From: a virus
Length of the DNA stretch: 30,350 nt
Reading direction: 5' to 3' (one strand)
Virus record (IMG/VR): IMGVR_UViG_3300036466_000177
Location: 1-30,350 of that record
Below, in pieces: positions 1 to 30,350 of this stretch (positions within the stretch are counted from its first letter, which is position 1; the number at the start of each line of letters is the position of its first letter). The notes beneath the pieces were generated by a model. The model worked only from the letters and a program-made list of their open reading frames with translations. It did not search any database and was not told the origin of the DNA. Position numbers and translations under genes: made by a program.

Positions 1-106
1 GGGGCAGTTGTTGGTTAAATTTCGAATATGAACACGAGATATGCGATATATTTTTATCTTTGCAGGATTTACGTTTTAACGTTCCTGTTTTTGGTGCTTT
101 TATAGA
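1..106. other. AT-rich sequence after the tail fibre gene
   Basis: This stretch follows the tail fibre stop codon on the minus strand. I see no open reading frame with a ribosome-binding site and no convincing terminator in it. The next late genes, where lysis functions would be expected, lie outside the window. Confidence 0.4.
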
Positions 107-1720
107 TTAGTCCCACAAGTATTTGTATCCTTTACATAAAATCCCGCAACCTATATCCCCGTCGCTTCCTCGTGTTCTGATTTTTGAATCAGAGTCAACT
201 TTTAATTCGACCTCTATACTCTCCTGCTGCGGCCCGTAAGTATGGGTTTTCATCCTTAGCGTGTATGCCGTGTCTGATGCTGCCGTGTCGGTCTGTCTCG
301 TCTCTGTTAAAAGACCAAATCTGTTTGAATCGGCGGCACCCGGTATGTCCATCGTTACGTTAAGACTTGCAACAGTGTCAGGAGGCGACACAATCATGGT
401 CTCAACGGCAGAGGTTGACAGGTCAACACTTAAGGCTCGGCAAAGCTGAATCGTGTCCCATACAACCATCCCGCATTCGTCTGCATGAAAGTTGACAATG
501 TTCCCGGCCCCGTCATTAAGCACCCACCCTATCTGCCTGTATAGCGAATATGAAGACGCATCGGAAAGCAGGTTTGTTGCAGAGGCATCAGAATCGAAGC
601 CAGCATCTATCAAAGACAAGTCAGAGGATGAAATAATAAATACCCGGTACCATTCTGGGGCGGTGCGCGTAAATACCGCTGTCCCGTCCGTTACCGTCGC
701 CGATGCTGCTGCGTATCCTGACGGCTGCGAAGAAGCGGAAGTTCCAGCGGTGGTGCATTCCCACCACCAAGGTGAAGAAGTTACTTTAATCAAATCGCCA
801 AGGCTGTAAGCCGTTGAATTTGCCCTGTCGGCTACGCTCGTCTCTAGCGTCAAACCTGACGGGAACCCGCCAGCGTCCGTTCCTTCGGACCATGCTGCGT
901 CAATCTGTTTTGTCAAGCCGGTCGCTAAAGTTATAATCGCCTGGTTTGTGCTGTCACGGCATGCGCCCGCAGATATGTCTATATCGTGGGATGCGTCGGT
1001 CCCGTTCGCAATATTTAATCCATAGTGTGATGCGCCAAGCATTACGCTTGCTGCGTTTAGGCTTGCAGGAGTTACAGCTGCGGCAGTGTCTTCCCCTGCT
1101 TGTGTATCCGCGTCGGTAGCGAACCTCATCACCCCTTTAAGGACGCTTGTCGCATCGGCGTCGATCTTTTCCAAAGTCACTGCGCCTTTGGCAAGTTTCT
1201 CCGTTACAATTGAGCCGTTTTCAACTATGGTATATTGTGGCGTTTCGTTTGTCACAGCATCCCCGGTTTCGTTCCACCCGAGGACTTTCCCCGCCTCGGG
1301 ATGCGGCAGGTCGGTATTCGCTCCGGAAGTATCGGAATCGGGGAGCTTAAACGACACGCCGACTTGTCGGGACAGTTGTTGTATCTGCATAACGATCCGG
1401 TCAAGCTCTTGCTCAAGAGTGTCCGGCCTAAAACCGTCTCCTTGTATCAAGTCAAGCCGTTGCGTGTAATCAACGTCCCGCACGACAATCAATTTCCCGT
1501 CGCTGTATGTTGCAACCGTAGTAAGCTCACCGCCACTTTCACTGCCCGCTCCCGTTAGGGTATAATCGGTTGTGAGCGTCAGAGGACCTGAAATGTCACC
1601 GGCTGCATCTTCACGATAGACCGTCAAATCTGAGTCTTGGAGGAAATAAAAAGGGATGGTATAAACCGTCCCCCCTGTGCAAACGAAAATTTGCTTGCTT
1701 GTCTCGTTGGATAGTGCCAT
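107..1720 (-). CDS. Tail fibre protein with T7-type N-terminus
   Basis: A 537-residue protein that should form the receptor-binding fibre on the tail. Residues 1-120 resemble the T7 tail-fibre N-terminal domain, which anchors the fibre to the tail tube: they begin with a cell-adhesion-like strand-rich part and end with the helical motif MQIQQLSRQVGVS (about 111-123). Residues 196-221 match the short repeat found in phage fibres (GVMRFAT...AVTPASL). The remaining 300 residues, the likely receptor-binding part, I do not recognise; they contain Trp- and Ser-rich strands and end in CKGYKYLWD. The ATG overlaps the stop of the upstream giant gene (TAATG), so the two are probably co-translated. I see no C-type lectin variable region and no template repeat, so there is no sign of a diversity-generating retroelement here. 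Confidence 0.85.
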   Translation of the reverse strand: MALSNETSKQIFVCTGGTVYTIPFYFLQDSDLTVYREDAAGDISGPLTLTTDYTLTGAGSESGGELTTVATYSDGKLIVVRDVDYTQRLDLIQGDGFRPDTLEQELDRIVMQIQQLSRQVGVSFKLPDSDTSGANTDLPHPEAGKVLGWNETGDAVTNETPQYTIVENGSIVTEKLAKGAVTLEKIDADATSVLKGVMRFATDADTQAGEDTAAAVTPASLNAASVMLGASHYGLNIANGTDASHDIDISAGACRDSTNQAIITLATGLTKQIDAAWSEGTDAGGFPSGLTLETSVADRANSTAYSLGDLIKVTSSPWWWECTTAGTSASSQPSGYAAASATVTDGTAVFTRTAPEWYRVFIISSSDLSLIDAGFDSDASATNLLSDASSYSLYRQIGWVLNDGAGNIVNFHADECGMVVWDTIQLCRALSVDLSTSAVETMIVSPPDTVASLNVTMDIPGAADSNRFGLLTETRQTDTAASDTAYTLRMKTHTYGPQQESIEVELKVDSDSKIRTRGSDGDIGCGILCKGYKYLWD

Positions 1721-4700
1721 TATTCACCCTTCCGCTTTGGGAATATGAGATTGACGGCTGTTCCATCGCCGCTTTCAACCTGGTCATAGCCTTTTTTAAG
1801 CCGCTTATATACCTGCGATACTGGGACGCCAGTGGCGTAGCTCCCAATTTCAGAAAGGCCGAAAATAACCTTTCCGGCATCTTCGGAGCTGAACTCGCCA
1901 GCAAACATATTAGCCGCCGCGTCAACCGAATCCTCGCCAAGTCTTGACACAATGTTCACAAATTCAAGCGCCGGGGTCGATACCGCGTCACCGTATCCGT
2001 CCCCGAGCGAATACCCAACAACGTCACGTACAACCGGGAACCCCTGCACGTTGTGACCAACAATTTCCTTGGCGATTTCTTCAGGTTCGGGTGGCTCCCC
2101 TGTGCGCAAGTAAGCAAGCAGCACCAGCGGGGCGACAGGCTGTGCCACACACACCAAAAACATTTTCGTCATAAACTCGTGTAGAGGCATCTTCCCAGCG
2201 CGAAAGGCCGCGACATATGCCCTCTGTACGTTCCCGAAGTTACCAGCAAAGCCGAAAAACGGCGTAATCAGACGGCCAATACCAGCTAGCCCCTCTGTGG
2301 ATCGCTGCATGTGGGACAGTTCGAGTTCATTACCGGCAGGCTGCAACGTCCTGATTTTCAGGTCTGCGGCAGATATGGCCTGTTCAATGTCGCCGCCGTT
2401 TCTCGCCATTTCGCCCTTGAACGTTCCAAGCCATGATGGTAGAAAAACCATCGAATCTGCCGCTATGATTCCGAAGTACCCGGCCGAAACCAGATCTTCG
2501 TGCGAATAGCCTAAAATCTCCTTTTCCGGCGCAAACTTATACATCTTGCGCTTAAAGTCTTTGTCATACTGCGTATATCTAGAACGCATGTATGCCGACA
2601 ATTTAAGCACAGCATCATATGAGTCTTTTGGGTTCTTGAAAAACGCCAAATAGCCGATAGCTAAGTCAACCTTATTGACCTCGGCCAAGGCCATGAAAAA
2701 CCCGCCGAAGTTTTTTACCGCCGTGACCACGTTCCAAGCCATGTAAAACGCCGAACTTTTTTTCATGGCGCTGTCAAGGGTTCGGTCCCACCTAGAACCG
2801 CCAGATTTTTCAGGCCTAATGATATGCTTTAACGATGGCCTGATTAAGCGGTAAAGCTCGTTCCCTAAAACCCTTGACGCTTCGTTCCGGTAGGTCTTGT
2901 GTTGAGTTACCCTGTCAACGTCCCGCACAGCTTGTGCCAGATAGATAAACCGCAACACGTCTTCAAGGTGTTCACTTAAAACCGACATTGACAGCTTGAC
3001 CGGAAGCCCTGCCCCATTTGCGGTACGCTGTTTGGAGAACCCGCTTTTGGCCGATGGCGTCTGAAACACAGCCTCTTGTCGAGAAAGCATGTCGCTTTTT
3101 TCGTCCCATAATCCCGCCATGAAAGACAAACTGCCGTCATACCGGATCGGGAAATAGCCACCAGGGTGTTCTATCTCTGTCCCGTCATTCGCTCTGACCA
3201 TGATCGGTCGAGCGTGAACTTTTTTCATGCGGGAGTGTTTTATTTTCAAGTGAACGCTGTCTGCCTGCGGAAATAGAGAATCGACAGAATCTAATATCCC
3301 CCTTATCGCGGCCCAATCATCCACGGACAAAATGCTCGTCAACTCGACAATCTGATCTTCCGACATGGGCACACCATCGATGGTGAACCCAGACGATACC
3401 CTTTGCATGTTGTCTGCGGTGCCAATGTTCAGCGCCATCATGACAACATTTTCAAACGTCCATTGCCGGTTGTCGGCTTTGTAACAGTCGGGAACCGGAA
3501 CGGATGTCTTTATCTCGTTGCCGTTCTTTTTCCAAGACGTTATCAGTTGCGTCAGGTGAGGCTGAATTTTCTTCCCCATATCCTCTTTTGCCACGTACAA
3601 GGCATCAAGAGCTTTCGCAAGCCGCCCCCATAGCTCCCTGACGTTCACCCCATCTTTGCTTTTTTTGGAAACCCCATCCCATCCGTCCATTTGCCGAAAT
3701 ATCCACAAGGGCAGCTTTGTAGAAGCAAAATACGATTCTTTAACGTCTTGGATTTTCCGAGACAAGGAACCGTATCGGGATATTTTTTTCCCTTTCATCT
3801 TTGCCGTTTCGACAACCGCTTTCTCGGCAAGGGATGCAATCGATGTTTTCTCGTCGGACAGCAAGCCTTTTTTTATTTCCCGTCCGCGCCCGACAAGGAA
3901 TTTCAACAGGTCGTCCAGTTCTTGAATTTCGCCCCAGGTCATTTCCGATGTGGCGCGGTCGTCTGTTTTCAGGTTTTCCGATATAAACGGGGCCCCAATC
4001 GAGGTTATTTCATCGACGTTTGCATTTAAATCGTCAATGAACTTCGACAGCGAAGGGGTGTCTTCATTTACGTCCAGCCTCCGCGAAACCATTTGATTTC
4101 TAAGCATAAGCTGGTTGATCTGCTGCCGGTATTCATAGGCAACGTCCGATTTCACGGCCCGTTTCCATCTGGTTTGCATCTTGCGGTAAGCTTCGTTGGC
4201 GCGGTAGTGCGCGGCAATGAGCGCCTCGTTCATTCTGGCTTTTTCGTTTAAGTCGAAAGCCTTTGTCCAGTCTCCCGCTTTGACCGCCTTGATAACCTGT
4301 TGGCGGAGTTTCCGCGACGTGGTGAGAATCTTACTGATCCTTATGGCGTCTCCGACCTTTTGCGCGTCGGTGGTCTGGTCGGCCCAAATGCGTAGAGCCT
4401 TGCGCGCCAAAGCCGCCCTTCCCGCCGCTTCCTTACGCGCCAGCCACTTGCTTTCAAGCTCCATCTGCTTGCGTGATTGCGCGGTGCGTATGGCTTCTTC
4501 CGTGGTCAATTCCTGATCGTGTTCGATTTCCAACTGTGCCACTCGCTGTTCAATCCACTGCTGCCGCGTTTTTGCCTTGGTCATCGCGTCCACGAATTCA
4601 CGCGCCGATTCATACCCGGCTTCAATGGCCGCATGTTCGATATCGAGCCCGTCTTTTTTAAATAGCCCTTTGACACTTGGCAAGTTTATCTTGCCGAACA

Positions 4701-7700
4701 GCCGCACTACGCTGGCCTTGTCGATGCCTCCTTTCTCTACCAGCATATCCATAGCCTTGTAAACAGGCTCTTGCTTTATTTCTTCCTTGGCTTGTGCGCG
4801 GTATGCCTTGAGTCGTTCATCCAACTTGCCTACGCGCTGTTTGTCTTTCTTTTCTGTAGCCTCTGCGTTTTCGGACGCGCTGCGGTATTCTTTGATTTCC
4901 GCGTTGGTCGCTCCCGCCTCTTTTAAAAACTTCTCGTCGAGGATAGCGATCTGAGCCGCAAGTTCTCGCGCTTGTTGAATCTCCTCTTCTGTGGCAACCA
5001 GCCGGTCAAACACCCTTCGCAGGTCGTCGTTTATTTCTACCTGCAAGGCGTCGGCGGTGCGGTAAATCTTCACCAGCCACGACTTGAACTGACGGAACGC
5101 GGCACGCAATCCGGCAACGGGGGCTTCCCCTTCGCGCAAGTATGCCTCAAAGCCTCGCGCAAATTGTTCATGCTGTTCGCGTGTCAGTTCGCCGTCAGAG
5201 CCAAGCCATTCCTTGATAGCGTTCCATTCGTCAACCTGCACGCCGTATTTGCCCGCGACGTATTTTAGATCGTTCAGGAACAGATGTCCCATTTCATGCA
5301 GGAAGGTGGACAGGTTTGCGCTCTCGAAAAGCGTGATAAGCGTTTTCCCGTCGCCGGTAAGTATTGCACCACGGGGGGCGGTGTCGGTGCGGAAGAACGT
5401 ACCTTGTCCTCCACCCTGATAAAGATGGTCTTCTCCAACCTTCTCGGCGACGGAGTTATCAAAAAGCATAGCCCCGTTGCTGGTCTTTATCCCAACTATC
5501 TCGTTCGGCTCTATGACGTTTTCATAAATCCATTCATCAAATTGGCCGCGATTCCAGTCCCACATATCGGCACTGTCAACAATATCGGCAGGGTCCAGTG
5601 CCGCGACAAAATCATCAACGCTTAACTCTTCGACGGAAGCCGGGAGCCTGCCTTTCTCTTCATCCGCAAGATAAGCATCGCGTGCGAGTTCTTGGAACTC
5701 CGCAACCGGCATCAGCCTACTTATGGGTACGCGCCACGCAGTATCGCCAAAATGCGAGATAGCGTCCTGGTCATCGGCCCACTGCGACCATTCATCTTCG
5801 TTCAGGGTTTCGCCCTTGAATCGGTAGACATATTCTTTTTTGCTTTGCTGAAACTGCACCTGCCCCAACTGGTGAAGCTCGGCAAACTCGTCAAAATTCT
5901 GCCGCTGAATGGTGATGCCGAATCGTTTTAGATGTTCCGCCGCTTCAATTCCGGTCAGCTTCGCCAAGACGTTGGCGCGGGCGATGATCGGCATAATGCT
6001 GTACGAGGCGTTGTCACCCTTCACCCCTGCGTCTTCTAGCTGGGCCTTAAGGTCGGCTTCAATTTGATCTACCATGTCAGGAGAAATTAGACGCCGTTGC
6101 TCTTCATCGTACAGCTCTTTAATCCGGACGTTCGCGGCACTTTCGGCTTGCACATCGGCCTCGGCTGCGTTAACCGTGGTTTCCTCTGCGCTGATACTCA
6201 GATCGTTCTGGAATAACGTCATGGCTTGGTCGGTACCGACGCCCGCAACAACCTTCCCGAAGTCCATTTCTACTGCGCCACCGGTTTGTAACGCCGTGAT
6301 AAGCTCGGTTCGGCTTACACCATACTGCTCCGCCCATGTCGTTACTTCCTGCTGAGTCATGCCCTGTTCATCGACCAGCGTTTCAATGATGCGGTCTGAT
6401 TGAAGATATATCTTCTCCACGCCGTTTTTCCGCCCAACGCGGCTCATGAATTCGGCAAACGCTTCTGGCGACCGCTCCTTCAACCGCGACGCCTCGGCGG
6501 ATGAGGCAACATCAACCATCTTGTTTTTCCGAACCTCCGCTTCCGTCTTGGCTTTGTGAGCGGCTTGGATGTCTCCGGCAAGGGTAACGCCACCTCCAGC
6601 CATGCCGAGCACCGCCATGCCTTTCCCGACCTTTGCGGCCACCTGTTGCAACTGCTCCATAGTCGCGGGGTCTTTGATCGTCTGCACAATGCCCTGGTCC
6701 TGCAACACCCCGCTGACGACAATGTTAGTCAATTCCTGCGCCATTTCGGTCGTAACTTCGCCGGTCCACGCCATTGCGTAGTTTTTGGCGAAATCGAAAA
6801 ACGCTTTGCGAATTGTCGGGTTGGAAAGCACCAAGCCCTTAACGCCGTTCGACATAACTTTTCGCAACCCAGGAATGACTTTCGCCAGAGCCGAAAAGCC
6901 GACCGTTTCTAGGGTGGCGTTGGCGACACCGACAAGCTCGGCGGCTACGGCGGCTGTTTTGTCGTCTATCTGGTTGCCTTCGCCGTCCTGCAAGGTGCGA
7001 AACTCGCGGAACGCCTGCCCCGCTTCCACGTCGTGCGCATGCTCGAAATACCCAACGCGGAGACCTATCCCAGCACCAGCCAAGGCCCCGGCAGGGGCGG
7101 TAATCGGTGCGGCAATCTCTCCGGTAGGTGCTGCGGCCACAGCTCCGGCACCGGCACCTGTTATAGCACCGGTCAAGCCGCGTTCCATAACTTTAGGCGA
7201 CTTCATCGACTCGAACATTTGGCCGACAAGCTCAGACGCTGCCGGGATGAATGATGACAGGCCCGTATCTGTGGTCTCATAATTGCTGGCCGCGTCGAGC
7301 TTGGCGAGGTATTCAAGCTGATCGGGAGGTAAGTCTTTGCCCTGCAATATGAGCCGCCGCCGTTGTTCCCACAGCACCCCGCCCCGGTCCATTGCTTGTC
7401 CGGAAATGAATTCGCGGTATGTGTCGGTGCCCTTGACGAAACCAGGAACGAGAGACGAAGAAAGCCCCTCAATGTTCTTCACGGCCTCCGCGTTTACAGC
7501 TTCCTGCTGCTGCTTTTTCAAAGCGGATGTCTTTTCCTCAATGGTGGCGAGGTTCTCAAGATCGTCCTGTGCCAGCGACATGAACCATGCATCTCTCGTC
7601 TGCCCTACAAGCACGGGGGCGCGGTCCCGCAACTTGTCGAAATCAGGCATATTTGCCGCCCTGCGAGCAACGTCAAGGTTGTCCTTGACAGCTTTTTGAG

Positions 7701-7860
7701 ACACCCCTAGCTTAGATGATAAATTGTAAAGCTCTGCCGCCTCATCGGGGCTACGGTCGGCCTGCTTATACGCCTGTTGCGGGGTTGGCGGCTTTTCGAC
7801 CGTTTCCCAATTTTCGTGCTTCTTCTCGGACCATGTGCCGTCTGCGCGCAAAATTTCCAT
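1720..7860 (-). CDS. Giant virion/ejection protein, polyvalent type, with HExxH motif
   Basis: A 2046-residue protein in the position of T7 gp16, the internal virion protein that is ejected into the host and helps DNA cross the envelope; T7 gp16 is about 1300 residues, so this one is much longer. Residues 228-271 are a Gly/Ala-rich hydrophobic stretch that could enter a membrane. HEMGH at 855-859, followed by FARGFEAYL near 900-908, fits a zinc metallopeptidase (HExxH with a downstream Glu) as seen in phage polyvalent proteins. Residues 1000-1350 are highly charged and helical. The last 400 residues, with a mixed hydrophobic part (FGFAGNFGNVQRAY and a membrane-like segment after it), resemble the large polyvalent-protein-associated domain LPD38; that assignment is from memory of the family. 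I saw no lytic transglycosylase motif. The gene starts divergently from a plus-strand gene, so its transcripts must cross that gene or begin in the short gap. Confidence 0.8.
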   Translation of the reverse strand: MEILRADGTWSEKKHENWETVEKPPTPQQAYKQADRSPDEAAELYNLSSKLGVSQKAVKDNLDVARRAANMPDFDKLRDRAPVLVGQTRDAWFMSLAQDDLENLATIEEKTSALKKQQQEAVNAEAVKNIEGLSSSLVPGFVKGTDTYREFISGQAMDRGGVLWEQRRRLILQGKDLPPDQLEYLAKLDAASNYETTDTGLSSFIPAASELVGQMFESMKSPKVMERGLTGAITGAGAGAVAAAPTGEIAAPITAPAGALAGAGIGLRVGYFEHAHDVEAGQAFREFRTLQDGEGNQIDDKTAAVAAELVGVANATLETVGFSALAKVIPGLRKVMSNGVKGLVLSNPTIRKAFFDFAKNYAMAWTGEVTTEMAQELTNIVVSGVLQDQGIVQTIKDPATMEQLQQVAAKVGKGMAVLGMAGGGVTLAGDIQAAHKAKTEAEVRKNKMVDVASSAEASRLKERSPEAFAEFMSRVGRKNGVEKIYLQSDRIIETLVDEQGMTQQEVTTWAEQYGVSRTELITALQTGGAVEMDFGKVVAGVGTDQAMTLFQNDLSISAEETTVNAAEADVQAESAANVRIKELYDEEQRRLISPDMVDQIEADLKAQLEDAGVKGDNASYSIMPIIARANVLAKLTGIEAAEHLKRFGITIQRQNFDEFAELHQLGQVQFQQSKKEYVYRFKGETLNEDEWSQWADDQDAISHFGDTAWRVPISRLMPVAEFQELARDAYLADEEKGRLPASVEELSVDDFVAALDPADIVDSADMWDWNRGQFDEWIYENVIEPNEIVGIKTSNGAMLFDNSVAEKVGEDHLYQGGGQGTFFRTDTAPRGAILTGDGKTLITLFESANLSTFLHEMGHLFLNDLKYVAGKYGVQVDEWNAIKEWLGSDGELTREQHEQFARGFEAYLREGEAPVAGLRAAFRQFKSWLVKIYRTADALQVEINDDLRRVFDRLVATEEEIQQARELAAQIAILDEKFLKEAGATNAEIKEYRSASENAEATEKKDKQRVGKLDERLKAYRAQAKEEIKQEPVYKAMDMLVEKGGIDKASVVRLFGKINLPSVKGLFKKDGLDIEHAAIEAGYESAREFVDAMTKAKTRQQWIEQRVAQLEIEHDQELTTEEAIRTAQSRKQMELESKWLARKEAAGRAALARKALRIWADQTTDAQKVGDAIRISKILTTSRKLRQQVIKAVKAGDWTKAFDLNEKARMNEALIAAHYRANEAYRKMQTRWKRAVKSDVAYEYRQQINQLMLRNQMVSRRLDVNEDTPSLSKFIDDLNANVDEITSIGAPFISENLKTDDRATSEMTWGEIQELDDLLKFLVGRGREIKKGLLSDEKTSIASLAEKAVVETAKMKGKKISRYGSLSRKIQDVKESYFASTKLPLWIFRQMDGWDGVSKKSKDGVNVRELWGRLAKALDALYVAKEDMGKKIQPHLTQLITSWKKNGNEIKTSVPVPDCYKADNRQWTFENVVMMALNIGTADNMQRVSSGFTIDGVPMSEDQIVELTSILSVDDWAAIRGILDSVDSLFPQADSVHLKIKHSRMKKVHARPIMVRANDGTEIEHPGGYFPIRYDGSLSFMAGLWDEKSDMLSRQEAVFQTPSAKSGFSKQRTANGAGLPVKLSMSVLSEHLEDVLRFIYLAQAVRDVDRVTQHKTYRNEASRVLGNELYRLIRPSLKHIIRPEKSGGSRWDRTLDSAMKKSSAFYMAWNVVTAVKNFGGFFMALAEVNKVDLAIGYLAFFKNPKDSYDAVLKLSAYMRSRYTQYDKDFKRKMYKFAPEKEILGYSHEDLVSAGYFGIIAADSMVFLPSWLGTFKGEMARNGGDIEQAISAADLKIRTLQPAGNELELSHMQRSTEGLAGIGRLITPFFGFAGNFGNVQRAYVAAFRAGKMPLHEFMTKMFLVCVAQPVAPLVLLAYLRTGEPPEPEEIAKEIVGHNVQGFPVVRDVVGYSLGDGYGDAVSTPALEFVNIVSRLGEDSVDAAANMFAGEFSSEDAGKVIFGLSEIGSYATGVPVSQVYKRLKKGYDQVESGDGTAVNLIFPKRKGE

Positions 7861-7867
7861 TTTTTTA

Positions 7868-7895
7868 TTGCCTGCCGCCGTGATGGTGGTATATT
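7868..7895 (+). promoter_or_regulatory. Possible sigma70-type promoter for the plus-strand membrane gene
   Basis: TTGCCT (7868-7873) and TATATT (7890-7895) are separated by 16 bases, about 40 bases before the start of the plus-strand gene at 7936. The match is moderate, and the position in the only gap between divergent genes supports it. Confidence 0.35.
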
Positions 7896-7935
7896 TTAAA
7901 AACAGTTATTAACAAACAGCTATAAAGGAGGTTTT

Positions 7936-8169
7936 ATGAGATGGGCCTGTCTGATTATAAACGCCGTGCTATTTGTTTTCCCAATTAGCCTTATCATCCA
8001 CGGGAAAGATATAGATTTGGCCTTCGCGGTAGCTGCTCTCATCATTGGCAACACCATGGCACTAACGGAGTTTGACCCTGTGGTGCCACTTAAGTGCGTG
8101 CGGCTTTACTTCCATCGTAAAAAACTTGAAGAGGAAGCTAGAATTGCCGAACTCAAAAAATCATCCTAA
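7936..8169 (+). CDS. Small two-helix membrane protein (moron-like)
   Basis: A 77-residue protein on the strand opposite to the whole late operon. The Shine-Dalgarno AAAGGAGG lies 5 bases before the ATG, the best in the region, which makes a real gene likely. Residues 4-22 and 28-43 are hydrophobic and should form two membrane helices; residues 50-77 are a charged, Lys/Glu-rich cytoplasmic tail. Its stop codon overlaps the stop codon of the convergent virion gene (TAA at 8167-8169 against TAG at 8168-8166). A lone gene with its own promoter inside a morphogenesis operon is the classic arrangement of a moron, which often changes the host surface or excludes other phages. I do not recognise its family, and a role in superinfection exclusion or lysis is only inference. 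Confidence 0.7.
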   Translation: MRWACLIINAVLFVFPISLIIHGKDIDLAFAVAALIIGNTMALTEFDPVVPLKCVRLYFHRKKLEEEARIAELKKSS

Positions 8170-9887
8170 CGGGCTTTCTCGCGCATCTTCTGCCCATCAA
8201 CGGTCATATAGTAATGGTACCCACCGCGCTGCCCAAGATAAAAGGCGCTCTGGTCTTCGTCCCAAATAGCGCCCGGCCATTCCCCGGCTTTACGGATTTT
8301 ACTTACTTCGCGTTGGATGTATGTTTGGCGCTGTTCACGCCTATACCTAGCCTTGTCTGCTTCTGGCGTTGTCTTGATAACCGCCTGCTCGCCTGCCGTG
8401 TAGTCTTCTAAGTCAAGCGCCCCAAAATCCCACGTTGCTTTTTCTACGTCTGGCTGTGCAAGCTCCGTCCCCATCTTCACGATTTCGTTATAAGACGGAT
8501 TGCGCTTGTTGACGCTGCGGAATTCTAAAACGTCCTGATACAAGACCTTCATAAACCGCGCCTTGTCCTGGTCGTCTTTGAATATATCGCGCAAGTCACC
8601 TTTAAGAGTTTCAACGGCTTTGCCAAGGCTAGGCACCTCGCGCACTTTGCCAACTTCGGTCATGAGACTCTTGGCGTCTGATGGGTCAAGTTGTCCCTGG
8701 TTCGCGGCTCGCATCAAGTCAAGCTCCTGCCAGTCGCCAGACAAGACCTTCTCATAAGCCAAAAACCATTGGTTTAGCCGGTTTGTTTTCTCCCCGTCCT
8801 CGCCTCCTGTGGCACGCCTTAGCCAGCTTTTCACCTGTAGCTTCTGTGTAGGCTCAAGTCCTCCGTCTTTATCGATCGACGCAATGGAAACGTTCTCACC
8901 GTCATTGAAAATACGGTTGTAATATCGCTCTAGGCGGTCAAATTGCTTTTCATTGTCGATCTTGTCCTGTACCGCATGTTTGTGCGTCAGGTTGGAGATA
9001 ACGGCGTTCCTGACATCATCGTCGTCAATGTCTTGTGCGAGCTCAAGCTGTGAAGCAGGCGTTCCCGCTATGGATTCAATCCGGTCTGTTTCCTTGTCGG
9101 CCTCGAACGGCACCCGCTCCTTTTCGGCCAACTCCGTAAGCGTTACAAGGTCGGACGGTTCGAGAACCTTCTTTATTTTGTCGTCGGCAAGAAGTTCTTT
9201 TGTGCGGATTGGATCATCGTGCAACAACGTGCTTAATGCCGTCTTGGTAATCGTCGCCGCCGCCACCCGCTTGCCGTTTTTTACCGCTTGTGCATTGCCT
9301 GTGGGGCCGACAATAAACTCTATCTGCTCGTTCATGTTGGCAATGGCAATGTTTATTTCCTCAACACCGCCGCCTGCCTGCAAGTCGGAAGCAAGTTGTT
9401 TTTCTGCAACATCCTGCGTGTCTTGCAGGGTCTGTCTGCGCCATTCCTGAATTTGCGTAGATTCCCAAGCCGCGAAGTTGCGCCGGTATGAGTTCTCTAC
9501 ATATCCAAGGAGCTCAATGGCCTTGTCGCGGTATCTCTTATTGACACCGTGCTTTGATAACAGCTCGTCTTTCCACTTGCGCGAGTTGTCGTTATAGTTC
9601 TGATAGACCCCTTTAAATCCGGTCTGCTCGTTCGCAAGTGCGGCCTGTCCTTGACGTTCCTGTTTAGTCTTTTCCCACTCTTCAAGGGATCTCTGCTGGA
9701 ACTCGTTTTTTGCCGCGAGGATGGCCGTGCGCTGTTCGCGTTCTTCCTTCTGCTGCGCGAACTGCATCAACGTGTTGCCGAAGCTTTCCACGGTTCCGGC
9801 GACGGCTTCCCCTGCGTCGTTCCGCTTGTATGCGCCCACCGAAGAAGGAAGGGCGACGCTGCTTTCATAGGTTGGTATTCTAGGCAC
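8166..9887 (-). CDS. Internal virion / ejection protein (T7 gp15 position)
   Basis: A 573-residue protein, almost wholly helical and charged, with Gln/Glu/Lys-rich coiled-coil stretches at about 40-75 and 120-180. It lies between a gp14-like protein and the giant gp16-like protein, the place of T7 gp15, which forms part of the internal core and the channel through the periplasm during DNA ejection. Sequence identity to T7 gp15 is not visible by eye, so the call rests on position, size and composition. The ATG at 9887 follows directly after the upstream gene, with a GGGGGAGT-type ribosome-binding site. No catalytic motif was seen. Confidence 0.6.
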   Translation of the reverse strand: MPRIPTYESSVALPSSVGAYKRNDAGEAVAGTVESFGNTLMQFAQQKEEREQRTAILAAKNEFQQRSLEEWEKTKQERQGQAALANEQTGFKGVYQNYNDNSRKWKDELLSKHGVNKRYRDKAIELLGYVENSYRRNFAAWESTQIQEWRRQTLQDTQDVAEKQLASDLQAGGGVEEINIAIANMNEQIEFIVGPTGNAQAVKNGKRVAAATITKTALSTLLHDDPIRTKELLADDKIKKVLEPSDLVTLTELAEKERVPFEADKETDRIESIAGTPASQLELAQDIDDDDVRNAVISNLTHKHAVQDKIDNEKQFDRLERYYNRIFNDGENVSIASIDKDGGLEPTQKLQVKSWLRRATGGEDGEKTNRLNQWFLAYEKVLSGDWQELDLMRAANQGQLDPSDAKSLMTEVGKVREVPSLGKAVETLKGDLRDIFKDDQDKARFMKVLYQDVLEFRSVNKRNPSYNEIVKMGTELAQPDVEKATWDFGALDLEDYTAGEQAVIKTTPEADKARYRREQRQTYIQREVSKIRKAGEWPGAIWDEDQSAFYLGQRGGYHYYMTVDGQKMREKAR

Positions 9888-9889
9888 GA

Positions 9890-10321
9890 TTACTCCCCCT
9901 GCTGATAGGCATCATAGGACAGCACAGAAGACCCGACCTTCTCGACCGTTGAAACAACCGCTCCGGTAGCCTTGCTGCTGTAGTTCCGCGCCGCTACCTT
10001 GGCCTTGTTCGCCTGCGCCTCGCCTCCAACCATAATGGCCGTCATGTCTTCTGCCGATTCCTGCAAAGTCGAAGCAAACACGTCCTGCACACTGCCAGAC
10101 ATAAGAGAAACGCCAGCCTTAGCGTATCCTACACGCTGCTTGCCCATCAGCTTTTGCGTGCGCTCAAATTGCCGTCTTGCCTCAACCGCCGCTTTCTTGC
10201 GCTGGTACTCGGCTTCGTTCTCGGCTACTTTTTCGTTGAATTTGGCCGTTTGATAAGAGGTGTAGCCGCCGTAAGCCGCAGCCACCACGGTTACAGCCAA
10301 TGCCGCCGCCGCAAGTCCCAT
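9890..10321 (-). CDS. Internal virion protein, gp14-like, with N-terminal membrane segment
   Basis: A 143-residue protein. I chose the ATG at 10321, whose A is the last base of the upstream stop codon (TAATG); a TTG two codons earlier is possible but less likely. Residues 1-22 are a continuous hydrophobic Ala/Val-rich segment, followed by a long charged helix (about 25-65) and an Ala/Ser-rich C-terminus. This plan matches T7 gp14 and related internal virion proteins, which insert in the outer membrane on ejection. The gene order 13-14-15-16 of T7 is kept here. Function is inferred from layout and architecture, not from clear sequence identity. Confidence 0.6.
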   Translation of the reverse strand: MGLAAAALAVTVVAAAYGGYTSYQTAKFNEKVAENEAEYQRKKAAVEARRQFERTQKLMGKQRVGYAKAGVSLMSGSVQDVFASTLQESAEDMTAIMVGGEAQANKAKVAARNYSSKATGAVVSTVEKVGSSVLSYDAYQQGE

Positions 10322-10779
10322 TACCAAACCTTCCCCAGCATGTAGGCATCAACCTTGTCGACCTCATGCTGTTTCATAATACCCTCAACCTCAAACCCAA
10401 GTTTTTGCAACCACTTGGCACCGTGCGGGTGGTCGGCTCTCACATGGGCCTCAAGCCTGTGCAGCCCTATAGCCTCTTGCGCGGATTCAAGCCCTCGCAC
10501 ACACGCCTTCCAAAACTCTTTCGGCATGCACTCAACAGCCGTTCCTGTCCATGCGCTGCACTGCGCCACCCCGGGCCACTTCTGCAAAAACACCCATATG
10601 GCGACCACTTCGTCCTCGCACATAAAGCTGTTGATAATGGCGCATTTCTCAAGCTTGCCAAACAGTCTGTGCATGCTCCCGAAGCCGCCATGCAGCCTGA
10701 CAACCATAGCATCATGCTCACGCAACTTTGGCAAAAGCTGTTCCAGGTGTTCCATTTCGAACGGCACCACTTTAATCAT
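10321..10779 (-). CDS. GNAT-like protein in the T7 gp13 position
   Basis: A 152-residue protein that resembles the phage family of GNAT-fold acetyltransferase-like proteins found between tail tube B and the internal virion proteins, the place of T7 gp13. The C-terminal half (ESAQEAIGLHRLEAHV, then HPHGAKWLQKLGFEVEG) has the typical GNAT ending, where an Arg/Glu strand leads to an Asn/His helix and the 'KLGF' turn. The acetyl-CoA loop (Q/RxxGxG/A) is not evident, so it may be an inactive fold used in virion assembly. The start is the ATG at 10779, which overlaps the upstream TGA (ATGA); an upstream TTG is unlikely. Confidence 0.6.
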   Translation of the reverse strand: MIKVVPFEMEHLEQLLPKLREHDAMVVRLHGGFGSMHRLFGKLEKCAIINSFMCEDEVVAIWVFLQKWPGVAQCSAWTGTAVECMPKEFWKACVRGLESAQEAIGLHRLEAHVRADHPHGAKWLQKLGFEVEGIMKQHEVDKVDAYMLGKVW

Positions 10780-12899
10780 CGTTGCCAAACCTCATAGTTG
10801 ACCACCAAGGCGTTTATCGTGACGGGCAACGGCATATCACGCCGCAAATAAACGCGCTTGTCACTGCTATAAGCCCCCTCAATAAAGATGGACTTTTCCC
10901 CGCTGAACGGCTCAGGGGCTTCGCCAAACGTTATGTTTTCGTTGAAAATGATTTCGTCAAGGTTGTCGGAGTCCGGCCCTGCTTTCAGCCCGTAAGAGTC
11001 GGACAATCTCACGGCTACATATGGAAGAGATTTTACGCGTCCAATGCTTGCGCCATCGTTCAACGGTTCTTCGATGGGCAGAGTTTCCAAATCCGACACA
11101 TAGTGCAGTCCAACCGCCACCTTGCTTGCAGCATAATCAAGCTCTATCTGCCCGCTAGATACCGTTTTGTTGGATACGATGATGCCATCGGCCAACACAT
11201 CAACGTCTTCGCCTTCCAAATGGTCAAGACCTGTAATGGTTGTCGTGGCAACGCCATCATATAGCACGCCGCAATCGACAAGGTACGCATCGGCAAGATC
11301 GTCAGAGTTGAACTCATCGGCCATGTATTCGACATACTTCACAGTGCTGCCGTCAATGGTGCGCTCAACGATGAAATACGGGATATCCCTATCTCCTCCG
11401 TTGACACAGGTAACGCTCTTCACGCTCCCTCCGGTCGTGTGCCGGTGCCACCCGACAACCTTGTCGTCCCGCTTGTAGGTCAATGCCATCAGGGTTCCGT
11501 CAGAACGCACGCACCACACGATGGAGCTTGACCGCTGGATATCAATATCAACAATGGTATTGCTGCGAAGCAAGTGCTCTGCAAGAAGCGTCAGGTCCGG
11601 AGAACGGTAAGAGTCGTCGTCGTACAAATATGCGAATTCATGCAGGGCTTTACCGTCTCGCGCCACGAACAACACGGCATTGCCAACCTGTAAAGCCTGG
11701 ATGTTCGCCCCGCCAACCGTGGTGTGCCGCCTCGCAAGGATCGCAGACGGCGTAATAGGCTCGTCCTGCCCCCCGCCGTTCATGAGCCATTCGCCGCCCG
11801 TGGTGCCGACGGCAAGCCCACCGCGAGCCGTGGTGAGCCACTTGATTTGGTTGACCTCGTTGGAGAGCGTTTTAAACGAGCACGCGTCCGAGTCCGTCAC
11901 TTCGGCCTGCACCCTGAAGCTTGACAGGGCATCGGTTTCTGACAAATCGATATCGCTGTCGTTCGCCACAACAAGACGCGCTTCGTGCAGCGTGCCAACG
12001 GCTGGATATCCGGTCGTGTCGCTGTATTTACCGAGTTTCCATTGGGTGGTTGCCGAGGTCGGGAAACTACCAACCACAACCGTCACAGTGCAGTGCGTTG
12101 AGTCGGCAACATCGGTTATCTCGCCCCACTTCCATGCAGCCGAGTTGTAAATACGAACCAGCCGCCCGACATCGGTTGACAAAAACCCCTGCCCGTCATT
12201 AATGCCGTCTGCGGCGCTAGCCGTTACCGTAACGCTGCCAGTCCCCGCGGATGCGACTAAGGTTGTCGTGGTGCTGTTTAATGGTAAATACGGACCGTCA
12301 AGAAAGACCTCGTTGACAAACAACCATTCGGCCTCTCCGTACCGCTCCAACCTTTTGGTTGGATAGTCGGGGTGAAAGAACCACATAACGTCTGCGATTT
12401 GCGTAATATGCAGATCGAACAGGTCGTCTTCCTGGTACGGGGTTGGGATTTCAAACACATCGCCGCTAAGCGGATACCACCAATCGGTTTCCGTTGAAGG
12501 GTTGTAGTTCAGGTTCGCGTCAGACAGCGAGTAATAATTAACGCCGCTATAAGATACCAAGGCTCCATGAGCATACGTGGTACCGCTATCCCATGCGTCC
12601 AAAGTCCCAACGGTCAACAGTGATCCGTCACGGCCAAGCCTGATATATTCCGGTCCAATTTCCAGAACATAGGAAATATCAGCAGAATACTCGAACGGCA
12701 AAAGCCGCTGTACTTTCGTAGCATCCTTTACGGGCCACCCGTAAAACGTTCCCGGTCTTGTCGTTGCCCCGCCGTGCGGATGAAGGATGAAGTTTTCAAG
12801 ACGGGCGAGAGAGTTCTTGTATTGCGGAAGGTCCACGCGCCCGAATAGTCGTTCGGAGATTTCCCCGCCTGTGAAGGATGTTTGCCAACGCCAGATCAT
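10776..12899 (-). CDS. Tail tubular protein B (nozzle)
   Basis: A 707-residue protein of the T7 gp12 family, which forms the hexameric nozzle of the short tail. The N-terminus (GGEISERLFGRVDLPQY, then HPHGGATTRPGTFY) is the hallmark of the family: a segment that contacts the tube-A ring and carries a 'RPGT.F' motif. The rest is rich in beta strands. A 'GGEWLMNG' block near residues 360-380 and a following 'LQVGNAVLFVARDGK' block are usual in the family. Length fits (T7 gp12 is about 790). ATG and the upstream stop overlap (ATGA), which suggests coupled translation with tail tube A. Confidence 0.88.
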   Translation of the reverse strand: MIWRWQTSFTGGEISERLFGRVDLPQYKNSLARLENFILHPHGGATTRPGTFYGWPVKDATKVQRLLPFEYSADISYVLEIGPEYIRLGRDGSLLTVGTLDAWDSGTTYAHGALVSYSGVNYYSLSDANLNYNPSTETDWWYPLSGDVFEIPTPYQEDDLFDLHITQIADVMWFFHPDYPTKRLERYGEAEWLFVNEVFLDGPYLPLNSTTTTLVASAGTGSVTVTASAADGINDGQGFLSTDVGRLVRIYNSAAWKWGEITDVADSTHCTVTVVVGSFPTSATTQWKLGKYSDTTGYPAVGTLHEARLVVANDSDIDLSETDALSSFRVQAEVTDSDACSFKTLSNEVNQIKWLTTARGGLAVGTTGGEWLMNGGGQDEPITPSAILARRHTTVGGANIQALQVGNAVLFVARDGKALHEFAYLYDDDSYRSPDLTLLAEHLLRSNTIVDIDIQRSSSIVWCVRSDGTLMALTYKRDDKVVGWHRHTTGGSVKSVTCVNGGDRDIPYFIVERTIDGSTVKYVEYMADEFNSDDLADAYLVDCGVLYDGVATTTITGLDHLEGEDVDVLADGIIVSNKTVSSGQIELDYAASKVAVGLHYVSDLETLPIEEPLNDGASIGRVKSLPYVAVRLSDSYGLKAGPDSDNLDEIIFNENITFGEAPEPFSGEKSIFIEGAYSSDKRVYLRRDMPLPVTINALVVNYEVWQR

Positions 12900-13507
12900 G
12901 TTCTCTCGCTAACGTAGGAGGTTGATTGGTACGGTTCTGTTCGGTCGGTTTGCGCGTTCAGGGTCTTCATCCGCGCCATGCGGGCATCGTACACGCCTCT
13001 AAGAGCGTCAGCCATTTTGTAGCTTTTGGCGACGATCATAGCGAGGTCAACAGACATCCTTGCGGCGAAGGCCTGCACAAACGATGGTGAAAACTTCGAT
13101 GGGTCCTCGACACTGGCAATATAGAGGATTTTTGCCTCTTCCTCGTCTGTCAAAAGCTTTTCGCCCTCAACCTCCCACGTTTTCCCAAATGTCGCCACCT
13201 GCACACTCTGCGCTGTCGATTGGTCGAGCATGGCATATTCGTCGTCCTGCATTTCGAGCACTCGCAGGCAATCGGACGGCAAAGCGTAGGCATACAGGTA
13301 GCCGTATGCCGGGGTTTCATCAAGCCGCGCCAAAATCGCCCTGCGCTTGCAGAACGTCCAAGCGTGCGCCTCCTGAATCTCGTCTCGCAACAGGCTATAT
13401 ATGGCCTTACACGCTCTTCCTTCTGCGCTGGCATCATCCATGGTTGCAATTCTGCCGCCGCCCATCATGCCTAATGCTAGATTGCAAATTTGTACGTCAC
13501 TGGCCAT
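12896..13507 (-). CDS. Tail tubular protein A (adaptor)
   Basis: A 203-residue protein of the T7 gp11 family, a ring of twelve adaptors between portal and nozzle. The N-terminal MASDVQICNLALGMMG, the 'YSLLRDEIQEAHAWTFCKRRA' region (about 38-57) and the 'YALPSDCLRVLEM' turn (74-86) are typical of the family, as is the helical C-terminus that packs on the portal. Its length is the usual one (about 200). It is the first gene after a strong terminator, so its expression depends on readthrough or on a promoter I could not identify. It overlaps the nozzle gene by four bases. Confidence 0.88.
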   Translation of the reverse strand: MASDVQICNLALGMMGGGRIATMDDASAEGRACKAIYSLLRDEIQEAHAWTFCKRRAILARLDETPAYGYLYAYALPSDCLRVLEMQDDEYAMLDQSTAQSVQVATFGKTWEVEGEKLLTDEEEAKILYIASVEDPSKFSPSFVQAFAARMSVDLAMIVAKSYKMADALRGVYDARMARMKTLNAQTDRTEPYQSTSYVSERT

Positions 13508-13516
13508 GTATCACCG

Positions 13517-13540
13517 AAAAGGGGAGGCCGAAGCCTCCCC
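13517..13540 (-). terminator. Rho-independent terminator with UUCG tetraloop, after the capsid genes
   Basis: On the minus strand GGGGAGGC and GCCTCCCC form a perfect 8-bp stem closed by the very stable C(UUCG)G tetraloop, followed directly by TTTT (13520-13517). It lies between the capsid-accessory genes and tail tube A, the same place as the T-phi terminator of T7, which follows capsid gene 10. The plus strand has no T-run next to the hairpin. Confidence 0.85.
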
Positions 13541-13548
13541 ATTGTGGG

Positions 13549-13731
13549 TTAACGGATGCCGTCACCAAGGTCTGTCAGGGTTTCCGGCTGTTTGTCTGGC
13601 TTATTTTCCTTCTTCTTGGTTTTGGCGGGTTCGCAACATGCGGGGCACTTCTTGCCGAGGATGTCGAACTCTTCTCCCGGCCTGCGACGCGCCCCGCCGA
13701 TAAAGCACATTACCTTAGCTCTTACGCGCAT
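13549..13731 (-). CDS. Small Lys-rich protein of the capsid module, unknown function
   Basis: A 60-residue basic protein (MRVRAKVMCFIGGARRRPGEE...), similar in kind to the short proteins beginning 'vkaikpfyy.g..y.pGd.F' that sit next to capsid genes in many phages; they have an N-terminal strand pair and a charged tail. It has C9 and a CPAC motif at 30-33, followed by a Lys/Glu tail (36-48). The ribosome-binding site GGGGTGA is 5 bases before the ATG. It sits just before the capsid terminator, 10 bases after the cement gene, so it is probably expressed with the capsid. Role unknown. Confidence 0.65.
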   Translation of the reverse strand: MRVRAKVMCFIGGARRRPGEEFDILGKKCPACCEPAKTKKKENKPDKQPETLTDLGDGIR

Positions 13732-13741
13732 ATGTCACCCC

Positions 13742-14191
13742 TTACAGAGCGTCAGGATAGGCGACGTTGTACGGCACGTCACTGGTCAGGAAAGCATTGA
13801 CCTTGCCAGCTGTAACGGCTTCAACCGCAGTGGTCTGCAAAACGCCGAGATACCGCTCGTAAGTGCCTTGAGGAAGTTTCACGGCGCATACCTGATACCC
13901 TTCGACCAAAGTGGCCTGCGCAATGGCTGAGGTGCTGAAATGGTACGTTGCGCTGCCGTCTGTGGCAATAGCGGCCTGGGCGTCGGAACACAGATGGAAC
14001 TGCACGGTAACGCCATCGCCAGCGGAATCGACATCGGTGTCAACCTCGATGACAAGATACAGGTCTTCCCCAACGCCGGGGTTGCCAGGGACAGCGGTCA
14101 TGTCAATGACATCGCCGATCAGATACGAGCCAGCCGCCCCCGTATTGAGGGCGGTGGCATCGCAAAATTCGTTGCGTTCGTCGAGAATCAT
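13742..14191 (-). CDS. Capsid cement protein, Bbp16-like
   Basis: A 149-residue protein directly after the major capsid gene. The start MILDERNEFCDATALNTG and the pattern 'YLIGDVIDM' then 'LYLVIEVDTDVDSAG' with alternating strands match the Bbp16 family, whose member in Bordetella phage BPP-1 is a jelly-roll protein that clamps the HK97-fold capsid. Length is as expected for the family. AAAGGAG lies 6 bases before the ATG. The family call is from recognition of the motif pattern and genome position; no search was made. Confidence 0.75.
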   Translation of the reverse strand: MILDERNEFCDATALNTGAAGSYLIGDVIDMTAVPGNPGVGEDLYLVIEVDTDVDSAGDGVTVQFHLCSDAQAAIATDGSATYHFSTSAIAQATLVEGYQVCAVKLPQGTYERYLGVLQTTAVEAVTAGKVNAFLTSDVPYNVAYPDAL

Positions 14192-14206
14192 ATTTGCTCC
14201 TTTATC

Positions 14207-15205
14207 TTAAATGCCGGATTCGGTGTTCAGAATGGCGTCACAGCGTCGTACCGGGATGCCGTCGAACATGGTGACATGCTTGCCTGCTACCTGCTCCATG
14301 GTCAGCGTAGACGATGCCACTTTGTTCATGATCTGACGCCGCAGGAAACTTTTGACGGTGCGATTACAGTAGAAGGCAGGACGGCCCATGGACAGCGAGG
14401 GGATAATTTCCACAGCCTGGGTCATCAGGTCGATGAGGTCGGGGCCGGAAGAGGCGTTTTTAACCAGGTCTTCCTGGTCAATGTTGATACGGCACACATA
14501 CCGCCAGTCCCGCACAGTCAAGCCGCAGTCCCAACGGTAATGGCTGCGGTAGGCTTCCATGCGCCCCCCGCTGCCGTCAACGTCCTCGATGGTAACCTGC
14601 CCCTTGTCCTCATGTTGCAGACCTGCCTTGGAGCCTTTGGGATAAATGCCGTGTATGGTGTTCGGGCCCCAAACGACAAGCCAGATAGAAGTGTTATCGG
14701 AGCCGTCAGGGGTGGCGGCAGAGGTCAGGATGTTGTCGCCGTTTTGTGCGCTCTGATCGTTGAACCGCGGGGAGAAGCCCGTAAAGGCTTCGGGTTCGGT
14801 GGACTCATTGCCGTAAAAGAGGGTGGAAGAAAACTCGTTATTCATCCCCTCGATGTGGGCGCGGTCCTCAGACAGCCGGAATGATGCGGTGTTCCCGTTC
14901 AGATCGGCAAGAGCCTTGTCAACTTCGGCATAAGCTTCGAGCATACCGCAGGTGTCGGTAATCTGCGCGGTGGTCGATTTTGTCGGCTGCACGCCACCGT
15001 ACAGCTTACGCCAGGTCGGAGTCGGAAGACCGGTGCGGATGGTGGTCCGATGGCCGGTTGGGAGGTTGCCTTCAAGCCAGACCATATCCTGCAAAATTTC
15101 GTTGGTCTGGTTCAACATTTCGGCAATAGTGTCAATTTTGCCGTTGGGGTCCAGCCGCTTGGTTATGTCAAGCAGCGTCGGGTGAGTAGTTGCAAGTGTG
15201 CTCAT
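14207..15205 (-). CDS. Major capsid protein
   Basis: A 332-residue protein in the expected place between scaffold and cement. The text is that of the capsid family found in BPP-1-like and related podoviruses: an N-terminal 'MSTLATTHPTLLDITKRLDP' arm, an 'LPTGHRTTIRTGLPTPTWRK' region (about 49-68) and a long spine helix, with a C-terminal 'GIPVRRCDAIL' that matches the last strand of HK97-fold capsid proteins. No prohead-protease gene is visible nearby, and a separate scaffold gene is present, so maturation may not need cleavage. The ribosome-binding site is AAAGGT 6 bases before the ATG. It should be the most abundant protein made from this operon. Confidence 0.85.
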   Translation of the reverse strand: MSTLATTHPTLLDITKRLDPNGKIDTIAEMLNQTNEILQDMVWLEGNLPTGHRTTIRTGLPTPTWRKLYGGVQPTKSTTAQITDTCGMLEAYAEVDKALADLNGNTASFRLSEDRAHIEGMNNEFSSTLFYGNESTEPEAFTGFSPRFNDQSAQNGDNILTSAATPDGSDNTSIWLVVWGPNTIHGIYPKGSKAGLQHEDKGQVTIEDVDGSGGRMEAYRSHYRWDCGLTVRDWRYVCRINIDQEDLVKNASSGPDLIDLMTQAVEIIPSLSMGRPAFYCNRTVKSFLRRQIMNKVASSTLTMEQVAGKHVTMFDGIPVRRCDAILNTESGI

Positions 15206-15279
15206 GTTTTACCTTTCTCTCTGCCATCACGACAGTGAATATATGTGCGGCCCTGTCTCTCGACGGTCCATGTTCGTTA

Positions 15280-15906
15280 TCAGTTCATGTCCGGATACAA
15301 AATGTGTTCTGGGGTCTTCTCGCCCCCGCCGACGCCTCCCTGCGGACTGTCCTCAGAGAGCTTCTCGCCGATTTTTGACAATAGCTTGACCAAAATGGGA
15401 GAATTCCCCATGCCAGACTCATCAAGCCACTTACCAACTTCCTCATCCGCAAAAGTTTTCAACGTCTGGTTGGCAAGCCGCAGGGCCTCATCGTACTTCT
15501 CTTTGCCCATCTCCGACGCCATCTGCTTGAGCCCTTCTTGCATCTGTGCATCGGCTTGTTCCCGCAATTTCTCCGTCAGGTTGCCCATCCGCTCCACGTC
15601 GAACTTAACGAGCGCATTCACCTGTTCTTGGGTCAATCCGGCCTCTTTCGCAACGGGCGCGAAGGCTTCAAAAGTGGTGCTATCAATTTCCACACCTTCG
15701 GGGGCCGTGTATTCCTCCGGGGCTTGCGGGCCTTTCAAGGCGTCCTGCAATGCCTCGAACGAGTCGTAGCCCTTCATCGACTCGCGGTATTCTTCCGGCA
15801 ATGCGTCTGCCCAATGACTTTGGTTTTCGCCTCCCTGCTCTTGGCTAACCTCTGTCGCTTCCGTTCCCTGGTCGGTTCCGGTGTCAAGTGCTGATTCTTC
15901 GCTCAT
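15280..15906 (-). CDS. Scaffolding protein
   Basis: A 208-residue acidic, Gln/Glu-rich and strongly helical protein immediately before the major capsid gene, the normal place of a phage scaffold. Residues 1-40 are disordered and acidic. The middle part (VNALVKFDVERM, then LTEKLREQADAQMQEGLKQMASEM, about 95-135) is coiled coil. The Gly-rich tail near 188-200 leads to a short C-terminus, which in other scaffolds contacts the coat protein. The ATG overlaps the upstream stop (TAATG). A 74-base gap with no clear signal separates it from the capsid gene. Confidence 0.8.
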   Translation of the reverse strand: MSEESALDTGTDQGTEATEVSQEQGGENQSHWADALPEEYRESMKGYDSFEALQDALKGPQAPEEYTAPEGVEIDSTTFEAFAPVAKEAGLTQEQVNALVKFDVERMGNLTEKLREQADAQMQEGLKQMASEMGKEKYDEALRLANQTLKTFADEEVGKWLDESGMGNSPILVKLLSKIGEKLSEDSPQGGVGGGEKTPEHILYPDMN

Positions 15907-16175
15907 TAGTCCTCCATGGATATCTGTGTCAATTCAAGGCCGCGTTGCTCCAACTCAAGCAAGCCTTGATAGCTTCGTTTGTCCAGTGCGTTGAGGATCT
16001 TCAACCCGATAGCGCGCATCCCCTCATTGTAAAACGTCTGGCTGTTGCCGGTCATGCTCGGCTCAAATACGCCGCACTCACGAAGCAGGTCTTCAAGTAC
16101 TCTTTGCCCGTGCGGTGTGGCAAGAAATGTGCGTCGGTAATCCTCACGCATCCTGCGGATGGCGTCCTTATCCAT
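15906..16175 (-). CDS. Bbp19-like capsid-module protein
   Basis: An 89-residue protein whose core (YRRTFLATPHGQRVLEDLLR, then CGVF, then FYNEGMRAIGLKI) matches the Bbp19 family, small proteins of unknown function encoded between portal and scaffold in BPP-1-like podoviruses. It is mostly helical. It overlaps the neighbours on both sides (TGATG with the gene before, TAATG with the scaffold), which points to tight co-expression. Recognition is by pattern and position. Confidence 0.7.
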   Translation of the reverse strand: MDKDAIRRMREDYRRTFLATPHGQRVLEDLLRECGVFEPSMTGNSQTFYNEGMRAIGLKILNALDKRSYQGLLELEQRGLELTQISMED

Positions 16176-16414
16176 CAGTAAAGTGCCACAATATCAGTCG
16201 CGGTTGTGCCTGTTGACCACACTCGCGTTACTTCCATGCTGATATACCCATCGGTTGCAGGCCAAACAAAGGTGTCGCCCAAGATCGTGGTAATCTTTAC
16301 CGTCCCGTAACCTCCTACCCATAGCGATCTTGCAGGCCTAGGAAGGTCGGTGTCGTCGGCAGGTGTTACGAGGAAGCCGCCTGCCCCTGCGGATATCGAG
16401 CCATTCGGTTGCAT
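16175..16414 (-). CDS. Small spike-base-like structural protein
   Basis: A 79-residue beta-rich protein. The pattern 'VTPADDTDLPRPARSLWVGG', 'GTVKITTILGDT' and the ending 'EVTRVWSTGTTATDIVALY' is that of a family of small phage and gene-transfer-agent proteins described as spike base proteins (RCAP_rcc01079 type). They are found next to portal and capsid genes, where they may decorate vertices. The ribosome-binding site GGAGA is 5 bases before the ATG. The stop overlaps the next start (TGATG). Confidence 0.65.
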   Translation of the reverse strand: MQPNGSISAGAGGFLVTPADDTDLPRPARSLWVGGYGTVKITTILGDTFVWPATDGYISMEVTRVWSTGTTATDIVALY

Positions 16415-16423
16415 GTCTTCTCC

Positions 16424-18088
16424 TTATACTGCTGGCAATTTGTCCAACAGACCGTTTAATGCCGTGTCTTCTCCGGTAGGGGTTTGCCCTAAATCCTTCG
16501 CCGCTTTTGCCGCCTGTGACGCCTGCTCCATCATCATTTGTTGAGCCTGCGCTTGCTTGCGTTGCTGCCGCATCTCTGCCGCTTCGTCGTCGCTCCGTAG
16601 CATCTTCGGGTCAGCCCCAGCAAGGTCGGCGTATTCTTCCAGCATGGCATCAAAATTAACGCGGTCGAGAACTTCCGGATTGAAATTCGCAAGGTTCCCG
16701 GCAAACATGGCCGTCCTCTCTATCGCTTGCGTTCCGACTGCTTTCTGCGCCTGGGCGAGCAAAGACGTGTATTCAACCTTGATTTCCTGCCCCTGTATCT
16801 CCCTCGGAGGCTCCGGCAGGCGGCCGTTACGCATTAAAATATCGAACACGCGGTCTACCAGAGGTGAAAGGAACTCGCTGTTCTGCCGCTCTAGGACAGG
16901 CCCGAGAATGGCGAGCTTTTCTTCATGCCTTCGCGCCACCTCCGTGGCTGTCATGTTTTTGTCTTCGAGGATCATCAGGAACAGATCGTTGAAAAATCCC
17001 TGCCTTATCCTGTTTTCTACCTCGCGTATTTCGGAAGCGACCGCGCCAATGTCCGGCGTAATCTGCACGGTCGACCGTATAATTTCGTTTTCCTTGGCGT
17101 TGACATAGTTCTGCGCATTTGGGAGCAGCGACAGCCTGCCTTTAAAGCTCGATGGTATGTTCATCGGTGGGTTGACAACCTTGTCAATCGACGCGAGCTT
17201 GTCACGCTCCAACTTCTGCAGCATCTTTATATCGCCCAACATCTCCATGCCGGGGCAATTAGAGCCGTAAGCGTCTTCTCCCACCACCTCCCAACGCGGG
17301 AACATGGCAGGCTGGGTATTGAACCCGCTCTCTTTTAGAAACGAGTCCTCCGGAGCCCCGTCCTCCCAATAGACCGAGGCCCAAGGCATGTTGTCAGACC
17401 CGGCTTTGTTGGGGTCGTAGTCCTTGCGCGGAAAGACGGCGTTAATTACTCGCACCTGCGCGTCTGGATTCTTTTCTGCAAGGTTGCGCGTATGCGGAGA
17501 GCAGTTGTTAAGCCCGAACTGTTCCGCTACCGTCCTTGCGGTCATCCAGTACCACCTGAAGCCCGTGTCAACACTCCCTGCATGGTCTGTGGCCAGCGTG
17601 TAGCTGCCGACCGTCCAAGGTACACAGCGGATCATCTTCTTAGGATCTTCGTAGACGGCAAAAGGTCCGGTGCCGAACACTACCTGCTCTAAAAACGGCG
17701 TATGCACGGCACTGTAGAAGTTTGACCGCGTAAACACCCCGTACATCACCTGCTGAACATCGTGGAGCCACAACTTGGCGGGCTCCCAATCGTTCATATC
17801 CTCGTCCCACAGGCTCAGCTTCAGCCACGGGAGTGAGTGCGGTACCAATCCACCTTTGAGACCTGAAACGGCAATCGATACGGCGCGTGAGGCGGTACCG
17901 TTAATGATTTTGCTGTGCTTGTACTTGTCGCCCTTGCCTGCCTGCGTGTGCTTATCGACAAACCGCCCATGGCGCGGCAGGATGAAGTCTGCAAGGTCTT
18001 TCCAGTGCGAATGCCAATCGGCGTCATCGCTGTCGCGTTTGAGCTTGTACCGCCGCTTAAGCCGGCGTAGTTTCTCGCTTGTAATCAT
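16424..18088 (-). CDS. Portal (head-tail connector) protein
   Basis: A 554-residue protein of the T7-type head-tail connector family, the dodecameric ring through which DNA enters and leaves the head. The start (SEKLRRLKRRYKLKRDSDDADW, then WKDLADFILP near 27-36) and the later 'MTATEVARRHEEKLAILGPV' helix (about 385-404), the family's clearest motif, are diagnostic. The Gln/Ala-rich C-terminus (about 505-535) fits the barrel or crown region. Length agrees with T7 gp8 (536). The gene begins inside the stop of the preceding small gene (ATGA). Confidence 0.92.
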   Translation of the reverse strand: MITSEKLRRLKRRYKLKRDSDDADWHSHWKDLADFILPRHGRFVDKHTQAGKGDKYKHSKIINGTASRAVSIAVSGLKGGLVPHSLPWLKLSLWDEDMNDWEPAKLWLHDVQQVMYGVFTRSNFYSAVHTPFLEQVVFGTGPFAVYEDPKKMIRCVPWTVGSYTLATDHAGSVDTGFRWYWMTARTVAEQFGLNNCSPHTRNLAEKNPDAQVRVINAVFPRKDYDPNKAGSDNMPWASVYWEDGAPEDSFLKESGFNTQPAMFPRWEVVGEDAYGSNCPGMEMLGDIKMLQKLERDKLASIDKVVNPPMNIPSSFKGRLSLLPNAQNYVNAKENEIIRSTVQITPDIGAVASEIREVENRIRQGFFNDLFLMILEDKNMTATEVARRHEEKLAILGPVLERQNSEFLSPLVDRVFDILMRNGRLPEPPREIQGQEIKVEYTSLLAQAQKAVGTQAIERTAMFAGNLANFNPEVLDRVNFDAMLEEYADLAGADPKMLRSDDEAAEMRQQRKQAQAQQMMMEQASQAAKAAKDLGQTPTGEDTALNGLLDKLPAV

Positions 18089-18537
18089 CCGGCCTCCAAC
18101 GCCTTCGAATTGCGCTTGCGTCGCGTGTATTCCATTTCCGTGGCCATTCTGCTGCGTGCGTTGCCTGTCGCCTGTTTGTAAACCCCATCGGCCGTCTCGC
18201 GGTCTCCGGTTGCAGGCACATGGGTTTTCAGACCGTCAAGCGCCGCCTTTTTTTGCTGCCCCTTGCTCTCTTTATATGGCTTCAGTGTGCCATCCGAGAG
18301 GTCAACAAACAGCTTCTTGGACCCCCACAGAGGAAAAGGTGTTTTGTTGGACGGCGTCTCTTCCGAGGTCTGTGCAGGGGTCTCCTTGCGGTTCTTGCCG
18401 TAAAGCTGCGTGCTGCCCATACCGAGAGCGGCGGTCTTCGCTTCATACGCCTGAGACAACGCCAGTGCTTTGCGCTTCGCTTTCTTCTCTTCCAATTCAG
18501 GATCGGATTGTTCCGGGGTGTCTGGCGATCCGCCCAT
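18085..18537 (-). CDS. Unknown hydrophilic protein between terminase and portal
   Basis: A 150-residue protein, charged and probably mostly disordered, with many Lys, Glu, Thr and Ser residues and a helical start (DPELEEKKAKRKALALSQAY, 12-31). I do not recognise it. Short, low-complexity proteins between the large terminase and the portal gene are common in podoviruses, and some are minor virion proteins. GGAGG lies 5 bases before the ATG, and the stop overlaps the portal start (ATGA), so it is surely translated with the portal. Confidence 0.6.
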   Translation of the reverse strand: MGGSPDTPEQSDPELEEKKAKRKALALSQAYEAKTAALGMGSTQLYGKNRKETPAQTSEETPSNKTPFPLWGSKKLFVDLSDGTLKPYKESKGQQKKAALDGLKTHVPATGDRETADGVYKQATGNARSRMATEMEYTRRKRNSKALEAG

Positions 18538-18545
18538 GGTTCCTC

Positions 18546-20096
18546 CTATAGGTTTTCGAACGGGTCGTATGCTTCCTGCCCACTGTTTAACTCATCGTAA
18601 AAACCGCCCCTTACGTCAGGGTCCGGGAATTCCGCGCCTAGATCCGGGTCAACTATGCGTGCGATGTTGTCGAGCATGTCATCATGGATGCAGACCGGGA
18701 AACATATGTATTCCTCGTCGACGAAGAGCTTTACATAGTCAGCCATCTTCCCATCGTGCAACATAAACGGCAGGTGGTGCGGCATCCAAAACCGCCCGGT
18801 CTCAAATATGGGAATCAGTTTGCGGATACGGTCAAACTTCGACATCGGCCCACCAAGCGGCGTGATGTCAAAATGGTATGTCTCCTGATGCTGCTTATCC
18901 TCAATATGCTCGATGTCCGAGTCCTTGCCGTATTTCTCGTAGCCAACAGCCAGCGGGCGATACTTTTTGTGAAACTCGAACAGCTTCTTAGTTCGCTCCG
19001 TCAAATTAAGGCGGTCGCGTATGCCGTCAATGAGATAATAATTCCTGTCCGGGCCAAGCCCAATCACCACCATTGAGGTGTAGTCGGAGCCTTTCTTTTT
19101 TTCTCCTGCTGGGTCTACCAAAATGTAGCGGTTAAATAGGTCGCTATCGATTGACGGATAGAACCGCAACCACTCTAGCTGGAACCCTTGTGCTTCGTCG
19201 GCTGTTGGATTTTGCAGCATCTGACACCCGAAAACATACGGCCCCATGTCCCGCCTCTTGTCACTCAAGGCATCTGCAGACAAAAAAACCGGCTTGCCGT
19301 CTGGCTTGCCGGTATCTGTTGCCGGATAGATGCGTGGTGTTACCGCCTCGCGCTCCATCATTGTTCTGTATGTGTCGTTAAAGTGGTACCGCGTACCTAT
19401 ATGCCGCCGCCTGCCTCCGTGCGCCCCAAGGTTTAGCGACACCGCCCACCGCTCTGTGACCTTAGCGATCATTTCGGGAGTTGTTACAGACTCCAGGGTG
19501 ACAACATCGTCATAGACTAGTAAATTAAAATGCTTCGACGTCGGCTGCCCGTCCACAAGCCCCCACGCCTCTACTGTGGCCTCTTTTGGATTGCCTTTAC
19601 GTTTGACGATAATGCCGCTATCTAGAGACCATTTTGGGGCCTCGCGACGTGGGTTGTCCCACAACACATCAGGGTAGACCTCCTTGAGCAGGGTGTTATG
19701 CTCAAACTCCTGCATGATCTGCGCTAAAAACGCTTTAGCGATAGGACGTGTGCAGGAAAATATCCCGGCGGTAACTTCCTGGCTCCAGTGAAACGAGTCC
19801 GCGCTGTGTGAGTCGAGAACGTCTTGTATCGTCCGCCCGAACGTTATCAGCGTCGATTTATAATGCTCTCGCGCCCACAGATCTAAATAGCCGTCCGGTC
19901 TCTGCTGCACCTCACTGCAACGGTCAAACAACCAGTCACGATCGATGTCCCGACGATGAAGCAACCTTGTCAGCAAGAAAAACAAATCACGCCGCCCGAG
20001 CTCATTCATCGTCTTGACGATGCAGCCGTCCTTTTCCGCATCACGAAGGATGTCAGCATAAAATTCATTCGCTTGTTTTCTGCTCGTAAATTTCAT
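18546..20096 (-). CDS. terL: Terminase large subunit
   Basis: The DNA-packaging motor ATPase and nuclease, 516 residues from the chosen ATG at 20096. I preferred this start to one 14 codons upstream because GGAGAA precedes it and the earlier residues look like read-through of the overlapping small-subunit gene. The Walker A region is the phage-type WAREHYKST (74-82), Walker B is LLVYDD (192-197), and the RNase H-like nuclease domain begins with ILVDPAG (325-331) with a second acidic site in GSDYTS (336-341). Length is usual for the T7-like and related families. The gene overlaps terS by 32 bases. Confidence 0.92.
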   Translation of the reverse strand: MKFTSRKQANEFYADILRDAEKDGCIVKTMNELGRRDLFFLLTRLLHRRDIDRDWLFDRCSEVQQRPDGYLDLWAREHYKSTLITFGRTIQDVLDSHSADSFHWSQEVTAGIFSCTRPIAKAFLAQIMQEFEHNTLLKEVYPDVLWDNPRREAPKWSLDSGIIVKRKGNPKEATVEAWGLVDGQPTSKHFNLLVYDDVVTLESVTTPEMIAKVTERWAVSLNLGAHGGRRRHIGTRYHFNDTYRTMMEREAVTPRIYPATDTGKPDGKPVFLSADALSDKRRDMGPYVFGCQMLQNPTADEAQGFQLEWLRFYPSIDSDLFNRYILVDPAGEKKKGSDYTSMVVIGLGPDRNYYLIDGIRDRLNLTERTKKLFEFHKKYRPLAVGYEKYGKDSDIEHIEDKQHQETYHFDITPLGGPMSKFDRIRKLIPIFETGRFWMPHHLPFMLHDGKMADYVKLFVDEEYICFPVCIHDDMLDNIARIVDPDLGAEFPDPDVRGGFYDELNSGQEAYDPFENL

Positions 20097-20490
20097 GCAT
20101 TTTCTCCGCCACAGCGGGGGATACCGAGTGATTAACATCTACAGCCCCGGCCACCTCGTGTTTCTCGGTATACAGCCCCGATGCTTTACCTCTGTTGACC
20201 TCTGCCGCGATGGCCGCTTGCCATTTCTGATCAGATTCGGCCAGGTCACGCAGGCGCTTTAAATCGTTTAGATGCTGCTCAAGGGTGACTTGCGCCTTCT
20301 CGACAGCGGGGGCCTGCAGCTCTTTGACCCTTGAGGTAATCTTGGGGTTATCCATTAACTCCTTGGCCGTGCGATTGATACTCGCCGCTGACATTTTCCC
20401 AGCACTGTACGCCTGCCGGTAGGCCTCACTGGCGTTACCTGTCTCTATATAGACAAGACAAAATTTTTCCTGTTTCGGCGTCAGTGCCAT
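20065..20490 (-). CDS. terS: Terminase small subunit
   Basis: A 141-residue protein that recognises the phage DNA end for packaging. The N-terminus (TPKQEKFCLVYIETGNASEAYRQAY) is the helix-turn-helix start of the Terminase_2 family: 'kQe.Fv.eY...gna..AY..AG'. It continues with 'NRTAKELMDNPKITSRVKEL' (39-58), also a family signature. A central coiled coil follows (64-100), then a tail that should bind the large subunit. The stop lies inside the terL start region. It is preceded by a tiny Cys-rich gene in the same operon. Confidence 0.9.
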   Translation of the reverse strand: MALTPKQEKFCLVYIETGNASEAYRQAYSAGKMSAASINRTAKELMDNPKITSRVKELQAPAVEKAQVTLEQHLNDLKRLRDLAESDQKWQAAIAAEVNRGKASGLYTEKHEVAGAVDVNHSVSPAVAEKMHEIYEQKTSE

Positions 20491-20493
20491 AAC

Positions 20494-20640
20494 TCAATTC
20501 TTTCTTGCCTTCCGCGCCATCTTGTTCCCACACTCCACACCGTGGCACATGCACCGCCGTCCTTTGTCCATAAACCGTCCCGCTGTGCAGTAGGCGCGGC
20601 AGTATGCGGGGTCAACGTCGGATTGCTTCAAATTCTTCAT
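20494..20640 (-). CDS. Tiny Cys-rich protein, first gene of the late operon
   Basis: A 48-residue basic protein with CRAYC (14-18) and CMCHGVEC (30-37), which together could bind a zinc ion. It ends four bases before the terS ATG. Many phages carry such a short zinc-ribbon or HNH-like gene just before terS. It is too small to be an HNH nuclease, and has no HNH residues, although it could be the shrunken remains of one. No strong ribosome-binding site was found before the ATG at 20640. Confidence 0.5.
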   Translation of the reverse strand: MKNLKQSDVDPAYCRAYCTAGRFMDKGRRCMCHGVECGNKMARKARKN

Positions 20641-20690
20641 GATGTGGATAGTGTCCCCGTAATTTTTTTACATAATGTGTATTTTTCTTG

Positions 20691-20719
20691 TTGACACATG
20701 CCGCACCGCTTGGTATTGT
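20691..20719 (+). promoter_or_regulatory. Consensus sigma70 promoter P1 of the control island
   Basis: TTGACA (20691-20696), a 17-base spacer and TATTGT (20714-20719) drive the first plus-strand cassette. The sequence after it (AACAACTAACC) recurs after the second promoter, which suggests a shared operator. The divergent late operon starts about 50 bases away on the other side, and the interrupted palindrome TACATAATGTGTA (20670-20682) lies between. I found no convincing minus-strand promoter here. Confidence 0.75.
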
Positions 20720-20759
20720 TTAACCACAACGACGGAACAACTAACCAAGGGGGGGCAAC

Positions 20760-20918
20760 ATGACCGCAACTTTCGAAGCAAACGGGAAAGCATGGAAGAC
20801 TGACGAAGACACCCTCAACATTATGCGCGAATATAGAAACAGTGGTAACAGCTATATGGTAGCCGCTGTCTTCGAAATAGGCGTTGCTTGCGGCAGGATC
20901 GTCCAGGTGGCACAATGA
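20760..20918 (+). CDS. Unknown small protein, first gene of control cassette 1
   Basis: A 52-residue protein (MTATFEANGKAWKTDEDTLN...). Residues 15-50 have the spacing of a small helix-turn-helix or Myb-like DNA-binding fold: an acidic helix, 'YRNSGNSYMVAAVFEIGVACGRI', then a last helix. This is suggestive only. A GGGGGG run before the ATG gives a fair ribosome-binding site. The stop overlaps the ATG of the helix-turn-helix gene (ATGA), so the two form a coupled pair behind promoter P1. Confidence 0.6.
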   Translation: MTATFEANGKAWKTDEDTLNIMREYRNSGNSYMVAAVFEIGVACGRIVQVAQ

Positions 20919-21115
20919 CCCCAACAGCCCTCAAAGACTCCCTCAAGGCTCTCGGCTGGTCGCAATCGCGGCTGGCCGTGGCCCTAGGGGTAACGAAAAC
21001 CACAGTTAGCAGGTGGGCGACAGGCCAAATACCCATTCCTCAGTATGCCGTTGCTTACCTTGCCCTAGCCATGAAAGTTAAAGAATTTTCCGGCGATTGC
21101 TTGCAGCCCCATTAA
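20915..21115 (+). CDS. Cro/XRE-type helix-turn-helix regulator 1
   Basis: A 66-residue DNA-binding protein. Residues 5-48 form the helix-turn-helix: LKDSLKALGWSQSRLAVALG, then VTKTTVSRWATG with the recognition helix near 27-36, then 'PIPQYAVAYLALAM'. This ending, Gly-x-x-Pro-Ile-Pro, is typical of small phage regulators of this group. It lacks any C-terminal dimer or protease domain, so it would act like Cro rather than CI. The ATG at 20915 overlaps the previous stop. Its last codons lie in the stem of the terminator. It probably controls P1 and perhaps P2 and the divergent late promoter. Confidence 0.8.
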   Translation: MTPTALKDSLKALGWSQSRLAVALGVTKTTVSRWATGQIPIPQYAVAYLALAMKVKEFSGDCLQPH

Positions 21116-21139
21116 TTCGGGGCTTTTTTATTTTTATTT
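21105..21139 (+). terminator. Rho-independent terminator of control cassette 1
   Basis: AGCCCC (21105-21110) pairs with GGGGCT (21119-21124), and a T-run with a second T-rich tract follows. The hairpin begins inside the last codons of the regulator gene. Confidence 0.85.
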
Positions 21140-21164
21140 TTCTGCAATTTTTTATCTTTTCCTG

Positions 21165-21193
21165 TTGACACCCCGAACCCTGTGCGGTATAGT
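21165..21193 (+). promoter_or_regulatory. Consensus sigma70 promoter P2 of the control island
   Basis: TTGACA (21165-21170), a 17-base spacer and TATAGT (21188-21193). After the -10 box the text runs parallel to P1: TAAACACA, then GGGACAAACTAACTAAC before the ribosome-binding site. The repeated ACTAACTAAC could be an operator for one of the island's regulators. Confidence 0.82.
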
Positions 21194-21237
21194 ATAAACA
21201 CAGTGAGGGACAAACTAACTAACAGGAGGATGACGCG

Positions 21238-21546
21238 ATGCTTAGAACTGTTAAAATTTCCGGCCAGCTTCCGATTTGGAATGATGATTTTAGCGAAATT
21301 ATTGATGGCGTTCCGTATGAGGCCACAGTTGAAACGGGCCCTGATAATGAATACGGGCCGCACGCTAACATTAAAGAAATCATTATTGCCGGAGAGGTGG
21401 CCTTTGATCCTTCAAAGGGCATCGGGGTTGATTGCTTGGTCGAAGCTCTTCGTAAAGTTGATGACGGCTTTATCCCTTCCATTTTTATGTCGGGGATTCA
21501 AGATAGTGCAGTTAAGAAAGACCTCAAAGAGAGGGGGCTTATATGA
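21238..21546 (+). CDS. Unknown protein, first gene of control cassette 2
   Basis: A 102-residue acidic protein (MLRTVKISGQLPIWNDDF...). I do not recognise it. It looks like an alpha/beta fold: strand-rich residues 1-55 with a 'YEATVETGPDNEYGPHANIKE' block, then a helix at 66-75 (CLVEALRKVD) and a short C-terminal helix. AGGAGG lies 9 bases before the ATG. It is followed by two overlapping genes in the same cassette. Its position between a strong promoter and a regulator gene would suit an anti-repressor or host-takeover protein; that is inference. Confidence 0.65.
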   Translation: MLRTVKISGQLPIWNDDFSEIIDGVPYEATVETGPDNEYGPHANIKEIIIAGEVAFDPSKGIGVDCLVEALRKVDDGFIPSIFMSGIQDSAVKKDLKERGLI

Positions 21547-21728
21547 TGTTTCGTATTCAGGACAAAGAGAACGTCTTGCTTAACTCTGAAAAAGTCACGG
21601 CCTATAAAATCTTTGAAAAAATAGAAGGGGACACTGGCTTTCTTTACATTGGAACTGGATATTGCCAAGGTTGGGATTGTAGTGACGCACAATGTATCAG
21701 AGATTGGGCTGAACGTGAGGATGAATAA
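21543..21728 (+). CDS. Unknown small protein of control cassette 2
   Basis: A 61-residue acidic protein (MMFRIQDKENVLLNSEKVTA...). The N-terminal half is beta-like, followed by 'GYCQGWDCSDAQCIRDWAERE' with three Cys residues (C43, C48, C53). No family is recognised. It overlaps both neighbours (ATGA before, TAATG after), which makes real translation likely. Confidence 0.6.
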   Translation: MMFRIQDKENVLLNSEKVTAYKIFEKIEGDTGFLYIGTGYCQGWDCSDAQCIRDWAEREDE

Positions 21729-21901
21729 TGACTCCACAAGAATTCAAACAGGCTCAACTCCGGTTGGGTCTCACAAACCAGGCATTAGCCGACACTCTCA
21801 AGGTTTCCCTCCGTGCCGTCGAAATGTGGCGGCAGGGGGCTAGGCCAATTCCTGGTCCGGTAGAAGTTGCGATTAATCTAATGCTTAATCAGCCCCGCTA
21901 G
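21728..21901 (+). CDS. Cro/XRE-type helix-turn-helix regulator 2
   Basis: A 57-residue protein and the paralogue of regulator 1: both begin MTP, share LG at the end of helix 1, LA-x-x-L-x-V in the turn, a Trp after the recognition helix and the ending G-x-x-P-I-P. Helix 2 is NQALADTLKV (17-26) and the recognition helix VSLRAVEMWRQG (26-37). It is shorter than its partner and has no other domain. Its ATG overlaps the previous stop (TAATG), and its last codons lie in the terminator stem, just as for regulator 1. Confidence 0.8.
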   Translation: MTPQEFKQAQLRLGLTNQALADTLKVSLRAVEMWRQGARPIPGPVEVAINLMLNQPR

Positions 21902-21915
21902 TTCGGGGCTTTTTC
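21891..21915 (+). terminator. Rho-independent terminator of control cassette 2
   Basis: AGCCCCG (21891-21897) pairs with CGGGGCT (21904-21910), followed by TTTTT. It also overlaps the end of the convergent minus-strand gene. On the minus strand no T-run follows, so it acts mainly on plus-strand transcripts. Confidence 0.82.
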
Positions 21916-22032
21916 ATATCGCGTCATCTCCACGCCGCCGCCATTTTTGCGTTGTGCGCACTGTTGGCACGCCTCAAAATCCAGCGGCTTGTCGCTCCAT
22001 CGGCAGGTTTTGCAGTCCCGAGTTATCCCCAT
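21898..22032 (-). CDS. Small Cys-rich protein, last gene of the early operon
   Basis: A 44-residue protein with CKTC (7-10) and CQQC (22-25), a pair of CxxC motifs that should bind one zinc ion. The ATG at 22032 lies within the end of the preceding membrane-protein gene. Its stop codon overlaps the end of the convergent regulator gene. Function unknown. Confidence 0.55.
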   Translation of the reverse strand: MGITRDCKTCRWSDKPLDFEACQQCAQRKNGGGVEMTRYEKAPN

Positions 22033-22136
22033 AGGACACACGCCATAATAACGCCGGAGGTTAGCCCAAACCCGCAGGCGGCAGATAAGGCCGCGACATG
22101 GGCCAAGGTGACGGCTATTTCGTAAACTATTTTCAT
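22023..22136 (-). CDS. Tiny single-helix membrane protein
   Basis: A 37-residue protein (MKIVYEIAVTLAHVAALSAA...) that is almost entirely hydrophobic: one membrane helix or a helical hairpin from 4 to 36. It begins in the stop codon of the DUF3310 gene (ATGA) and overlaps the next gene, so its translation is coupled to both. Small phage membrane proteins of this size include inhibitors of host processes and holin-like proteins, but nothing in the sequence selects one of these. Confidence 0.5.
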   Translation of the reverse strand: MKIVYEIAVTLAHVAALSAACGFGLTSGVIMACVLWG

Positions 22137-22477
22137 TCGCCCAGCCTCTCGATTTCAAAGTCGATATATCGCCGCGCCTTTTTCAAATCTTCCAGCGCAT
22201 CGCCTTTTTTACCGGCTCTCAACACATACTTGACCACGTTGCCCAAACAGAAATTAAGCTCTCGCGTCACCTGGATAACCTCGATAGGCTCCCCGCATTT
22301 GCATTTAACTCCAGTGACCGTGTAGTGCGGAGGGTGATTAACCATGTCGGCCAACTCGCCTTGCTTGTCGTGCGTCACTGTTGGCTGTCTTGATACGCAA
22401 CCCTCATTACTGCACTGCAAAAAATTCCCGCTCCTCTCCAGTTCACTGCCGCAATAGCCACAACAAACAGCATCCAT
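22133..22477 (-). CDS. DUF3310 protein with N-terminal zinc ribbon
   Basis: A 114-residue protein. Residues 46-112 are a clear DUF3310 domain: VNHPPHYT at the start, IEVIQV in the middle, then GNVVKYVLRAGKKGD and DLKKARRYIDFEIERL. T7 gp1.7, a nucleotide kinase, carries the same domain, so a role in nucleotide metabolism is possible. Residues 5-27 hold four Cys residues (C6, C9, C22, C27), a small zinc ribbon put in front. I chose the ATG at 22477 because GGAGG is 7 bases before it and it overlaps the upstream stop (TGATG). Confidence 0.82.
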   Translation of the reverse strand: MDAVCCGYCGSELERSGNFLQCSNEGCVSRQPTVTHDKQGELADMVNHPPHYTVTGVKCKCGEPIEVIQVTRELNFCLGNVVKYVLRAGKKGDALEDLKKARRYIDFEIERLGE

Positions 22478-22635
22478 CACTCCACCTCCCCGTAAATATC
22501 CCCGACCCTGCAATCCTCAACCGGCAATTCGTCCAGTGCCACAAGACACGCTTGCGGACAATACCGGAGGCGTTTACAGGCGCGGCAGCATACGCCGTCT
22601 TTTCGTTTAGGTTCGCAGCGGCAGGGTGTTTTCAT
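22477..22635 (-). CDS. Small Cys-rich protein
   Basis: A 52-residue basic protein with seven Cys residues (CRC at 5-7, CCRAC at 16-20, C26, C30 and C42), probably one or two zinc sites. It overlaps both neighbours: its ATG lies in the upstream stop (ATGA) and its own stop in the next ATG (TGATG). Function unknown. Confidence 0.55.
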   Translation of the reverse strand: MKTPCRCEPKRKDGVCCRACKRLRYCPQACLVALDELPVEDCRVGDIYGEVE

Positions 22636-22820
22636 TGTTCCTCTGGCCGCTTGTGCCCGTATGTATGCGGATCAGCAAAAAACACCTGGCTCTTAGGCCT
22701 CCCGTTGTACTGCCAGTTAAGGAAAAATCTGCATCTATTTTGCTCATCACTGCTAGACAGATACTCAATAGAGGTCTCAACCTCACGCCCTTCGGACATG
22801 TTTACGTGTTTTGCTATCAT
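22632..22820 (-). CDS. Unknown 62-residue protein
   Basis: A soluble protein (MIAKHVNMSEGREVETSIEY...) with an aromatic-rich second half (FFLNWQYNGRPKSQVFFADP). I start it at 22820, where GAGG precedes the ATG by 5 bases; a TTG seven codons earlier is less likely. It is the first gene after the terminator of the large RNA, yet no promoter was evident in the 45 bases between, so it may depend on readthrough. Not recognised. Confidence 0.55.
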   Translation of the reverse strand: MIAKHVNMSEGREVETSIEYLSSSDEQNRCRFFLNWQYNGRPKSQVFFADPHTYGHKRPEEQ

Positions 22821-22865
22821 CGAATCCTCACAACTTTGCAATCCTTGTTACCGCATCGCCTCCAT

Positions 22866-22902
22866 AAAAAGTGCCGCTACTACTTTGGAGAGTAGCAGCG
22901 GC
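22866..22902 (-). terminator. Rho-independent terminator of the large RNA
   Basis: On the minus strand GCCGCTGCTAC and GTAGTAGCGGC form an 11-bp stem with one G-U pair and an 8-base loop, followed after two bases by TTTTT (22870-22866). Read on the plus strand the same hairpin has an A-C mismatch and no T-run, so it belongs to the minus strand. Confidence 0.85.
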
Positions 22903-23395
22903 TACAGGAGGAGAGGTGCCAGATTTGTGTCATCTCCTCTGGCTTGGAGGATTGCCCATACTAACGCCCTATGGGCAGACGCCGCACGGCTAACACGGGT
23001 TGTCGCCGTTATATGCCCGTAGGCAGGCCAGGCTAAGGGCGCTACGGGGAGTCCCGTAACGGCCTTGTAACTCCGCCTCCGCATGGAAGGTGAGCTAAAT
23101 AATTCTGGGTTAGTAGCTAACCTAACGAACAGAGCCAGCGTGTCCGAGGCTTCAGGATGCCCTAGCAGTGCACTTTGCCAGATTCGTGTCCCACCCTACT
23201 GCGCCCATCTTCACTATCTTTGCCGCGCCGCAGGGCTAACGGCACAAATGTAAAGTCCGCTGGTTTGCCGGTCCGCGAATCTGTGCGGGGGTTTTATGCA
23301 GCGGGCGGTTTTACGACAAAAGGGCCACTCACTGAGTAGCCCCCTGTGTCAAATCGACCTGTTACGGTCTATGTCTCACGCGACACCATGCCGCG
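22866..23395 (-). ncRNA. Candidate large structured phage RNA (about 530 nt)
   Basis: This stretch has no credible gene on either strand but many base-paired elements, and it ends in a strong minus-strand terminator. Helices seen on the minus strand: a 9-bp hairpin (23322-23342); CCGCTG with CAGCGG (23299-23304 with 23257-23262); CAGATTCG with CGAATCTG, an 8-bp long-range pair (23276-23283 with 23179-23186); hairpins at 23108-23122, 23041-23060, 22953-22977; a UACG tetraloop hairpin (23014-23025); and a possible pseudoknot, GCCAGA with TCTGGC (22938-22943 with 22918-22923), whose loop GGAG can pair with CTCC near 22907. Size, ornate folding and phage context resemble the GOLLD and ROOL classes of giant phage RNAs, but I cannot assign a class by eye. 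The 5' end is uncertain and may lie near 23345. Confidence 0.65.
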
Positions 23396-23635
23396 TTAAA
23401 ACCTGTCCTCTGTCGCTATGCTGTCGGCTATGGAGTGATACGGCGCGAGGTCGTCGGCGTCGTCGGCCTCCAGGTGAGTGTCAAACTCGCCACGGATATG
23501 CGACCAGTTCGCCATGTCGCCGGAACACAGCCGGAACAGCCGCCGTTTCAAAATCTTGAGCCTGTCGCGCTCGTCTGGGTCGGTCGTCCATGCAATCCGC
23601 TGTATCTCGGCTTTGAGTCCCGACACATCGCGCAT
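23396..23635 (-). CDS. Unknown small helical protein before the large RNA
   Basis: A 79-residue charged protein (MRDVSGLKAEIQRIAWTTDP...), probably three or four helices. I start it at 23635, with GGGGG 6 bases before the ATG; an ATG ten codons earlier lies inside the upstream terminator hairpin and is less likely. Its stop is directly followed by the large-RNA region, so it could share a transcript with it. No family recognised. Confidence 0.5.
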   Translation of the reverse strand: MRDVSGLKAEIQRIAWTTDPDERDRLKILKRRLFRLCSGDMANWSHIRGEFDTHLEADDADDLAPYHSIADSIATEDRF

Positions 23636-23649
23636 AACGCCCCCGAAAT

Positions 23650-23678
23650 AAAAAAGGGGCAGCATCTCTGCAACCCCT
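23650..23678 (-). terminator. Rho-independent terminator with GAGA tetraloop
   Basis: On the minus strand AGGGGT-TGCA and TGC-TGCCCCT pair with one U-U mismatch around a GAGA (GNRA-type) tetraloop (23655-23678), followed by TTTTT (23654-23650). It closes the operon that ends with the gene at 23773 and separates it from the small gene and large RNA that follow. Confidence 0.78.
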
Positions 23679-23700
23679 AAAACTCCACCGTTCCATATAA

Positions 23701-23727
23701 GCTAGCATCGCTAAAAAAAAATTGCAA
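23701..23727 (-). promoter_or_regulatory. Weak minus-strand promoter candidate in an AT-rich gap
   Basis: TTGCAA (23727-23722), a 17-base spacer with nine T, and TAGCTT preceded by TGC (an extended -10). It would start transcripts only about 25 bases before the terminator at 23678, so a start here would mainly make a short terminated RNA unless there is readthrough. The surrounding 23679-23772 is otherwise AT-rich with no gene. Confidence 0.25.
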
Positions 23728-23772
23728 GAACTTTTTGCATAATTTTTCAGTATGTCCGATTTTTGATTTTTC

Positions 23773-24120
23773 TCAAAAAATTTTTCCTTGCTCAGTCGTC
23801 CCGTACACCATGTCGGAAATTTTCAACCCGTCATATTCCAGCCGCCGCCGCTCCACCGTCTTCCAGAACGTCCGGTGCGCTTTCCGCAACTCCTGCGGTA
23901 CGGGGTTGTAATCCTGGGTGCCGAAGTAGATACTCTTGATCGCCGGAGCGTCCCCGCAGGATAAAAAATCAATCGCCCACTCAAGGAAGTTGCGCCCTCC
24001 ACCCCTTCCGCCTGTCTGCACCCGTTCCGATATCTGGACCGCGTCCGGTGATGTTTCCGCTTCGTGTATCAATATCCATGCCGTTCTGAATACCCTTCGT
24101 TTCTGCGGCCAAGTTAACAT
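23773..24120 (-). CDS. Unknown 115-residue early protein
   Basis: A soluble basic protein (MLTWPQKRRVFRTAWILIHE...). It has a helical start, a Gly-rich turn (TGGRGGGRNFLEWAIDFLSC, about 35-54) and a C-terminus rich in Tyr, Arg and Trp. I start at 24120, with AAAGGGG before the ATG; the longer frame upstream overlaps the preceding gene. Not recognised. Confidence 0.55.
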   Translation of the reverse strand: MLTWPQKRRVFRTAWILIHEAETSPDAVQISERVQTGGRGGGRNFLEWAIDFLSCGDAPAIKSIYFGTQDYNPVPQELRKAHRTFWKTVERRRLEYDGLKISDMVYGTTEQGKIF

Positions 24121-24134
24121 GCGTTCCCCTTTCG

Positions 24135-24329
24135 CTATTGGTCCACAAGATCCCTCAACCTCTCGCCCCTGCTCCACATCTCCCGCAGCACCTTTAAATC
24201 CTCGGCCATCCATGACGTTCTCGACGTTGCCTGCCCGTTGTGTATCAGCCATGTTGATTGAGGTATTTTCGCGCCGTTGCAGCGAGGGCAGTAGCAATCT
24301 ACGAGGTAGTCTTGTTTAGGCCCGGCCAT
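24135..24329 (-). CDS. Small zinc-ribbon-like protein
   Basis: A 64-residue protein (MAGPKQDYLVDCYCPRCNGA...) with CYCPRC at 12-17, followed by a helical second half (AEDLKVLREMWSRGERLRDL). A single CxxC cluster means that any zinc site would need a partner or a His residue (H30). The ATG at 24329 follows AAGGAGG and lies inside the end of the upstream gene. Confidence 0.55.
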   Translation of the reverse strand: MAGPKQDYLVDCYCPRCNGAKIPQSTWLIHNGQATSRTSWMAEDLKVLREMWSRGERLRDLVDQ

Positions 24330-24654
24330 TCCTAGCCTCCTTACCGTCATGCTCGATGCACAGCAGGAGTTTATCCAGGCTGTCCACATAAAGACGGTCC
24401 TCGCCTAAAATAGCGGCCATCGGAGATGATCCCATGCCACACTCCCAGCAATACCAATCGAGCCAATGGCTATCATCGTTGACCAGTTTCGCGAGGCTGT
24501 CTGTGTACAGCTCAAACATATGCCAAATGGGGCCCCACAACGGGCTATCGCATTTTGATTCTGTGAGTTGGCAAAATGAATCATAGTTTTTTTGCAACGC
24601 CCTGTACGCCGCCTCCCATCGTTTTAGTTGTACTATTTTTTGTTCAGTTGTCAT
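24316..24654 (-). CDS. Unknown early protein following the helicase
   Basis: A 112-residue helical protein rich in Trp (about eight) with CWEC at 69-72. It resembles phage accessory proteins of unknown function that come after DnaB-type helicases, but I cannot name the family. The ATG overlaps the helicase stop (ATGA), so it is co-translated with the helicase and may help it. Confidence 0.6.
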   Translation of the reverse strand: MTTEQKIVQLKRWEAAYRALQKNYDSFCQLTESKCDSPLWGPIWHMFELYTDSLAKLVNDDSHWLDWYCWECGMGSSPMAAILGEDRLYVDSLDKLLLCIEHDGKEARNGRA

Positions 24655-25934
24655 CTCGCCTCCCTGAATGTCGTATGTTCCCCGATATATTCACAATTCA
24701 CAGTCCCGACCGGGCCACCTCTGTGCTTGCCGATAATAATCTGCGCCTTGCGTCTGTGGTTTTTCTCGCACTCTGCAACGCCCTTGCAATCACAATAAAT
24801 GGCCTCCCGATAGCAAAACATAATCACGTCGGCGTCCTGCTCTAATGCCCCCGACTCTCTCAGATCAGCCATTTTCGGGCGTTTGTCGTCGCGGTTTTCC
24901 AAACCCCTGTTAAGCTGGCAAAGGGCGATGACAGGCGCTTCGATTTCCTTGCTCAACAGCTTTAATTGACGGCTTGCGTCCGTAACAATGTCATACCGCG
25001 TCCCGGTCCCGTCGATCAGTTGCAGGTAGTCTACGATAACGGCCCCTATCCCATGCTTGCGTTTTATCTGCTTGGCGCGTGAGCGGATTTCTGAGGCCGT
25101 CAATACCGGCGTATCGTCTATCCACAGTTGACTTTTGTGCAATCTGTCTGCCGCATCGTTGAGCTTTGAAAAGTCGGCACCTTCAAGCATCCCAAACCGC
25201 ATTTTCCCGTTGTCAATTTTACCCTCGGAGGATAAGGCGCGTTCGCCTAATTCCGCTTCGTCCATTTCCATGCTAAACAGCAACGCAGGCTTGCCGCTCT
25301 TCCCAACGTGCCGCGCTATATCCATTGCCAAGGCCGTCTTCCCCATCCCTGGACGCCCGGCAACAATGTAAAACTTGCTAGGCTGGATTCCACCAAGCAT
25401 TCGGTCAAGCGGTGTTAAGCCCGTCGGCGCTCCTGGTATTTGCCCCTTATGTTCCCTTCGCGCCTCAAGCACATTCAGAGCTTTTAAAAGGGCCTCGCTT
25501 ATTTTTTTCGGGCCCCCTTCGGATTTTCCGCGAATGCCGTCTATCGTCGCTTCGATCTTTTCCAGAATTTCGGCAACTGGCATCTTATCCGCGTTTTGCT
25601 GTATAGCTTCGGCAATACCGCGAATCTTTCGACGCTGGCTTTTCTCCCGAACCTGCTTGACGTAATAGCCGACATTGACGGCGGTCGGGGAAAACTCCAT
25701 AAGCTCGTTTAGATACGTGACACCGCCGACCTCTTGTAGTTTTTTTATACGCACAAGTTCGTTTGTAAGGGCGACAAGCTCCGGCTTAATCCCTTGGCAA
25801 TGGAGGTCAAGCATAACGCGGTAAATCTCGCGGTGTGCTCCGGTAAAATCGTCGGCGGCTAGATTGATACGGTCAAGAGCTTCGTCGGGATCAAGGCAGA
25901 TCGCGCCGAGTATGGCTTTTTCGTTATCCAGCAT
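24651..25934 (-). CDS. dnaB: DnaB-type replicative helicase
   Basis: A 427-residue hexameric DNA helicase that unwinds DNA ahead of the fork. It has the helical N-terminal domain (1-100), a linker (about 101-165) and the RecA-like motor: Walker A GRPGMGKT (193-200), SMEMDEAELGER (221-232), Walker B AVIVDYLQLI (298-307), the 'ALCQLNRGLENR' sensor (337-348) and 'LRESGALEQDADVI' (358-371). Between 374 and 390 there is an unusual Cys-rich loop (CYREAIYCDCKGVAEC). I start at 25934, with GGGAGG 3 bases before the ATG; it overlaps the initiator gene by 11 bases. Standard length for phage DnaB is 430-470. Confidence 0.92.
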   Translation of the reverse strand: MLDNEKAILGAICLDPDEALDRINLAADDFTGAHREIYRVMLDLHCQGIKPELVALTNELVRIKKLQEVGGVTYLNELMEFSPTAVNVGYYVKQVREKSQRRKIRGIAEAIQQNADKMPVAEILEKIEATIDGIRGKSEGGPKKISEALLKALNVLEARREHKGQIPGAPTGLTPLDRMLGGIQPSKFYIVAGRPGMGKTALAMDIARHVGKSGKPALLFSMEMDEAELGERALSSEGKIDNGKMRFGMLEGADFSKLNDAADRLHKSQLWIDDTPVLTASEIRSRAKQIKRKHGIGAVIVDYLQLIDGTGTRYDIVTDASRQLKLLSKEIEAPVIALCQLNRGLENRDDKRPKMADLRESGALEQDADVIMFCYREAIYCDCKGVAECEKNHRRKAQIIIGKHRGGPVGTVNCEYIGEHTTFREAR

Positions 25935-26853
25935 TGGCCTCCCTTTCCCTTGCAAGCCTTTCTAGCTCAATGACGTGCGGCGGCTTATATCCGTCAAGCT
26001 GGCTTTTAGGGGTTTCGTAGATACCTCCGCTTGGCGGTTTCTTACCGTGGCTTATCTCTTTGCCGCTTAACAGGGCTTCCAGTTTTTCGACGATGTTGCG
26101 CTGCCGGTATTTCTGAATGTCGCCGCCGTGATAGTTGTAAACCGCGATGATATCTTTGACGGTCTTGCCTTTAGCCAGCAAATCACGAAACAAACCAAGG
26201 GGGGGCATGGAGTTAAGGCCGCAAGTGGTAAGGTGCAAGTTTTTCAAATCGGCAATGCTCCCCCCACTATTAGGTGTAGGTATAGGAGTAGGAGAAGGCA
26301 TAGGAGTAGGAGTAGGAGTAGGAGTAGGAGTAGGAGTAGGAGTAGGAGTAGGAGTAGGGCCGGGGCTTGTAGCATCACTTAAGCCCCCCTTAAGTAGTGC
26401 TTGAGTAGCCCTTAACTTGTCCTTTGAGGATGTTATAAGCCCGTACTCCTCTTTACTTATCCCAACCCTTCCCGCTTCTGTCAAAAGTTCGTAAACGTCT
26501 TTGTTCGTACTCTTCATCCTGTTAAGACGCCCCTTGTCGGCCCTGTCTTCTGATGATGCAACCCAGGAGTTTGTTTCTGCCCAATCATGAAGACACGCTT
26601 TCTCGCCAGTCATGTCAATGAAATGAAGTTCACAAATTGAGTCAAAAAACTTACCCTCTTCTCCTTGCCACTTCGCTGCGATTTCTATGTCTTCCTTGTC
26701 AAGGCCGGTAAGTTCGCCGGATGGCCTATTTTGTGCGGCCCATTCCCACAGGCGAAGCAACGAGACAACACCTTCAAGGCCGCAGCGTCTTTGCAATTTT
26801 ATTGTTTTAGGATGATCGAAAAAACCAATTGCAATACGGATGTCGCTATTCAT
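25924..26853 (-). CDS. Replication initiator / helicase-loader-like protein with Thr-Pro linker
   Basis: A 309-residue protein. Residues 1-100 (IGFFDHPKTIKLQRRCGLEG, then LLRLWEWAAQNRPSGELTG) are the winged-helix type N-terminus found in phage replisome organisers and DnaD-like proteins. Residues 165-194 are an extended Pro-Thr repeat encoded by a perfect hexamer tract. Residues 200-309 form a second helical domain, likely for DNA or helicase binding. Its place directly before dnaB with an 11-base overlap supports a role in origin recognition and helicase loading. I start at 26853 (AAGGAGG about 10 bases before), since the longer frame upstream runs through an RNA terminator. Confidence 0.78.
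   Translation of the reverse strand: MNSDIRIAIGFFDHPKTIKLQRRCGLEGVVSLLRLWEWAAQNRPSGELTGLDKEDIEIAAKWQGEEGKFFDSICELHFIDMTGEKACLHDWAETNSWVASSEDRADKGRLNRMKSTNKDVYELLTEAGRVGISKEEYGLITSSKDKLRATQALLKGGLSDATSPGPTPTPTPTPTPTPTPTPTPMPSPTPIPTPNSGGSIADLKNLHLTTCGLNSMPPLGLFRDLLAKGKTVKDIIAVYNYHGGDIQKYRQRNIVEKLEALLSGKEISHGKKPPSGGIYETPKSQLDGYKPPHVIELERLAREREANAG
26301..26357 (-). repeat. Hexamer tandem repeat (TAGGAG)n within the initiator gene
   Basis: About 9.5 perfect copies of TAGGAG on the plus strand, with degenerate copies out to 26272. Read in the gene it encodes alternating Pro and Thr. The unit length of six keeps the frame, so slippage would change linker length without breaking the gene. Confidence 0.95.
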
Positions 26854-26879
26854 TCCTGCTATGCCTCCTTGAACCCTGT

Positions 26880-27050
26880 TCAGAGTTTGTTTACGATGGT
26901 CGCAAGCTTCACGCTTACCGGCCAAGGAAGATGGTTTAAAATGCACACGAATAATCTTATAAAAAAGCCCCGCCACATTTGGCCTTTGTCGCAACTGTCG
27001 AGGAAGCAACTCAGGTTAACCAAACATGACGGGGCTATCGTGACCGGCAA
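26880..27050 (-). CDS. Possible leader peptide in the structured leader
   Basis: A 56-residue frame starting with TTG (27050), with GGAGG 5 bases before it. It runs through the pairing segments and the terminator of the leader RNA and stops just before the initiator gene. If translated, ribosomes would melt the terminator, which would be a means of control. The protein itself (MPVTIAPSCLVNLSCFLDSC...) looks like no known family. The TTG start and its location make this a weak call. Confidence 0.25.
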   Translation of the reverse strand: MPVTIAPSCLVNLSCFLDSCDKGQMWRGFFIRLFVCILNHLPWPVSVKLATIVNKL

Positions 27051-27115
27051 TTAAACCTCCGGCATTCTTACCCTTATATGTAGGCGACAAAAACCTGAAT
27101 TGCTACTTCCTCGAC
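26960..27115 (-). ncRNA. Structured 155-nt leader / small RNA before the initiator gene
   Basis: The transcript would start at about 27115, set by the promoter at 27150-27122, and end at the terminator at 26961. Its first 24 bases (A, 27115-27092) are complementary to 26997-27017 (A'): 9 bp, a 3-base bulge, then 12 bp with one G-U. TTTGTCGC (B, 27091-27084) is complementary to 26985-26992 (B'). The terminator arms T (27036-27020) and T' (26966-26982) pair over 17 bp. The order is A-B-T-A'-B'-T', so the three pairings cross and cannot all form as simple hairpins. This suggests an attenuator or switch in front of the replication genes, or a terminated regulatory RNA. Confidence 0.65.
26961..27036 (-). 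terminator. Long-stem terminator before the replication initiator gene
   Basis: A 17-bp stem with several G-U pairs: AGCCCCG plus ten more bases (27036-27020) with the matching arm ending CGGGGCT (26982-26966), then TTTTTT (26966-26961). The loop is 37 bases and holds the A' and B' pairing segments of the leader. Confidence 0.8.
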
Positions 27116-27121
27116 CCTTTC

Positions 27122-27150
27122 AAGTTACCAGAATCACCCCGCTTTGTCAA
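27122..27150 (-). promoter_or_regulatory. Sigma70 promoter with extended -10 for the structured leader
   Basis: TTGACA (27150-27145), a 17-base spacer, and TAACTT (27127-27122) preceded by TGG. The -35 box overlaps the last codons of the gene ending at 27134. The predicted start, about 27115, is the first base of the long pairing arm of the leader RNA. Confidence 0.7.
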
Positions 27151-27481
27151 GATGCTGCTTACGCTTGCCGCCTCCAGCCCACACCTGGAATTCTTTGCAC
27201 TCGCGGCATGTAGACATGCAGAACGCAAACAGTTTAGCGTGGCATCTATGACACGGCGGAAGGTCGTCGTGCCACTTGTAAACCCTCGCCATATTGCGGT
27301 GGATAATCCTGTCTTCCTCGGCCCATAACCCTTTGATGATCGCCGCCTTTTGTTCGGAGCAGGAAAACCCTTCGTGGCGCATAAGGTCGGCCATCTCTCC
27401 GGGGCCTGCGGGGTCTATCGCGCCGCTTAACACTCGTTTTATCATGCGGTAGTGGTGCTTGCGCTGGTTGTCCGATGCCAT
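27134..27481 (-). CDS. Unknown early protein with zinc-binding C-terminal part
   Basis: A 115-residue basic protein (MASDNQRKHHYRMIKRVLSG...). The helical N-terminal half is followed by CHRCHAKLF with CMSTCREC (about 77-95), two paired-Cys sets that should form a zinc finger. The ATG at 27481 follows AAGGAGG by 6 bases. It begins inside the helicase remnant, which runs past it in another frame. Function unknown; the replication context suggests DNA binding. Confidence 0.6.
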   Translation of the reverse strand: MASDNQRKHHYRMIKRVLSGAIDPAGPGEMADLMRHEGFSCSEQKAAIIKGLWAEEDRIIHRNMARVYKWHDDLPPCHRCHAKLFAFCMSTCRECKEFQVWAGGGKRKQHLDKAG

Positions 27482-27621
27482 GTGCCCCTCCTTATGCAAT
27501 AACTTTTAAGAACAATGTCCTGCTGGAAGTCGAAAAGCATATCATTTAGCGGTGGCAGGCTAGATAGACCTGTTGGCCGATCAACAACGGACTTTTTGTG
27601 TAGGAAATTTTGATAGTTCAC
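27442..27621 (-). pseudogene. Remnant of a phage DEAD/SNF2-type helicase, N-terminal piece only
   Basis: A 59-codon frame with GTG start. Residues 2-46 (YQNFLHKKSVVDRPTGLSSL, then NDMLFDFQQDIV) match what I know as the extreme N-terminus of phage DEAD/SNF2-type helicases, where 'LFDFQ..iV.wAlrrGraa.f.d.GLGKT' follows. Here the match stops at 'IRRG', and the Walker A part is missing. The frame then continues out of phase through the start of the next gene. It seems to be the stump left by a deletion that joined the start of the helicase gene to the gene at 27481. It could also have become a small gene of its own, as GGAG lies before the GTG. Confidence 0.5.
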
Positions 27622-27637
27622 TTCTCCATCTCCTATC

Positions 27638-28060
27638 TCAAAACGGTATAGAGTCGGAATCATCAAACGGCGGCTCCTGATACCCACCGCCACCGCCTGT
27701 TCCGCTTCCGTGCTGGCTGCGTGAGGCGTTTTCTTGCCTCTGCCCTTGTCCTTGGTTGCGTGGGCCATAATCGACGCGGGAAGCCTTTAATTCTGTGCGG
27801 TACTTGTCTTGCCCATCCTGCCCTTGCCACTTGCGCGTTTTCATTCGGCCCTCAACAACGACGTAGCTACCGACTTGCAAATACTTGTTCATGTTTTCTG
27901 CCTGCTTGTCCCAGATTTCACACTGGAACCACTCGGTGTGATCCTTGTCGAAACCTTCTGTTACGCCGACGGAGAAGTTGCAAACAGCTTTACCTTGCGG
28001 CGTGTAGCGCAATTCCATTTTGCCGATGTTGCCAGTAATAACTATCCGTTGGAATCCCAT
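27638..28060 (-). CDS. ssb: Single-stranded DNA-binding protein
   Basis: A 140-residue SSB that coats single strands at the fork. The OB fold covers residues 1-105, with the typical start MGFQRIVITGNIGKMELRYT, 'FSVGVTEGF' and 'WFQCEIWDKQAENMNKYL' (44-61), 'GSYVVVEGRM' (63-72). A Gly/Gln-rich linker (about 106-130) leads to the acidic tip DDSDSIPF, which binds partner proteins in bacterial SSBs. The length is shorter than E. coli SSB (178) but usual for phages. The gene lies 28 bases after the preceding early gene. Confidence 0.92.
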   Translation of the reverse strand: MGFQRIVITGNIGKMELRYTPQGKAVCNFSVGVTEGFDKDHTEWFQCEIWDKQAENMNKYLQVGSYVVVEGRMKTRKWQGQDGQDKYRTELKASRVDYGPRNQGQGQRQENASRSQHGSGTGGGGGYQEPPFDDSDSIPF

Positions 28061-28088
28061 GTTATATCTCCAAAGTTAAAGTAAATTG

Positions 28089-28379
28089 TTAGATGTTGAG
28101 ACAGGCTAAAAGGTTGCCGAGTTTGCAGTCTGCGGCGTGGCCGTCTGGCTCCAAACTGTCGCAAACTGCACAAACATTGTCATACCTATCGTCTCCGTAA
28201 GCCCACTCCAATTCCCTGAGCAGTTCCAGCATCTCGGCGTTTTGAACTTTTGCTGCTCCCAACTTCTCTTTAAGGGTTGTGTTTTCAGGCTGCACCCGCT
28301 TGTTATCTTCAAAACGTTTGCACCACGGGCACTCCATGCAATAGCATTGTCGCTTTTGTATTTCCGGCTTCTCTTTCAT
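28089..28379 (-). CDS. Unknown early protein with Cys clusters and a coiled coil
   Basis: A 96-residue protein. It has CYCMECPWC (about 12-20) and a later C..C pair with a 'HAADCKLGNLL' end; between them is a coiled coil (TLKEKLGAAKVQNAEMLELL, 34-53). This pattern is common in phage early genes without known function. The ATG at 28379 overlaps the upstream stop (ATGA) and is preceded by GAAGGA. Confidence 0.55.
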   Translation of the reverse strand: MKEKPEIQKRQCYCMECPWCKRFEDNKRVQPENTTLKEKLGAAKVQNAEMLELLRELEWAYGDDRYDNVCAVCDSLEPDGHAADCKLGNLLACLNI

Positions 28380-28720
28380 CCCGTCCTTCGCCTCCATACC
28401 GTTGCCGGTTTATGCTTGCCCGTCACCAGATACGCCCCACTCTCGCCAGATATTTTGACCATTAACAGCCAGGGAAGCTTTCGCCGGTGCGCCTGCTCGA
28501 TGGCCTGGGTGCGGAACTTGGCGAGGTCGATCAGCTTGTGGTTCTTGACCTCAACCGAATGCGTAACCCCCTGCGGGTCTGTCGCTACCATATCCTCTGT
28601 TTTTATGCCGCTTGCTGTCTCAACAACAGACCAATCACGCTCAGACAGCACCTTGGCTGCATCGCATTGAGTAGCGCGTCCCTTGCGTCGGTTGCTGCGT
28701 CCTCTTGCGCTTGCTGTCAT
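28376..28720 (-). CDS. PD-(D/E)XK nuclease, Holliday-junction-resolvase-like
   Basis: A 114-residue protein with the minimal restriction-endonuclease fold. D43 or D48 and E57-x-K59 (in THSVEVKN) form the metal site, after the 'KGRATQCDAAKVLSERDW' helix and strand. A following helix (AKFRTQAIEQAHRRK, about 67-81) fits the family. Small phage proteins of this kind are usually annotated as resolvases or VRR-NUC-like nucleases and may process branched DNA before packaging or help replication. It lies near ssb and overlaps the downstream gene (ATGA). The substrate cannot be told from the sequence. Confidence 0.7.
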   Translation of the reverse strand: MTASARGRSNRRKGRATQCDAAKVLSERDWSVVETASGIKTEDMVATDPQGVTHSVEVKNHKLIDLAKFRTQAIEQAHRRKLPWLLMVKISGESGAYLVTGKHKPATVWRRRTG

Positions 28721-28893
28721 GCCGCCTCCTTAAACACTTCCTTGACTCGCTGCCACATGCGCTTGTATTTTCCAAGGCGCGTTTGTAGCTCCCCGATAAT
28801 TTGCCGACACCGCGCAAGCTCAGCGTCTTTCGCGTCGATCATCATGCGCTGCTCGGATACCGCTATTTCCAGGGCCGTGCATCTGTCACACAT
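28717..28893 (-). CDS. Small coiled-coil protein
   Basis: A 58-residue protein starting MCDRC, mostly one coiled-coil helix (EQRMMIDAKDAELARCRQII). I chose the ATG at 28893 because AAAGGAGG is 4 bases before it. The stop overlaps the nuclease start (ATGA). Function unknown. Confidence 0.5.
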   Translation of the reverse strand: MCDRCTALEIAVSEQRMMIDAKDAELARCRQIIGELQTRLGKYKRMWQRVKEVFKEAA

Positions 28894-28970
28894 AGCGCCT
28901 CCTTTAATTAAGTTTCCACTTTTGGCCTTTAATATCGTGATAAGCGGAAAATTTTCCACCTATCACCCTG

Positions 28971-29231
28971 TTAGCCTATGACAGCCTTCGCCTTTTCAAT
29001 CGCCGGGAACCATTCCCCATTTGTCACCGGCTGGCAGTCTCCGCCGAACTCCTCCATGTCGGAACGCTCCATCAGCTCAACGAGGGTTGAAATCAACTCC
29101 TTGAGTTCAGTGTTTTTTGCCTTAACTGTCCTGATCACGTTCGCGGCCCACTCGGGCTCGTTGCGCGTCATCCAGTTCAAAGACCGTTCGTTTCCGTCGG
29201 TGTCAAAATATGTCTTCTCATTCACGGTCAT
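28971..29231 (-). CDS. Unknown early protein
   Basis: An 86-residue acidic protein (MTVNEKTYFDTDGNERSLNW...), with a helix-rich C-terminal half that carries Leu repeats (NTELKELISTLVELMERSDM). Starts at 29231 (ATG) and 29225 (GTG) are both possible; GGAGG is 2 and 8 bases before them, so the GTG has the better spacing. It overlaps the end of the previous gene by 14 bases. Confidence 0.5.
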   Translation of the reverse strand: MTVNEKTYFDTDGNERSLNWMTRNEPEWAANVIRTVKAKNTELKELISTLVELMERSDMEEFGGDCQPVTNGEWFPAIEKAKAVIG

Positions 29232-29538
29232 CACCTCCAACCACGGTTGCTCTTGGAAAAACCTCTTCAAAAAACATAGAAATATATTCCATCGACTCTC
29301 CGTCATCGATGCGAAACGGTATCTCTACCCCTGTTTCGTGTTTCAGAATCATGTCATCTTCGCCAGCGTCAAAATCAGAATCGCGCATCACGAGGTATAC
29401 GCCGGTTTGCGGCCATCCAATTTTTGCGGCGATCCGCTTCCACCACTCTATTTTTTTACGCCGTTCCTCTGCCTCGTATGCTCCGTCAGGGTAGCAGTCT
29501 TCAGGCCCCCATCCCTCGTTTCTCAAGTCTCTATCCAT
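29218..29538 (-). CDS. Unknown acidic early protein
   Basis: A 106-residue protein (MDRDLRNEGWGPEDCYPDGA...), very acidic (about a quarter Asp and Glu) with a charged helix at 23-36. GGAGG lies 5 bases before the ATG. No family recognised; acidic proteins of this size in phage early regions sometimes mimic DNA, but nothing here proves that. Confidence 0.55.
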   Translation of the reverse strand: MDRDLRNEGWGPEDCYPDGAYEAEERRKKIEWWKRIAAKIGWPQTGVYLVMRDSDFDAGEDDMILKHETGVEIPFRIDDGESMEYISMFFEEVFPRATVVGGDDRE

Positions 29539-29626
29539 AAATCCTCCAAAAAATCGGCTAACCAGCGGGTCAACGCGGATTGCACAAACTGCCGCGCAAC
29601 CGGTTACCCTTGTCGTTGGCTGGCTA

Positions 29627-29824
29627 TCAAGTACGCCTTATCAGGTCAGCTAATCGGTCAAGTTCTTCGCCGGTTCTGCGCGGCTTCATTGGCACTGTCG
29701 GGCCATAGTTTCTACGTTCAACAGCTCCGCAGTTTACGCATGTACCAAGGGGTGGCAGTTTTCCTCCCCAAAACTCAGGCACTTCTACAGCGCCGCCGCA
29801 TTCGCTACAGGTTCCTTTAATCAT
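29627..29824 (-). CDS. Small zinc-ribbon protein
   Basis: A 65-residue protein with CSEC (6-9) and CVNC (29-32), the two CxxC knuckles of a zinc ribbon, followed by a basic tail with a short helix. GGAG lies 7 bases before the ATG. The 88 bases between its stop and the next gene hold no credible frame. Confidence 0.6.
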   Translation of the reverse strand: MIKGTCSECGGAVEVPEFWGGKLPPLGTCVNCGAVERRNYGPTVPMKPRRTGEELDRLADLIRRT

Positions 29825-29941
29825 TTAGCTCTCCGATCCACCGCGCCTGCCAACCAGCCACCGCAGCGGAAGGAAGACACGGTTCAGGTTTGCGTTAAAA
29901 TTCGTGGTTCGCGGTCGGCCTCGCGCCTCCGCTGGCCTCAT
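29825..29941 (-). CDS. Possible tiny basic protein
   Basis: A 38-residue, Arg-rich frame that ends directly before the ATG of the zinc-ribbon gene (TAA followed by ATG), which would suit coupled translation. No clear ribosome-binding site precedes its own start, so it may be chance. Confidence 0.25.
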   Translation of the reverse strand: MRPAEARGRPRTTNFNANLNRVFLPLRWLVGRRGGSES

Positions 29942-29953
29942 CGTTCTACGGCA

Positions 29954-30193
29954 CTATCGCCAGTTGTTATCTACGGGTGTCAACCGTACCCAGCCGAGGC
30001 CGTCGCATGTGCGGCACCATTTTGTTGCACTAGTGGCCTTGCCTCCGCAATCAGGGCAGCGGCGCACCCTTCTGTCTGTCATTGAGGCAGTCGCCTTAGA
30101 ACCAGCCGCTGCACCGAACTCGCTACCGCTGGGCGCTCTGCAAGAACACACTCCCAGATATGTATGCCAATAGCAATTTTTGTCATGTTTCAT
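29954..30193 (-). CDS. Small protein with DnaJ-like zinc motif
   Basis: A 79-residue protein with CYWHTYLGVCSC near the start and CPDCGGKATSATKWCRTCDG at 46-65, the CxxCxG-type pattern of DnaJ-like and zinc-ribbon proteins. The middle part is Ala/Ser-rich and probably flexible. GGAGG lies 5 bases before the ATG. First gene of the early run seen in this window. Confidence 0.6.
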   Translation of the reverse strand: MKHDKNCYWHTYLGVCSCRAPSGSEFGAAAGSKATASMTDRRVRRCPDCGGKATSATKWCRTCDGLGWVRLTPVDNNWR

Positions 30194-30240
30194 GTTTACC
30201 TCCGCTCGCAGGTGAGCTATTCGTTATCCACCCGCACCGT

Positions 30241-30265
30241 AAAACCCCGTCACTTCAGGGCGGGG
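30241..30265 (-). terminator. Terminator-like hairpin near the right edge
   Basis: CCCCG and CGGGG enclose an 11-base loop, followed by TTTT on the minus strand. It stands before the first early gene of the window. The text of the hairpin resembles the end hairpins of IS200/IS605-type elements, but no transposase or TnpB gene is next to it here. Confidence 0.45.
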
Positions 30266-30276
30266 ATATAAGGTGC

Positions 30277-30294
30277 TGACTGCGACAGCAGTCA
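30277..30294. repeat. Perfect 7-bp hairpin near the right edge
   Basis: TGACTGC and GCAGTCA flank a 4-base loop (GACA on the plus strand). It lies 12 bases from the terminator-like hairpin. The rest of 30194-30350 holds no gene; I found no clear promoter in it. Confidence 0.6.
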
Positions 30295-30350
30295 TGGCTT
30301 TGGTTTTGAGGTTCTAAATACTTGCATCTTACACGCGAACACGTTAGTAT

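Follow-up and report, generated by a model that had tools for sequence, protein, structure and literature searches.

What does a phage carry in 530 nt of DNA that has no evident gene and yet folds elaborately on one strand? The question is raised by positions 22866–23395 of a 30,350-base viral record (IMG/VR IMGVR_UViG_3300036466_000177, positions 1 to 30,350), which is referred to here as the window. A preliminary description of the region saw in it a candidate for a large non-coding RNA, similar in size to the giant phage RNAs GOLLD and ROOL and perhaps a divergent member of these families or a new class.

The region, its folding and its relatives

The genes around the region all lie on the minus strand and include small genes of no assigned function. 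A 79-codon gene (23396–23635) is found immediately upstream and another small gene (22632–22820) downstream, with a DUF3310 gene (22133–22513) and a DnaB-type helicase gene (24651–25955) as further neighbours. Judged on this gene content, the earlier label of an early region is a fair description. Ahead of the 79-codon gene, and on the same strand, alignment with two relatives (L002 and L003) and blast to all relatives delineate a promoter-like block, TTGCAA ... TTTTTTTTAGCGATGCTAGCTTATA (about 23696–23727), in which some 24 bases are nearly invariant and which constitutes a putative promoter. A first terminator-like hairpin with a T run (23650–23677, minus strand) is located between this block and the gene. 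A tRNA search of the window found none. Elsewhere, the minus strand has one uninterrupted frame of 2046 codons (1720–7860), which probably encodes a large virion-associated protein, and a Pro-Thr repeat run (about 26250–26380) inside a replication-initiation-like gene (25924–27009).

Compared with dinucleotide shuffles, the minus strand of the region has a predicted folding energy of −220.5 kcal/mol against −191.2 ± 6.6 kcal/mol (z −4.43; 0 of 100 shuffles as good), and the plus strand lies close to the chance level (z −1.65). The ornate minus-strand fold of the preliminary description is borne out by this value and by the many hairpins, but its quality is uneven: the excess is borne by the 3′ half (22866–23105; z −4.40), and the variable 5′ half (23106–23395) is weaker (z −2.10). 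An element working at the level of DNA, for instance an origin of replication or a recombination site with hairpins forming in single-stranded DNA, would suit a locus that is near replication genes, lies beside an AT-rich stretch (23710–23800) and is a place of DNA exchange between phages. Such an element is nevertheless improbable, given that the fold excess is confined to one strand, that stem pairs other than Watson-Crick ones are G-U when the minus strand is read, and that the last stem is followed by a U run.

The small neighbouring genes, the terminase and DNA patterns served as queries in scans for relatives, and the same locus was found in five further record types (L002/L006, L003/L054, L007/L012, L011 with L013, and L016/L055; L011 and L013 are identical across the compared stretch). 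Only the 3′ part, the last 75–240 bases, is common to the window and the five related phages. The intervals at this place in the relatives span about 220–700 nt of mostly unrelated sequence, and what stands for the 5′ part is small ORFs in one relative, a tRNA-Thr in another and hardly anything in a third. The 79-codon gene is present in L002, where about 220 nt separate it from the terminator end, and in L003, where the locus extends to about 700 nt and includes two additional small ORFs; it is divergent in L016 and absent from L013 and from L007, which has about 250 nt at the locus. L011 and L013 carry a tRNA-Thr in the same intergenic interval. Homology to the 5′ half of the window is limited to a 33-nt identical island (23213–23245) shared with L003 and a further 20 nt or so. 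Because the contents of the locus differ and the 5′ half of the window is its own, no single RNA is conserved across the 530 nt, and the 5′ spacer is best read as tolerant of varied contents, with small genes or a tRNA lodged there in these phages.

Several further features were observed in these records. The tRNA-Thr (TGT; L013 5793–5868, also in L011) appears, as read by eye, to have its first bases overlapped by an upstream ORF. A 43-nt hairpin segment, 81% alike among its copies, occurs in the window at 30224–30266 (plus strand), in L007 at 6334–6376 and in L013 at 5497–5539, and abuts the conserved part of the locus in the latter two; it has no match in Rfam, no tnpB gene was seen next to it, and we take it to resemble the right end, or the omega-RNA 3′ hairpin, of IS200/IS605-type TnpB elements. 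Within the region itself there are two imperfect 15-nt direct repeats, GTTAGCC(C/G)TGCGGCG (23226–23240 and 22980–22994, 246 nt apart) and GACAC(A/G)AATCTGGCA (23176–23190 and 22917–22931, 259 nt apart), which occur in the same order; such a pair arose in 0 of 500 shuffles. Integron attC sites, considered on account of repeated GTTAG motifs, were rejected by eye, as paired R boxes are lacking.

Outside this close group, a covariance-model search of 38 viral and 60 genome loci, chosen as relatives by their terminase, found no credible homologue, and neither a nucleotide search of phage and plasmid records nor an exact-pattern scan of genome contigs gave a match. The terminase relatives in cellular genomes belong mostly to Desulfovibrio and related bacteria, which hints at the host group of these phages.

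The conserved core and its hairpins

Five hairpins on the minus strand were followed through the relatives. H1 (23068–23097; 6 + 5 pairs) is conserved, is not covarying and is absent from L002. H2 (23035–23066; 4 + 9 pairs) does not keep its upper half in L016, where about 70 extra nt separate it from H3. H2 likewise lacks covariation, and H1–H2 as a covarying unit was rejected on that ground. H3 (23014–23025) has the stable UACG loop noticed earlier, which reads UCCG in L003 and L007 and hence is still of the UNCG type. H4 (22986–23009) consists of nine pairs with one bulged base and is nearly invariant, and H5 (22953–22977) combines a covarying stem with the conserved loop core GCGU(A/U)A. 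H5 is followed by some 35 nt that are specific to the window (22918–22952), which include a GAGGAGA able to pair with a CU-rich tract further on.

H3, H4 and H5 form a 75-nt core (23027–22953) that aligns without gaps in five phages. The structure is paired in 95.2% of the cells of this alignment, with a covariation score of 0.190 against 0.081 for shuffles (0 of 500 as high), and the pairing is destroyed when the partner is slid by one to three columns. All double changes are held by H5, where four pairs are altered on both sides with the loop kept (one as A-U, C-G and U-A, the others as C-G/U-A, G-C/A-U and G-C/A-U/G-U); these are counts and not probabilities, taken from six closely related sequences with three or four stem types. 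H3 and H4 say little for or against structure because they are kept but nearly invariant. L013 has neither H4 nor the usual H5 stem, and presents at the matching place a hairpin with a GCGUAA loop on a different stem. Judged from these few sequences, the covariation in H5 appears real though modest. The pseudoknot suggested beside the 3′ end fared less well, as its best candidate (ACGGG, 23020–23016, with CCCGU, 22999–22995) is disrupted in three of the five sequences and does not covary. The comparison of relatives for compensatory changes thus speaks for H5 and not for H1, H2 or the pseudoknot, and the earlier argument for selected structure stands for the 3′ part, where the terminator stem is also re-made, and not for the whole 530 nt.

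The adjacent pair H1–H2, one base apart in an early transcript that meets terminators, recalls the put RNA of phage HK022, an early transcript with two stem-loops in about 70 nt (PMC9378689). In an antitermination RNA of this type, the nascent hairpins would act on RNA polymerase and allow it to pass terminators. H1–H2 has the outline of put, but its absence from L002 and its failure to covary make this function quite improbable.

As regards conservation, the preliminary description was right to see no credible gene in the region. One ATG frame of 60 codons (22902–23084) runs without a stop in the window, but each difference that it shows between phages alters an amino acid. None of the core frames compared between phages has a clear third-position or synonymous bias; neighbouring genes do show third-position bias, for example with 28/13/44 differences by codon position in a 116-codon gene. 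In one core frame, F3, silent changes are mildly in excess when L016 is compared with L003 or L007, and this frame is interrupted by stops in the window. F1 and F3 look partly protein-like in L013, L003 and L016; reading the core as a gene was nevertheless rejected, since F3 is stopped in the window and the changes in F1 are not silent. Used as queries in protein searches, the F3 peptide and the second L003 ORF found chance matches only. It is conceivable that the core descends from a coding piece.

Outside H5, the core is 90–100% identical between phages, compared with 57–77% at the DNA level for the adjacent 79-codon gene. This high identity could reflect strong constraint or recent exchange, as either fits. 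Were the locus a mosaic of pieces that recombination and gene loss left behind, its terminator functional but no other RNA function selected, the strong differences in content between phages and the lack of covariation in H1–H2 would be expected, and the silent changes in F3 could be those of a decayed gene piece. The covariation of H5 and the greater conservation of the core than of the adjacent gene render such a mosaic rather unlikely.

Searches with the covariance models of Rfam returned no family over the window at gathering score, GOLLD and ROOL among them, and no match on 22600–23700 at E values up to 10, GOLLD, ROOL and CcsR included. In L003, L006, L007 and L013, neither GOLLD nor ROOL was detected, and nothing credible was found save the tRNA of L013. 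GOLLD RNAs have a variable 5′ part and a conserved 3′ part of about 800 nt, with many members longer than 800 nt, and often lie near tRNAs; ROOL RNAs have multiple conserved pseudoknots (PMC12286853). The element under study is likewise phage-borne and non-coding, with a fixed 3′ part, a variable 5′ part and, in one relative type (L011/L013), a tRNA in the interval, an arrangement that speaks for a giant RNA (PMC12286853). In contrast to GOLLD, it has no covariance-model match, its conserved part covers 75–240 nt and not about 800, its whole interval in the relatives falls short of that size, and its pseudoknot is not kept; the resemblance is one of layout only. With ROOL it has in common that it is a phage-borne non-coding RNA with a tRNA nearby in one relative, and it differs in the lack of a model match, in conservation limited to the 3′ half and in that the one pseudoknot candidate compared is not kept. 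The first proposal, a divergent giant RNA of the GOLLD or ROOL kind, is therefore very improbable. The element looks like a small, lineage-restricted structured RNA absent from Rfam.

The terminator and the CU-rich tract

The region ends, as the preliminary description had it, in a terminator-like hairpin with a T run. This putative intrinsic terminator (22902–22866, minus strand) has a stem that we count at 12 pairs and not 11. Among the relatives, the stem shows G-U/G-C changes, and in L016 it is wholly replaced. In all six phages, a CUCC-rich, anti-Shine-Dalgarno-like tract (22906–22916 in the window, minus strand) is located a few bases ahead of the stem, and a GGAG is found immediately past the U run. 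In the window, the latter is a GGAGG (22859–22863, minus strand) that is predicted to pair with the tract.

In partition-function folding, the post-terminator GGAG has a paired probability of 0.95–1.00 in six of six phages, of which the tract supplies 0.54–1.00. The control, 43 Shine-Dalgarno-like sites from the same records with two copies of this locus among them, has a median of 0.57, and 5% of its sites reach 0.95, including the L016 site itself. When the tract was shuffled, much of the GGAG pairing persisted and in the window exceeded that with the real tract; this control separates poorly because the tract is of low complexity. The six masked loci are homologous, so they are not independent, and the predicted pairing of tract and GGAG around the terminator is suggestive only. 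In the window, the GGAGG precedes a frame of just two codons, with a separate ribosome-binding site serving the next gene. Masking is predicted in all six phages, and the two-codon frame counts against a clear target in the window.

The same tract is central to the main rival explanation, a trans-acting small RNA. H5, the tract and the terminator would be released or made alone, and the tract would repress phage or host mRNAs by pairing with their Shine-Dalgarno sequences. The order of hairpin, tract and terminator is kept in six of six phages, including L013 and L016 with their differing neighbours, and the outline resembles that of CCUCCUCCC-motif RNAs such as CcsR (Rfam RF02791), in which a CU-rich, anti-Shine-Dalgarno-like tract also lies beside a hairpin. 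The sole match to the CcsR1 model, however, is at chance level (12.1 bits in L007, with 65.3 needed) and none occurs in the window, and the 35-nt insert of the window can itself bind the tract. A small RNA of this kind is possible, though unlikely.

A putative attenuator-type element

The predicted structures suggest that the region probably makes a folded RNA ending in a terminator hairpin. We tentatively favour, at somewhat less than even probability, a compact minus-strand RNA near the end of an early operon that would serve as an attenuator-type cis-regulatory element. RNA polymerase would set out from the promoter-like block, cross the 79-codon gene and the variable spacer, and next make H3–H5, the CU-rich tract and the intrinsic terminator, where the majority of transcripts would end. 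For read-through RNA, the prediction is that the tract reaches around the terminator, pairs with the GGAG and hides the next ribosome-binding site. H3–H5, with the UNCG and GCGU(A/U)A loops, may be the part that is recognised by a protein or by the polymerase and that sets the level of read-through.

An intrinsic terminator does stand ahead of a downstream gene. As in bacterial terminator-based attenuators, it lies right before a ribosome-binding site, which would be hidden by pairing; unlike in those systems, no alternative antiterminator hairpin, leader peptide or ligand-binding domain was identified. The strand-specific fold excess of the 3′ half, the covariation of H5, the re-made terminator stem, the conservation of the core, the lack of coding bias and the predicted masking of the GGAG are consistent with attenuation and leave it a plausible, still doubtful reading. 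The small number of related sequences, the lack of covariation in H1–H2, the deviations of L013, the weak shuffled-tract control and the two-codon frame that follows the window GGAGG count against it. The element could also represent a new class of compact phage RNA, in effect GOLLD in miniature, with a fixed 3′ domain and an exchangeable 5′ or cargo part forming a structural or regulatory particle in the course of infection, but we consider this hardly probable.

The region also illustrates that the folding energy of a whole intergenic interval can overstate the size of the RNA within it. The locus adds a phage RNA element outside Rfam, situated where a tRNA and small genes are swapped among relatives. 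Should attenuation prove the right reading, a transcriptional stop and the masking of a ribosome site would be combined in one phage operon, an arrangement that is open to experimental test.

Follow-up and report, generated by a model that had tools for sequence, protein, structure and literature searches.

The DNA analysed here, called the window throughout, is a viral record of 30,350 bp in which the virion genes are podovirus-like and the replication block lies on the minus strand. Relatives of its terminase, at 55-65% identity, come from Desulfovibrio, Halodesulfovibrio and others, and suggest that the host may be a sulfate reducer. The replication block includes ssb, a 119-aa gene (g121), a replication initiator gene and a dnaB-type helicase gene, and the subject of this report is the leader that lies between g121 and the initiator gene. 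The features of this region are as follows.

27638-28060, minus strand: ssb, part of the replication block
27134-27493, minus strand: g121, the 119-aa gene upstream of the leader, its 3' end overlapping the -35 hexamer
27122-27150, minus strand: predicted promoter, TTGACA (27150-27145), 17 nt, TAACTT (27127-27122), with a TG one base upstream of the -10 hexamer
27115-27092, minus strand: segment A, with which the predicted RNA begins; forms the 5' strand of A:A'
27095-27084, minus strand: segment B, overlapping the 3' end of A, pairs with B'
27036-27018, minus strand: segment T, terminator 5' arm, pairs with T'
27017-26997, minus strand: segment A', within the loop of T:T' and abutting T (0 nt), pairs with A
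26992-26981, minus strand: segment B', overlapping the start of T' by 4 nt, pairs with B
26961-26984, minus strand: segment T' (26984-26966), terminator 3' arm, pairs with T, and its U tract
25924-26853, minus strand: replication initiator gene, 309 aa, directly behind the leader (phrog_9474, replication initiation protein, E 5e-11)
24651-25937, minus strand: dnaB-type replicative helicase, the next gene of the operon (PF03796, E 2.5e-87; PF00772)

Elsewhere on the minus strand, positions 1720-7860 encode a 2046-aa virion-type protein with the large polyvalent protein associated domain LPD22. Small genes on the plus strand (20888-21115 and 21728-21901) oppose the rest of the genome, and one of them has a clear HTH domain. 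In a 44.6-kb relative (G004), a TnpB-type OrfB_IS605 gene sits between structural genes (L188, 1547-2677). No integrase family was detected in the phage records searched, which are fragments, and lysogenic immunity is therefore not an obvious use for the leader.

The preliminary description had proposed that a good promoter places the RNA start exactly at the first base of segment A. The position is as described, since the conventional start from the predicted promoter is 27115, but to call the promoter good is to overrate it somewhat: its -10 hexamer matches the consensus at only 3 of 6 positions, and a strict consensus promoter scan of the window lists no promoter at the leader. Related phages carry TAAATT and TAGATT as the -10 hexamer at the same place, and in all three leader types compared below no other promoter within 500 nt scores as high as that of the leader. 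In the window and the relative L006 the predicted start coincides with the first base of A; in L010 it is two bases inside A.

Segments A, B and T had been described as complementary to A', B' and T' in the same order, and all of these complementarities are present on the minus strand. In the window, T:T' consists of 19 pairs (with 4 wobbles among the 18 paired by duplexfold), A:A' of 21-22 pairs around a bulge of 2-3 nt on the A side, and B:B' of 12 pairs including wobbles. The assignment of T:T' as a terminator also agrees with its sequence, which resembles an intrinsic terminator with a U tract after T', and the loop that it encloses is long (33 nt). The best stem in 400 dinucleotide shuffles of the region always scored below A:A' (32) and T:T' (39.5), while a stem equal to B:B' arose in 1% of them; the crossing arrangement, A, T, A' and then T' with its U tract, was found in 0 of 2000 shuffles.

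Relatives were collected by a terminase search, and a search with g121 added one more. Three leader types could be compared, two of which are partly alike (77%): that of the window, that of L006, and that shared by L010, L011 and L045. L006 is 99% identical to the window in g121 and 99.8% in DnaB. Its initiator (2871-3758), a Lin1244_N protein, has only the last ~50 residues in common with the initiator of the window, and these residues adjoin the nearly identical dnaB. Inside the initiator gene of the window (26260-26360) there is a run of Thr-Pro units, appearing on the plus strand as a GGAGTA-type hexanucleotide repeat, which is likely to be a length-variable linker between the N-terminal initiator domain and the C-terminus common to L006. 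In L010, L011 and L045, g121 is 95-97% identical and the initiator is of the HTH_36/Phg_2220_C kind (4195-4893 in L010); the DnaB of L010 is only 39% identical to that of the window, and its likeness to the window stops at the promoter, just ahead of A. At 95-99% identity in the relatives, g121 represents the conserved flank of this boundary. Every leader type directly precedes a replication initiator gene followed by dnaB, and the initiator differs with the type, so that three different initiator genes follow this kind of leader at one and the same position in phages that are otherwise closely related.

The arrangement of A:A' and T:T' is kept in both of the other leader types, L006 and L010/L045. 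The preliminary description had pointed to relatives that keep the terminator and lose A:A' or B:B' as evidence against its reading, and had suggested a test for covariation; both of these leader types retain A:A', and compensating changes are present in A:A' as well as in T:T'. Segment A of L010 (GGTGTCTAGGTCAACATTCTCAGGGTTT) is not evidently similar to A of the window; its pairing energy is -38 kcal/mol with the A' of L010 and -16 with that of the window. Across the whole cross-table the cognate partner is preferred, with cognate A:A' pairings at -32 to -38 kcal/mol and non-cognate pairings at -8 to -27. Over the three types, 55 of the 55 T:T' pairs are standard, with two-sided changes at 9, 6 and 8 pairs in the three comparisons. 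A covariance model built from the window and L006 with the A:A' structure only, L010 and L045 having been left out of its training, detects the L010/L045 leaders at 28-29 bits (E about 2e-5 in 0.54 Mb). In L045 (3360-3380), T' is one G shorter than in L010 (4146-4170), which changes T:T' from -33.5 to -26.4 kcal/mol and leaves A:A' the same; it is a natural terminator variant. The third pairing stands only in part. B:B' is non-random in the window and L006 (shuffle fractions of 0.004 and 0 of 500), between which a G-C pair is replaced by A-U (GTCGC/GCGAC, GTCAC/GTGAC), but in L010 it is at chance level and cannot be considered a general feature of the leader.

The geometry is similar in the three leader types. 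In the window, L006 and L010, respectively, the spacer from A to T (L1) is 55, 61 and 48 nt, the gap from T to A' (L2) is 0, 1 and 0 nt and the distance from A' to T' (L3) is 12, 12 and 9 nt. A:A' is made up of 21-24 pairs and carries a bulge of 2-3 nt on the A strand, and T:T' has 16-18 pairs, or 17-19 when end wobbles are counted. The two helices have no nucleotides in common, and both the A, T, A', T' order and these lengths would suit an H-type pseudoknot. With a simple A-form model, 55-60 Å must be spanned in the window and L006, where the 12-nt L3 reaches 78 Å; the 24-bp helix of L010 requires about 66 Å, and its 9-nt L3 reaches 60-65 Å. According to this model the two helices could possibly form together in the window and L006, and in L010 only as a strained, marginal structure. 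It had been claimed that at least two of the structures must exclude each other or form a knotted fold. Competition or a knot are indeed the alternatives, but exclusion is not forced, as a coaxial pseudoknot fits two of the three types; since both helices can in principle coexist there, A:A' need not prevent termination.

We also folded growing transcripts, using programs that cannot represent the crossing fold and that therefore describe only nested states. In these calculations A:A' is paired with a probability of 0.90-0.98 by 120-125 nt, ahead of the synthesis of T' at about 131-139 nt, and after T' has been made A:A' stays dominant, with T:T' reaching at most 0.1. For L006 and L010, A:A' is a much better final state than T:T'. 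For the window, the energies of the two nested states are almost the same, -54 to -55 kcal/mol, and the inclusion of upstream sequence tips the balance toward T:T'; this shift is confined to the window and absent in the relatives, and the idea that transcripts begun further upstream favour termination was rejected.

A signal that might act on the leader was sought in several ways. No plus-strand promoter-like site, as would be needed for an antisense RNA, occurs at a conserved place in the three leader types; the window and L006 have one moderate site each, with starts in T' and in the spacer, respectively, and L010 has no site of comparable strength inside the leader. Outside the leader, a second copy of A or A' is present neither in the window nor in the 44.6-kb relative. 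Candidate targets for trans pairing elsewhere in the phage proved to be just terminator-like U tracts and chance matches of 11-13 nt, and were rejected. The segment following A might sequester the 3' half of T, but the pairing between the two is weak and not conserved (shuffle fractions 0.07, 0.05 and 0.81). The possible leader peptide that had been suggested across this region is not upheld, as no start codon or reading frame is common to the three leader types; the ATG of the window at 27065, which is preceded by a Shine-Dalgarno-like AAGGG, encodes just four residues (MPEV).

The arrangement seems to belong to this group of phages. In a scan of 2.05 Mb of related phage and prophage DNA it was found in this group only, true cases scoring 64.5-77, the next best 59.5 and the shuffled controls at most 59. 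A strict leader pattern run over IMG/VR recovered only the known relatives. DNA similarity to any of the three leaders was not found among GenBank phages, nor was similarity to the window leader found among PLSDB plasmids. Other candidates were discarded: the exact T pattern matched viral contigs twice, both times within an unrelated sequence; single-sequence searches with the initiators returned the known relatives, or weak ones that have no such leader; and the covariance model gave three weak matches (E 0.01-0.05) in 348 genomes of the order around a Halodesulfovibrio relative, which do not have the arrangement and were judged to be due to chance.

As a whole, these results establish by sequence the pairings, their compensating changes, their geometry, the position of the promoter and the gene context. 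They bear out the proposal of a promoter-proximal leader ahead of a replication initiator operon, and the retention of both pairings in relatives whose sequence has changed makes a genuine on/off switch of phage replication very probable. Beyond this we infer that transcription terminates at T:T' in vivo, that readthrough goes with the pairing of A:A' and that there is a trans signal. We give about an even chance to the leader being a transcription attenuator of the replication operon, that is, of the initiator gene and then dnaB. The RNA would start at A. As A' emerges it would pair with A, forming a hairpin of 21-24 bp before T' exists and holding T in the loop, and with A:A' formed the RNA polymerase would tend to read through into the initiator gene. 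Were a complementary RNA, a bound factor or refolding to take A away, A' would stay single-stranded, T:T' could pair and transcription would end at the U tract, about 155 nt from its start. This would cap the synthesis of the initiator, and self-recognition specific to each leader type is plausible. Because the searches for a conserved antisense promoter, a conserved leader peptide and a second copy were negative, the candidates for removing A are the leader RNA itself, a protein or refolding. Attenuation is the most economical account because it fits the position of the leader, the gene context and the order of synthesis. The absence of common nucleotides between A:A' and T:T', unlike the situation in classical attenuators, speaks against it, as do the small number of independent leader types (three, two of them partly alike), the geometry that could let both helices form at once, the near-equality of the two nested states in the window, the long loop of the terminator, and the negative searches for a conserved antisense promoter and for a complementary partner elsewhere in the window or G004. 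In a more elaborate form, which we regard as unlikely, the terminated leader of ~155 nt would itself be a trans-acting, self-recognising RNA, whose A or A' captures its partner on new leaders of the same phage type and forces termination. A phage would in this manner meter its own initiator and shut off infecting phage of the same type, the A:A' recognition code would be changed by swaps of leader-initiator cassettes and the terminator would work inside the pseudoknot.

Other explanations must be weighed against attenuation. The leader may instead end as a pseudoknotted terminator or stable RNA, in which A:A' and T:T' are coaxially stacked across the junction of 0-1 nt to give a compact molecule of ~155 nt with both ends buried. 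Such an RNA would act as a durable small RNA (a decoy, or in immunity or copy control), with the L1 loop of 48-61 nt exposed. That T abuts A' without overlap in all three types is consistent with this idea, as are the beginning of the RNA at a helix, the conserved lengths of L1 and L3 (48-61 and 9-12 nt), which a mutually exclusive switch would not need, and the adequate reach of L3 over A:A' in the window and L006. However, L3 of L010 is marginal for its 24-bp helix, the sequence of L1 is poorly conserved and the search for targets in the phage found none, and we hold this explanation to be unlikely. It is less probable still that an opposite-strand counter-transcript binds A and drives termination, in the manner of pT181 and pIP501. 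The gene context and the logic are those of plasmid rep attenuators (PMC5703833, PMC4878617), and the moderate plus-strand sites in or next to the leaders of the window and L006 might supply such a transcript, but these sites lie at differing places, T' in one case and the spacer in the other, and L010 has none comparable inside its leader.

A further possibility is that T:T' is a plain terminator for the upstream genes, and that A and A' form a DNA inverted repeat serving as an initiator binding site or origin. A and A' do differ between phages with different initiators, and origins commonly have inverted repeats close to an initiator gene. Yet G-U wobbles make up 14 of the 52 T:T' pairs and 2 of the 67 A:A' pairs over the three types, and since such pairs form only in the sense RNA, selection appears to act on that RNA and not on DNA palindromes. 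Moreover, A of the window and of L006 are alike over their first 11-12 bases despite unrelated initiators, in all types the predicted +1 lies at the start of A or within 2 nt of it and T is abutted by A', and the helix is bulged. These observations render the DNA repeat quite improbable. Ribosome-mediated attenuation through a leader peptide is disfavoured to the point of being barely credible, for MPEV, despite its Shine-Dalgarno-like sequence, is only four residues long and L010 has no equivalent frame.

Comparison with known systems sheds some light on what is new in this leader. In pT181 a pre-emptor captures the terminator's 5' arm by pairing, except when an antisense RNA is bound, and pIP501 is similar (PMC5703833, PMC4878617). 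Like pT181 repC and pIP501 repR, the present system has a long leader before an initiator gene, a terminator just before the gene that is of intrinsic type judging from its letters and, if it is an attenuator, an earlier segment whose pairing prevents the terminator. Unlike theirs, in which the pre-emptor pairs with the terminator 5' arm and the signal is an opposite-strand antisense RNA, here A pairs with the loop segment A' beside the arm and there is no conserved antisense promoter. A scan of the pT181, pAMbeta1 rep, P4 and N15 leaders did not find the crossing layout. In the satellite phage P4, transcription of the replication genes ends prematurely when the CI RNA, a processing product of the leader, pairs with seqA and seqC (PMC4825925). 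The immunity of P4 and of phiR73 is thus alike in that termination within an untranslated leader blocks the replication genes by means of pairing inside the leader (PMC4825925); the CI segment pairs with both seqA and seqC, whereas here A and A' have one strong partner each. In P1, P7, N15 and phiR73, too, a small RNA is known to be complementary to gene leaders (PMC7567579), and the C4 antisense RNA of P1 and P7 (RF01695, with its c4-a1b1 target) is likewise a phage RNA complementary to gene leaders (PMC7567579, PMC2864571). The RF01695 covariance model gave no match to the leader at the gathering score or at E up to 10. The operon under C4 control is that of an antirepressor, not of an initiator. 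More generally, no family of Rfam 15 matched at or above its gathering score. Plasmid initiator leaders with pseudoknots, such as that of IncI repZ, control translation; the likeness is in a pseudoknot-capable initiator leader, but here the second helix with its U tract is terminator-like.

If it is an attenuator, the leader would therefore resemble pT181/pIP501 and P4 in its logic, while it appears to lack defining features for which we looked. A pre-emptor that sequesters the arm is not clearly present, an antisense promoter is not found at a conserved place, and a seqA/seqB/seqC triplet and a C4 match are absent; by these features it does not appear to belong to the pT181, P4 or C4 classes, and provisionally its layout is new with respect to the open-access literature searched. 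In that literature, control of an initiator by leader attenuation is classical in plasmids and in satellite P4, and no example was found in an ordinary tailed phage whose terminator is knotted. Should A:A' govern termination by trapping T from the loop side, this would be an attenuator of a different design, built on two helices that share nothing, and the three natural leader types would provide ready-made orthogonal variants of it.
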